DNA of 64,000 nt, from NCBI GenBank assembly GCA_029204225.1, contig CM055095.1, forward strand, positions 9,950,243 to 10,014,242, written 5' to 3'. Source of the stretch: Diphasiastrum complanatum (taxonomy: Eukaryota > Streptophyta > Lycopodiopsida > Lycopodiales > Lycopodiaceae). A program made the translations under genes and the position numbers. Position 1 is the first letter of the stretch. The number at the start of each line of letters is the position of its first letter. Below the pieces are notes generated by a model. That model made no database searches and was not told the DNA's origin. It saw nothing but the letters and a program-made list of their open reading frames with translations. This document shows positions 1 to 64,000 of this stretch, piece by piece.

Positions 1-1000
1 TCATCTGGTTTTAAGGGCTGTATGAGTGAAGGGCGTTTCTGAGGAGCTTCACTTTTGAATTTATCTTGATTCTTTCTTTTTAAAAATTTCTTTTTAAACT
101 TAAAGTCTTTCTGAGGAGGCTGCTCAGAAAGTGGCTACTGTCTCACCCTCTTCCTACCCACTGAATCATCATAGATTTGAGCATATCTGAGAGCTTGCTC
201 AAGGGTAGTAGGCGAGTTTCTCTGGACGTCTACTTTATATTTATCTTTGAGGCCACGGACAAATCCCCTGATTTTCTAATAATCATCCATATTTTTTATT
301 TTTAAAATTGGTTCTCGATACTGCGAGATATATTGGATGAGGGACTTGTCCATTATTGTTCTTTCCCAGGCTTCCCAGGCTCTATCAAGTTCATTTTCTG
401 GTAGGAATTCTCTTAGGAAAGGGTCTTCAAAAGCTTTCCATGACCAGGGAGTCTGCCCAGTCTCCTGGAGATTTAACCACCACTTATAGGCCATAGGCCC
501 TAAGGAAAGACTGGCCTCAATAGCTTGCAAATGGTCAGGGGTCTGTTTAAGAGCATGAATGTTCTTCCATTTGCTGAGGAAAGTTTGTAGGATATCTGCA
601 TTTCTATCATTCTCTTCCCCATTAAAAGTAGGAGGCTTTAAATTTTTAAAGACATTAGGTTGAGACCGTAAAGTCTCACCCGAAACTGATGGAAGTGGAG
701 AAGGGGACAACTGAGAAGTGGAGGGAAGGCTTCCCTTCGCGGAACTCAAAATCAAGCTCTTGAGTTCAGCGAACCAGTCATCCACACTGGACTTGAAATT
801 GGCTAATGCCAACTTCAGTTCATCCACTTCTGTTACCAACTGGAGAAACTGCTCCTTGGTGGTTCGTCGAGTTCTTCGGCGAACTATTCCTATTCTTCCA
901 TTTCCATGGGTTCTGTCCCTTTACTATTAGCCAAGGCTTCTGCTTCAAGTTCGTCGAACTCTCTCTCCAGGGGTTGATCAGGCCCCTGAGGAGTGGTCAT
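1..1000 (-). pseudogene. Ty3/gypsy gag remnant
   Basis: A decayed retrotransposon gag gene reads right to left from an ATG at 1000 (MTTPQGPDQPLERE). After a frameshift, a continuous stretch at 839-276 matches the gypsy capsid domain: a KPPTFNGEE motif, a WW...W core and the ending ERTIMDKSLIQYISQYREP, typical of the W..F...F.P / Y...F retrotrans_gag pattern. An in-frame TAG at about 273 interrupts it. The same frame then continues (KIRGFVRGLKDKYKVDV) towards the window edge, where the zinc knuckle and pol would follow. Gag packages retroelement RNA in cytoplasmic particles. The fragment abuts an opposite-strand gypsy integrase at about 1250, so it is one end of a broken element. At least two inactivating changes are visible. 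Confidence 0.75.
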
Positions 1001-1256
1001 TTTCGGAACTAAAAGAGAGATACCTTAACTTCTGACTCCACTCCATGTGAACACACCGTCACTCCGTTCTCCCTCCGCACGTCGGGACCCAACTGGGGGC
1101 CCTATCCTGCTGACAGGGTCCCTAGACTGTGTTAGGCCAACATGGCTATGGACCGTGCTGGGGCACACTACTCACACTGTCTTGCCATGTTGGTCGTGTA
1201 CGCTGGACACGACCCTGACTGTGGTATCTGACCTATCTGTGTTCTCTAGGGTTCGG

Positions 1257-2121
1257 CACTGGTTACGAGCTTGTAACAGTACTGCTTATCATTCTACTGT
1301 TGATGGGCAGACTGAGGTCCTTAATCGGATCCTTGAGAATTATCTTCGGCATTTTGTTTCACCTTCAGGGAAGGATTGGGATCAGCATTTATGTTTGGCA
1401 AAGTATAGCTAAAATAGAACTGTTAGAACCAACACTAGAGTTTCTCCTTTCCTATTGGCTCATGGGTATGGTCCTCTTTTGTCAGGGGTGCCTCTTCCTC
1501 CTGATGATACACCAGTCACCATTGCTTCTTTCTTATCAGGTGCTCGGGAGCCTATTGCTAGGGCTACTACTCATTTACAGCATGTCCAGCAGCGCTATTA
1601 AACTTCTGTTGATCGCCATCGTCGATGTTGAGTTTTAGGTTGGTGATATGGTTCATCTTCGGCTACGTTTTGCACGACATCATTTTGTTTAGGACCACGC
1701 TTCTACTGAGAAGCTTGCACCACGTTATTATGGGCCTTATCGTATTCTGGAGTGCCTCAGTCATGTTACATATCGTTTACAATTGCCTGCTTCTACACGT
1801 GCCTGTGATACCTTTCATGTCAGTCTGTTACGTGCTACCATTGAGGATGATGCTCATCGCGATCTCACATTTCCTACAGATCCTGAGCTGTTCTCTTTCT
1901 TACCAGCTGCCATTCACCGGGTTCGCCTTCAGATTAGTCGGCGCCGCCGGCAGGTTCAGTTTTTGGTACAGTGGAATGGTCGTCCTATTGAGGAGGCCAC
2001 ATGGGAGCCTATTGATTGTTTTTATCATACACCATCATTGGCAGATCAAGCTCGAGCCCTCATGGCATTGGTTATTTCATCTACCACGGATATCGTTGTA
2101 GATGTTCTCTCTACCTCGTGA
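1257..2121 (+). pseudogene. Ty3/gypsy chromovirus integrase C-terminus with chromodomain
   Basis: Plus-strand remains of a chromovirus pol end. The stretch at 1270-1410 reads STAYHSTVDGQTEVLNRILE, the integrase motif following the last catalytic segment (SAYHPQTDGQTEVVN). After two frameshifts (about 1420 and 1640), the C-terminal region YYGPYRILECLSHVTYRL leads into an open frame at 1783-2121 with the chromodomain signature VQFLVQWNGRPIEEATWEP. Chromodomains steer integration towards marked chromatin. The catalytic DDE core upstream is missing: sequence before 1257 is unrelated. The opposite-strand gag remnant at 1-1000 probably belongs to another copy. Confidence 0.8.
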
Positions 2122-2774
2122 TTCGGCTAGCCATGGCTATTTCTTTTTTGCGTCTACATCACATTAATGTAGTAGTTGCTTAGTACTTGCTTTACACTTG
2201 TATGCTGCTTGTGGGGTATCTGTTGTGATGACTTATGTCCTCTCCATCAATATTTCCATTAGTTCATGCTCTTTCAGTATTTAGCGTACTTACATTGTTA
2301 TTTTTGAGATAGTCATTATGCTTGCTAGCCGATGGAAGGCTTTGTTTTTCTGCAGGGGAGAGTTATGGACTCGGCTCATTACATTTGTTGCATCCATTCT
2401 TTTATTCTTTACTATGCATAAGCAAGCCTATGGGCTCTTTTTATTCATGTACCGGCCTTGGGCCCTATTTCGTCACATTTTTAGTACTTGATCATATTGA
2501 TTTGGAGTGGGGGTCCTCCTATTGGGGGGGCGCACTATTTTCCCTCCAAATCTTCTGCCTCCCTCTATTTTTTAATTCCTACATTGGGGCAGCATTGTAG
2601 TCTTTTATTCAGTTGATGATGATTGCTTTTCTTAGCCTCATTAAATATTCTCTCTTTCATGCTTTCTAGCCTAAGTCCTGCTTTCTAGCATAGCTAGTGA
2701 ATCTTGGCTTGTAACTCTTAGCCACATGCCAACAGTTTCCAAGCACCAAATCAAAGCGAGCCAAATGGGTAATC
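2122..2774. other. Gap: probable gypsy 3' untranslated/LTR sequence
   Basis: No gene is visible. The T-rich sequence directly after the chromodomain stop would be the 3' untranslated region and LTR of that gypsy copy, but I cannot place LTR ends. Confidence 0.3.
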
Positions 2775-3355
2775 TCAAAATCTAACTCCTCTGTATATGG
2801 TTAGAGGCATACCCACAACCCTGGCATCCCACACTTCCGCACCCTTTCCATCAGCCATTTCGATTGTGTACTGGTACAAGAATGGTTGTGTGCTCACTCT
2901 TAACCGTTTCATCAAAGCGGAGTTAATGACATTATGTGAGGACCCGGTGTCAAATAGAATCAAAACATCTCTACCACACAGCTGTCCACGCATAACAGTC
3001 AAAGATGTGCAAGGGAACTGATACCCGTGTTGCGCCGCTTTCGATAACTGTGGCAAAGGAACCGAGTCCACCTTCCGAATCACCGACATGTTCATCAACC
3101 GTGGAGCACCTTGAGGTTCCTCTTGCTCCAACTCCTCGATCTTCATAGGATCTGCCTCCTCAACTTGCAATCTGTAGGTGGTCCGTGAGGGATTGCGAGG
3201 ACACTCCTTCCACCTATGCCACCCCAGACAACCAAAGCAAAGGTTCTCTTTCTTTGCCCGCTCCGAGCCCTACGGCAATAGCGTAGAAAAGGGTTGGCCC
3301 CCTTGGGCATTGGACGTCCCATACCGCCCTTTGCCTTTTGAGACGCCCGCAAAGA
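2775..3355 (-). pseudogene. Ty3/gypsy gag zinc knuckle and aspartic protease fragment
   Basis: The minus-strand frame at 3170-2775 carries the retropepsin signature VLILFDTGSSHNVINSALMK (catalytic D-T-G-S, then the hydrophobic helix). Just upstream, in another frame at about 3240-3180, lies a CX2CX3HX4C knuckle-like motif (CFGCLGWHRWKEC), one residue shorter than the usual CX2CX4HX4C. The protease cuts the Gag-Pol polyprotein. The frameshift between knuckle and protease, together with the abrupt end near the copia LTR at 3.36 kb, shows a dead fragment. No reverse transcriptase follows. Confidence 0.75.
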
Positions 3356-3361
3356 TGGCTA

Positions 3362-3757
3362 GAAACTCTCTTGTAGAAACTCGTGGACAGCCAAGAAGAA
3401 TAGTCAGTATTGCTTACAAAAGTGTCACATACAAATGGGATGCACACATATATATAGTCCAAGATGACTATCTAACTTCATGACTATTGGCTATCCAACT
3501 ACTTGACTATTGACTATTCAACTTTCTATAAGTTACATAAAAAGAATAAGGTACCTCCAATATGTCAAGTTGGGGTACTTAATGTCACAATTAGGCCTAG
3601 TGGACCCATAAGTCCCTACCAAGTTAATTTCATACTAACTTAGCTAACTCTAAGTTTAGTAGGCCTAATATAATAAATGGCCATGGTTACACAACTCTCG
3701 ACCTTTTGGGTCAAAGTAACCTATGGTAATGTAAGCAATTCCATTTACATTCCAACA
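3362..3757 (-). repeat. 3' LTR of copia element A
   Basis: On the minus strand a purine tract (TAAGGAGGG, 3766-3758) is followed directly by TGTTGGAATG, a classic polypurine tract/LTR start at 3757. The repeat runs to about 3360, where gypsy gag sequence begins; its exact 3' end is uncertain. A TATA-like TATATATA box lies near 3450. The copia A coding remains are directly upstream on the same strand, so this is that element's 3' LTR. Confidence 0.6.
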
Positions 3758-3875
3758 CCCTCCTTAAATGGAAATGCATAACCTAACATGAAGTAACTTC
3801 TTGAAAGAGAAAAATGCAATTTGTTGTCCGAACTTCATGTCGCCAGATAGACTTCACACCGAAGTAGTCGAAATC

Positions 3876-4892
3876 TCATCCCCAATCATGTCCAACATAT
3901 AAAAGGAAAAGAATGCGTAATAATGAAGCATCAAGTCGAAGGGTGAGGATTTGCATGTTCCATCCGAAGTAGGGAACTAACATAAACTCAACAATAAGTC
4001 GAAACATGGACTTGTAATCCGTCATAGGCTCCCACATCATTCGAAAATACTTCTTATCATAAGGGCAATAAAAAAGAGTAACAAACTCTTTTGACATCAC
4101 ATCCTCCCGAACCTTATCATCAATGACTTGCTCACATAGAATAGGCAATGTACCAACATCATGATGAAGAGTAAGTGTAGAACCAAAAAAATCAGCAAGA
4201 GGTACTGATTTTAAAAAGGCATGTGCCTTCTCTTCGTAGTAAGACATTTCTTTGTTGTCCTGCAAAGTCTCCAATAGCCAACAAGAAATTGTTATGGGCT
4301 GTTCAACACTTTGCTGCCGAAAGTGTTCCCAGCATGGACCATGTTGTCCATAATCTTCCGCAGGCTGTTCCTGAAGCATAATGGACTGCTCATGATGTAA
4401 GATGGGCTGTAAATGACCAAAAGAAGATGACTGAACCTGCTGTCCAACGTCTTCATCATAAAAATTTGGCAACCTATCAAGAGATGCATCAACGAGGGTG
4501 TCATCAAAGCTGTCCCTCGAAGAGGTATGAGATGACATAGAAGATTCTTCAAGTAATGAAAAATTCTCTCCAATCAAATGCTCACTCTTAACACTTTGAA
4601 CAAAAGTACTAATTGACACATGTTGACTCCCTCCTCGATTAATACAAAAAGGTTCCAAAGAGTGCTTGAATTTTTCAGCCTTTGCTAAAACATCAAATTC
4701 AAAAGGTTTCGCATGAAACTGATCAATAATGCATCCATCATATGCATCAACTTGCGGTGACTTGAAAAAAAAAGATTGTTTCAACATCTGCTCAATGTAT
4801 CGTTGTTGAGAAATGAAAATTCCAGCCCCATGTGGAAGATCAACAAGAACCCAAGTGTGGCTCTTCATGAGTGAGTTGTACTCCTCTTGCAT
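3876..4892 (-). pseudogene. Copia element A, reverse-transcriptase region with core deleted
   Basis: A 338-codon minus-strand frame starts like a Ty1/copia reverse transcriptase (MQEEYNSLMKSHTWVLVDLP) but jumps at once to GIFISQQRYIEQMLKQ, a motif normally found well downstream of the YVDD core. The palm and catalytic aspartates are therefore deleted. The remainder is not recognisable RT. It contains a diverged second copy of the integrase-RT linker (GQHGPCWEHFRQQSVE ... WLLETLQDNK) also seen at about 5240-4970. The element cannot encode an active polymerase. It lies between the copia A integrase (4943-5882) and the 3' LTR. Confidence 0.7.
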
Positions 4893-5245
4893 CGCATCCT
4901 CCCAACATTTTACTCCTCTGGCCTGCTCATAAAAAACAGGTTCTACTGCACCATCCTCAATAGAAATAAGAGCAAAATAGTAGAGGCACGAGTCTTCCCT
5001 TCATAGAAATGATCCACTTTGTTGTCCTGCAAAGTCTGCAACAACCATTTAGGAACTGGTTTGGGCTGTCCAACAGCCTTACCTTTGTCAACACTTTGTT
5101 GTCCAAAGTGTTCCGAACTTGGACCTTGTTGTCCAATGTTTTCCAAACTTGGACCTTGTTGTCCAATGTCTTCAACAGGCTGCTCTTCACCATAAATAGG
5201 TTTTTCTTGATGAACTATGGGCTGCAAAATTGAAGGACTGATGGG
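4205..5245 (-). repeat. Diverged duplication of the copia A linker region
   Basis: Two blocks, about 4470-4205 and 5245-4970, encode the same linker: EEQPVEDIGQQGP/QEQPAEDYGQHGP, then QQSV, then WLLQTLQDNK/WLLETLQDNK, then YEGKTRA/YEEKAHA. They are well diverged and stand about 770 bp apart in the same orientation. The upper copy also contains three about 30-bp subrepeats (5090-5175). Confidence 0.65.
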
Positions 5246-5882
5246 CTGTCCATTAGAAGTAGATGGCAGTCCCTTCTCTTCATAATTAGATGGCAAAACC
5301 AAATCTGGAAATATTTCAACATATGCATCATGGGGGAAGTCCCCTTTCATGACATGAGTGGGTGCAACATCATAGGAGGTCTTTTCATCAAAATGAACAT
5401 CACGACTCACTTTGATTTTATTAGTATCCATATTAAACAACCTATAGCCCTTGCTTTCACTACTATAGGCAACAAATATGCATTTAACTCCTTTATCATC
5501 AAGCATGGTTCTTAGCTTATCAGGAATGAAAGCATAAGCCGTGCAACCAAAGATGCGTAAGTGAGAAACACTAGGCTTCTTACCATACCAAACTTCATAA
5601 GGAGTTAATACCTTCAAGGCTTTCGTAGGACACCGATTACTAATGTAAGCCGCCGTTATGATCGCTTCAACCCAAAACTTGTGAGGTAGGCCCTTTGCCT
5701 TGAGCATGCATCAAGCCATCTCCATAATAGTGCGATTCTTTTTTTCGGCAACACCATTTTGTTGAGGTGTGTAAGGGGTTGTCATTTGATAATGGATACC
5801 TTTGCTTTGAAGATAAGTACCGAACGTATTCTTTATATATTCCCCTCCTCGGTCGGTACGTAAGATAAAAGAGTGCCCAAAC
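4943..5882 (-). pseudogene. Copia element A integrase, C-terminal part
   Basis: The frame at 5707-4943 reads FWVEAIITAAYISNRCPTKA, then TPYEVWYGKKPSVSHLRIFG and VSRDVHFDE, the diagnostic C-terminal half of a Ty1/copia integrase. Upstream (5880-5708), in shifted frames, are RTDRGGEY and TPQQNGVAEKKNRT, containing the last catalytic D and E segments. A stop precedes CMLKAKG. The sequence is cut at 5882, where a plus-strand LTR begins. The linker after the integrase contains a small repeat array (QQGPSLENIG units). Confidence 0.8.
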
Positions 5883-7275
5883 GATCATTGATCTAGGGTT
5901 TGGTGAAACCAACTTTGGTTCTACGTCTGCTCATCTGATACCTGCAGGAATCACAAACTTAGACAACCAATTTGTTTGAAGAACGTCTACAACGGGCTTC
6001 CGGCTGATCTCCAGCAAAGGGTAACCAATCCTGTCATAATTTCAAGTTCAGATGTTAAGTTCAATAATTTGAAGTCATTGAAGACTTGGCCATCTTCAAG
6101 GACTTCCACGAAATTAGCATTTAGAACAAGTCTGCAGAAATACATTACTTTTGCGACAGTCTGCAAAAATACTCTAAGTGTCGCAACAGTCTGCAGAAAT
6201 GAACTATGTTTTCAACAGCTTCGGCTTTTTTGCATTCCCCCAAAATGCGACACTTGCATAGTTCAAAAGTTTAAACTTGTGCAGTTCAAAAATTTAACTG
6301 TTTTTAACAGCTTCGGCTTTTTCACATTTTCCCGAAAAATGTGAAGAGAGAGAAAATTTCCGAAGGTCATCTATTTTCATAAGTTAAACTGTTTGAAGGG
6401 CACCTTCGGCTTTTTCGCAAAATCCCGAAGAGAGAAAAATGTCGAAGGTCATCTATTTTGAACGAGGAACGTTCCCAGTCACTTCCCGAAATTTGCGAAG
6501 TGAGAGAAAACCACTTCACGTAAAATGCGAAGTGAGAGAATTTGTGACGTACTCGTCCGCGTCAACGATGCTAAATTATTGACCGTATATATACTGTGTA
6601 CAGTTGTCACAAAAGCCATATGTTTCCAAGTACAACGGCTTTCCTAATTAGGTGACAAGCATTCAATGTAATTAATACACGGACGAAATCTATAAATAGA
6701 TCGTCCAAGCACAGATTAGTGGTTGCTTCGTCCATGAGACACATTATTTGAGCATCCCAATTACGCCGTCATTTTGGTTGTAATTGTTATTTGTATTGTG
6801 ATATAGCAGCAGCTTGCTTTTATCTGTGTACAACGTAGATGAATGCATGTTGTGATTGAATGCACTTTCATTGTTGTTTGATCGCGCTTGTTTACTCACT
6901 CTGATCAGAACACGGACGTCTACGACTCCTCAGTTTTTTATCAGACGATGGCTGTCTTTGACACCTGAGGAACTCGCGTTATCATACTGCTCTTCCATTT
7001 ATTTCAGAACTATACTTCATGTTATATCTGATTTCAGTAGTACCACATACAAACCATCTCTAATCTCTTCGGTGGACTGTACTCTTGTTTCATAGTATGA
7101 ATTAATTTTTAAGATCCTGTTGGGCGATTAGAACACTTAAAGCTGTGCTTACACTTAACATAAGCTGTCTATTAGACTGTTTTTGCATTTAGCAGCTGAT
7201 TAGAACGGGAGAGCTGTTCCGCAATATTCATGCTCTCTTCTCTGTTCGCATTCTTCTATCTCCCTTGCCCCATCA
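5882..7275 (+). repeat. LTR (solo-like), copia B family
   Basis: About 1.39 kb on the plus strand matches, in reverse, the two LTRs of copia B (49934-51309 and 54745-56032). It ends ...CCCCATCA at 7275 like the 5' LTR of copia B, but no primer-binding site follows. Its first 75 bp or so (the TGTTGGAAATTAAG start) are missing, and the cut abuts the copia A integrase. U3 holds imperfect repeats around CTTCGGCTTTTTCGC (6220-6560). A TATA box lies at 6691. Small ORFs inside (MNALSLLF..., 6856-7095) recur in all three LTR copies but are LTR sequence, not genes. Confidence 0.8.
6691..6698 (+). promoter_or_regulatory. LTR TATA box
   Basis: TATAAATA sits inside the palindromic ATCTATAAATAGAT. The same box occurs in reverse in the 5' LTR of copia B near 55340 and in degraded form near 50525. 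It probably marks the U3/R promoter of this LTR family. Confidence 0.55.
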
Positions 7276-7460
7276 CCATGTAGCCTGAAGATTAAATCAA
7301 AAAAAAATTGTTAAGTAATGAGCATCTTGAAAACAGAAGGCCGACAACATGATCGGACCTTCACATTTTTCCCTTTAAGTTTTTTCTTTGTGCCTTAAAT
7401 GATTTAAGGCACCTTTGCTTTTTCCGCCTTCTTCGCCTTTTTCGTGCCTTCACAAAAAAT

Positions 7461-7605
7461 GCGACACACTGGCCAGAATGACTTAGAAACCATTCTGGAC
7501 CACCTTCGCCTTTTTTGCCCCTTCGCGAAAAATACAACAGAGTGGCCATAATGACTTAGAAACCATTTCTGGACCACCTTCGCCTTTTTCGCCCCTTTTT
7601 CACGT
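7461..7605. repeat. Two-copy tandem repeat, 72-bp period
   Basis: GGCCAGAATGACTTAGAAAC at 7471 recurs as GGCCATAATGACTTAGAAAC at 7543, with the CACCTTCGCCTTTTT tail also repeated. It lies between the LTR end and gypsy debris. Confidence 0.75.
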
Positions 7606-7639
7606 GCTAACTATAACATTTCTTGCATTTCACACAAGA

Positions 7640-8620
7640 AATCCGCTACTTTCTGAACTTTAACTGACTCAGTTTCAACCGTTATCAGAGATCTAGGTTG
7701 AAATCCATACATAAGCATAAACGAACTATACTCAGTAATGCTTACTATTGTTACAAGTAGACTCAATCAATGGAAGATATCTTATCCAACGAGATTGCCA
7801 TAAGGAGACTGATGCACAAAACATCCAACCTTTTCACCACTCACGTTACCCTCTCTTGAAAGTCAAATATAGACTGGAACTCGAACTATGATTCGTCAAT
7901 CACAATTTACCGTATTCTTATTCTATACTTGAAAATAAGAGAACGTGAATGTAACTACTCTTAAAGACATGAGAGTTGCTCCACAAAAATCCTTTCCACT
8001 GGAAAAGTTCCAGATTTATGCAAATTTACTCTCCTTACGATGCCAATAAAGGACTGTAGTCTCCTACTTCTTCACTCTAGACATGGCACAACATGTCATT
8101 CCAAGGTCAAAGTTGAATCTAGAACACATCTAGACCCCAATATACTTAAGTTCTAATCTAGAATAACTTAAGATTTACCACACTTCATTACTGAAGCCAT
8201 GGGCTTTTGGTTCCACCAATTATCCAACTCCAACTGAGTTTTCCAAGATAATTTTATTTTCAAACGAAAAATAATTAGAACCAAAAGTTCCTACATATCT
8301 TATGTAAATCACCCACTACCTTAGTCAAAATAACTCATAATGGCTGTGACTTACAAACAATACAACTTAACTACAATATCAACAGATAATGATATCTTGT
8401 AGACTCGCCCAACAACTTAGGCGCTTTCTATTGTCTTTACCTAAATAAACATAACCAATTTGGTTAACCGGTCAACTATGACCCAAATTGCAACATTCTT
8501 GTTTATTCGTACACGGTAAACCAACTACAAAATCCATTAAGATACTATCCCACCACTTAGTAGGATTATCTAATGGATGCAACAGCCCACCAGCCTTCAC
8601 GCATTCCGCATTACTCCACT
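7640..8620 (-). pseudogene. Ty3/gypsy integrase remnant
   Basis: Reading right to left in broken frames: NPTKWWDSILMDFVVGLP (about 8570-8515), then VAIWVIVDRLTKLVMFI (about 8490-8440), then WIRYLPLIEST and FMLMYGFQPRSLITVE (about 7800-7660). These are the integrase start, the first catalytic D segment, and the region after the core. The same family recurs at 19.76-20.73 kb (FVVGLPWTGK, FMLMHGFHPRAP). Most of the DDE core is missing or scrambled, and stops are frequent, so it is inactive. Confidence 0.65.
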
Positions 8621-9342
8621 GGCACTGTTATCAGTTCAACATATAAGATTCTACGAAAGGCATTAACTTTGGCCAAAAGAAAATCCTCCGTACCAAATCT
8701 ATGCACCAAGAGAGAAATTGTCATAAGACACTTCTCAACAATATGCCCATGTTTGTTGACTAGCTTATGCATGCAAATAAATTCATTCCACTAACCTCAT
8801 AGTGAATCCACAGGATTAAGACATGATCCCACTATGAGTCAATACATAGCATATCTCCACAGATCATACCCAATCTGTATATATTAGATGCCTAACTGAG
8901 AATCCTGTAACCCAGTTAACATGAGAGAGTATATCTCTCCAAGAGTGCTCTTTTTTCCATCGAATAGGAACCCAAAATCTTGATCAGAGATTTTTTCCTA
9001 AATCAATATATCATTTGCTAAAAATTTCTTTTTTTGCATCAACTCCTAGTTCTCACTAGCTCAAGTTGATCAAACCACCAAGGGACCACCTAAACAACCC
9101 TTTCTTGTAATAGGATCACCTAATACCAACCTGACTGGTTCATAATTAGTGACTCCCTATTCATACAAGAATTGCTTAAAAAACTTTCCCATATATCTTC
9201 TAACTGGATTTCTTAACAATCCTTAGAAGATCCCAACAATAACCAAAATATCCTATTCATTCTGATTCAAAACCAAGTCCTTCAACTCTAATAGTTCCAT
9301 CAATTGGAAAAGCTTGCCTTTGAAATTTGGTTAAAGACATTC
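8621..9342. other. Gap: AT-rich retroelement debris
   Basis: No gene is supported. On the minus strand, fragments such as CMHKLVNKHGH follow on from the gypsy integrase and may be its zinc-binding/RNase H linker, but stops are too frequent to assign domains. Confidence 0.3.
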
Positions 9343-9985
9343 CTAATATTGAGCTAACTCCAAAGAATGTGAACTTGAAGCAACAAGACAAAAAGATGAT
9401 GAAGCTCTTCGCTCATAGGTATCCATAAGGAACAATCCACCACGTAATGTTCCCGAAGCAATGATCATAAGAGATCTCTTTGGGTCTTTGATAAGACATT
9501 TGTCTTCTTTGAATTCCACAACCAATCCTTGGTTCATAATTATAGACACCGAAATCAGATTCTTTTTTATTTTTGGAACATAAAGTACATTACGAATGTA
9601 CTTCTCCTCACCATTGGGTAAGATAATGGGGATCACTCCAATACCTTTGATAGGATAAGAGGTGTTCTCAACACCTTGAAGTTTGCTTCCATCATGCACT
9701 TTCACAAGCTTTGTGAAGACTTCTTTGTTATAAGTCATATGGCGTGTGGCACCGCTATCAATCACCCAATCAATAGATGAAAAAACAGCAACTTGTAAAG
9801 CTGAAGATGAGCTGTTTTCTGCTGAAAAACCAGCAAGATTTGAAGTGGCAGAAATCTCATCTTTAGGAGAGATGAGATTATTAGTGACAAAAGCATAATC
9901 ATTATTGAAAAGATTATCCTCCTTTCCAAATTGTTGTTCCAAAGTAATGATTGCGGTACTTGTATCGTTACCTTTCTGCATCAGT
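9343..9985 (-). pseudogene. Copia gag-protease remnant
   Basis: The minus-strand frame contains a Ty1/copia aspartic protease: WVIDSGATRHMTYNKEVFTK (catalytic D-S-G-A), then IRNVLYVPKIKKNLISV and FLMD, the usual lead into the GAG-pre-integrase region. It stops at 9343 and no integrase follows. The upstream end merges at about 9980 with a gypsy gag start (9985-10261), so this copia piece is joined to the wrong element. The protease would process Gag-Pol; this copy is truncated at both ends. Confidence 0.7.
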
Positions 9986-10261
9986 GTTCCGCATAGCAAC
10001 CGCTCCAGTATATTTTGGCGGCTTAAGATCCTTAATTGAGGGTAATTTCCGCGTCTTCGATGGAAGTTCGACTTCTTTTTCAACTGTCACAGGTTCAGCG
10101 ACTACCATAGCCGTTCCACTGACTCTCTCCGGTTCCTGTGGGGATTCGGTCAACTTCAATTGTTCAAGAATTTGCTATAGCACTATCTCCATGGCGTCAA
10201 CCTTGGCTGCCACCTCCTCAATTCTCAGTATCTTAGTGCTAGAACCCTCCAACGGATCCAT
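9985..10261 (-). pseudogene. Ty3/gypsy gag N-terminus
   Basis: From an ATG at 10261 the minus strand reads MDPLEGSSTKILRIEEVAAK, one stop, then LTESPQEPERVSGTAMVV and LPSIKDLKPPKYTG, the usual N-terminal gag leader ending just before the capsid domain (KPPKYTG resembles KPPxFxG). It starts about 150 bp downstream of a minus-strand primer-binding site at 10426-10413, as expected for a gypsy 5' end. The capsid is absent: the frame passes into copia protease sequence near 9980. Confidence 0.6.
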
Positions 10262-10426
10262 ATTTACAATGTTAGAAACCTGTCCACTTGCTTCGAGGTC
10301 GAAATTCTAAGTAAACAAGGGTTCCCGATTCGGTTCCGCAGGTCTAAAAATCTGATCCCAATTCTGAGTTCGAAATCTGATTTTTGCAACCTTCTTCCGA
10401 ACGTAAACCTTCCCTCTGATACCAAA

Positions 10427-11115
10427 TGTCAGGCTCTCCCTATACTCCTAACCAACACCCGGCCAAAACATGCACTGATCACCACAACTTTTAAACCTAT
10501 TTGATTCCCTGTAAGCACATAGCATCAACACTAACACACAGTGGAGCTGGCTGCGTCGTCTCCTCCCAGCCTTTGCTGCATAGATCACGATCATGAATGC
10601 CTCTCTCTAGGCTCTCTTATCCATGACCCTCAAGCACCCCTCAACCTTGACCCTTCCTATCGTCGACACATGGGAAATTCCATGCACAGTCGACGCTCGC
10701 CACTCGGTAGTACTCTGCCACATAGGCAAACACGTAGGTTGAAATGTGTCACTCATTCACCAGACCAAGTGTCCTAGTGAGCATATGACATGTGTCATGT
10801 TTGACCGGTCAACCCTAACATGTGTCACTCATTCACTGGACCAAATGTCCAAGTGAGCATGACAAGTGTCAATTGACCAGTCAACCCTCCTACAAAATAG
10901 GTGGTCAGTGCAACCACTCCTAATTAGTGACCCACTACCCTATACCAAAGCTCAGCATGCGACTCGGAGGCACAATAACTCAGATATCCATTTTATTCTG
11001 AGTTAGAGCTCAAAAATTAATTTGAGTTTGAATATGATAGGCACAGTACATTGCATTAAAAAAATCCGATCATTTCGGTTTTCCCAAAAATCCGATCGCT
11101 TCGGTTTTCCCAACA
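10427..11115 (-). repeat. LTR with primer-binding sites on both flanks
   Basis: This 689-bp block is bounded by TG...CA on either strand. On the minus strand it starts TGTTGGGAAAACC (11115), ends CTGACA (10427) and is followed by TTGGTATCAGAGGG, a tRNA-Met primer site, with gypsy gag beyond. On the plus strand it ends TTTTCCCAACA and is followed immediately by AGGTATCAGAGC, also a tRNA-Met primer site. It could be one LTR shared by two elements or two truncated LTRs fused tail to tail. Confidence 0.6.
10744..10890. repeat. Tandem duplication inside the LTR, about 76-bp period
   Basis: ATGTGTCACTCATTCAC at 10744 recurs at 10820. Each copy is followed by a GACCAA(G/A)TGTCC stretch, GTGAGCAT, then a GACC(G/A)GTCAACCCT box. 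Confidence 0.75.
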
Positions 11116-11330
11116 AGGTATCAGAGCAAGCTTAAGTTTCGAAATGAAGAAGCATACAATATCAAAACGTTTCTTGTTCTGACATAGTGTAAGCATTAAC
11201 TAATTGTCTTTGTCATTTAGTTTAGTCTATTATCTGCAGTTACTAGTCTCAAATCTCCACATGGATTTTCAATCGAAAGCTGGTCTGATTGTATATATTT
11301 TTGTAAAAAATAAATAAAAAAAAAATTTAA

Positions 11331-11418
11331 GTACCGCGGTACCAGTATGGTCCCGCGGTACCAGGATCCGCGGGGCCCGGTACCGTGGGACCTATGATAT
11401 ATATATATATATATCATA
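11331..11418 (+). repeat. GGTACC-rich repeat unit A, copy 1, ending in (TA)n
   Basis: Consecutive GTACCGCGGTACC, GGTCCCGCGGTACC and GGTACCGTGGGACCTATG motifs end in a (TA)n tract. The same block occurs in the same orientation at 16730-16820 and inverted at 15856-15944. The core CGGTACCG is nearly palindromic. This is probably the right terminus of a GGTACC-ended element. Confidence 0.7.
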
Positions 11419-11844
11419 ATTGCACCGCGATTCGCGAATCGCGATTCAAAATCGCGATCAGAATCGCGATCCCGATTCGCGATTCGGGATTTTCCCAGAA
11501 TCGTGTAGAATCAAAAAAAAAAAAAAAAATTTGAAATTTTTTTGTGCAATATGGGTATCAGATGAAAGCTCTGATTGAGGGGAGTATGATTGTGTAGTTT
11601 GCCGACTGTTTCAGGTGCAGGATGGTCCCTTTACACTAAAGCTGCATCCCATATAAAAAAAAGTGAACACATTGGGGCATTCCTAGTGAACATAGCAGGA
11701 ATCTCCCTTTCTTTGATTCTCCCTCTCTCTATCTCTCTCTGATCACGATTCACAACAAACGGAACTAAAACCATGCTGAACAAAAACCTAGCTGAATCAT
11801 TCTAAACTTTAGCCTTAAATGAAACAATTTTTGACAAAACAACC

Positions 11845-11958
<114 letters not shown>

Positions 11959-12126
11959 ACCATAAATCATAAACCATAAAACCGAAATTACTGAACTAAA
12001 ACCACAAAGAACAATACTGAATCACGACAATGTTGTGAATAGGATCATCAAAATATATATTATCGGGCCACATGGCACCAAAAAGGGGTACAATGATGTT
12101 CCATGAACGTAATGAAAACTATATAA

Positions 12127-15100
12127 CTAAGGCTCGTCAGAGTCATGGTAGGATAAATCATCCGAATCTGTGGACTGCAGATCCCATGGGTCCGCAGATG
12201 AATCGGAACTGGAGGGAGCCATATGTCGTGGTGTGGCCCTGGCTCTGCTGCGTGCTCTGGATCCCTGCTGCGTGCCCTGGCTTTGGACCACCCCCCTCTC
12301 CCTGCCTCTACCTCTGCCTCTGCCTCTGCCTCTCTCCCCTCCTCTGGCCCCCATCTGGCTGCCCCCAGCCCTGTGTCTACTCCGTCGTGCCTGTGTGTCA
12401 GGTGGCCGTAACCCTACGCCATGGGATGGCCCTACCCACTGTGATGATGCCTGGCCGACGACTGCCTGTGATGCTCCACTCCTGTCTACAAAAAGAGTAC
12501 TCAGCCCCCCCCTCCTAGAACCTCTAGGTCTCCCCCTAGGCCTACGTGCAGGAATGGCTGGCTCCTCCTCTGTCTCTGCATCAGGGTCCACTAGCAGGTC
12601 AGCCAGGTCATCCCCCTGTGCCTCCGCCCACATCTCCTCGTCCTCCTCTGTATCTCCCTCAACCCACTCCTCCTCCTCCACATAGTGTGCCCCGAGCATC
12701 TCTCCACCCTCCGAGACCTCGTCATCTCCCTCCTCAGCCCTCTCCCTCTGCCTCTCTGTCCTCCTCTGCCGCCGTAAAGCCCGTGCGTTAGCCTGTGCCT
12801 GTCTGTAGAGCTCTCTATGGATCTCATCATCCATCTCCTCCTGTGTGGGTGGTGCCCGAGGAGCAGCAGCTATCGAATCCACCAAGCAAGTGTCGGGGTC
12901 CACCTGCAACCAAAAACAATACATTGTTGTTAGGCAGGTATTGTGCAACTCACTGCATATTTTGAAAGCAAATCAAATCAATTCACCAAAGCATGCCAAG
13001 AAAAAAGGGGTGATGATGTGACTCACCTCGAGCATCTGACCCTCTCCTCGTGTGCGCCTCAGCATACGGCCGTTGGTGTTCACAAACACCAACCGCCTAC
13101 ACTGCTCGATGGACAACCTGTTCCTCTTCTGCGTGTGATACAAGGCCCAGGTGCTCCAATTCCGCTCACAAGCTCCTGCAGAACAGTCCTGTGCAAGGAC
13201 TCTCTCAGCCAATCGCCTCAGGTCACCTGTGCTGCGCCCGTCGATGCACCACCATGTAACGGGCCTCAGCTGATCCTCCCTCCGCCGACTCTGCTCTCCA
13301 TCGAAAGGAAACTGGAAGCGCTCAAATGCGAGCAGCTGGCTTGCAATGTTGGCCAGCATCGGACCTATTGGCAAAAGGAAAAACATGGCACATGTAAGAC
13401 CCCTCAAATTCAGACACTACCAATGAGTACAATACTGCAGTAACATTGCTACCAAATGATTTCTCACACGTACCTGGTCCGGGCCATACGCGCTCCGTGT
13501 ACTCCACCCATCCCCGGTGCAGCTCCGGATCGTCCCTCTCTCGTGTAGAGCGCCACAAGGGGTGTAACATGTGGGCTACGGCGTGGATGGGTCGGTGGAA
13601 GTAGTCCCACCTGGCCTCCCAGATGCGTGAGATCTCGCGCCTCCTACAGTAGACAAATTACAACAATCACTAAACCATAGCATAAAAGAAACACATCAGA
13701 CTCGAGTGAGAAACAACAAACTAGACACTGAAGAGTCATACCTATGCTCGTCCAAGGCTGACAACAGAATCCCCTCGCCGATGCGCTCCATGAACTCGTA
13801 AATGAGACCGAGGGTGCACCCCTCACGGTCTACCAGACGCAGCACTCTGTAAATGGGTAGTAGGATCCCACTAATCTCCTCAGCAGCTCTCCAGAACTCG
13901 TCGCCGTACACAGTGGACTGGAAAAATGCCGAATGGGGGAGGTTTGTAAAGTCCCGGAAGGCCACGCTGGAAACCATCCGCCGCAATGCATCCTTCACCA
14001 CCACCAATCGCTCTAGCACCAAGAAGTAAAACGCAAAGCGTGTGGGTGCGGGCTTCTTCAGGTTTAGGGTGGAGAAGGTGCGGAACAGGGCCAACACACG
14101 CCTCTTCCTGGTGACAAAAGTGACTAGGCGCATGGCCGTAGAAGTGATCTGCAACACAAACACCCAGTAAAAAAGTTTAGACAGTAGTTGAGACGTGGTT
14201 AGCAGCATCGAAGGAAGAAAGCATAGCAAATAGAACAAACTATACCTCTCTGATCCATGGAAGCGCACATAGGTCATGGATGAGCAAGTCTATGCAATGT
14301 GCAGCACAGGGTGTCCACACAATGCTAGGGTGCTCCCTCATCATAATCTCGCCCATCTGCTTGCAGTTCGAGGCGTTGTCGGTGACAACCTGAACCACGT
14401 GCTCATCTCCGATGTCAGCAATAACATCTCTAATGACCTCCCATATGAAATCGGCTGTGATGGCGTCACCACCTCGAGTGGCATCCACGCCACTACTATG
14501 CCAAGCGGGCAAGAAACCAAGACATTGATGACGGATCGCCGACGAATGTCGGTCCATCCATCGCTCAGTATCGTGCATCCATACCTGTCGCAAAACACCC
14601 ATTAGCTACATGCAAAAATTACGGCACCAGTAAATCCTAAACACATGCAAAGAGATTACAAAGACAAGTTACTTACTGCTGCCAAGCTGAGCGGATGGAA
14701 CTCAACTCCCGCGTGATGGTCTCCTCCTCCTGACAAAGCAACCTGCCTCGTAGTGCCTCTCGCCTGGGAGGTGTCCATGTAGCATCCACGGCCGCCATCT
14801 GTGCACAGAACTCCCTGAACACCCAAGTGTCAACAACAGCAAAGGCAATGCCACACTCGTAAAAGAACTGGCCACACAGTCGAGTGCAACGGGCCTGCTG
14901 CTCTCTCTGCCAGCCGCATCGATCAAGGGTCTGCTGCCTGGGCCTAACCCCTCTCTGCTGTGTATTTGGTGCTCGTGGTCTGGCATGCCCAATGGATGGC
15001 TGATCTGTGGGTGTGTCACTCTCTCTGGCAACATCTGCCGAAGCATGTGGTGCATCTGCTGCCGAGGAGGAGGGTCGAGAAGCACCCGCTGCTGCTGAAC

Positions 15101-15437
15101 CAACATGCTCATCTGATGGTCCTGCTGCTGCTGCGGATGGAACTAAAGGTGCTCTACTGGGCCTTGCACCTGAACCATGCTCTGCCCGTGCTGTACTGGG
15201 CCCTGCAGCTGTACCATGCTCTGCCCGTGATGTACTGGGCCCTGCACCTGTACCATGCCCAACCCATGATGTACTACGCCCTGCAGCTATACCATGCCCT
15301 GCCCGTGATGTACTAGGCCCAATATCCATGGTAGGCCCTACCTGTCTGCCTGTGAGCCCTCCTGCATGCCTACCTGTAGCTGCTCCTGCTGTCTGTCCCT
15401 GTCTAGAACCCTGTGATGCAGTACCGGGCCCGTACAT
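12127..15437 (-). pseudogene. hAT-family transposase (DUF659 type), six exons, one frameshift
   Basis: Six exons with good GT/AG borders can be read on the minus strand: 15437-14677, 14584-14246, 14148-13742, 13643-13474, 13364-13027 and 12903-12127, about 931 codons. Exon 1 has an alanine/glycine-rich N-terminus with (GP)STSRAEHG repeats and the FREFCAQM segment. Exon 2 holds the DUF659/RNase H-like core: YGCTILSDGWTDIRRRS, VVQVVTDNASN and TPCAAHCIDL. Exon 5 has the hAT dimerisation domain: PVTWWCID, ACERNWSTWALYHTQKRNRL. Exon 6 is acidic and arginine-rich (RPRGRPRG). All splice phases agree except for a one-base deletion near 14503 in exon 2, between SCPLG and SSGVDAT, which breaks the protein. 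The gene would cut and paste hAT elements in the nucleus. I used the first ATG after an in-frame stop; exon 3 start may be off by 1-2 bp. Confidence 0.8.
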
Positions 15438-15855
15438 GGTAGACAACCTCTGCAGATCCTAATCAGAAATCCTAGGCGTGTCGTGACGGCTGAAACTGAT
15501 GCTGTAAAAATCACTGTGGGCGTGAAGAAAGGTGGTCTAGAGCCAGACTACGCTCGATTTGGTTGCCTACAGCTCAATGTCAACAATTGCAAAAAATCAA
15601 GCCTACACTTACCAAATATCGAAATTTGGTCGTTTCGCTCTCCACGAAGCTCAGACCCACCCGGCACCGTGCACACCAACTCCGTATCGTCGAGTAGATG
15701 CCTGCCAAGTATTCACTTGCGAAGATTGGACGCCCACGGCTCTCAGAAAAAAAATTTGCCTCCTCCACTACTGGCGCGGTTCTGTGCGCGAGGAGGCCGA
15801 AAATCGGGTTTTTGTTTTTTTTTTTTTTGCGATTCTGTCCACGATTCGCTGCAAC

Positions 15856-16019
15856 TATGATATATATATATATATATATCATAGTGGCACGTGGTACCGC
15901 CATGGTACCACCAGTACGGTATTGCCCTGGGATCCGCAGTACCATTTTTTATTTTTATTTTTAAAATTTTTTATAATTAATAATTGCCTTTTATATAGTA
16001 AAATAGGCTTTAAAAATGG

Positions 16020-16051
<32 letters not shown>

Positions 16052-16817
16052 GTTTTGGGTGTAAAAAAAGAGGGGATAGTACAGGGGGGACAGGTACAAC
16101 AGCACATGGGCACTGTGGGTGAGCAGACCATGGGGCCAACGGGAGACACAGGGGGGGAACAACACGGGGTCAGGTACAGAGGCACATGGAGGGATGATGG
16201 GGATGCACATGGCCGATCAGGCTGTGGGGATAAATAGGCACTCACAATGCCATTGTGAGGGCAGAGGCTGTGAGAGAGCCAGTGACAGCCAGTGAGAGAG
16301 CCAAAGAGAGCCAGTGACAGGCTGTGAGAGGTTGTTTGAGAACCAGGGTGACGTTTGAGAACCTAGGCCTGCTCGGGTGGCGGAGAGTCCATGAATCATA
16401 AACTGGGGGCGTGCGAGCAACAGGACGTGGTGGTGGAACCACAGTGGCAACTGGCGGACGCGAAGGGACGGGATCAACCGGAATGGGTGCAGATGGGGGT
16501 GCAAGGCAGGGCGAAGCAAATTAGATGCAAGGCAGGGCGAAGGCAGGGCGAAGCAAATCAGATGCAAGGCAGGGCGTTGCGTGGGCGAAGGGCGACGCAA
16601 GGCAGCGAAGGCAGGCAGGCAAAAACAGCAGCAAAGGCAGGGCAGCGAGGGCGCCAAAAAATTTCAGAGAAGATGCGAGGGGGGCGGGTAGATTTAGGTC
16701 AAAAAAAAAAGTTTAAAAATATTATTATATTGTGGTACCACGGTATCATCATGGTACCGCGGTACCGGTATCCACGCTACCCAGTACCGCGGGACCTATG
16801 ATATATATATATATATA

Positions 16818-16820
<3 letters not shown>
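15856..16820. mobile_element. GGTACC-ended TIR element in (TA)n
   Basis: About 965 bp is flanked by inverted unit-A ends: CATAGTGGCACGTGGTACC at 15882 and, in reverse from 16802, CATAGGTCCCGCGGTACT. Both ends abut (TA)n. It codes for nothing obvious. Inside are A28 (16021-16048), a small hairpin CTCACAATGCCATTGTGAG (16241-16259), a TAAATA box near 16229, and repeats of GCAAGGCAGGGCGAAGCAAA (16500-16570). It is best read as a non-autonomous DNA element similar in style to MITEs that sit in (TA)n. Confidence 0.5.

Positions 16821-16887
<67 letters not shown>
16821..16887. repeat. (GA)n microsatellite, about 67 bp
   Basis: A pure GA run directly follows the (TA)n end of the GGTACC element. Confidence 0.95.
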
Positions 16888-16889
<2 letters not shown>

Positions 16890-17064
16890 CTTTGGCAAGT
16901 GATTGTCAGAAAAAGTTAAGTTTACCTGGTGATACACAAAGGCTTACTGTTAAACTCTGCTGGAAGATGAGCCATGATCATATTAGAGACCACACTTAAC
17001 AAAGTTTAAAGGATTAAGGTATTGCAAAGAAGTGAGCAGTTTCAACTCGGAATAAGAGACTTAC

Positions 17065-17972
17065 AAGTCTGCGTGCCCAGCTCTGTCCTGCTTGTCTGCT
17101 TTGGCAAAAACATTGAGTGCAAATCCCTCCACATATAGTTGATCATCTGGACTGAGCTTTACAACCTTCTTATCCTGCACAATACATTAAGAGTGGATGT
17201 CACAAGCATTATTATTTCATGCCCCAATATTACCTGTTTCGTTTCAGGAATTTGCCCCTGCTGCAGCATCTCGGTCTGCATGTTCTGGTTCAGTTGTAGC
17301 CAATGCCTCTTGATGAAAGAAGGTTTCAGGGGAGCTTGAGGTGCTAAATTTTCAAATTGTTGCCACTGGATAGGATACGTCAAATCTAGATTGCATAATA
17401 TACAGATGTTAAGTCTAGGATACTACCTGAACATTACAAAAATAAATAAAATCTTTATGAAATCCACCCACAAAGTTTTACACCATCAATCGCGTCATGC
17501 ATTGTCATAAGTTCTAACCATCAACGATACCGAGTTGCATTGTCGTCAGCATGCATCACTTATGCTCTCAACAGTTGCCAGACAAGGGTTTTTCAATGTA
17601 AAACAGATGAAAAAATAGTGTAGCCTAAGACCAATACAAACAATCTAAATGAACGGAAAATTAGGATCAAAAGATTGGCATGGATGAACGTAGACTTCCA
17701 CAGAATTTATCTGAAAGATCCTTACAAACAACCCAGAATATTACAGCCAAAACAGAGACACAAGAAAATACAAAGAAAAAAGAAACTTATTAGCTGGCAA
17801 CCTCTGATAATTTGCAAGAGCAATACAAAGTCACAATAACACTAGGAATATATGTCCCTACAAATAAATACCTTTTCTAGTTGATTCATGAGAGAAACAA
17901 GCAATGCATTTGTTGCCTTTGTGCGTTCCTTTGCTGGTATCTTCAGGCCTCTTTCCATGGCATAAAGTCGAC
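17065..17972 (-). CDS. LIP5: LIP5/VTA1 homologue, two internal exons
   Basis: Two spliced exons of a plant LIP5 (VTA1) gene are clear. Exon 17972-17872 starts after ...TTTTGGCAG and reads RLYAMERGLKIPAKERTKAT and SLMNQLEK, then GTATTT. Exon 17174-17065 starts after ATTGTGCAG and reads DKKVVKLSPDDQLYVEGFAL, NVFAKADKQDRAGHAD, then GTAAGT. They correspond to adjacent segments of LIP5 (NQLEK followed by DKK) in its N-terminal MIT-like region. LIP5 binds ESCRT-III and stimulates the SKD1/VPS4 ATPase in multivesicular body sorting at endosomes. Phases match: T|GT for the Cys before RLYAM, and phase 0 at the joint. The preceding exon (LPYLQRADELQKHEP region) and the later ones are not in the window, because both flanks are packed with transposons. 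It is either a gene with very long introns or an isolated fragment; these exons have no stops. Confidence 0.8.
17234..17365 (-). other. Possible in-frame cassette exon of LIP5
   Basis: Between the two LIP5 exons a 132-nt stretch is flanked by CCTATCCAG (acceptor) and CAG|GTAATA (donor). It is open in the right phase for all 44 codons (starting WQQFENLAPQAPLKPSFI, ending QIPETKQ). Inclusion would insert 44 residues after NQLEK without breaking frame. Known LIP5 proteins join NQLEK directly to DKK, so this may be a lineage-specific alternative exon or chance. Confidence 0.35.
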
Positions 17973-19344
17973 CTGCCAAAATAGGGACAAATCCAGAAAT
18001 CATTCCAGATAGTTATAATGAGACAGTTGCAAATCAAAAAATGAGAATAACCTCACGAGGAATCAAATTGATACCTCCAGAGTGCACTGTAGGCAGGCAT
18101 AAACAAGAAAATAAACTAATGCATAATCACAAGATTAGAATGCAAAAGCAACAAATCAACTGTTCTGTTTGAAATTTGAATGGATTCAAGAGAAATAATA
18201 AATTTGAAATAAAAAGGTGAACAGAAAGCTGTACAAGTGATTGTTATAAACATGAATAAAAATCATGTTGTCCAAAGTGAAAAATCACATGACATGAAAA
18301 TTAAGAGAGAACATTTTCACATAAGTTAGCGTGGCATTGATGACTTTGGATACAGCTCGCATTCCTGTAATTTAACCTAGCTCTGCAGTGGAAATAATGT
18401 CCTGTCAAAATTACACTAACAAAATCAAATTTTCAATTTTAAGGACAAGCACATCATGCTCTGATGTACATCTTGAACCATAGTTCTGTAGCAGATGATA
18501 CGGGCATGTACAGAACGGTGTTCCTTACATCTTCTTCCCTTTTTTTGTTTTTGTAAGGTTTATTTTGTTCCTCTTTTGAGAAGACATTTGCCTCCAGGCT
18601 CCACCAAGACGCTGCCTGTAGCTCGGTAACCCAAAAATGCACCTGGGAAATCTGTAGCAGATCCTGCTACTTGAAATCTGTAGCTAGAATCCTGATGAGT
18701 TTCAAGAAGGGGTAGATGAATAGTTCCATAGCTTCAATGGCCCTTCAAATAACGGGCTGCAACAGGCTTCCTGATGTAATACTTCTGTAGCTTCAAAATC
18801 ACAGTTCCATTGCTTCCAAAGCCCTAAATAGATTGAGCTTTCATAAGCACATTTCATATCAGGCTTCAAAAGCCCTGTACAGCAAAAGTTCCAGAACTGC
18901 CTTTGATCTCTTGCTCTTGCTATAGTGCCACTGGGCCTCTCAACCAATTCCTCCCATGTCTCTACCGTGAACACTAGCTCTGTATTAACACTGGCATTTA
19001 GTCTCAAATTTAATGTCTACTGTTTTCAAATCCACAATAGCAAAAGCTCAAATAACAAATAAAAATTTCATTCCTCCTAATCTCCTCCATGTTCCAGCAA
19101 TAATAGGCTAACACTATGCATGATTATGCTTTGTACACTTGTCACTCTTCTCATGAGTGTGCAAATGCATGTACCCTATTTAACCTTTGGCTTTGGCCTA
19201 GGTCTTACTTACTCTATCACTACCAAAAATAGGCCCCTTGTCATAGCATGTAGGCTTGGAGGTCATCTCCAAGGAGGTTTTATGAAGCATTTAAAGAAAT
19301 CACTTCAAGAAATTATTTTAGCAAAAACAAATCCTCAATAGGAA
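17973..19344. other. Gap: presumed LIP5 intron sequence
   Basis: No coding signal. AT-rich, with repeated TTCAAAAGCC / TGTAGCTTCA words at 18650-18900. Minus-strand ORFs of 62 and 101 codons here have no recognisable domain. Confidence 0.4.
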
Positions 19345-19678
19345 CTACTATAGATAGGAATTTGATATCTACTAATCACCATATTGTAGGTCTGACATCT
19401 TATAATACAATTGACAAGTCGAAGTAACACGTGTCCTATGTTGTTCGCGACATGTGGTAGACCCAACACATGAGGGACACGATGTCAAATAGCCTTAGTA
19501 ACTCCTACACATCATGCCTATATGTTAAAGCATTGGCGATAGGCCATCAACACCCCTATGCCCGGGCGGAGACTATCAAAAAACCCTCCTCTATATTTCT
19601 ATGATGTAGTTTTTATAATTTCAATGAAAGAAAATAAATTTCATTGTTTTGTATTCTACCATAGTTACTTCGTGAAGA
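19345..19678 (+). repeat. LTR-like repeat, left copy
   Basis: This block is related, in the same orientation, to 33478-33845. Shared anchors are AATTGACAAGTC, TCCTATGTTGT, CACGATGTCAA/CACGGTGTCAA, CATGCCTAT and TTTCAT...CATAGTT. A primer-site-like TGGTATCAAGCAG follows at about 19679 on the plus strand, although the neighbouring gypsy coding remains read on the minus strand. Confidence 0.5.
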
Positions 19679-19754
19679 TGGTATCAAGCAGTTTCAATCT
19701 AGAAAAAGACAGTCATTCGATTGTATGTGGCTCATCCAAGTCAAGAGCTTAGAG

Positions 19755-20723
19755 AAGGAAAATATGTAGCTCATTTTGATTGAGTTTATTTACAATACGA
19801 AATGGCCCAAGAAACGAGGGGACAACTTAGGTCATTTCCATGTCCTCAATACCTTGGAATATTTTGGAATTAAGGTAGACCCAATCTCCTTCCACAAAGA
19901 CTTGAGGCTCCTGGCATTAAACTGGGCTCTATCTTGACCTGTTTTTACGTTATCTCGAGTAACAAGCAACATTTCCTGCATATCCTACAAGAAATCTACC
20001 ACTGCATTTACCTTGAGACCATTGAGGCCAACGGAAATGGGGGCACGAGGATGGAAACCATGCATCAACATGAATGGACTATAAACCGTCGTTGAGTGCT
20101 TTGCACTGTTATACACAAACTCAATTCTGGGAGGTACCTTTTACAATCAACTGTCTCCTGGAAACATATCCACGGAGCATATCTTTCATAGACTAGTTTG
20201 TCCATTCAGTCTAACCATCTGATTCTTGATGATTTGACGACCCTAGACTCAATGTGGTCTCCAATTTCTCGAACATTGCTTGCCAGAATTTGTAAGTGAA
20301 CTTTAAATCCCGATCATTAACAATGTCACTTGGCAAACCAGACAACCTGAACAACTTCTCCATAAAAAGTTGGGCAAGTTCTGAAGCTTTGACAGTCATC
20401 TTAGTTGGAATAAATTGCGCCATCTTGGTTAGCCTATCACCATATGGCAACATTTTACTTCCCCGTCCAAGGAAGTCCAACTACAAAATCCATGGAAATG
20501 CTAGCCCACTTTCTTTCGGGGATTTCCAATGGAAGCAACAACAGCTGCCTTAGGTCTTTCAGCTATTTTTAACCTGGCATTGCCGACACTTGCGAACATA
20601 TTGCCTTCAACTGATCTTCAGATTTTGGCCAATAAGTTCCTCTTTACTAGATCAAGCATTCTTTGTGTGCCGAGGCGTCCCGCACAAGGGCTGTTATGAC
20701 ATTCATGCTCATCATTTTCTGGC
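19755..20723 (-). pseudogene. Ty3/gypsy integrase, downstream half of a split element
   Basis: Minus strand, right to left: PLEIPERKWASISMDFVVGL (20540-20480), DRLTKMAQFIPTKMT, then GLPSDIVNDRDLKFTYKFW (second catalytic D) in the frame at 20480-20211. EFVYNSAKHSTTVYSPFMLM follows (about 20150), then KSLWKEIGSTLIP and PRFLGHFVL (to about 19760). It is a near-complete integrase interrupted by several stops and frameshifts. Its upstream RT/RNase H half lies at 32033-32770, separated by the 11.3-kb insertion at 20732-32024, so both halves are one element. Confidence 0.8.
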
Positions 20724-21253
20724 ACACATACAAAGGTTACACCCCGGTTCGAACAGGTCGATTCGAACCGGCCGGTTCAAACTGGCAGGCCAGGTTCGAA
20801 CCGGAAAACGGTTCGAACCTATCTTTTCCATTTTTCAAAAAAAAAAATGATTTTTTCTGATGTACAAGTCATATATTCACTGTACAGTAGTGTACAGATA
20901 CCTAATAGCTAAACAATTTCCTCTAAATTTACAGATATCAGGAATCAGGATAATCGGATCCGAGTCGCAACCTGTGACCTGTCATATCAAAACATAGAAA
21001 TGTTGTGTCGAATCGCGATTCGTTGAAAGAACCGCGATTCGAAAGTCCTTTTCGAAAAGGTCCGGTTCGAACCGTTTTTTTGTTGTTCGAACCGTTTTCC
21101 AAAAAAAACAAAAAAGCTTGTTACCTGCTCGTCGGCGTCCTACTCCTTGCGACAGAGTTTCAGTCCCAAAGTTTCCGAGATTTCCGCCGAAGAGAGAGAG
21201 AGATCCGAGACAGATCCACGCCCAAGAGAGAGAAATCCGAGATAGTTCCGTGC

Positions 21254-21256
<3 letters not shown>

Positions 21257-21337
<81 letters not shown>
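21257..21337. repeat. (GA)n tract at the LINE1 3' end
   Basis: An 81-bp GA run. On the minus strand the LINE1 tail (TTAATAATAATAATTCTAAT) passes directly into this (TC)n. Confidence 0.95.
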
Positions 21338-21340
<3 letters not shown>

Positions 21341-21574
21341 AGAATTAGAATTATTATTATTAACGTCTTTTGGTGCCCAGGGGCACATAAGACAAAAGAG
21401 AGTACAAAATGTGAGAAGCATTGTCCGCATAAGGACTTATTTACCAATGAAAAGACAGTAAAACTAAAACTAAAATATCGATCTCTCTGTCTCTAAGAGA
21501 AAAAGTATCCAAGCTTGACCACCAGCTGGTGAGGGTACAAAGCAAGAGCTTAACCACCTGCTCCGCGGAGGAAA

Positions 21575-24500
21575 CTAGCTACGAGCAAGCTGAAAGTAAT
21601 GAGTGATGGTAGTAGTGGGTCGTGATGTAGGCTGGTGGGAGGCGTATGAAGATCTAGTAGCACTGGATCGAGCCGAAACTCTCTGTGTCTTCGATCTTCG
21701 GACGGGGACGTCAAAATCCGCAACCGAAATATCCACTCTGTCTCGCTTCTGGAAGAACTGAGTAATGTGAGCCTGACTGGAATCCATATCTGAGAGCGTA
21801 GGTAGAAGTGAAGCTCGTAAAATATACATCTCTCTCAAAAGAAGACCCACACATCTAGCATCTGGATACTCGAGGAAGGAGCTCAACGTGAGGGGAATAT
21901 CTCGGTATAAACAATGGTATCGTCCTCTAATCTCATAGTATACTGGGCAGCGAAAGATGAAATGAAACTCATCTTCCACCTCCTGAAGAGAACAAAGCTG
22001 ACATATCCGCTGCAATCTGGGAGTGTCTGTGTATCTACCTGTCTCGATAGCAAGCTGATGAGAAGAGACTCGAAGCTGTCCTATACGATATCTCAGACCA
22101 AAAGATAGCGTCTGTGTAAGATAAACTGGAAGAATAGGCAAGCCCGAAACGTCCAGCCGTAAAAGATGTGTGCCATAATAATGTAGCTTGACCCTATCTG
22201 GATCAGGATGTGACCATATAGTGCGTATGTAGCTCCGGTAAATCTGCTGTCTGATATAAGCATGGGTTCCATTCGGAAGATCAAGTGCGGATAAACCCCA
22301 AGTCTGAAGAAGGGCTGAGACACTGCGATACCAAGAGTGCTTGGCTCCCTGATCCGCAATGGTACAAGATGAAGTGAGAGCAGCAACAATGTATCTGGAG
22401 GTATCTAGATCTGATACCCTGTGAAGAAAGGTGATGATCTGAAACATAGCACCAACAACTAATGGAGGAGAAGCAAACTCGGCTAGTATGATATCATGTG
22501 GTACTGAGGGCTTAGCCCGAATTATCCTACTGAGCATGAGAATCTGGATACGAGTAAGATCTCTCCATGTATCGCGTGATAAATCAGGGCACCAAGTCTC
22601 AGCCGAATATAGCACAACTGGGGAGACAGTAGCAGAAAATAGTAGGCATCTGGTAGCAGGATCCTGCACATAATAAGTAGAGCAAAATCTCTCCATATGC
22701 ACAAGAGCGGTATGCCCCTTGCGGAGCCTGGCGGTGGCTGCTGGTCGAAAAGTGAGTAGCGGACCAGAGAAAAGAACTCCCAAATAGGTGTAGGAGGTCA
22801 CGATCTCAATCGGTAGCCCGTCATAATAGAAAATCACATCTCTCATATGCTGTCTGTTGGTGTTAAACACCATAATCTTAGTCTTCTTAAGGTTAACCGT
22901 CAATCCCCAACGCTGGCAAAAGTGATGTAAAGCAGAAAGGTGACTCTGTAAACCAGCTGCAGAGGATGAGAGGAGAACCACATCATCAGCGTACAAGAGA
23001 ATGGGGATAATAATGTCTGCTAGGGGACAGCCCTCTCCACCTTCCTCGCGAATAATCCGCTCGAGGTCATCTATATATAGTGCAAAAAGAGTGGGTGATA
23101 AGGGGCAACCCTGCTTCACCCCAATGGTAGAATGTATCTGTGAGGACCAGCCACTACCATCTCTGAAACGTGCCAAGACTCGCTCATATAAAGTAATGAT
23201 CGCAGCAATAGTATCCTCTGAAAAGCCAAGTGAAGACAGTCTCTGGAAAAGAAGATGTCGTGGAACAGAGTCAAAAGCTTTGCGAAAATCCACAAAGCAA
23301 CAGTAAATTCTCTGTTTCCGATGTCGAGCCTCCTCAATAATGCATCTCAAAATGAAGATCTGGTCTGAAGTAGAATATCCCGGTCTGAAACCAGCTTGAC
23401 CCATAGCGTGTAAACCCTCAGTTTCAGCAAAAGATCCAGTGACTGTCTGTAGTATAGAGCCATATATCTTAGCTAGAGTGTGGCCAATCATAATGGTGCG
23501 GTAGTTTCCTACATTCATGGGATCACCTGCCTTGAGGATGGGGTGAAGGATATTAGTACACCAAGCCGTAGGAAAACCAGAAGTAACAGCTGTGTTAAAA
23601 ACATGAGCAATGTAAGGGGAGATGAGATGTGCTACGGGCTTTAGGAAGTCTACACTTAAGGAGTCATAGTCAGTGGCTTTATTTAGTTTGGCATGTTTAA
23701 TGGCGTTTTCAACCATGTCAGGGGTGAAAAGTGAGCAGTGGTCAGGTCTCGGTGAGAGTGAGGTAGGAGGAGAGTCCGTGGTATATAACTCCGTGGCATA
23801 CTCGATCCAGGATTCGATGGCTATGGGGGCCAGTGTTGAAGAGTGTCTGGTGAAATGTTTCCAGAAAAAAGAGGAGGAGGGTGAATCTAAAGAGTTGATC
23901 ATTTTTTGGCAGAGTGATTGTAGGTACTTGATCTTCTTTGTTCTGGTGGTTCTATGATATTCTTTCTGGCATTGTTTGAGTGTGGCAGGGGAGTGTGACC
24001 TGGCATATGTCACATGATTGTGAAGAGAGCGGCATTCTGCATCATACCATCTGTTGTGAACACTTCTGTGAGATGATGTCGTTTTGGTGGGGAAGGATGA
24101 GGAAGCAGCAGCTAAGAGGGATGTAGAGAGAAAAGTGGCTTGCTGGTCAATTGGTGCCATGAACGGGAAGTTAGCGAGTAGTTGGGATAAGATTGTTGTG
24201 TAATTAGTGAATCCAGATTGGGTGAAAGGAATACGTTTATGAGTGGGAAGAGAGCAAGAAATTTGCAAAGAAGAGGTTATGTGACCAAGTGAGATGTGTA
24301 AGAGTGAGTGATTGGAAATGGTAGGGGGTGTGATGGAGAAATCAGAAATGTGAGAGATCAAAGCAGGTGATCCAATGAAGTAGTCGACCACACTATGTCC
24401 TCCACCATGAGGATAGCATGTATATGCTGATGAGGAAGGCCACTGTGTGAGGCCATTCAAAATGGCAAGAGCGTGTGTCTCTGCTAGAGTGATCAACTGC

Positions 24501-25078
24501 TCCCCGAAAGATGTAGCTGGAGTGTCTGCATCCTGTGATACCCGGTCTAGCCCCATATCCAAAGGGTAAAGCCTGAGAAGATCCGTAGCTGCATGAAATT
24601 CGGTTTGTCTAGAGCTTGTGCGGGCGTTGAAATCACCTGCTAGTAAAATGGAACCCTGCTGAGAAAAGATAGCAATATCATCTGAGAGAGCCTGAAAAGG
24701 GTCCCCGCCAAACTCAGCAAACACTGAGGTCTGTGGAGCAAAATAGCATACAGCTATATAGATGTCCTGAGGTAATCCCAATAGTGAGCCAATAATGTGT
24801 AACCAAATATAGCGAGCGTATGGATCTTGTTTAACCATCTGAACTGTGGTGTCTCTGTATAAACAAGCTACTCCTCCAGATCCTCGACAAGTTTTTCCCC
24901 TAACAAATGGACGAAAAGCAGAATGCCAAGAGTACTCCTGTATATTTGGAAGAGGATGATATAAGGACTCATGAGTTTCAGCCAACAACAAAATGTCGCA
25001 TTTTCTAATAAAATCAGCAAAGTCTCCGGCTGATGACGAAGATAAAAAACCATTACAATTCCAGAAGCCAAGTCTCAA
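21575..25078 (-). CDS. LINE1 ORF2: endonuclease / reverse transcriptase
   Basis: An open frame of about 1167 codons. An APE-type endonuclease occupies residues 1-265: catalytic N7/N9 in FWNCNG, E34 in LLAETHES, D149 and N151 in LAGDFNAR, D232 in VVDYFIG, H257 in SNHSLL. Reverse transcriptase spans about 505-790: LHPILKAGDPMNVGNYRTI, QAGFRPGYSTSD, FVDFRKAFDSVPR, GVKQGCPLSP and the YADD catalytic box at 696-699. A CCHC-type zinc motif (CQLC...EFHFIFRC) lies near 1040-1060. The enzyme nicks target DNA and copies LINE RNA there. Codon 1 is TTG; the first in-frame ATG is residue 81, after two catalytic positions. The frame is open upstream back to the ORF1 TAG at 25127-25129, 16 codons earlier. 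ORF2 is therefore probably expressed by readthrough or UUG initiation. Confidence 0.92.
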   Translation of the reverse strand: MRLGFWNCNGFLSSSSAGDFADFIRKCDILLLAETHESLYHPLPNIQEYSWHSAFRPFVRGKTCRGSGGVACLYRDTTVQMVKQDPYARYIWLHIIGSLLGLPQDIYIAVCYFAPQTSVFAEFGGDPFQALSDDIAIFSQQGSILLAGDFNARTSSRQTEFHAATDLLRLYPLDMGLDRVSQDADTPATSFGEQLITLAETHALAILNGLTQWPSSSAYTCYPHGGGHSVVDYFIGSPALISHISDFSITPPTISNHSLLHISLGHITSSLQISCSLPTHKRIPFTQSGFTNYTTILSQLLANFPFMAPIDQQATFLSTSLLAAASSSFPTKTTSSHRSVHNRWYDAECRSLHNHVTYARSHSPATLKQCQKEYHRTTRTKKIKYLQSLCQKMINSLDSPSSSFFWKHFTRHSSTLAPIAIESWIEYATELYTTDSPPTSLSPRPDHCSLFTPDMVENAIKHAKLNKATDYDSLSVDFLKPVAHLISPYIAHVFNTAVTSGFPTAWCTNILHPILKAGDPMNVGNYRTIMIGHTLAKIYGSILQTVTGSFAETEGLHAMGQAGFRPGYSTSDQIFILRCIIEEARHRKQRIYCCFVDFRKAFDSVPRHLLFQRLSSLGFSEDTIAAIITLYERVLARFRDGSGWSSQIHSTIGVKQGCPLSPTLFALYIDDLERIIREEGGEGCPLADIIIPILLYADDVVLLSSSAAGLQSHLSALHHFCQRWGLTVNLKKTKIMVFNTNRQHMRDVIFYYDGLPIEIVTSYTYLGVLFSGPLLTFRPAATARLRKGHTALVHMERFCSTYYVQDPATRCLLFSATVSPVVLYSAETWCPDLSRDTWRDLTRIQILMLSRIIRAKPSVPHDIILAEFASPPLVVGAMFQIITFLHRVSDLDTSRYIVAALTSSCTIADQGAKHSWYRSVSALLQTWGLSALDLPNGTHAYIRQQIYRSYIRTIWSHPDPDRVKLHYYGTHLLRLDVSGLPILPVYLTQTLSFGLRYRIGQLRVSSHQLAIETGRYTDTPRLQRICQLCSLQEVEDEFHFIFRCPVYYEIRGRYHCLYRDIPLTLSSFLEYPDARCVGLLLREMYILRASLLPTLSDMDSSQAHITQFFQKRDRVDISVADFDVPVRRSKTQRVSARSSATRSSYASHQPTSRPTTTITHYFQLARS

Positions 25079-25126
25079 ATTGGTAGGGGATCTCGGGTAG
25101 CTTCTATATCCGGGGGCCCCTAGTTC

Positions 25127-25129
25127 CTA
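25127..25129 (-). promoter_or_regulatory. Candidate readthrough UAG between LINE1 ORF1 and ORF2
   Basis: CAA-UAG-GAA-CUA: five of the six bases after UAG fit the CARYYA readthrough context. LINE2 has UAG-GGA-UUA at 29948-29950, with the same 16-codon spacing to the UUG before the endonuclease. Confidence 0.5.
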
Positions 25130-26035
25130 TTGTGGAAGGTCGAAAAATCTCGGTTTCCCGTCAATAAAAACAACCCTTTGCCCTTTCTCTTTCGCTTCAA
25201 GGATAATCTTTTTTCTTGCCAACCATTGAGTATTTGTTAAGTCATCATCCATATAAATGAAAGTACCTTTAAGCTTTGCCCTAAGCCGAAGGGCAGCATT
25301 GCGTTGTGAAAGCGAGCGGAACTTGATAAACAAAACATTGTCATCAAATTTACTGCGCCAAGCAGTATCAAAACCGTCAGCCACATGAGATAACTTGGAA
25401 ATGAGCAAATCCGTAGCTTCTTCCAACGGTTTTCCACCATTGGCAATGCCTCTTACTCTAATGTTAAAGGCTTTTTTGGCCCTTCTGGCTTGTTCACCCA
25501 AAACTGTCTCCAAATCGTTTTCCTTCGGAAAAGATGAAATCTGAGAGTGATTACCTTGCTTAAGGATCGATGTCGTTTCTTCAACCTGTTTTGCGAGTGA
25601 TGAGAGTTTGCTGCCCATATCACCCGGTTTGAAGAGTGCTGCCCACGTTTTCGTCTCCTCGACTTGTTTCTCCAAGCTATTGATCTTGTTGGAAGTCTCC
25701 TCCAAGGCACTTTTTTCTGCAATTCGTTGCTTAAGATATATATTTTCTTGCTCAAGCTGCTCCACACGTTCCGTGACACCAAAAAGATCCTTAGCTAACT
25801 TGCTATTTTCAGCTTCAAAGAGGTGTAGTTGTTTCTTAAGTCCAAGAATTTCTTGCCGGATAAAACTAAGATCATAAGCAAAAAGACTTTCGGTAGGTTT
25901 GGAAGGAGTGTAGTCAATGGCAGCCATGTTGATAGTTTCTGTCACCGAAGACGGCTCCTCCATCACTACCGGTGATGGGGGGGTGTCCAACAGGGAGGGG
26001 GGTGTAAGAACACCCTCCTTTTTCTTAGGTGCCAT
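25127..26035 (-). CDS. LINE1 ORF1: L1-type RNA-binding chaperone
   Basis: 302 codons from ATG at 26035. A low-complexity N-terminus (MAPKKKEGVLTPPSLLDTPP) is followed by a heptad-rich coiled coil (residues about 55-185). An RRM-like segment follows (AFNIRVRGIANGGKPLEEAT ... NVLFIKFRSLSQRNAALRLR) and a short C-terminal domain (DDDLTNTQWLARKKIILEAK ... VVFIDGKPRFFD). This order matches the ORF1p of animal-type L1 (coiled coil, RRM, CTD), a trimeric RNA-binding protein of the retrotransposition particle. No CCHC knuckle is present, unlike many plant L1 ORF1 proteins. It ends CAA TAG GAA CTA, and ORF2 continues in the same frame. Confidence 0.85.
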   Translation of the reverse strand: MAPKKKEGVLTPPSLLDTPPSPVVMEEPSSVTETINMAAIDYTPSKPTESLFAYDLSFIRQEILGLKKQLHLFEAENSKLAKDLFGVTERVEQLEQENIYLKQRIAEKSALEETSNKINSLEKQVEETKTWAALFKPGDMGSKLSSLAKQVEETTSILKQGNHSQISSFPKENDLETVLGEQARRAKKAFNIRVRGIANGGKPLEEATDLLISKLSHVADGFDTAWRSKFDDNVLFIKFRSLSQRNAALRLRAKLKGTFIYMDDDLTNTQWLARKKIILEAKEKGQRVVFIDGKPRFFDLPQ

Positions 26036-26150
26036 AGGAGGCGGTAAGCAGATGGAGGAGAGAGGGAGAGAGAGATCGCGCGATGAGAGGGAAGGGAGGC
26101 AGATTTGGCCACGGGAGCAAGGGGCGAGGCAGGAGGGAGAGCGGGGGTAA

Positions 26151-26152
<2 letters not shown>

Positions 26153-26214
<62 letters not shown>
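26153..26214. repeat. (GA)n tract between the two LINEs
   Basis: A 62-bp GA run separating the LINE1 5' end from the LINE2 3' end. Confidence 0.95.
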
Positions 26215-26218
<4 letters not shown>

Positions 26219-26456
26219 TCTTTATTAATGTCCATGGAGTACCCTAAGGTACATAGGACTAAAAAAAAGGTACATGTCAAGTGTGCCCAGTGGGAGCGTG
26301 AAAGCTCAACCACCTAAAAGAAACAAGATTACAATAAAACAGGAAATAGTGCTATGCACAAGGAGGGTCAAGCATCATAGATGTCTCTCTGCTTTGTGAG
26401 AAATAATGATGTAAAGTATGTTGTGGCACTGTCTCTGTGCGAGCTGCGTCTCTCTG

Positions 26457-29400
26457 TCATCGAGTAGATGATCGGTGGTGTCTACGTTGTTGTGAAGTTG
26501 CAGGTCGTGGCCTGCGGGCTCGTTGTCTCTCTGGTCGACGACACTGCCTCTGTCGTCTATGTATGGTGGCATCTGGAATCTCAGCCTCTCCATCAAAGTC
26601 ACTACTCTCCTGCCTCTGTCTCCGACGGGATAGACACTCCTGTATGCTCAGCTGTATCAGGGGGGAGGTGTCAGCGTCAAGACTCGCCATACGCAGGTCT
26701 ATCATCTCCCGGATCATCAACGAAACACATATGGAGTCCTCATACGATATCAAGGCAGAAAGTGCAAGTGGATGGTCTCGAAACAAGCAGTAGTATCTCC
26801 CTCGAATCTCATAGTAAGTTGGGCATCTGAAGAGAAAATGAAACTCATCCTCTATATCATGTAGATCACACATACTACAAATCTGCGCATCTCTCAGGAT
26901 GCCCCTGTATCTACCAGTCTCAATGGCTAACTAGTGAGAGGAAACCCTGAACTGACCCATCACTATCCGCAGTCTGTGTGAGATACTGTCCACTAGGTAT
27001 CTGGGTACAATGGGATACCCAGCAGGATCCCGAGATAGAAAATGTGTCCGATAGAACTCCGTCTTCACCCTAGATGAATCCTGCCAAGTGCTTTGAAGAT
27101 ATGCCCTGTATAAGTATCCTCTAATATACTGGTGAGTACCAGCTGGTAGATCCATAATGGGAATACTCAATGTGGAGAGGAGACGACAGGCCTGGGAATA
27201 CCACGAGAAGGAGTGTCCCTCAAAGTGTAGGTGCTGGGAGGACGACAGAGCTGCTGCAACATAGTGTGTGCCTCTACCCTGGAGATCCTCTAGGCGTTGT
27301 ATGAATGTGACAATATAGAACAATGCCTCTATTTGAATGGGGGGATGGCAAACTTTGCCAATATAATATGATGTGGGATAGAGGGCTTAGCCCGTATCAT
27401 CTGAGAGAGCATATGAATCTGAAGTCGTGAGATGCGCGCCCACTCGGTAGCTGTCAAGCCAGTACTCCATGTCTCTGATGCATATAGAGCTGAGGGAACG
27501 ACCATAGTGTCAAAGAGTCGGTTCTTACTAGTCGCATCTCTAACATGTGAGCTGAAGCATAATCTTTCCAACTCTACCAACGATGCATAACCCTTCCGTA
27601 GACGGGAAAATGCCGCCTGTCGCATGCTGAATGTGGGACCAGAAAATACCACCCCTAGGTATGTGTAGGAGTCAACTACCTCAAGTGGAAGCTCCTCCCA
27701 TAAAAGCACCTGTTGCATCATGAAGGATCTAGAGGTGTTAAATATCATAACTTTGGTTTTGGCCACACTCACTGATAATCCCCACTGAGTACAAAAAGAG
27801 TGAAGCGCGTCAAGATGCCACTGCAAACCTTCCCTCGTCCTCGAAAGCAAAACCACATCATCAGCATATAATAGGATAGCGATAACGAGGTCACCCAATG
27901 TGCATCCCTCACCTCCCTCTGCTTGTATAACCTGCTCAAGCTCGTCTATATATAAACCAAAGAGTGTAGGGGAGAGAGGACATCCCTGCTTAACCCCAAT
28001 GGTACTCTCTATCTCTGGTGATACAACTCCTGATACTCGGATACGACCAATAACGCGTCTGTACAATGCCACAACTGCCTGTATGATATCCTCTTGGAGG
28101 CCACGGTCCCGAAGTCTCTGTATCAATAGATGTCGAGGCACAGAGTCAAAGGCCTTGCGGAAATCCGCAAAGCAGCAGTAAACACGCTCTCTCCTGGCCT
28201 TAGCTTCCTCAATGATGGATCTCAGGGTGAAAATATGATCTGATGTGGTATATCTTGGTCTGAAACCTGCCTGACCTATGGCATGCAGTGCTCGGGTATC
28301 CATCTCTGTACTGATCTCTGACTGAAGAATAGAACCATAAACCTTGGCAAAGAGATGACTGATCATGATGGTACGATAGTTGTCGGCTTTCATGGGATCA
28401 CCGCCTTTATGGATAGGGTGGATAAGGTTTGTGGACCAGGGTGAGGGGAAACCAGATGTGATAGAGCGGTTAAATAGGAGAGAGAGGAAGGGTGAGAGAA
28501 TGTCAGTAGCTTGCGTCAAAAGTTCAGCTTCTAGATCATCAATATCCTTGGCCTTATGTAGATTTAATCGGTCAATGGCCTCTTCTACTATGGCTGGAGA
28601 GAATATATCAGAAGTACATGTGTAGGGATGTGTAGGAAGTGGAGGGGTGTCAGGAACAGTGTACAACGATGTGGCATAGGTTACCCATGTGCTAAGATCT
28701 GTGATCTGGGGTGGGGGTGCCCGTGAGAGGAATTTTTGCCAAAATGATCGCGACAAGGAGGTAAAGAGAAGGTCCATCATCTTCTTCCCCTGGCCGATTT
28801 CGTAAGTAATTTTCTTTTTTCGGGTGGTTCTACGGTATACACGGGATAAGTCCTTTACCATATAGGGAAAGTGACAGCATGCGTAAATCAAGTCCAGATG
28901 AAGTTGGTTACACTCGTGGTCATACCAGGGATTGTGTGGTCGATTATGTCGTAAGTGCTTGGGCCGTGGAGATGGGAAGGCAAGGGATGGAGCGATATGC
29001 AAGGTCCGAACAAGAAAAAGAGACTGGTCCGTCAAAGTATCGTTGTAAGGGAAATGAGTCAGGAGGTCAGATAATGCTTCCCTGTACCTTGGGGTGTTTT
29101 GAGGATGATAGCGGTACACTGTTTTGTTGCCGGGAGTTAGGGTATTAGTACATGGGGTGTGAAGAAGGCCAATAGAGAGAGAGAGAGGTATGAGTGGTCA
29201 GACAAAGTGGTACGGTGAACCAGGAAAGATGAAATGTAGGGGAGGAGAGACGGCAATCCCATGAAATAGTCAATAATACTACTCCCTCCACTGTGTGGGA
29301 AACAAGTAAAGTCACCTGAATCAGGCCACTTCAATAAGCCATTATAAATGGCCAATCCATGAGCCTCACCCAACTGAAGCATCTGCTCTTCGTATGCAGT

Positions 29401-29947
29401 AACTGGACCCTCTGCATCTGCTGATCGTCGCCGGAGGCCAAGATCATCCCAGTCTAAAGCATGTATCCGTTGTGGATCATCCTCTACTCTATGGAACTCT
29501 GTCTGCCTGGAACAGTCCTGGCATTAAAGTCGCCAGCTAAAAGAACATAACCCCGCTCCTCATATCGGATAATGTCTGAAAAGATATCCATGTAAGGTGA
29601 CTCCTCATCTGCTGTGAAAACTGAGGTGTCTAGTGGAAAATAACAAATGCCAGAAGGAGGTCACAGGTCAATCCCATCACGGCCTAAGTAGGCCACCCCA
29701 CCAGAACCCCGATCGGCAATGCTCTCGTCGACCGCCGATGTGCAGAGTACCAGCAAAAACCCGTAACAACAGGTAGACCTCTTTCCGGACTCTCATGTGT
29801 CTCTGTGAATAGGAAAAGATCACCCTCCGCACAAAAGTCTCTAAAATCACCGACAGTAGCCGAGTGAATGCCATTGCAGTTCCATAGCCTCAACCGCAAT
29901 GCTCGAGGAGGACCCCCCGAACCGCTTAGTCCGAGGGGCCTTAATCC
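26457..29947 (-). pseudogene. LINE2 ORF2, frameshifted endonuclease / reverse transcriptase
   Basis: The N-terminus (LRLRLWNCNG at 29899, FTETHES) and an endonuclease segment (IIDYFMGLPSLLPYISS at about 29280) lie in different frames. The RT is open over 29119-27329: LIHPIHKGGDPMKADNYRTI, QAGFRPRYTTSD, FADFRKAFDSVPR, GVKQGCPLSP and YADD. After another shift, 27323-26931 and 26873-26457 hold the C-terminal region with the zinc motif CDLHDIEDEFHFLFRC. The first position of CX2C is C but the second is H (CDLH), a change from LINE1 CQLC. Clearly homologous to LINE1 ORF2 but inactive. Confidence 0.85.
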
Positions 29948-31208
29948 CTATTTGACAGAATTTGGAGGATCAATGTATCGAGCCCTGCAATCCCGGTAAA
30001 TTACCCTCTTCCCCAAAGCTTTTGCCTCAATAAATGCTTTTTTCCGATCCACAACTTGCATGGGAGTGATCATCCATAAATATAAGTGTACCTCTAAGCT
30101 TGGCCCGCAGTTTGAGAGCTGCCCATCTCTCTTCCAGATTCGTGAAGCAAACTATGAGTGTAGAGGGGTCTCTCTTGGTTCTCCAAGCTCTATCCAACCC
30201 TTCGGAGTGATGGGAGAGTGTGCTTGAGAGAAAGCTGGCTGCTTCACTCATTGGATCGTTGGTGTCTTCAACTCCGCGGACCCTAATATTCAGGGCTTTG
30301 TATTCTCACATTCGCTCTTCGGATATGGTGGCCGAAATGACTCGGTTGAAGGATGGTGTACCCTCCCTAACATCCTCCTTGAATAGAGAAGCCCACGATT
30401 TTGTCTCAGCCTTATGTTGCTCTATCTTCTCTTCCAACTCTTGAATCTTAGTAGGTTCTCCTTGGTTACTTATTGCTGCCTCCAAAAAAGTAATCCGGGC
30501 TAACATGATTTCTCGTTCAGCGGCCATAGTGTGAATGACCGTTTGAAGCTGTCCCATTGTTTTCCGTAGAGAGGTGGATTCGTTCTTGATTTGCTCGATC
30601 TAGGAGAAAATGTATTGCTCAAATGATTTGGCAGGTGTATAGATCTCAGGTATCAAGAAAGAGGAGTGAGCAGGTGGATGGCAAGGAGTATGGACTGTAG
30701 GCAACACTGTCTCATCTTTCATACCGCATATGATTCCATCTGTAACCACAGCAGTGCCATCACGCGGTCTCTGAGCAACATTGAGAGCATTGGCATACTG
30801 ATTAGAAACAAGAGTGAATGCCTCTGTAGCGCTGGTGGACAGCGAGAGAGGGACTGTGGTATCCTTGGAATCTGGAGCGCTGGTGGACAGAGGAGGAGCT
30901 GTAGCGCTAGGAGACAACGGATCTGCATCGATGCTGGAGCCGGATGCAGCGCTGGTGGACGATATCAGAACTGGAGCTGATTTCATCAGTGGAGCTGGTG
31001 GAGCGATGGAGCTGCTTTCATCAGTGGAGACCCGTGGAGAGGCCTGGCTAGCTAGCAATGGTGTAGAGACCCGTGACTCAGCTGTGGAGACCTGCGATGG
31101 AGGCTCCTGATCCGTGGAGACCCGCGATACCTGGCCATTTAGCTCATCTGTACAGATCCGCGATGGAGGCTCCTGGCTACTCAACGTCAGCGATGGTGAA
31201 GGGGCCAT
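29948..31208 (-). pseudogene. LINE2 ORF1 with two internal stops
   Basis: A 202-codon N-terminal part (31208-30600) is rich in repeated VSTD/STAES-like words. A TAG follows, then a coiled-coil stretch (MGQLQTVIHTMAAEREIMLA, 30557-30306). After a TGA comes the RRM-like part (LNIRVRGVEDTND, ALKLRAKLRGTLIFMDD). The C-terminal end (KRVIYRDCRARYIDPPNSVK) finishes at TAG 29948-29950. The arrangement matches LINE1 ORF1, with a much longer N-terminus. Inactivating: stops at about 30600 and 30304, and a shift near 30040. Confidence 0.75.
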
Positions 31209-31315
31209 CTGGCCACAAGTAGAAGTCCGTGAGGGGGGGAGCGTGGGCTCCCCTTACCTTTCCTGGCCATGGACAAGGATCACTCCTATTGCAAGGCCCT
31301 CGCCATCTCCATCGC

Positions 31316-31338
31316 AGAGAGAGAGAGAGAGAGAGAGA
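31316..31338. repeat. (GA)n tract at the LINE2 5' end
   Basis: A 23-bp GA run at the 5' boundary of LINE2. Confidence 0.9.
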
Positions 31339-31342
31339 TAGG

Positions 31343-31562
31343 GGTAGAGTTGTGTGTGTGTGATTGTTGACATGTGTGTGTGTGACTGTTGACAAATGTG
31401 TGTGTGTTGAATGTTTGACAATGTGTGTGTGTGTATGTTTTTGTGTTTTTGTGTTTTTGTGTGTGTGTGTTTGTGTGTGTGTTTGACAAATGTGTGTGTG
31501 TGTTTGATAATGTGTGTTTGTGTTTTTGAGTCTTGATTGTGTGTGTGTGTGTGTGTGTGTTT
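31343..31562. repeat. Imperfect (TG)n region
   Basis: TG runs interrupted by TTGACAAATG and TTTTTGTG units. It belongs to the hAT-like element, between LINE2 and the right subterminal repeats. Confidence 0.9.
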
Positions 31563-32032
31563 TGTCATTTTCGTGAAATTCGAATCATTGAATTCAAACT
31601 CGATTCAAACACGGTTCGAAAAGGCGATTCGAAAGGTACACTCAAACATTGAAACATAGTGACCCAAGTCTAAGTCTTAAGAGAACTACAGTAAGTTGTA
31701 AGTTGCAGGGTACAAGGATTTGCTTGCTAAGGAGAGTCGAGACTATGGAATTTGTACTATGGAGTTGGAACTTGCCACTTCAAACTTGGAACTTAGGGTT
31801 TAGAAAATTGAAATTAGGAGTATAACTGAAATTTGAGGCTTGAGCTCAGAGCTAATAAATTATAATAGTGACCACTTGGCACTGAACAGTGACCACTGAC
31901 TACTAACCAGTTACAAGTTACAACTTACAACTTACTAGTGACCACAGAACGGTTCGAACAGTTCGAACGATTCGATGGTTCGAACCGTGAAAGGCGGTTC
32001 GAACCACGGTTCGATGCAACCTTCAGACATAC

Positions 32033-32770
32033 CTTCCCATTCTAGAAAAGTAACCCATTTCAATAATCTCACTGTATCTTATCCCAAGGAGAAATCTTGG
32101 AATCCTGCTTTCCAAGTTGAATACTAAATCTAGAATTTCCTGCTAGGACATCAGCCAAATCTGACCGAAGTATCTGTCAATCTTGCACATATCTTTTTAA
32201 GGGATAGATACAAATCAGATTGGATCTCAGAAAAGCTTAACTAATTAACCTCTCCAATCCGGCTTAAGGCATCTACGACACGGCCTTCTAGTACTTAATG
32301 TCATAATGAAATTCTTGGAGCAACTCTGCCACCTGGCTTTATGACCCCGAAGGTCAAGTGCATCACAAATATACCTTAGTGCTTAGTGATCAGTCACACT
32401 TGCAAATCTAGAGCCATCTAAATAAATGACCTTACGAACCTTATTCGGGTCAATTTTCAACCCACGGACTAAAATAATGTGACCATTATATTCTAGTCTT
32501 GTCTGGAAGAATTCAGACTTGGGTTCTTTGGTTTAGAGCTTCTCTTGTCTTAGTAACCTCAAGACAGTCCTTAGATGCTCCTCTAAAGTTCTACTATAGA
32601 TGAGAATATCATCCAACTAAACTATCACAAACTTCCCCAAATACGGACGAAGAAGATCGTTCATCATTTGTTGGAAAGTCGCAAGGGCATTAGCCGACCC
32701 AAACGGCAAAACCAGAAACTCATAATGGTCGTACCTCGTCCTAAAGACCCTCTAGTAGCATCACTAAACT
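32033..32770 (-). pseudogene. Ty3/gypsy RT/RNase H, upstream half of the split element
   Basis: Minus strand from about 32760: [40 protein letters not shown], a stop, LDDILIYSRTLEEHLRTVLR (the catalytic DD in LDDI), then SEFFQTRLEYNGHIILVRGL, VTDH.ALRYI and, shifted, GRVVDALSR, the RNase H end motif. Stops and shifts make it inactive. The domain order RT, RNase H continues as integrase at 20723-19755, proving that the 20732-32024 block inserted into this gypsy copy between RNase H and integrase. Confidence 0.8.
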
Positions 32771-33477
32771 CATGTCTAAGCTTCCTAAAGACCCACCTTC
32801 TGACGAGTTATCCTCCCTTAGATTATTAGTCATTAGTGCGAGTTACATGTTATAATTGCATAGGTTGCATTCTTTATGGTACACAAAATCTTTTAACTAG
32901 CATAAATAAGAATTACAATCCACATCACTCATGCATTCAACTGTTTCCATAGCAAAAAATAAATATGAGGGAGAACATCAACAGTTCCAAAAAGTGTACC
33001 CTCCCATAAGGCAAGCTACTCCAACAAGTTTCTAGAACCTTTGCACAAAATCTGAAATTTTTTGGATGGCTCCCTTCCGTTAGAGAGAGAGGGGGTGGAG
33101 CCACCTAAACCCCTATGAGGAAGCTCCTCAAGCACATGCCACATAGGAAAGTATCAGGTGTCACCATAAGCTTGAGGTATTTGGCCACATAAGCCCACTT
33201 GGACTAAACTTAGTTAAGTTACAAAAGGCGGGGACAAAGTATTTTTTATGAATTACCCCCACTACAACTGTACAATTTGCAGTAACTAAGTTTCACTAGC
33301 CATTAGGGGTAAATAGGCATTAAAATCATCTTTGTAAATCGATGTATGTATTGGCAAAGTCACATGCTTGTAATTTAAATAAAGACATTTGAGTCTCATT
33401 AAGAGTCTGTTAAATTCACCTCCTTCCTAGCAGCCTTCTATGGCTTGCACCACTAATCTCCACCATGTTCCCTGATA

Positions 33478-33845
33478 GGTTGGAATTTGTTCACACAATG
33501 AGATAGGGACATTGCCATGCCAATCAATTGTAAGAATTGACAAGTCAAAGGGTCACATATCCTATGTTGTGTGTAGACACCACGAGGAATAACACGGTGT
33601 CAAGATGATTTTGGTAGCTCTTCCATGTCAATGGTCATGCCTATGTGTTAGGACTGCTGCCACGAAGCATGAGCTGCTGGCAACTTTGCATGCACCATGT
33701 TAATTCAGAGTATCTGAGCTAAAAGGGGGGGGAGGGGGGGGGGGGCTGAGGGGAGGGATGAGCGGATATATGTGCAAGCCTGAGGAATCAATAAGGCGAA
33801 TACAATTTCATCTTGTTGTGTTCCATCATAGTTTGTAACAGAAGG
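33478..33845 (+). repeat. LTR-like repeat, right copy
   Basis: Direct-orientation relative of 19345-19678 (see that entry), standing beyond the RT half of the split gypsy. Together they may be that element's LTRs or parts of another retroelement. A G-rich run (33727-33746) interrupts it. Confidence 0.5.
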
Positions 33846-35999
33846 CCTCTACAATAAGAACCTAATAGGAATTGTCTTCTAATATGAACACCTCACACAG
33901 CAAATACCTCATTGGTTCAAGACTTAATAAATCCTATCAAGCTTTGCAGAAAATATGTTGCCCTAATATGAAAGTTAAAGCACGGTCCATTTATTTCTTT
34001 AAAGTAGAGTCAAAAGCTTCAATAATCCACATTAAAAGAGGAGTGGCAACTATATACACGTATTGGAACTCAAACTTATCAACACAAGCAATACTCGCAA
34101 TACAAGCGATAATTGGTTATGATTGATGGTCAAAAGCATGTGCAGTGAAATCTAAAGGTTTTGCTCACAGTAATATGCAACCAGTGGATCATGTTTCTGA
34201 AGTTCTTTGGCTCGTTGTAGAAAAGGAAGCAACAATTTTGCAGGTTCCGCTTCTCCCATCGTTTCTTTGCAAGCCGGAAGGAAGAGAGAGATCGATTGCA
34301 GGATCCGATTACGACGGTAGATTAATCAAATCGATGGTTAGAGCGCCCTAGATGCGTCTGCCGCAAGCAAAAATCTGGAAAACCGCAAAGAAAAGAAGCA
34401 AACTGATGGATGAGTTCCAACTTCCAAGCTATTATACAAAGGCGCAACAAGGAATTCTCTCTTTCTTCGACAAGAAGCAACAAAGAGGGAGCATCTATTG
34501 TAGAGTGCGTGTGGGGTCGGGGCTCGAAATTTGATGTCTCACCTGGCATTCACCATCACTTGCGAGCTTCATCGTGAACTCTATCCCTGAGTTGTTCATT
34601 TCAAACTCCATGGTTTGTGAGCAATTTTCGAGCCATTTCTAAAGGAATTTGTGTTGCATATTTTTAAAGCAATTTATGGAGCATTTGTAGAGCATATAGT
34701 TGCAACTTGAAGTTTGGATATGATATGGAGTGGTATCTCATAGAAGTTTTTTTGGGGGGAAAGATGGCTTTCCTTAAGGGGAACTACCCGGGGGGGCATC
34801 CTTTCTCCTCGTAAAATCTGTTTTTCTTTTTTTTTAATTTTCCACTTTTTGGGTAGAAGGTGTGTGTGTTAAAAAAAAGGTGATTTTTTTTATGTGCACG
34901 TAAAAAGGTAAATGTTTTTCATGCACCTTTCGGGTAGACGATGCGTATAAAAAAAGGTAATTTTTTTACAGGCACATAAAAAAAACTTTACCATAAAAAA
35001 TGTTAAAACTGATTTGACAAAGGGGGAAGGCCCCCTTCTGAGGCCCTTCCACCCTGGAAGCCCCTTCCTCGGGCAGAAAGGTCGTGGAAGGGACCTTCCT
35101 CCGCCTTAAATCAGGTCTGCAATTTTTCGAAGTGCCTATTTCTCATTTCACGAGACGATGGTTGTCTGTATTTGCAAAAATCTCTCTCTTTAGGGTATTT
35201 GCTAGCACCAGAGTCAAGAAGATGCGCTGCTTCAAGTTCTTGCTAGCACCGAAGTGAAGAAGATGCGTTGCTTCTGAGTATTTGTAGCAGCAACACTATT
35301 AGATGCGTTGATCAAAGATTTCTGCTTTCTTCAATGGATTATTCCACAATTCGTGGTCAATGCTATGAGATGGTTATTGGTCATGTTCAGCTCTATGCAC
35401 ATTAGGGCCGTCCATCCATGTGGTTCTTTTCGTTTTGAAAATTTGTGGGAGGCATGGCAAGTGGTTATTTCCATTACATTTGTTTCAGCTCCTTATATGT
35501 TGATGAGAGAATAGATTTACAAACAAGCTCTGATGCTAATAAACAATCGCTTGAATGAAATCATGATTGATCTTGGAGCAAAATATTAGGGGCCTACATA
35601 GGTATGAAAGTTTTCTTCTAATTCTTTAAAGCTCTTCCTCTATCATCACAAAAAATCCTACAATAAGTTTTCTTGAATGAGCTGTCAGGTTTGCTTATTG
35701 GTTTAGTTGACCACTCATACAACCCAATGGTTTTCAACGGTTTTGTAGAGCATAATGTAAACATGTATGGTTGGCACATAATGTAGACTTATACATCGTT
35801 TTTTGGCACATAAATACTTGTAAATAATAAGCTACATATTCTCATGATTGACTTCATATTTGAGCTTATTGTATTTTAGTATCTTTAATGCACATTCTTT
35901 GCAACTTCCATTTTTTTAGGTGGACTTACTGTTTTTTACTATAAATGTTATGTTTGGAGCATAAGGCAATGTGTGTTTGGCATGTAAAATACATGTAAA
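33846..35999. other. Gap: AT-rich, no recognised gene
   Basis: Three plus-strand open stretches (33872-34126, 34145-34351, 34352-34534) share one frame and are split only by single stops, but match no family I know. Tracts such as ACGTAAAAAGGT / GGGTAGA..GTG at 34840-34990 recur imperfectly. A GC-rich patch lies at 35035-35100. Confidence 0.4.
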
Positions 36000-36235
36000 T
36001 AGTAAGCTACATATGTTTTTTATTTATTCCAAGCTTAGAATTAAGTTATTAACTTGTAAATATTGTAAACACTAAGCCATATATATTTCCAACTGATTTT
36101 GAGCTTCATCCAAAGTAAGTGCTAAGCTACATATGTTTTTTATTTATTTCAAGCTTAACTTGAGTTATTAACTTGTAAATATTGTAAACACTAAGCCATA
36201 TATATTTTTCAGCTAATTTTGAGCTTAAACTAAAC
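36000..36235. repeat. Two-copy tandem repeat, about 121-bp period
   Basis: AGCTACATATGTTTTTTATT at 36003 recurs at 36124. Each copy is followed by AAGCTTA, TTATTAACTTGTAAATATTG and CTAAGCCATATATATTT. Confidence 0.8.
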
Positions 36236-36619
36236 TTTGATGTCTATTTTTGACATGTGAATACTTATAAACACTTCTTTTAGGATTGTCTCCCCCGGGG
36301 ATCATTTTAGCTAAAAAATGTTCTCAAAAGTGAAAATCGGCAGCGTCCCTTCGACAATTTGAGTTGTATGTAAATAGTGAGGGATGTGGCATGTTCCTCA
36401 ATTGATGAGAGTTGTCTAGGTTATTATAGGTACAAAAGAGGAGATGTATCCTAGATACAATCTATGAACCCATTAGTTCACATAGACCTTAGCCATACAG
36501 CTCTCTTAATGTATATTGGAGTTTATGTGAGTTTCTATGGATTGGTTACCACGAGTCAATGTGTGAGTCCAAATATGTTTAACCAAATCTTAGGCACAAT
36601 TGTTTGTCCCCATCGATTT

Positions 36620-37190
36620 TTTTCGATATAACATGGTATGTTTGGAACATCTTTGAGACTTGATAGATATGGCCTGAGAACTTCATTCAAAAAATCTTCT
36701 TCTACCCATCAAATGGATCAATGAAAACACCATTGCCATGTAAATACATGCAATCTTTGAAAGGGGCATCATTAATCAACAGTGTATTGATCAATAACAC
36801 TCAACAACAGGTCTTCCATAGATAAGTCAATGGCTTTATAAAAGCTTGAACTCATCATTTACCAGACATTGACTTTGTGGCAATTAAACATTTTGTTTGA
36901 TCCCAAATCATATGAAAGCTATATTGTTGATTTCCAATTATGTTCAAGTATTCAACATTATGTTGAATATTTTTCATTGTTATAGAATCCCAGATACCAA
37001 CCTTAAGATTATTAAAGAGATTATCCAAAAATGTGGTTGCTCCATTCCATAATTGAATGGTGTGATCTCCATGCATGATGTACACAACCTTATTACTTGG
37101 TTTGCCTTGTCATTTTTTCACAAGCAATTCGTTCAAGTTAAGTATTATGTCTTTCATAGGAGAAGAGCTCGCAAGTATTCCAATCCTGCA
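36620..37190 (-). pseudogene. NIF/FCP1-like phosphatase domain pseudogene
   Basis: From a splice-acceptor-like TTGTATTGCAG|G at 37190 the minus strand reads DIILNLNELLVKK, a stop, then TTFLDNLFNNLKVGIWDSIT, HMIWDQTKC, two stops, FIKPLTYLWK, a stop, NTLLINDAPFKDCMYL, GNGVFIDPF and KFSGHIYQVSKMFQTYHVI. These match, in order, the plant NLI-interacting-factor (FCP1-homology, HAD-fold) proteins: LLxLDxNGLL, FxVGIWSS, WDQSxC, NTLLIDDSPYK, YLxxLAxxxNVQxYV. Five in-frame stops kill it. The retained acceptor suggests a gene fragment rather than a retrocopy. The normally catalytic first Asp is Asn here. Confidence 0.65.
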
Positions 37191-37354
37191 ATACAATCAT
37201 GGTTCAAATTAACATAAACAAAGTGAAGCTAGTTGTTAATGAGGAATAAACAAAATATACATTATCTCTTCACAATATGTCCAGATAAGAAAAATCATTG
37301 AATTATTATGCATTGTAATAATACCACAAACTTTAATCTATAAAAGTTCCAAAT

Positions 37355-37940
37355 TCATTGACAGACAACACAATCCATTTCATCAAAAATTTGTTGCAGC
37401 TCTACAACAATATAAGAATATGCATATTGTCTAAGTAATATTTGTCCAATAGGTAGTCTAAACTGTTGAATAACTTGGACTATTACGTGGTCTTCTTTTT
37501 CAATTCCCAATGTGGAACATGAATCAACAATAGAACATTCAACTGACTGTATTTGTTGGAAGTCATTGTCAACACATTCAAGATTCACTTTGATGCATGT
37601 TTTTGTCATTCACAATCTTTTCAATTGTTGCGTTTTTGTCATCATTTGGAAAGCCTTGTAGTTGAGATTGTGTTCATGTTATAGCCACAATTTCACGAAC
37701 ATACATGCTTCTCTTTACTTTTGTATTGTCAACACAAAATTGCTAACATGTTTGAACGTTGTTTTTCACGAGTGAATCACTTTTTGACAAGCCCAGACAA
37801 TCTTTGACACAAATTTGAAGGTTACAAAAATTTGAAGTCTCCAATTCAATGTCATCCATACTTGAAGGTTGGTGAATGTGTAGTGATGCTATTAAATAAC
37901 ACAAGCATACAAATCTTGAATCAAAATTTTCACAGTGCAA
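37355..37940 (-). other. Possible upstream part of the NIF-like pseudogene
   Basis: Two minus-strand open stretches (37940-37743 and 37609-37355) precede the NIF-like domain on the same strand, joined by shifted frames (FPNDDKNATIEKIVNDKN). They match nothing I know and could be the decayed N-terminal exons or chance. Confidence 0.25.
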
Positions 37941-38039
37941 ACATTAACCAAAGAGTAGAAAGGGCAAAGCAAAATTTTACGTGTGTAGCACAAGAGCTTA
38001 TATGTCAAAATTACTCATCTAAATCAAAGTTTTGAAAGA

Positions 38040-39440
38040 AACACCAGCACTTGTTACTTTGTGAATCCAAAACTTTTCAAAGACAATAGTAGTTTATCAT
38101 AAATTGTAATTTGGATAAATACCAACTACTTAATTAAGCATTTAAGCAAATGACATATGACTCTTGTCAAAATTAACTTCATAACAAATAAATATTAGTG
38201 TCACTTTTGTTTCGAGCAAAGTTGAAGCTAAGCGCATCTAAAACCTAGCTCAAATTATAAATACTTAAGAATAGTTTTTACGTGAACATTTTGAAATACA
38301 CAAAGTCAGTTTTAAAATTAAAACTAAAATAGATTATGAAACATTCAGTAGAAGATATTTACTCAAAGCAAAAGTCATATGAAGTTTAAGATTGTGTACT
38401 AAGTTAAAGACAACTTTCAGTTTACATACTTTTGATGCACTTAAATCATTAATGACTAAATTAGTAAGTGACTAAGAAGCATAATTTTACCAATTCCTAA
38501 GATTATTGTATTCCACAATAAGCCAAACAAAAATCAAACCACATTTTTTGTCATAGACTTTTGATATCATGATATGGTGTATTACAATAAATGAGTTATA
38601 CTCCAAAACAATTAAGAGCAAGCATCATATGCTACATTAAGGTTTAGCTTCAACTCAAACCAGATTCAAGTTGAGACTGATTTATGATTATTTTCAGCTC
38701 AAACTTGATTTAAATAAAAGCCAAAACCTTAAATTTAGTATATGCATAAATGCCTATACACCTAATTTTGACTAACTATATGCCCATATGTTTTATAGAA
38801 TATTAAGCTTTGATATATGTACATCATAAAAGGCTACTTTCAAATGACTATGCATATGATTCATGGCATAGTAGGCTGGATATGTGCAAATTAATAAGCA
38901 TAAATTTCATAGCATGGAAAAGCTACCACAATGGTAGTTGACTATGCAAATACATGTGCCTTTAACTAACAATGCATTTCAAATGATTATGTATAATGTA
39001 TGACATTATCTTTCAAAACGACTACTTGACTTGGCATAACACATAAAAACTGTTGTAAACTTGGTTTTAAAATACGCGTTATGCAAATGACTATGCACGG
39101 TAGGCTTGATATATGCAAATCATGCGATTTGTGAGTTCAAATTGAATCCAGTTCATGTTGAAGCTAAACCCTAAATGTCATCTATGTGCTAAATGTATAG
39201 GACCCCGTATAAACATAGATGTACTATGCATTGGTTGAAACTAATGGAGTTTAATCTTACTCCTCCTCACCTAAACTCTATCTTCTGAGTACTCTTATGC
39301 AATGTAAGTACTCACTATCTACAATAATCTACAAAAATGAACTATTATTCGAGAGAGTCTGTTATTTTACAAGCATATTTGAATAGTTTGTAGAAATACA
39401 CAGATATTCAAAGCAGGGCAACGACGTCGAATCAACACGA
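38040..39440. other. Gap: AT-rich, no gene
   Basis: No coding signal. Loosely repeated words (ATGCAAATGACTATGCA, AAATGACTATGCATATGAT, CTCAAACTTGATTT) appear at 38640-39130 and may be a degraded tandem array. Confidence 0.4.
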
Positions 39441-39560
39441 TTGAAACTATCAGCGCTATTGGCATTGTTGTCGCTATCGGCAGTCAAACTATCTGCATTG
39501 TCCACGATTGGCATTGTCGAACTATCGGCATTGTCGATATCATCGAACTATCAGATGTGT
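39441..39560. repeat. Short imperfect repeats of ATCGGCATTGTCG
   Basis: Four or five degenerate units (CTATTGGCATTGTTGTCG, CTATCGGCA, GATTGGCATTGTCG, CTATCGGCATTGTCG) give a spurious leucine/serine ORF. Confidence 0.6.
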
Positions 39561-39599
39561 ACCACTCAAAATGAAGCTCTTCCTTTGAAACAATCTATG

Positions 39600-42165
39600 T
39601 TACCATTCGAACATGCTACTATATTAGTGTTATCTTGTAAATACTACATCGTGCTTAACACATGTTCACAATAACAAGTTAGACACGATCTCTGTAATTT
39701 TGTATGTGTACACAACAAATCAGAGTAAGCAACAGCTACGAGAATTAGGGTTGAAGTAAGAACTCGATTGTATTAGGTTATCTAACTCTTTAGAATCAGA
39801 TATCAAGAGAGAGTGAGAGTAATTCAACAACATAGATAGATTGCTTCATCTGTAATAAACATAGTAGGATCACAACGCTTAGCGCACACACGATTCACCT
39901 TTTCATGATCTGATCAATGTATTATAGCATTTTGATTACGGATGCTCTATTTTGATTCACACGCATTAGAATTGTCGAATGCTCTCTTATTCTTTTCTCT
40001 TTCTGTATCTGATATTAACGCTCCACTGATTGACGTGGAATATCTGACTCAAAGATAGCATGACTATCACATACGTCTAATTTTTCGCTCTCTTCATGGT
40101 TGTCCAAGACACCTATTTAGATATTCTACTAATCATATGAATGATTAGTTCTATTCGATTTATGTAGTATTTCATTCTTTTTCTTTGTTTGAGAAATAAG
40201 CTCAATTTGGGCTTACACCCCGCTGCGCTATCAAGCATGTCCTCTAATGCCCAATTGTGGCTTCAATGACTAGCACACTTGAATATGAGAGCTATCTTGT
40301 ACATGCATCATAATAGTATGGTCAAGGATATGAGCATAATTGTTGTCTCCACATTTCAAAAGTGGAATAGCTCTGAGGTTCTATATTCTCCACACCTTAC
40401 ATGCTATTTATAATCGAAAGTGATGACTCTCTCTCATATCTCTAGATTCATTTGGCCTAACTTATCCAAAATTTGACCTAAAGTAGTCATATTCAAAAAT
40501 CCGCCCAACACCTTTGATTCTTAAAGAAAGTAGTCGCTATACAACTAGGCCTAGGTCATTTTTGTGTTAGCTACGAGAATGCCATATCAATTTGACCATA
40601 CTATTCACATGTCTGAGTAGTCAGAGAGCAAAGAAATAGTACATGGGTGCACAAAAAGCATGATAAGAGCATACAAAACCCTCATAACACCATGCATGGC
40701 GAACATATTCATAATACCAACATGCAGCTCAATAATAAATCCATCTTGCTAGAACTAAATCTATATTATTACAACGTCGACAAAAATATTTCTAGTAAAG
40801 TGCTAGCTTGAATAGCATACACATGTGTCTATGTTGGGTCCAATGCGGTCATGCGTGTGCCACGTGTTGTTGCATGTGTCAAGACTTGGTCTCGTTAGTG
40901 GCAGCCTTGCCATATAGGACCCAAAAGAGAATATACGTATATATTTCAGTTTGAAAGTATGAAATAAGTGTAGTGTGTGATCCTTCCTCTTGAGATATTT
41001 GAGATGCTTATCTCTATGGTAAAGTTGCCATCCCTTTATTTTGTTATTTTTTTGACAATCTGAACGTGTAGATGAGTAGGTAGGAAATTACATTGTAGTG
41101 CTTTTCTATTTGTGGTATTAAAGCCCATTGATGGTCGAAACATAATCAAAGGATTCTATGGACCAGAATGAGATTTTTTGGCAATGTAGTAGACTAAGCA
41201 AGCTAATTCAGTAGAATCGCTTGAGTGGAGCCATTTTCTCAATCGATCTAGAAACTGTTGCTGAGGGAGGTCAATGGATTTGAGGTTGAGAAAAGTTCAC
41301 TTTTTTTCTAAAAGTTGAGATTTCGCTACACAAAATCATGGATCTTGAGTTGTAGGAAGTGGTATAGGGTGACCCTACTTGCAAAAGGCCATACACATCC
41401 ACAATGTATGCACTGAAATTTATGAGATATAAGGGTTGTAGTCTCCATCTCCATATAGGGTTTTAGCAAAGTAAAGGAGGAAGACGAGCCTCACGAAGGT
41501 CTTACGTGCCCAACCACTCTACCAGTGTAGCATTCTAAAGTGTGTGGTGTTTTCATGTGCATGTAGTGAGGGCCCTCGGATCATGCTCGCTGAAAATTCA
41601 TGGTCCATTCAAAATGATCTAGGGTTGTCGGATCGTCCTCCACCAATGGATCTTGAAAAATATATTATTTTGAAGAGTTGAAGAGGTCCAAAGTTCAAAG
41701 AGCCCTTCAATTTTTTAAAAATCATCACTCTAAAACAGTGAAGATGCTCAAAGTGCAGGGAGTTTGACGAGACTTCAAGCTGGAATTTGAGTTCATTTTT
41801 TAGTTTTCCCTTTACCTCTTTACTTGAAAAAAAAATGGTCTAAATTGTTCCAAATTCAACCAAATTCATGGCAGCAACTAGCTAGTTGGTTCTTCGACAA
41901 AGAAAAAAATAGAGGAGTTTTTTCTCAGGGAGATGCTTGGACTACGTTAAACATTATAAATCGATCAATGAATAATCATGTGGTTGTACACATTAGTGAT
42001 GCGACTACTCCAAGATGAGGAAACGATATGAGACCTCAAATGCTTCATGTATTTTGTCCTCAAAATCAAAATGAATAGTATTAGGATGAAGACCAATGAC
42101 AATATGATGAGCTACTTTACATGCATAAAGACATTAAGAGAGGATTTTCATTCTGTTGGAGAAGT
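39600..42165. other. Gap: no recognised gene
   Basis: Non-coding by eye on both strands. 39600-40100 has an LTR-like feel (TATTAGGTTATCTAAC ... polypyrimidine end) but has no second copy here to prove it. Confidence 0.35.
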
Positions 42166-42289
42166 TTCGGTTCGTTTCGTTTCGTTTCATCTAGTTTCGT
42201 TTTGTTTCATTTCAGAGTTTGATTAATATTTGCAATTTGTGTTCCATTTATTAGTTCCACATCAATGGTATCAAAGCCCTTGTCATAGT

Positions 42290-42935
42290 CTGACATAGCC
42301 GCAAAGCTATCATCAATAGGCATGCTATCTTCGTCCATCGAGGATAGCCTAACTCTTGACCTGGCTACAATTTCTAAAGCAAAAGAGATATGGGATACAT
42401 TACTCTCAAGATTTCAAACGAAATCACGCAGTTAGATCATCATGCTTGAAGATCAGCTGACAAACTTGAAATGGGATGGTAAAGACCTCAATTCCTTCAT
42501 TAGGAAAATGAAGGATCTATTCCTTTCACTACACAATTCTGGAGCAGAAAATGCTATATCAATAGAGAAGCAACTTATCTAACTGTTGAGAGCTTTACCA
42601 AGATCCTTCAAGACAACCAGAATGATGCTAGCAAAAGATCCTACTATGACACTCGAAAAGGTTGTTGTCGTTCGAGAACAAGTCGAAGCTCGAGAGCACC
42701 TTGATCACAAGGATGCTTCTGACCAGGCCCTCTACAACAACAAGGAGAAGACAAAAAGCAATTCAAGCCTAAGAGGGAGTCAGATCGAAAGATCGAAAGC
42801 AAGATCGAGATCAACAAGCAGAAGGAGCCAGCAAAGGCAAATGGAAGAACAAAGGAAAGTCAAAATAGCAGAGTGGAGACAAGAAGACGTGAGATGCAAA
42901 CGCGAAGGACATACTGTCGATTCGTGTTGGCTTAA
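42290..42935 (+). pseudogene. Copia element E gag (UBN2 type)
   Basis: Plus strand in mostly one frame: LTLDLATISKAKEIWDTLLS, FQTKSRS, LEDQLTNLKWDGKDLNSFIR, ISIEKQL, a stop, LLRALPRSFKTT and KVVVVREQVEAREHLD, followed by a lysine/arginine/serine-rich tail and a degenerate zinc knuckle (CKREGHTVDSCW). It is the same family as the nested copia G gag (LEDQLTYLQWDDKDLTTFVR). Gag forms the particle; stops show this copy is dead. Confidence 0.75.
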
Positions 42936-42949
42936 TCCAAAAATTGAGT

Positions 42950-43080
42950 GTATCCTGCCTTGCAATGTCAGTGACCGTGACCCAAAATTCACTAGGAATT
43001 TTTGACAAGCAATGTTTGAAAAGTTGGAAACGACTTTAAGTATGAGTTCTACAAATCATTCGGAATCAGACTGAAGAAAC
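42950..43080 (+). pseudogene. Gypsy integrase patch inside copia E
   Basis: Directly after the copia zinc-knuckle stretch the same frame reads NVSDRDPKFTRNF, a stop, then QAMFEKLETTLS, i.e. the second-Asp segment of gypsy integrase. It closely resembles 20211-20480 (NDRDLKFTYKFWQAMFEKLE). The match is only about 130 bp long and is followed by unrelated DNA before the copia 3' LTR. Confidence 0.65.
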
Positions 43081-45654
43081 AAAATGTTTCTATTACCAAA
43101 GCTTTGCTAGCTTTCAGCTCTCAGTTTGACAAAAAGACACGAAGTAAAAATGTTCACGAACATCATGACAAAAGACACAAATGCAAAATGTTCGCAAAAG
43201 AAAAATGTTCGTGATACAACAGGAGAAAGTCAGACGACGCGAAAGTCAAACGACTTGAAGCGACATGAAAATCTTCGTGATACTTTTTGACCTTCATGCT
43301 CCAAAGGATAAGGAAGATCATGCAAGTACCATGAAGTACAAAAACCTTGATCTAATATGATGACATCAGCGGAAAAATGTTAGGACATGCCTAACCCACC
43401 TCTCTTGTAATCCATGATTAGATTGTTTAATCCATCTAATCATATATGCTACTATGAATGTATGCAATTACTAGATGTATAAAATACATACAGTAGCTGA
43501 TAGAAAATATATAAAATAGAAGTCCGCTTGTGAGCGAGACAATTTTTGTAAGCAAGATCTACAAAGATCCAAGAAGTCCACTAGTAAGCGAGACGCTACT
43601 CGTGAGAGAACACTATTTTCTTTCACGCCAATGTGTTGTGTGGGTCTGTCATACAGCGCTCGAAATCAAGAGGATCAATAGAAGATATTGTAGCTATTAC
43701 GCACATATCACTTTCAATTTTGTCTGATCTTCAATGAACTATTGTCTGCTATCGCATGTGTATCTCATTCACTTGTTTTTATCAATTCCGCACATTGGTT
43801 CAGTTTTGTTGAATGTTGAATAATCTAAAACGTAGATCAGTAGCGTCTGTCTACTTTCTGGAGGATTGTAGGAATAATATAGCAGGCAGTGACTAGTAGT
43901 CATATTTGAAATCCGTCCGAATTGTTTTTCGTTCGCGATTAATTTGATTTTGCTTCAACAATGTCAATATCATAGCTCGCTCAAGTTTCGCTTTGTTTTG
44001 CTTCGCTTCGTCTAGTTTTGCTTCGTTTCGTTTTGTTTCATTTCCGATCCTGGTTGATATTTGCAATTTGCGTTCCATTTATTAGTTTCGCATCACATGC
44101 AATCCTGCATCTAGGCTAATCTAGCACCCCCTTGCTAACCAATAACTAAACACAAGTTGTTGAGAAATGAAAAATCATCTATCTTGACTTTAGGCTTCTC
44201 ACAAACTTTTTTCTATGTAAGTTTGTTGTTTCATAAATGTAAATGCCAAATTTGGCATAGAAGAAACTCGAGCTACATAAGTTCTTCAAGTCTAGTTGGT
44301 AATATACAACTTGCATATAGATTGTAGACTTAGAAATGTCATTAATAGGCTTGTAGAAACTCGTGGCATATCACATGCAATGGTTGTAAGTGATCCATAG
44401 TGACATGCAAGGCATGCACAAAGTCAAATGGACACATGCATGATGATTTGTACAATTCTAGTTAAAAAAATGACACTTGGTAAAAGTAGGTAGAAATGCA
44501 TGCATGAGAAGTGACAAATGTCACTAATACTCTAGTTTTCACTTATAGATGTGGATGGAAGATGGATGGATGTGGAAGCTATTTCATGCCATTTTGGACC
44601 TACACTATCATTTGCTTGAATGTTGCTCTCTCTTTCTATCTCTACCTCGAGTTGAGACTCATGCTCATGCATTAAATTCTTGTACTTTTTCTCTTTTGTC
44701 TTTCAAAGCTAACATTCTTTGACTCTTAGCATGCTAGATTGTGATTTAGCCATTATATTCTGTACTAGATCTTGGTATTCAATCTAGAATCAGTTTGTGT
44801 GCTAATCATAAAGCTTAATAAGATCATTCACACTTGAGGATCATTCCCCACACGTGTGAACTTGCTGAAAATTTTGTCATGGTATCAGAGCCAAATTAAG
44901 CTTTGAATGCTATTATCTATGATTGTTCAAGAATTATTGAGCCCAATTCAAGCAAAAAAGCAGTTTATCACTTTTCTTTACCTTTTCTTGAAAAGTGTTT
45001 GGATCAAAGAGGTTACAAACTGAATTTTTAGATCAGAATAGACATTGTACGGAATTATGGAATTTTGCACGTATGAAAATCAGAGATTTTCATACCTCTT
45101 TAATCCCTTGCTATTTGGTCCAAAGATATTGATCTTATAGCTTGATGGAAAGCTTATGACAAGTACTTTCCATTGCAATTGATCCCAAGTCAATTTGATA
45201 TGTCTATCAAGAGTTATAAGCTCTCAAAGATGGTAGGGAGAGGTCCAAAATCCGAGTGACCACTTTTTTATTTGATTCAATCTTGCTTGATTCTTAATCC
45301 ATTGTTTTGAGTATCCAGCACAAGAAACTGAAGATCAAGACAAAGTTTGATGTTATTGAACACCATTGATCCTTATGTGAATCATCAGTGTTTTCTTTTG
45401 GAGCATCTAACACGTTCCAAAAGTAGAAACCAAACTTGTCTATGTGCCTCAATCCATTTTGAGAGACTGGTCTAGATTATTTTGTTGTGTGGAATATTTG
45501 AGATCTATCTCAAATACATTTGCAAGTTTTTCACATATGAAGGTAGCACACCCTTGAAAATACCTATAGTGAAAGAGAGTAGCAACATCAAGTCTGATTG
45601 GAACAAGCTCAAACATATAATTGTCCAATAACAAGAAGTCTTCACAATATGGCA

Positions 45655-46490
45655 CCTGTAGGAGGATATCTCTTAGAACCAAGTGAAAGACTTAGTACCT
45701 CCAATTTCTCAATATGGAAGGTTAGGATGGAGTCAGTTATAATACTCTAGGATGTTATGGACATAGTACTTGGTATCGAGGAGGAGCCTCAGACACAACT
45801 TGAAATACCAAAGTATAGGAAGAGAGCTAGAATGGCTCTACATTTCATTAAAATGAATGTCTCTGATGAGATTATGAGAGAAATATGATCTTGCACCACT
45901 ATTAAAGATGTTTGGGATGCACTTAAGTCCATCTATGAAGCTAATAACACTTCTAGGATACTCACTCTTAGAAATCAAATTTTTCAAAGTTTTCAAAGAA
46001 GTGTGGAGAGTGTATCAAATTATGTTCTGGGAATAAAAGATCTTCATAGAGAGCTTGCTTGTGTTGGTGTCACAATCAATCAATATGAGCTAGTACAAGT
46101 CATTCTAAATAGCTTAAAAGAAGACTATGATAATCTTGTTCAATCCTTTGCCATAAAGGAGGAGTTGTCCAATTTGAAAACTCTTCAAGGAATTCTCATC
46201 TCTGAAGAAGCTAGGCAACGTTACAAACTTTCTAGGATGAACAAACTTGAGCATATTGGAAGTGACAAAGCTCTCTTTGTCAAGGACAAGCATAAAGGAA
46301 GGAGCAACAACTAGTTTTCTCAAGTTTTCAACAAAGACAAAGCCAAGGACAGAGACAAAGATGGTGAAGAGGATGACTCAACTCATCCTTCTACTTCCAA
46401 GACCAAGAAGAAGAAAGTCAAGTGTTTCTTTTGTGTCAAGAAGGGGCATTATGCCTCTAATTGCTTCAAAAAGAAAAATAAATTCTCTAT
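45655..46490 (+). pseudogene. Copia F gag with zinc knuckle
   Basis: The frame reads GGYLLEPSERLSTSNFSIWK (substrate-like gag start), KYRKRARMALHFIKMNVSDE, TTIKDVWDALKSIYEANNTS, LTLRNQIFQSFQRSVESVSN, then VQVILNSLKEDYDNLVQSFA and the CCHC knuckle CFFCVKKGHYASNC (about 46425-46470). Stops occur at about 45750, 45888 and 46312. UBN2-type copia Gag; the zinc knuckle binds element RNA. Confidence 0.8.
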
Positions 46491-46538
46491 AATGAGAAAG
46501 AAGAAGACTTTATTGCAAGTGATGGAGAAGGATCACTC

Positions 46539-47840
46539 ATGGTGTCAAGCATTTCTTCAACACCCTTCAAGAAAGATGGAGCTTGGTGCATCGATAGTGG
46601 AGCCTCTTCACATATGTGTTGTTCAAAGGAGTCTTTTGACTCTATTGTACCTTATAAAGGACTTAAAATATCTATTTATACTGCAAATGATAATGAATGC
46701 TCTATTGAAGAAATTGGCAACATTCCATTGAAACTTGCTTCTTCTAAAGTTCTATCACTTTCCAATGTTCTTTTTGTTCATGAGCTTACAAAGAACTTGA
46801 TAAGTGTTGGAAAGTTGCTTGATTGTGGTTGTGATGTAAAATTCAATTCCAATACTTGCTTTATCAAGAAGGATGATGAGATCCTAGCTAATAGATCTAG
46901 ATATGGTGGAATCTTCAAGTTGAATTCTTATGAGAATGCAAGCTTTTGTGAAATTGCTCTAATGTCTAAGGAGGAGTTATAACATAGAAGGTTGGGGCAT
47001 CCTAACTTTAAGTCTATGCTTTCTGTGATCAACAATGATAAGACTATTGGTCTTCCAAGGTCACTTTCCAAGGATATCAAGCCTTGTGAGGCTTGTGCTA
47101 TTGCAAAATCACATAGAAAGCCATATCAAAAGTCTTCAAATAAGACTTCTCATCCTTTGGAATTAATTCACTCGGATGTTCATTTTTCTTCCTCAAAAAG
47201 TATTGGTGGTGCAACTCGTTTTGTCACCTTCATTGATGATTTTACAAGACATACTTGGTTGTACTTACTTTCTTCAAAAGCTATGGTATTTGATCACTTC
47301 CTAGTCTTCAAAGCTTATGTTGAGAAACAGTTTTCTTTCAAAGTTAAAGCTTTAAGATGTGATGGAGGAGGTGAATACATCTCCAACAAGTTCTATGATG
47401 ATTGTGAGGTTGAAGGGATTAAGAGAGAGTTTTCTTGTGCTTATTCTCCATCTCAAAATGGAGTTGTTGAAAGAAAAAATTGATCTCTATGTGAATGTGC
47501 TATAGCAATCCGAGTTGAAGCTTCTTTGCCTATTGAATATTGGGGAGAAGCAATTAATTGTGCAAACTATTTGTGCAATATATTACCTCACAATGCACTT
47601 GCAGTAAGATCACCATATGAAGTTTTGTTTAAAAAGAAACCTAAGGTTGATCACCTTAGAGTTTTTGGATATGCTTGCTTTGTTACCCTTGGAAACAAGG
47701 AAAAGAGATGATCCAAATTCAGTCAAAGGGATCATGGTTGGATACTCATCCAACAAGAAGGCTTACAGAATCTATGTTCCCTCTATCTCAATTACAATTG
47801 AGAGTAGGGATGTTATTTTCCGTGAGAATCAAAAATAATA
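46539..47840 (+). pseudogene. Copia F protease and integrase
   Basis: The protease motif WCIDSGASSHMCCSKESFDS and NVLFVHELTKNLISVGKLLD lie at 46570-46830. Then a stop, the pre-integrase zinc (HRRLGHPNFKSM ... CEACAIAKSH) and the integrase core: ELIHSDVHFSS (first D), FVTFIDDFTRHTWLYLL, KVKALRCDGGGEYISNKFYD (second D), YSPSQNGVVERKN (catalytic E). After a TGA come YWGEAINCANYLCNILP, PKVDHLRVFGYACFV and ITIESRDVIF. Stops at about 46982, 47483 and 47709 interrupt an otherwise complete integrase. Confidence 0.85.
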
Positions 47841-48778
47841 TTTGAGGAGGTCGAGATCAAAAATTCTCAAAAGGATTCTCCTATCATCACCCTTGAAGAT
47901 TATCATGGAGAGATGAGTCTGAGAATCGAGGAGGAGTCACCTCGAATTTTTTCACCAAGGAGATCACAAAGAGAAAGATCCGAGCCTAAGAGACTTACAT
48001 ATGGAGATAAAGGCAAGCAAGTGGAACTCAACTCCACTAATTATGCTTATTTTGTTTCACATGAGGAGCCAAATGATGTATATGATACACTCAACTCAAA
48101 AATGGTTTCTAGCCATGAAGGAGGAATATGATGCATTGATTGCTGACAAGACATGAGAGCTCATGGATCTTCCATCCAACAAGCACACCATTGGTTGCAA
48201 ATGGGTTTTTTGAGTCAAATATAATCAAGATGGCACAATCAACAAGTACAAGGCAAGGCTTTGTGCAAAGGGTTTTGCTCAAGTTTATGGACTTGATTAT
48301 GAGGAGACTTTTGCTCCAGTTGCAAAGATGCAGATCGGAAATCTACAAGTGCATGTGTCATATATTTTGAAAAAAATTTGATATCTTGGATTTCCAAAAA
48401 ACAAGATACTATATCACTCTCATCTTGTGAAGCTGAATATAAGGCACTTACTACTACAACAAAAGAAGTGCTTTGGATCAAGAGGTTGCTAGTGGAGCTA
48501 AAGATAATCAAGGAAGATGATCTACCTATGATCTTGTGTGACAATATTTCAGCACAAGCCCTTGCCAACAATCCAATATTTCATGCAAGAAGCAAGCACA
48601 TCGAGGTTGCACATTACTTCGTGAGAGACAAGCTCATTGGAGGGGAAATCTACTTGGAGCACATCGACGCATCATCTTGTATTGCATATTTGCTCACCAA
48701 ACCTTTGAGCAAAAATTCCTTCATCAAGCATAGAGCCAATCTTGGAATAATTCCAAGATCCATATTCAAATCAACATG
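47841..48778 (+). pseudogene. Copia F RT start fused to RNase H; RT core missing
   Basis: A polyprotein linker (SPRRSQRERSEPKRLTYGDK) leads to the RT start in shifted frames (KHTIGCKWVF-like, then [14 protein letters not shown] at 48285-48330). Within 12 bp it passes into [20 protein letters not shown], the RNase H region, and runs to the end (ISLSSCEAEYKALTTTTKEV, HARSKHIEVAHYFVRDKL, AYLLTKPLSKNSF). The whole RT palm with YVDD is deleted. Confidence 0.8.
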
Positions 48779-49489
48779 AGGAGTGTTGGGAGATGAAAAA
48801 TCATCTATCTTGACTTTAGGCTTGTCACAAACTTTTTTCTATGTAAATTTGTTGTTTCATAAATGTAAATGCCAAATTTGGCCTAGAAGGAACTCAAGCC
48901 ACATGGGTTCTTCAAGTCTAGTTGGTAATATACAACTTGCATATAGATTGTAGACTTAGAAATGTCATTAATAGACTTGTAGAAACTCGTGGCATATCAC
49001 ATGCAATGGTTGTAAGTGATCCATAGTGACATGCAAGGCATGCACAAAGTCAAATGGACACATGCATGATGATTTGTACAATTCTAGTTAAAAAAATGAC
49101 ACTTGGTAAAAGTAGATAGAAATGCATGCATGAGAAGTGACAAATGTCACTAATACTCTAGTTTTCATTTATAGATGTGGATGGAAGATGGATGGATGTG
49201 GTTCTACCTCGAACTACCTCAAACTCCATAAATATGTGTAGTTGGGAACTCAATGGACCCCTTGGAAGTGCGCCCTCCTACTAGGTCGCATTGCCCAAGT
49301 TGTGCTTGTATATTTTGGTCCAAGACCAATAAAGTGATATGGTTCAAGGTTGAGGCCCAAGGTTTAGAAAAATAGCCAATACACCCATGGTAATGACTTT
49401 CTAACACCTCACTTGCCCATCAAATATGACTCGACACAAGCACAGTAGCAGAAGCCAAATATGCCAGTTTCTCGAAGATCAAATCGAAA

Positions 49490-49660
49490 CAGAGTTTTTC
49501 CTAACAAATTTATCGATAATTTCATAGCCACTTATTACTTTGTTGAAGAGTCAGTTTATTCTAAGGCAATTTCTAGTCTAGATGTCGATAATTGGAGATC
49601 AACAATGGACACGGATTATGAATCTCTCATTAAAAACTAGATCTGGACTATTACTGTTAC
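49490..49660 (+). pseudogene. Copia RT N-terminal remnant
   Basis: Plus strand FIDNFIATYYFVEESVYSKA, then DNWRSTMDTDYESLIKN, a stop, IWTITV: the segment that opens copia reverse transcriptase. Nothing of the core follows; a tandem duplication starts at 49737. Confidence 0.6.
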
Positions 49661-49736
49661 ATATCTATGTAACTAGCTATACTTCAATGATCCCTATATG
49701 TCCATTTAGTGTTGGGGGCTAAATGGCAGGTTACCC

Positions 49737-49940
49737 TTGGATAACGGGTACCCTTAGGATTAAGGATAGGTGTCTTTGGATAAGGACAAACAAGTGACTA
49801 TACCTTGGTCAGAGGTATGGAATCAACTTATCCATTGGATAAGGGGTACCCTTAGGATTAAGGGTATGTGCCTTTAGATTAAGGTACTAGTGTCCTTGGT
49901 TAAGGACAGGTAGGTGTCTATGCCTTGGTCGGATGTATGG
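49737..49940. repeat. Two-copy tandem repeat, about 100 bp
   Basis: TTGGATAACGGGTACCCTTA (49737) and TTGGATAAGGGGTACCCTTA (49838) each run through TGCCTT/TACCTTGGTC to a GTATGG end. The second copy holds an extra GGATTAAGG-like unit. Confidence 0.75.
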
Positions 49941-51322
49941 AGATAGGAAGAACGAGAATGGAGAAGAGAGCAAGAATATTGCGGAACTGCTCTCTCGTTC
50001 TAATTAGTTGCTAGGTGCAAAAACAATCTAATAGATAGCTTATGCTGAAGATAATCACAGCCTTAAGTATTTTGATTTCCCAACAAGATCTTAGAAATAA
50101 AATAAAATTCATACTCTAAAACAAGAGGATAGTCCACCGAAGAGATTAGAGATGGTTTGTGTGCGGTATTACTGAAATCAAATTCAATGTGAAGTATAGT
50201 TTTGAAATAAATGGATGAGTAGTATGATATCGCGAGTTCCTCAGGCGTCAAAGACAACCATCGTCTGATCAAAAATTGAGGAGTCGTAGACGTCCGTGTT
50301 CTGATGAGAGTGAGTAAACAAGCGCAATCAAATAACAATGAAAGTGCATTCAATCACAACAAGCATTCATCTACGTTGTACATAGATAAAAGCAAGCTGC
50401 TGCTATATTACAATGAAGCGCAATACAAATAGCAATTACAACAAAAAATGACGGCATAACTAGGAGGCTCAAATAATGCGTCTCATGGACGGAGTAATCA
50501 CTAATCTGTGCTTGGATGACCTTTTTATAGATTTCATCCGTGTATTAATTACATTGAATGCTTGTCACCTAATTAGGAAAGCCGTTGTACTTGGAAGCAT
50601 ATGGCTTTTGTGACAACTGTGCATAGTATATACGGTCAATAATTCAGCATCGTTGATGCGGACAAGGACGTCGCTGGAATGTTCCTCGTTTATTTTAGAA
50701 GACCTTCGAGATTTTTCTCTGTCTTCGTATTTTTCGCAATAAGCCGAAGGTGCCCTAAAAAAGACAATCATGTCTGTAAAACAGTTTAACGCATGAAAAT
50801 AGATGACCTTCGGGAGTTCTCTCTCTCTTTGCATTTTTCACAAAGAGCCGAAGGTGTGTTAAAAGTAGTTAAACTTTTGAACTATGCAAGCTTTCGTATT
50901 TCAAAAAAAATGCGAAAAAGCCGAAGTTGTTGAAAACATAGTGTATTTTTGCAAATTGTTGAAAAAGTAACGTATTTCCGCAGACTTGTTCTAAATGCAA
51001 GTTTCGTGAAAGTCCTTGAAGATGGCCAAGTCTTCAATGACTTCAAGTTATTAAACTTGACATCTGAACTTTGAAATTATGACAGGATTGGTTACCATTT
51101 GCTGGAGATTAGCCGGAAGCCCGTTGTAGACGTTCTCCAAATAAATTGGCTCTCTAAGTTTGTGATTCTTGCAGTATCAGATGAGCAGACGTAGAACCAA
51201 AGTTGGTTTCACCTAACTCTAGATCAATGATCAATAAACATGCAGGAAGAATCATGAAATATAAATTAGTCATTCACCAAGGAGGCAACTGTGGACTTAA
51301 TTTCCAACAATCCCCCTTAAGG

Positions 51323-51825
51323 TCACGATTGGTGCCTTGGTATCTTCGTCAGGTTCAACATGTTGAAAAACTTCTGGTGCTTGATCCTGGGAAGCGCTTT
51401 GGTGAAGATGTCTGCGACCATTTTTGTTCTGGAGCAATATTGAAGGATCACTTGCCCTGAGAAAATTTTCTCCTGAATGAAATGATACTGGATTTCTATG
51501 TGCTTGGATTTGCCATGAAATATGTGATTCAATGACTGTGAAATACAGCTCAAGTTGTCACACATAATGGTGGTAGCATTAAACTGAGTTTGATGTAAGT
51601 CGTGAAGTAATAGACTGATCCATACAGTTTCTTTTGAAGCTTGACATGCTGCGATGTACTCTGTCTCTATCGAAGAAAGTGCAACTGATTTCTGCCTCCT
51701 TGAGTTCCACGAAATCGGTCCCCCTATCAGATAGAAACAGAACCCGGAGGTAGATTTTCTGGTAGAGACCATTTCTCCCCAATCTAAGTCGAAGTAGACT
51801 CACAAGACAAGTGGGTCGATAACAT
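51323..51825 (-). pseudogene. Copia B RNase H and C-terminus
   Basis: Open frame 51772-51323: VSTRKSTSGFCFYLIGGPIS, ALSSIETEYIAACQASKETV, KSKHIEIQYHFIQEKIFSGQ, MVADIFTKALPRIKHQKFF, the standard copia RNase H tail, ending 10 bp before the purine tract and 3' LTR. The frame is undamaged over 149 codons, but the RT that should precede it is replaced by the nested copia G. Confidence 0.8.
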
Positions 51826-51900
51826 TTCCTTTGTCAAGTAAACTGCGCGCTTTGTTGGTAGAATCAAGATATGTCTGATCAGTTGTTTTACAACTCCCTC

Positions 51901-52838
51901 TCAAAGTGGCAGTTGGATTAACCCCAATCTTCTTCGCTGCTTCTCGAACAAGCTTTTACTTAGTGGCTTTGTAAAGATATCAGCTGTCATTTCCTTTGTA
52001 GGTATGAAGACTATCTTCAGTATCTTCTTCTCGACTAAGTCCCGAATAACATGATACTTGATAGCTATGTGCTTCGTCGTAGCTACTGCTTCCGCCCATA
52101 ACTCCTTTGGTGCTTTTGCATGAGCCATCATACACCTTGCAACTTCCATACGTGTACGATTTCTTCGTTCAGCTATTCCATTGTGCTGAGGTGTGTATGA
52201 TGCTGTTTTTGTATGCATAATACCTCGATCAGTACTGAAAGCTTTGAATTTGTTGGAAATATACTCACCTCCACGATCTGTGCGAATTTGTTTCAACTTG
52301 CTGCATGTCTGCTTCTCAGCCCAATTCGTATACTCAACGAATTTCTTGAAAGTTTCTGATTTTGTACGAATAAAATATACTACAACGAACTTCTTGAAGT
52401 CATCGATAAACATAATGAAGTATTTTGCATCACCCAATGACAACACTCCAAATGGTCCACAAATATCTGAATGCACAATTTCCAGTACTTTGGTTGCTTT
52501 ATAAACATCTTTACTGAAAGGTGTTCGAGACATTTTGCCTTTAAGACAGGATTCGCAGGTAGTTCAAATATCTCGACTTTTGATTTTGACTCCTTCAATT
52601 CTCTGACTTTTGTTGGCTTGGTACAGGGCTTCCATGTTCATGTGACATAGCCTCTTGTGCCACATAATATCTGTTGCTTCATGAGTTTAATTAGCTTGTT
52701 CAACTCTAGTTCGGATGCTCAAGTGATACAAATTACCATTTCTATTGCCTTTGGCAACCAGGTTATCAGAATCTTCATCGAACAATCTACAAGAGTTTCT
52801 TGTGAAGGGTACTGACATTTCTATGTCAACTGTCTTAG
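51901..52838 (-). pseudogene. Copia G pre-integrase/integrase fused to the RNase H end
   Basis: WHKRLCHMNMEALYQANKSQ and CESCLKGKMSRTPF (zinc region) lead into the integrase: EIVHSDICGPF, YFIMFIDDFKKFVVVYFIRT, QIRTDRGGEYISNKFKAF, TPQHNGIAERRNRTRMEVAR, KELWAEAVATT. It then jumps directly to KHIAIKYHVIRDLVEKKILK, TADIFTKPLSKSLFEKQRRR, the extreme end of copia RNase H. The rest of integrase, the whole RT and most of RNase H are deleted within one open 210-codon frame (52533-51901). Confidence 0.8.
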
Positions 52839-53453
52839 CTACGGATAGAAGATACCGTTGTCATCATAGTGTTCGCGTGCTTCTACTTCCTCTTTGACTC
52901 CATCTATCGCTTTTTGAAGTGCCATTGTCGAATATTTCACCAGTAAAGTTTGAGTTGTGTGAAATGACTTGGGTAGGGCACGAAGAAAATAGCTAAGTTG
53001 CTTTTCCTTTGAGATCACATTTTCGGTGCCGAAATTCTGCAAAGAAATAAACAAATTATTTATCTTTCGCACGAATGTGGTCAGGTCTTTGTCGTCCCAT
53101 TGTAGGTAAGTCAATTGGTCCTCCAAGAACGTGACTTGATTTCGAGATCGAGTCTCATTCTTGGTTCGCAGTTCTTCCCACAATTCTTTCACATTTGAAG
53201 TCGATAAAAGATCTAGCATTATGTCGTCATGCACTGAAGACGCAATAATTGCTATAGCTTTGTCATTTTTCTCCATCCATTCACGAAGTTCCTTGCCAGG
53301 TGCAATTGGCTTATCTTCTGATGGTTCTACTCATTGCCATAGACCTTCGCCCTTTAGTACGAGTGAAGTTTTTAACTTCTAGACTAAATAGTTTGAACCT
53401 TCTGCATCCAAGATCGTATTAATCTTAGACTGAATGTTGCTGATCGAAGACAT
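52839..53453 (-). pseudogene. Copia G gag
   Basis: ATG at 53453 (MSSISNIQSKINTILDAEGS), a stop near 53390, and a 145-codon open part: AIIASSVHDDIMLDLLSTSN, ELWEELRTKNETRSRNQVTF, LEDQLTYLQWDDKDLTTFVR, FLRALPKSFHTTQTLL, EVEAREHYDD. UBN2-type copia Gag of the same family as copia E. The zinc knuckle and protease that should follow are missing. Confidence 0.75.
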
Positions 53454-54441
53454 CTTTCGATTTGGCTCTTGATGGATATAAGGCTATTTGATTTCACTGT
53501 ATATCACTATATTCGCTCTGATACCACTGTAAGAAAGGTTCCGCGAAACTGTTAGAAAGGTTCTGCGAAATTTTCTTTAGAAAACGCGACTAGAGGTTGA
53601 ATAAATCATACCAATATCAGCATTTTTAATCATGCCTGAATTTGATCTATGTACTAATACAACAATTCTATTATGATTAAATTATGCGTGCGAAAATATG
53701 GGTGCATAAATTGGAAAAATACGTGCAAATGTGATAGACAATTAGATATAAACGACTGAAACTTTGATCAGAAAACGAATTTTTATAATTTAGAGTCCGA
53801 ATTGATATACATTTTTCTTACTGCCTTGTGGTATCTCTTTTACGAAGAGTACGTAAGTGTGCAAGTGCATAAGTAAATAAGTCACTTTGAGTCCAAGTCT
53901 GAGCTTGAATCTGAGAGTATATTTTTACTATAAGTGCACATGTATTTATATTGTTACAGGATAAGTCCTTTGGCTTTTTTCCTTCTGTAATAGAATCCAA
54001 TCATTTTGACGGTTGATATTCAACACGATTATGGTTTTTCAGAGTCCAACAAATTTTGTTCGCGAATATTTTGCGACAGTCTGTCTCTTCGTTTCAGCTT
54101 CGTGTTTCACAAATTGTTTGCGACACTTGTCTCTTCATGACATTTTCGTCATTCACGAATCGTTCTCGACAGATGACAATTCTTGAGTTTGAAAGAAGCT
54201 AGAATATTTCGTGAACTTGTCGAGATAGTTTCGCAACAGGTGAGCTTGAAGAACAGTTCAGAAAATTTCGTGAATTGTTCGCGACATCTGAGGCTTAAAC
54301 AAGAAACAGAAAAAATCGCGACAAGATTTTGTTCGCGAATCTTTTGAGCTTCAAGTTCACGTGCGTTTATTTCTATCCTTTGTCAAGTAAACTGCGCACT
54401 TTGTTGGTAGAATCAAGATTTGTCTGATCAATTGTTCTACA

Positions 54442-54690
54442 ATATTTGAGAATCGACTAGATTGAGTGTGCTACATGCTAGGGCCTTATGATTTTTGATC
54501 CTCCAGGCCTTTGCTTGATCACCATCTTATGGTTTCAGGTATGCACCTTCTACTTCATCCCAAAGATCTCTATCTATCAACATCATTCTTCCAAATGTAG
54601 AAGTTAGAACCATTGAATTTGTCAATGACTCTAGCTTCACTGAGTGATGAAGATGGAGAGCTACCTTTATGAGACATGATAATAGTATAC
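54442..54690 (-). pseudogene. Copia B gag N-terminus
   Basis: Minus strand from about 54680: MSHKGSSPSSSLSEARVIDK, KNDV, then DLWDEVEGAYLKP, a stop, DGDQAKAWRIKNHKALACST and LVDSQI, a typical copia Gag beginning. It is cut at 54442 by the LTR of copia G; the rest of gag, protease, integrase and RT of copia B are missing from the window. Confidence 0.65.
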
Positions 54691-56032
54691 AAATAGAACA
54701 AACTTAATCTCTAAGTTTATTTAAGCTACGTTCTGATACCAATCTGATGGGGCAAGGGAGATAGGAAGAATGAGAACGGAGAAGAGAGCACAAATATTGT
54801 GGAACAGCTCTCTCGTTCTAATCGGTTGCTAGGTGCAAAAACAGTCTAATAGATAGCTTATGCTAAAGATAATCACAGCCTTAAGTGTTCTGATTGCCCA
54901 ACAAGATCTAAAAAAAAATTAAAATTCATATTCTAAAAAAATGAGTATAGTCCACCGAAGAGATTAGAGATGGTTTGTGTGTGGTATTACTGAAATCAGA
55001 TTCAATGTGAAGTATAGTTTTGAAATAAATGGAAGAGAAGTATGATATCGCGAGTTCCTTAGGCGTCAAAGACAACCATCGTCTGATCAGAAATTGAGGA
55101 GTTGTAGACGTCCGTGTTCTGATTAGAGTGAGTAAACAAGCGCGATCAAATAACAATGAAAGTGCATTCAATCACAACAAGCATTCAACTACGTTGTACA
55201 TAGATAAAAGCAAGTTGTTGCTATATTACACTAAAGCGCAATACAAATAGCAATTACAACAAAAAATGATGGCGTAATCGGGAGGCTCAAATAATGCGTC
55301 TCATGGACGGAGCAACCGCTAATATGTGTTTGGACGATCTATTTATAGATTTCATTCGTGTATTAATTACATTGAATGCTTGTCACCTACTTAGGAAAGC
55401 TGTTGTACTTGGAGGTATATGGTGTTTGTCCACAAAACAGTATATATGGTCAATAATTCAGCATCGTTGAAGAGGACGAGGACGTCGCTGGAATGTTCCT
55501 CGTTTATTTTAGACGGCCTTCGAGATTTTTCTCTCTTCGCATTTTTTGCAAAGCCGAAGGTGCCCTCAAAAAGACGATGATGTCTTTAAAACAGTTTAAT
55601 GCATGAAAATAGATGACCTTTAGAAATTCTCTCTCTTTTCGCATTTTTCGCAAAGAGCCGAAAGTGTGTTAAAAGCAGTTAAACTTTTGAACTATGCAAG
55701 TTTTCACATTTCGAAAAAAATGCAAAAAAGCCAAAGTTGTTGAAAACATAGTGTATTTCTGCAGACTGTTGAAAAAGTAATGTATTTCTGCAGACTTGTT
55801 CTAAATGAATTGGTTACTCTTTGCTGGAGATCAATCGGAAGTCCGTTGTAGACGTTCTTCAAATAAATTGGCTGTCTAAGTTTGTGAGTCTTGCAAGTAT
55901 CAGATGAGCAGACGTAGAACCAAAGTTGGTTTCACCTGACCCTAGATCAATGATCAATAAACATGTAGGAAGAATCATGAAATAGAAATTAGTCATTTAC
56001 CAAAGAGGCAACTGTGGGCTTAATTTCCAGCA

Positions 56033-56870
56033 ATATTTTGAATAATTCATTGGAGTAGAGTTGGGATTAAAACTTGATGCGATATCGGGTATTGATTCAA
56101 CATCTGTAACTTTCTCCTTCCCCTTGAGATCGATAAATTGACCTTCAAGAAAGATAACATCTCTACTAACTGTAATCTTCTTAGTCACTAGAATTGTAAA
56201 TCCCATAAGCTTTATGATTCAAAGAGTATCCATCAAAGATAGTCTTAGAACGATGCCTTATCGACAATTTTGAATCTGTCCACACCTCTTCGGGTGTTTT
56301 GTGGAATAAGACTTTGGCTGTAAGTCGATTATGAAGATATGCAGTTGTGGAGACGACATATGTTCAAAAAGTCTTCGATAAATTTGCATGTAGAATCATG
56401 CTTTTCACACATTCCACAAGTGTATGATTTTTACGTTCAGCCACTCCATTCAACTGTGGAGAATAGTTGGTGGTGTACTATCTAGAAATGCAATGGGCTT
56501 TGTAGTAGTCTTTGAATTCAGTAGAAATGAATTCACCGCCACCATTAGTTCGAATTGATTTGATTTTCTTGGAAGTATGATTTTTAGCTTCTTGATTAAG
56601 TTGCTGAAAATACTTGAAGTCTTCTGATTTATTTTTTAGAAAATAAACTACTGTCCTCCTCGAATAATCGTCGATGAAGGTCAAAAAGTATTTTGCTCCC
56701 CCTATCAAGAGAGTATGCATGAGTCCACATATGTCGATGTGCACAATATCTAATACACCTTTGGATGTGTATAGTAGATCATACTTGAAAAAAAATTCTA
56801 GCATGCTTGGCTATAATACAGCTTCGACAAATTGTACAGTCTGAAATATTGTCGCAGTCAAGGTGATTTT
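56033..56870 (-). pseudogene. Copia integrase fragment upstream of copia B
   Basis: Minus strand: VLDIVHIDICGLMHTLLIGG, YFLTFIDDYSRRTVVYFL, SIRTNGGGEFISTEF (an RTDxGGEF-type motif with N for D), then in other frames QLNGVAERKNHTLVECV, TTAYLHNRLTAKVL, and in 56206-56060 ITVSRDVIFLEGQF. The second catalytic Asp is changed to Asn and frames are broken. The copia B 5' LTR starts directly after the SRDV region, so copia B landed in this integrase. Confidence 0.75.
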
Positions 56871-57532
56871 ATCTGTATTCTCAAAAACATATTGTTTTCT
56901 AATTGCAGTGATCGTTGGAGCTTATATGAATTTGTATGAACCGACAATATACCTATGTTTCTGTTGTTTCAGTGGCACTGTAAAATTGCTAATGCTTTTA
57001 GATTGCGATTAGACCCAAAAACTAAGATATGGATGGAAATTAGTTGTTAGTTGTAGAGAGATGCTTTACTTGTAGATAATTAGATACTAAGATCTCTAAC
57101 TTCTTGGCATGGGTGCCCGATTCCTTACTAGTTTAGGTAATGTCCAATAGGTTAGATTGCTGGCTACAATCTAAATTTTATTAATTTTCTTGGATAGAAA
57201 ATAAGGTATCTTCTTAAAACTTAAAAAACAAAGATTGGATTTTAGAAGAATTAAGAAAAAAAAATTTATTTGTATGCTTGAACTCACCTAAAAGTGACAA
57301 CTCATTCTTTAGTAGATCGTCACAATAACTTACCACTATCACGATAAGACTAATACTCAATCTTGGCATTTTTTTTTCATAAATAAGAAAACAGCTCTTT
57401 TTTTTTTTATTAATGAAGGATGTGAAAACCATCACTGTACTAAAGGATGAGAGTACATGGAATGATGATGCCAAACGACAAAACATAATTGAGCTAATAT
57501 ACTTAATAGAACACAAGACATCAAGAATGGAG
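56871..57532. other. Gap: AT-rich, no gene
   Basis: No clear coding region. A T10 run followed by ATTAATGAAGGAT (57396-57420) reads on the minus strand like a LINE 3' tail (TTCATTAATAAAAAAAAAA). Confidence 0.35.
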
Positions 57533-58565
57533 CATCTTCACTCTTATTCCTTCAGTCATCTTATCTTTCTTGTGCTGGTCCAGTTGCAGGGGCTTGGCTG
57601 GTTGCACGTCCAGTTCTTCCACTATTGCGAGTCAACAATGACTTGTTTATAACTGCCCTTCGAACCAGATTGGGACTTCCACATCCAACATTAATTGGTA
57701 TCTCTAAGTGTTCATGTGGGCATGTGTTGGATTCCTTGGGTACTCATCTTATGCGGTGTCCCTCAGGTGGAGAACGTATTGTTTCACATGATTCCATTCG
57801 TGATGCCGTTGCTGCTATTGCCGATGATAGTAGTTTTCATGTTGTTCGAGAACAAACACACATTTTACCAGGGCCTTCTTCGCAATCTACTCGACGACGA
57901 GTTGACCTTGTTCTTTCCCGTGATGTAATTCGTACTCTAGGAGATGTTGTAATTGCTGATCCCTCTCGTTAGGACCTCCTTCGTCATTCTTCCACCATGC
58001 AAGGCGCCGCTGCATCTCACGCAACTCAAGAAAAGGAAAGAGATTATAATGATCGTGCATCCGATGAAGATTTCATCCCCTTTGCCTTGGAAACATACGG
58101 TTGTCTTCACAAGAAATTTAATGATTTTTTATGTTTATGTGCGGAGCTTATGGTGAAATGCCAGGGACAAAACATTACCTTACCTTCCGTCATTGTTTCT
58201 TTCTACCGTCAATGTATTTCTATAACATTACAACGTTCACAAGCGGTTTCAACTCTTCGACGGGCTTAGTTTGCAGGAGCGGCTGCTTTAAAGCTTCCTG
58301 CATTACCTATTACTGGTTCTATTTTAGTTACTGATTTACATCAGGCAGTTGATTTTGAGTAATTAGTTTACTTATAAGTTACTAATTCACATCGGACAGT
58401 TAGTTTTAAGTAATTAGCTTACTATTCTAAGTTTTACTTAGCTTTTGGATAGTTTTATTCATTTTTGCCGTTCTTCGGTATTATTTTAAATACTTTAATC
58501 TTCTTGTTTGATCATGGGTTTTTCCATAATTTTTAATAAAAGCAGGGATATTATTATTATTATGT
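57533..58565 (+). pseudogene. 3' end of a second LINE type (zinc motif and restriction-like endonuclease tail)
   Basis: An open plus-strand frame: FLQSSYLSCAGPVAGAWLVA, ALRTRLGLPHPT, CSCGHVLDSLGTHLMRC (a C-C-H-C zinc motif), HDSIRDAVAAIADDSSFHVV, RRRVDLVLSRDVIRTLGDVV. After a TAG come QGAAASHATQEKERDYNDRA, FIPFALETYGCLHKKFNDFL and IVSFYRQCISITLQRSQAVS; after another TAG the protein ends near 58360. The RRVDLVL...DVVIADP segment looks like a PD-(D/E)XK-type nuclease as in R2-type LINEs. The copy lacks the RT and ends AATAAAAGCAGGGATATTATTATTATT at about 58565, a LINE tail. Unrelated to LINE1/LINE2. Confidence 0.6.
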
Positions 58566-58569
58566 GTGT

Positions 58570-58800
58570 ATAGGTGGCACGCACTTGGTACTCCAAATGT
58601 ACTCACTTAGCACTCCATATTCCCTTGATTGAGATTTACTCGAATGTCCTCACTTAGAACTCCAAATTTCCCTTGATTGAGATTCAAAATAGATGAAGTC
58701 TCTATGGGTGGCATGCACAAGGGTGGCATGCACGGGTACTCGGGATGTCCTCAATTAGCACTCCATATTTGCCTTGATTGAGATTCAAATCAAGGTCTTT
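58570..58800. repeat. Three diverged about 60-bp repeats upstream of GCP1
   Basis: CCTTGATTGAGATT occurs at about 58624, 58671 and 58773, each preceded by CACTTAG(C/A)ACTCCA or AATTAGCACTCCA and, twice, by TACTCG..ATGTCCTCA. GGGTGGCATGCAC is also duplicated (58706, 58722). Confidence 0.7.
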
Positions 58801-58963
58801 GGAGACTTAAGTTGAAACCCAAGAAGAATCCCATAGGGCGTTGCCACAATTATGGCAAGGACAAAAAAGAAAAATATGCACAAAATTTGGTCGGAGGTAA
58901 CCCAACCCGCATTCAAAGTGCTGCTGGCCAAAGAAAGGAGAAAGGGAGCCAGAGCTCGCGCCC

Positions 58964-61695
58964 ATGGCGACAACGCTGAGGGCGATCGCAGGGATGCCGA
59001 TGATCGATTCTTTAGCAGCAGCTCTTCGCCAAATTTCTCCCTCCGCTTTCTTGCGTCTGTCTCCTTCTTCTTGCACCAATGCTCGCATTCTCGCTTCACC
59101 TACAACCACCTCCTCCTATGCTCATCAAACCCATGCAGCAACAAAAAAATCAAGAACAGTTTACAGTTTAGCTCCTCGTCAATTCGAAGCAGCAGCAGCA
59201 GAGTGCGATCGGGAGGTAGTGTCTGTGCTGGGTATAGAGACCAGCTGCGATGATACCTGTGCTGCAGTGGTGAGTGTTCTTGCTTATCTATCTTCCTTTG
59301 CAATTGAGTGAGCGATGACAGTGAATGAAACAATCGTCCATGGCTGTCAAAGCAGATATCTTTGTATCTTGGAAAACAGTTGACGTTATTTCTGGATAAT
59401 TTCAGGTCACAGCAGATGGCAGAATACTAGGTGAAGCTCAGGTTTCACAGGTATCAGATTGTACTCTGGAATGACTGCGTAAAATTGGTTCAAATATGTT
59501 GCCTTCAGTATGGCGATCGAAATATTTGCAGACTTTCATTATTGACTCTTTCTTGCTTCGATATCTTGCAACACTGCGTTTATAGCCTATTCTCATGGTT
59601 TCTTTTAACATTGGATGTGGGTTTGGAAAACATCTGTTATTGGACTATACAATCTATTGCCCTTCTTACTTTTGTTGAGGATGAAGAGAAAGAGGAGAGA
59701 AGAGAGAAGAAGCAAAAGAGGATTGGAGTACATCGCTGCTCCACCCTCAGATTTATAGTTTTTTCAAGCAGATGTGAGTCACCATATTGGTCTTAATGGC
59801 CATCGTTGGATCACAAAGCCTAACAAAGAAAGAATCCTCACCGTGGATCAAATTACTTGAGGTGCAAGTTATTGCATCCCCAAGAACACCCAATTCAAAA
59901 AAAAAACAACCCAATGTTTGCAATACTAATATTGACATGTTTAATTATCTTCTTAGCTGGTGCTCTATTAGTCGGAGTGTACCAGATGAAACTAAAGATG
60001 GTAGTAACTATTGCATGTTCACTGGCACCAACTGCCATTTGAGACTCATTGCTTATATTTTCTACGTGGTAGCAAATCCGACCTTTATTTGGGCAATTTT
60101 AGATGTTGAGGGCTCAAAAGGAGCACCGTGATCCGTCCATCAATCTGAAATTGGACCATCACCTTTGTAGATTCCAGAGGTCAATTTTGCTGAACCTGCA
60201 AATGCACCACCACAACAGCGGAAAATAATAAAAATAAGAGTCCCTCACAATCTTTCAAAGGGAAGAAGCGCGAGGGCCCTGACTTGCACATACACCAGTT
60301 TTAGGGAACGCGTATTTCCAACAGCTATTCCAGAGGAGCTATTGACGAGAACATGAAGCCAAGGATGCGTTGGACAAGATCAAAATGTTCAAGTGAAAAA
60401 AAAATGAGGACTACTCCACATATGTTCAGCGTTATTAGGTCTTGTATACAAGGTTAAGGAAACCCAAAATGATTCTAAGTTCAACAAGTGATTCCAAAAT
60501 CACATGAGAAACAAACAAGAAGAGGCACTGCTTCCATTAGTTGTTAATTTTATGAGAAAATTGTCGATGAGGTCTTACAAGTAGAAAACAAAGAAAGACG
60601 TGGGAAACTCTATATTTCTATATCGGAGTAGAATTTTGGCTATAGCTCGTTCTAGTTATTTTTCAGTCTCAGTTTTAGTTTTAGTTACAGTTCTTACCAG
60701 TTGTTTTATTTCAGTCCATAATGGACTTTTGCTCCACTATTACATCACATGTACTTGTCTTATGCACCCGCGGGTGTTTTTGACGTTAATACATTCTATT
60801 CTCTCTCTCCAACCTATAATCTATCTCTCATTTCTTTCCCCTCCTATGATCCTATCCATGTCTCTCCCCTTGCTCTGAGCCCTATGATCTATCTCTACTC
60901 TCTCCCCTCTTATTTCTCTCCTATCTCTCTCCCCTTTACCCTACCTGTACTCTCTCCCCTCCTATTTTGATGACGTGTTCCTCATTTCCCCTATGTGGGA
61001 AAGTCTACAGAGGCATCTCGACATTGGGCTGGAGGGTTAGAAGTTATTATTTCGATGACCACGGTTATGATCTTCAACACCAATAGGTCGTACGTGTGCT
61101 ACGTACACGTTTTATTGCTCCAATAATAGTCTTTGTATTTGCAAACCTTCCAATAGTGTTACAACAACAACTTAGTTGTGTGACTCTTCCAATCAAAGAC
61201 AGCCTTTTACAAAAATCTTGAATATTGTGATTCGTGTGGTTTTCTTGAGAGGGGGGGGATGTGTCAGGGTTAAGGGGTGCTTGAGGGGAGATAGTGTGAG
61301 CCTTACCAGGCATTCCCTAGGGTATTCCTATGCAGCTATGGTTGGGAGGAGACTTGTAGCAGAGCTCTCATGTTTGCTTGTTGATCTATGTACATTTGCT
61401 CGAGATTAATAAAGTGAAGAATTTGTTGGGTAGTTCTGTGTATTTACTTAGGGTTTTTGAGCTTGTGTGTAACCATATGCTCTTGGAAAGATAAAAAGCT
61501 TGATGATTTATAGAGAAATCAACTTAAAGTAGATAGATGTGTCCCTTTTTTGAAACATAGACATGCTTATTTGATGTTTATAGTTTAAAGACTTCTAAGA
61601 TATGTATCTTTTTTTTAAAGGCAAATATGCTTGTTCATTATGGAGGCGTAGTTCCTATGTTAGCTCAAGAACTTCATGCTCAATCTATTGATCAG
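58964..61695 (+). CDS. GCP1: GCP1 (TsaD/Kae1/OSGEPL family) 5' part, three coding exons
   Basis: Three exons: 58964-59269 (ends GTG|GTGAGT), 59406-59450 (after TTTCAG, a 45-nt exon, VTADGRILGEAQVSQ) and 61621-61695 (after TTTAAAG, ANMLVHYGGVVPMLAQELHA to SIDQ|GTATGC). All junctions are phase 0. The N-terminal 85 or so residues are Ser/Ala/Arg/Thr-rich (MATTLRAIAGMPMIDSLAAA), typical of an organelle transit peptide. The family signature follows: VLGIETSCDDTCAAV. The enzyme transfers threonylcarbamoyl to A37 of ANN-decoding tRNAs; this looks like the organellar paralogue. The metal-binding HxEAH segment and the rest lie beyond 64000. The third intron is over 2.3 kb and holds gypsy debris. An upstream ATG at 58852 opens a frame overlapping exon 1 in another phase, so the transcript probably starts after it. 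Confidence 0.85.
59451..61620 (+). other. GCP1 intron 2
   Basis: A 2.17-kb intron. No gene is recognised inside. Contains a pyrimidine-rich plus-strand stretch (about 60795-60965, repeated CTCTCTCC/CCTAT words) and an LTR-like patch at 61240-61440. Confidence 0.6.
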
Positions 61696-61862
61696 GTATG
61701 CCCTTTTTAAAGTCACGCTTTTGCATAGATTCAAGATTTGAAATTTTGCTGCAAATGAGTTGAACCATAGTTTCAATGAAACATTGATCCAGAGTTGAAC
61801 GTGCTGAATTTGCAATTTTTATAGAATTTTTTCACGCACTCCAAAAAGTTTAGTATTGAATT

Positions 61863-62162
61863 TTGTTGAATAAAAGTAGTGTTTTTTGTATTGATTTAGA
61901 TTGGTGTAGAAGTATGAACTTTTTAGTACGTAAAACAAGAAGTGGTTTTGATGAACTGTTTGTTTTTGTGGATTGGTTGACGAAGATGATGCACTTCATT
62001 GCAGTTCCCGAGTTTGACTTGACTATAAATATAGCTGAAGCTTTTTTGAAGGAGATTAAATGGTTTAAAGTTTTCTCAAACTATTCAAGTGAAGCACTCC
62101 TTTGGGAAATTGAAAATTACCAACATTTGACTCTACAGATTCATAACTCTTGTATCCTTTGA
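61863..62162 (+). pseudogene. Gypsy integrase fragment in GCP1 intron 3, sense strand
   Basis: An open frame with SMNFLVRKTRSGFDELFVFV and DWLTKMMHFIAVPEFDLTIN, followed by AEAFLKEIKWF: the first-Asp segment of gypsy integrase (MDFV..LP...G.D.I.VVVDRLTKM.HFI). About 180 bp is recognisable; the rest of the frame is unrelated. Confidence 0.65.
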
Positions 62163-62699
62163 TGAATCAAGTTCGTGGAAGACATACCTCAAGAGCTGCA
62201 TAAATACAAGAAGCTCCAGAGTGTCATATTGACTTAAGAGTGAGAGACTATCAGTGACAAGAGAGAGATTGAGAGTGTTCTAGAGTCATTGCCTTAAAAG
62301 GACTCCTTCCAAGAATCTAGAGAGCATGGCTATGTAGTTGATGGACCTGATCTTATTTGAGGAATAGATTATATGCTTTTCTTTTAGCTTTTTGATGACA
62401 TTTATGTAGAATTTTTGATCTATATAATATATTATTGAGTCGACTATATCTAATTTTGTTGATGTTGTAGATGATGTTGAGCTATCAGTTTTGGATAATG
62501 TTGACTTATTGAATGTACGGGGGGTGGTAGATTTGTGCTCTTTAATCGAGCTGCACGACTGTTGAATTTTTTTGAATAATAATGCAACTGATTTTGTGGA
62601 TTTAAGATCGGTAATGATTGATATTTTTCATTTATGTGATGTTGAATGGAGTAGTGCATTACAATTCTTGTGCCAGTTGTTCTTTTTCCTTTTTGTTCT

Positions 62700-63700
62700 T
62701 GTGGAGTAAAATCTGCTCAAGTCAATTGCTTCGTCATTGTAGTTCTTTAGAACTTGGTTCACTTGGAGCTAGTCCAGTATAAGCCTTGAGACAACTTACG
62801 TGAAATGCATGTTATGCTACGAGGTGTTCAATTGATATGTTCCATCATTGATCAGTTCTGCCACCATGAAAGGACCATAATATTTGAGAACTTCAGAAAA
62901 AACTTCTTTCATTTCTTTTTGCGCCTTTATCTTGTTGAGCTCAATCAGACCCAATTCCCTTGTTTGAGAAATGCATCTTTCTTTTCTTACTAGATTCCTT
63001 TTCCTATTTATCTTGAGTGTAGAAAAAGCTTCATAAACTTTATCGTAGTTATAAAAATCTATTCACAATACATTCTTTTTTCTTAGTTGGAATCAATTGT
63101 CAAGGAAGAGTTTTACCAAATGCAATCTAAAATGGTACCTTGCTTGTAGAAGAATGTTTTGTGTTGATTTTAGGAAAATTCTTTCAAAGGCAAAGAATTT
63201 TTTCGTAGTGTTTTGCTCACGTAGTTGAGATATACAAAGGTATGGTTTTTGACTTTGACGTTGTCCATCATGTTGAGGATGAAAATCAGGAAGGTAAAGA
63301 ATGTTGTGGCCAAGGCATAAAAAAGTGATCTCCAACAATGACTCATGATTTTAGTAAACCATGCAAAGCTACAATTTGCTTGACTTAGAGCTATGCTAGT
63401 TTTGACCTTTACCGGTTTCCTACAAGCCATAAAATAATCATACTTAATAAATTGATCTACCAAAGTTCACATCATTTCATGCCCTCGATTTGTCTCAAGA
63501 ATGCTAGTAATGAAGTTCATTTCCTCAATGCTGCCATAGAGACTCGGGTATTGTAAGTGAATGAAGTACTCTCAAATGTTTTCTCCTATCAAATTTAACC
63601 TTTTGACAGATTATGCATGTGCTAGCACATTCTTGTGTGTCTTTCCTCATTCATAGTCAATAAAAATATCTGCGAAGTGTTGCAAGAGTAGTTGCTCTAC
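62700..63700 (-). pseudogene. Gypsy integrase remnant in GCP1 intron 3, antisense
   Basis: Minus strand, right to left: CIICQKVKFDRRKHLRVLHS and LTIPESLWQH (zinc end and linker, about 63650-63530), LVDQFIKYDYFMACRKPVKV (first D segment, about 63465), then HPQHDGQRQSQ (about 63280) and finally KYYGPFMVAELINDGTYQL (about 62880-62820), the C-terminal fold. Frames are broken many times and the second catalytic D is lost. Confidence 0.65.
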
Positions 63701-64000
63701 ATTTAGTTTATGAAAAAGTGGATCATGATATTCTTTTAGAACCTTTTCTATTACATTTGCACATATGCAAAGTATACATTGAAAAGACAGTTAACCTTTA
63801 TCTGTGTAGTAATTTTAAACTTTTTTACCTTGTTGCAATGTGGCCCAAATGTAGGAGAAGTTCGAACAAATTCTTCATAGATAGAAATATGACCTGTAAA
63901 GTGTATCATCTATCACAATATCTTTCCCTATAGTGTACTGAATCTGAAAATGGAAAGATTTGCTGGAATGTAGACCACCATTTATGCCTTTCCGGCATCA

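Follow-up and report, generated by a model that had tools for sequence, protein, structure and literature searches.

Two LINE retrotransposons in the clubmoss Diphasiastrum complanatum carry their two coding regions in a single frame, interrupted by one UAG that is followed by a predicted RNA hairpin. We find it very probable that the second open reading frame (ORF2) is expressed by programmed readthrough of this UAG, so that its product forms the C-terminal portion of a fusion with ORF1, in the style of Gag-Pol. The case for a readthrough fusion, which an earlier note on this DNA had proposed, is strengthened because the UAG, the frame, and the downstream stem-loop are kept over three family groups of one genome.

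Results

The window, a stretch of 64,000 nucleotides, contains both elements on its minus strand (Table 1). LINE1 is an intact copy in which ORF1 and ORF2 are both open, and LINE2 is a copy broken by frameshifts and stops. They represent different families, with pieces of ORF2 that are 38 to 51% identical and pieces of ORF1 that are 32% and 42% identical. By their sequences, LINE1, LINE2, and their relatives belong to the APE-type LINEs and have an L1-like layout. Specifically, LINE1 ORF2 starts with an APE-like endonuclease (PF03372, E = 4e-13, over the Pfam cut-off) and includes a reverse transcriptase of the non-LTR type (PF00078, E = 2e-33), which matched the PDB chains of R2 (5e-24) and LINE-1 ORF2p (7e-21) with similar scores. 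No Pfam family was found for LINE1 ORF1 at 0.001. When we looked for an ORF1 of the L1 trimer type, proteins P0033 to P0035 gave weak, mostly coiled-coil matches under the cut-offs; P0033 of D. complanatum is 97% identical to LINE1 ORF1. Among the 73 proteins compared, none that clearly matched ORF1 was an ORF2 protein, and there was no fused ORF1-ORF2 relative. Scans of viral contigs returned no relative in one case and a single distant reverse transcriptase locus in the other.

Table 1. Positions in the window of the features of LINE1 and LINE2.
Feature	Position	Strand	Description	Basis
LINE1 (TC)n	21256..21338	-	At LINE1 3' end	
LINE1 ORF2 frame	21575..25126	-	1183 codons, then TAG; endonuclease and reverse transcriptase	Pfam and PDB matches
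LINE1 stem-loop H1 (predicted)	25086..25120	-	Arms at about 25108-25120 and 25086-25098	Consensus fold and covariation across families
LINE1 16-codon linker	25079..25126	-	ELGAPGYRSYPRSPTN; in frame and open	Alignable with linkers of other families
LINE1 in-frame UAG	25127..25129	-	ORF1/ORF2 boundary; context CAA-UAG-GAA	Sequence
LINE1 ORF1	25130..26035	-	302 aa from ATG (MAPKKKEG...FFDLPQ)	Open frame
(TC)n	26153..26215	-	Separates LINE1 5' end from LINE2 3' end	
LINE2 ORF2 remnant	26592..29947	-	Endonuclease part broken; reverse transcriptase part (27332-29197) long and open	tblastn pieces; Pfam RVT_1 for 27332-29197
LINE2 16-codon linker	29900..29947	-	GLRPLGLSGSGGPPRA	Sequence; relatives in LINE2 group
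LINE2 stem-loop H1 (predicted)	29911..29940	-		z = -3.5 (29888-29942); consensus
LINE2 in-frame UAG	29948..29950	-	Context AAA-UAG-GGA	Sequence
LINE2 ORF1 remnant	29951..31253	-	Interrupted by stops and frameshifts	

On the minus strand, the LINE1 junction reads ...CTT CCA CAA TAG GAA CTA GGG ... ACC AAT TTG AGA CTT GGC TTC TGG AAT TGT AAT GGT, with 16 sense codons between the TAG and the TTG (25076-25078). The LINE2 junction reads ...GTC AAA TAG GGA TTA AGG ... CGA GCA TTG CGG TTG AGG CTA TGG AAC TGC. We thus confirmed for both elements that ORF1 ends in UAG and that ORF2 continues in the same frame, as the earlier note had described. The absence of an in-frame AUG before the catalytic Asn, a residue assigned by comparison with the L1 endonuclease, was likewise borne out. 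From the UAG up to that codon, LINE1 contains no AUG in any frame. Its first in-frame AUG in ORF2 is codon 97 counted from the stop (codon 81 counted from the TTG), and among the in-frame codons that separate the UAG from the endonuclease, only the TTG is a near-cognate. LINE2 also lacks an in-frame AUG between the UAG and the catalytic Asn; its single out-of-frame AUG lies 65 nt past the first base of the stop.

We sought relatives in the 1.74-Gb genome of the host, D. complanatum, from which every family described here comes. The LINE1 family is young: all 39 matches scored were full length and approximately 100% identical, and 37 of them had no stop. The best-scoring 30 copies all had the context CAA-UAG-GAA and an in-frame ORF2 (30/30). 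A further 60 loci, comprising families B to F, the LINE2 group (a to d), and group 3, were chosen blind to the junction by matches to ORF1 (rounds 1 and 2) or ORF2 (round 3), and 51 of their junctions were readable. Over the compared parts of ORF2, the three groups of families are 51 to 58% alike. UAG was present at 49 of the 51 junctions, the exceptions being a UAA (L040) and a UAU (L059), and ORF2 was in frame at 47. The four out-of-frame junctions (L044, L058, L068, and L089) were single copies with relatives in frame. In these counts, the conserved UAG and the spacing in multiples of three that the earlier note had put forward both held up, and a search for cases in another frame or with UAA or UGA stops yielded these exceptions, which do not refute readthrough.

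At in-frame junctions, 15, 16, or 17 codons separated the stop from the endonuclease (60, 63, or 66 nt from the stop to the Trp codon). A linker of 16 codons followed by TTG is therefore correct for LINE1 and LINE2 but not as a fixed length. The codon after the stop was GGA or GAA at all readable junctions, including those of the LINE1 family, a uniformity that must be read alongside the fact that the junction-finding anchors themselves required GGA or GAA at this place. Loci that had the endonuclease anchor and failed the stop anchor were absent from rounds 1 and 2, and the three in the group 3 round end at (TC)n. In families B to F, a Q codon precedes the stop. An intact group 3 copy (L092) has no in-frame AUG ahead of the catalytic Asn, its first being codon 50, and the nearest AUG in LINE1, LINE2, and L092 is out of frame, 65 to 76 nt past the first base of the stop.

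The linker peptides had been described as unrelated, which proved incorrect: those of LINE1 and LINE2 align end to end once intermediate families are added. The linker was open in the fusion frame in 13/13 representatives, and frame +1 or +2 was stopped in 9/13. Purifying selection on linker amino acids was not clear, with NG86 dN/dS falling on either side of 1, and we rejected amino acid conservation as proof of translation on account of these mixed ratios.

The predicted stem-loop, H1, begins 6 to 7 nt after the UAG; each of the three groups has retained it, and compensatory changes maintain its pairing. Across 17 representatives, its 10 pairs were formed in 91.2% of cells, compared to at most 65.9% when the structure was slid along the alignment, and 18 cells carried double changes against a shuffled mean of 7.4; none of 500 shuffles equaled H1 on paired cells, double-change cells, or covariation score, in controls that ignore kinship among the sequences. 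Pairs changed on both sides were unremarkable (81/500 shuffles reached the value), as were further pair types (462/500). When considering the 35 distinct sequences among the 47 in-frame junctions, 88.3% of cells were paired versus at most 67.7% when slid, and all sequences formed at least 7 of the 10 pairs.

Folding of single sequences was less informative. Alone, the LINE1 hairpin was not clearly better than shuffles (z = +0.9, +1.1, and -0.6 at three lengths; z = -1.8 in a second run), and of the 14 representatives folded singly in that second run, four others were also not clearly better (family F, z = +0.4; L041, -0.2; L2d, -0.9; L2c, -1.0). We rejected such folding as proof of the LINE1 hairpin, since it was not significant. 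Pseudoknot pairing of the loop with downstream sequence was reached by 7/500 shuffles in LINE1 and 30/500 in L066, and it was unremarkable or had no match in the other 15 of 17 representatives. Because only these two beat most shuffles, a compact pseudoknot of the gammaretrovirus type appears not to be a shared feature. A search of Rfam with 24900-25300 gave one sub-threshold match (17 bits; cut-off, 60). Another hairpin may lie where the endonuclease begins.

Type III readthrough, as outlined in part of one source (PMC3542737), involves UAG, a 3' G or purine-rich octanucleotide, and a 3' RNA structure; the contexts given there include UAG-GGR for Tombusviridae and AAA-UAG-GUA for luteoviruses. 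The clubmoss junction bears the same marks, namely, UAG, a following G, and a predicted 3' stem-loop. The type I CARYYA context of tobamoviruses, to which GAACUA and GGAUUA had been thought close, was rejected: position +4 is G, not C, at all readable junctions. Viral type III cases (gammaretrovirus reverse transcriptase, Tombusviridae replicase, and the luteovirus coat extension) share the UAG, the +4 G, and, beyond a short spacer, a 3' structure. The polymerase is encoded by the extension in the gammaretrovirus and Tombusviridae cases, like that of ORF2 (excerpt of PMC3542737). The clubmoss case differs in that the host element is a LINE, that the 3' structure supported is a stem-loop, and that its readthrough is predicted from sequence.

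Discussion

Under programmed readthrough, most ribosomes would halt at the UAG and yield ORF1p. A minority, delayed by the hairpin, would accept a near-cognate tRNA at the UAG and proceed via the linker into the endonuclease and reverse transcriptase. This would set a low ratio of ORF2 to ORF1, and ORF2 would share a chain with the ORF1 domain, as in retroviral Gag-Pol. Probably, a whole clade of LINEs produces its endonuclease-reverse transcriptase solely in fusion with ORF1, through type III readthrough of a UAG that is followed by a conserved RNA hairpin. This would be the Gag-Pol strategy in target-primed retrotransposons, with the ORF1 part carrying ORF2 into the particle.

Alternatively, ribosomes could stop at the UAG and restart at a nearby non-AUG codon to produce free ORF2; the hairpin would then position the ribosome, as a downstream structure does in SART1. 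A structure downstream of the stop-start site is required in SART1, and mammalian L1 has been suggested to use an unconventional form of termination-reinitiation (both in an excerpt of PMC5972666); moreover, a UUG is found in LINE1 and the LINE2 group. However, LINE1, LINE2, and L092 have no in-frame AUG near the stop, and at the position of the UUG there is UUA in families B to F and CUU or CUC in group 3. Restarting needs no ORF1 frame, yet the frame is kept while the spacing changes by whole codons, and we regard reinitiation as improbable. The variation of that codon among families refutes, as a mechanism common to them, initiation at a conserved UUG, which the earlier note had offered as its other option. 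The TTG in LINE1 and the LINE2 group favors a start at codon 17, but given TTA and CTT or CTC elsewhere, there is next to no chance that UUG or another fixed near-cognate initiates there.

Shared descent could by itself have preserved an accidental in-frame layout, with ORF2 beginning at the earliest AUG of its frame, which is codon 97 of LINE1 and codon 50 of L092, and our data do come from a single genome and from families that are all related. Such a start would nevertheless drop the catalytic Asn region (WNC), which is conserved throughout all three groups. The UAG, the frame, and the hairpin also persist despite the modest likeness of ORF2 noted above and differences at the silent sites adjoining them, making this account very unlikely. 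Splicing or RNA editing that removes or alters the UAG in some transcripts would join ORF1 to ORF2 and keep the frame too, but it leaves the G-R-A after the UAG and the covarying hairpin unexplained, and we consider it highly unlikely.

How LINE ORF2 is translated is a long-standing open question. In L1, SART1, and Zorro3 it is ascribed to reinitiation or internal initiation (excerpts of PMC1965478 and PMC5972666), and altering the first ORF2 ATG of Zorro3 lowered retrotransposition to <5% (excerpt of PMC1965478). Human L1 and Zorro3 have the same order as the clubmoss LINEs, ORF1 and then an endonuclease-reverse transcriptase ORF2, and L1 ORF2p is among the PDB matches of LINE1. However, they have an inter-ORF spacer, whereas the clubmoss LINEs have a single frame, and LINE1, LINE2, and L092 lack an in-frame AUG upstream of the catalytic Asn. 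SART1 resembles the clubmoss LINEs in having structure downstream of the ORF1 stop but uses an overlapping stop-start, UAAUG (excerpt of PMC5972666), and no AUG overlaps the stop in LINE1, LINE2, or L092. The fission yeast LTR retrotransposons Tj1, Tosmo1-3, and Tcry1 likewise place an in-frame stop between two protein parts, and in Tj1 this stop between Gag and Pol is essential for transposition (excerpt of PMC10085805). Their machinery is that of LTR elements, in contrast to the target-primed clubmoss elements.

A search of open-licence PubMed Central papers turned up none that describes UAG readthrough between the two ORFs of a LINE. The clubmoss LINE sequences point to a different, testable answer common to retroviruses and plant viruses, suggesting that the ORF2 protein may function while fused to ORF1. 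The junction is a signal compact enough to fit a reporter, and its natural variants include altered hairpins, one UAA, one UAU, and linkers of 15 to 17 codons.

A UAG in frame between ORF1 and ORF2

In LINE1, the UAG that closes ORF1 is followed by 16 codons and then by TTG-AGA-CTT-GGC-TTC-TGG-AAT-TGT-AAT-GGT, where the endonuclease of ORF2 begins. There is no AUG in any frame between the UAG and the codon for the catalytic Asn, and the earliest in-frame AUG of ORF2 is codon 97 counted from the UAG. LINE2 has a single, out-of-frame AUG directly ahead of the Asn codon. LINE1 and LINE2 are separate families: their reverse transcriptase (RT) parts are 51% identical, and the LINE2 pieces are 38-51% identical to LINE1 ORF2 and 32% and 42% identical to LINE1 ORF1. 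A Diphasiastrum complanatum protein, P0033, is 97% identical to LINE1 ORF1.

Features of the window discussed in this part
Feature	Position	Strand	Remarks
LINE1 ORF1	26035-25130	minus	302 codons counted from ATG
LINE1 ORF1/ORF2 stop UAG	25127-25129	minus	read from the sequence
LINE1 ORF2	ends TAG 21575-21577	minus	1183 open codons after UAG
LINE2 junction	29948-29950	minus	layout like LINE1; broken copy
(TC)n flanking LINE1	21256-21338 and 26153-26215		
Copia-like pol/integrase pieces	4943-5710, 9343-10086, 51901-52563	minus	label from translations read by eye alone
Two open frames	12127-12972, 14673-15458	minus	low-complexity proteins; most GC-rich part of the window

We searched the 1.745-Gb genome with LINE1 ORF2 and, from a much larger set of candidates, scored 39 places; each was full length, and 37 lacked an internal stop. 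In each of the best 30 of these copies, whose junctions we examined, CAA-TAG-GAA-CTA is followed by an in-frame ORF2, which is open for 1183 codons in 29 copies and for 1147 in the other (L021); ORF1 is complete in most, though not all, of the 30. LINE1 is a young family. Since it has spread recently with this layout, its ORF2 presumably must be expressed through that layout.

Further families were collected with P0035 (ORF1), a piece of LINE2 ORF1, and P0002 (ORF2) as queries. Three rounds of 20 short pieces yielded 60 loci, each chosen via one ORF with the junction unseen. In the first two rounds, both anchors were present in 36 of 40 loci, of which 33 were in frame and three (L044, L058, and L068) were not. 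The stop triplet was TAG in 34 of the 36, TAA in L040, and TAT in L059, and the next codon was GGA (34) or GAA (2). Anchors for LINE1 and for these two rounds demanded G-[GA]-A after the stop, and no endonuclease-anchored locus was lost thereby. The third round gave 15 readable loci out of 20, all with TAG-GGA and all but one (L089) in frame; among the other five, a (TC)n run cuts off three, and two appear rearranged. Altogether, 51 of the 60 loci were readable, with 47 in frame and 49 carrying TAG. The UAG and the common frame described in the earlier note thus extend across the families, while its fixed 16-codon linker does not, as the distance from the stop to the Trp codon in in-frame copies is 60, 63, or 66 nt. 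Codon 17 is TTG in LINE1 and the LINE2 group; families B to F have TTA instead, and group 3 has CTT or CTC. A stop interrupts the linker in two in-frame copies (L048 and L055), and two others (L081 and L084, from the third round) have an extra TAG two codons upstream of the junction TAG. With UAU replacing UAG, the ORF1 and ORF2 of L059, a member of the LINE2 group, are joined via a sense codon.

In L092, a copy from group 3, a long frame before the TAG is open for 467 codons counted from the first Met, and ORF2 is open for at least 1215. Compared with LINE1, L092 shows 36% identity in ORF1 and 52% in ORF2; against the RT part of LINE2, identity of ORF2 is 58%. The earliest in-frame AUG of this ORF2 is codon 50, downstream of the catalytic Asn; an out-of-frame AUG lies directly ahead of that residue. 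Third bases of the Asn, Cys, and Gly codons flanking the junction vary among families, which indicates that silent sites changed while the choice of UAG over UAA and UGA as the stop, together with the G after it, was kept.

A conserved hairpin after the UAG

Single-sequence folding gave a strong structure for LINE2 and none of significance for LINE1, with z ranging from +0.4 to -3.7 among 14 representatives. Alignment was more informative. A consensus stem of 11 pairs in 15 representatives (89.7% of cells paired; six pairs changed on both sides) became one of 10 pairs in 17 representatives that included group 3 (91.2%). Sliding the partner by 1-3 columns left at most 65.9% of cells paired in these 17. 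Changes on both sides occurred in 18 cells versus a shuffled mean of 7.4, and none of 500 shuffles, which ignore relatedness, equaled the observed covariation score or the observed numbers of paired and double-change cells; two further stem measures were unremarkable, with 81 and 462 of 500 shuffles reaching the observed value. Across the 35 distinct sequences among the 47 in-frame junctions, including decayed ones, 88.3% of cells were paired (at most 67.7% when slid by up to 4 columns), and every sequence retained at least 7 of the 10 pairs. The stem begins 6-7 nt past the UAG.

In LINE1, pairing is possible between the loop of the hairpin and the beginning of the endonuclease region (25029-25129, minus strand; 7 of 500 shuffles were as good). 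Comparison with shuffles revealed nothing notable for such loop-to-downstream pairing in 15 of 17 sequences. A pseudoknot is possible in LINE1, as a feature not common to the other families. Columns 53-82 of the junction alignment A4 (window 25025-25129 plus 15 loci) contain a candidate second hairpin over the endonuclease start, with one G-C/A-U exchange in 7 of 16 sequences.

Expression of ORF2

Non-LTR elements are described as reaching ORF2 in several ways: by stop-start coupling in SART1 and, as proposed for L1, by reinitiation (PMC5972666), while Zorro3 requires an AUG (PMC1965478). Readthrough joins two retroelement parts in gammaretroviruses (PMC3542737) and in LTR elements, of which Tj1 is an example (PMC10085805). 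Type III readthrough generally combines UAG with some RNA structure on the 3' side and with either a G or a purine-rich octanucleotide directly after the stop; examples are the UAG-GGR of Tombusviridae, the AAA-UAG-GUA of luteoviruses, and murine leukemia virus, in which an 8-nt spacer precedes a pseudoknot (PMC3542737). The clubmoss LINEs match this type, combining CAA-, AAA-, AAG-, or TGC-UAG-GRA with a hairpin. The type I context (CARYYA) suggested previously does not apply, as these elements carry UAG-GRA and not UAG-CAR-YYA. ORF2 is therefore most likely produced as an ORF1-linker-ORF2 fusion through occasional decoding of the UAG. Linker amino acids vary rather freely, as expected of a spacer under selection at the RNA level. 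The sequences show the layout, the identity of the stop, the shared frame, the open linker, and the conservation of the hairpin; we infer readthrough itself, its rate, and the role of the fusion. A genome-wide change of code, under which UAG would be sense, is unlikely because LINE1 ORF2 itself terminates in TAG.

No LINE with stop readthrough is named in the portions of PMC5009743 consulted, and we found none with UAG readthrough in the open-licence papers searched. LINEs and the recoding device are each known; as far as could be seen, their pairing is new.

Apparent insertion into (TC)n repeats

These LINEs appear to insert into (TC)n repeats. A run of at least 12 nt occurs within 600 nt past ORF2 in 25 of 30 LINE1 copies, in 16 of the 25 exactly 240 nt beyond the last ORF2 codon. 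Among 600-nt pieces drawn at random from the window, 6% contain a run of this kind. Runs also lie upstream of ORF1 in 26 of the 30, but this 5' side is less clear, as in about 12 copies the nearest is a short run within the leader. LINE1 in the window is located within the (TC)n that ends LINE2. LINE1 copies (L002-L031) terminate in (TC)n, and their 5' flank often has a further (TC)n as well as the 3' end of a different LINE family, which suggests insertion targeted to (TC)n, with families stacking. Kibi elements are (TC)n-specific LINEs. At G000:C18:1155861-1159409 and 1160846-1164394, two complete copies of LINE1 ORF2 share one orientation and are spaced by about 5 kb, as expected if copies insert into one another's tails.
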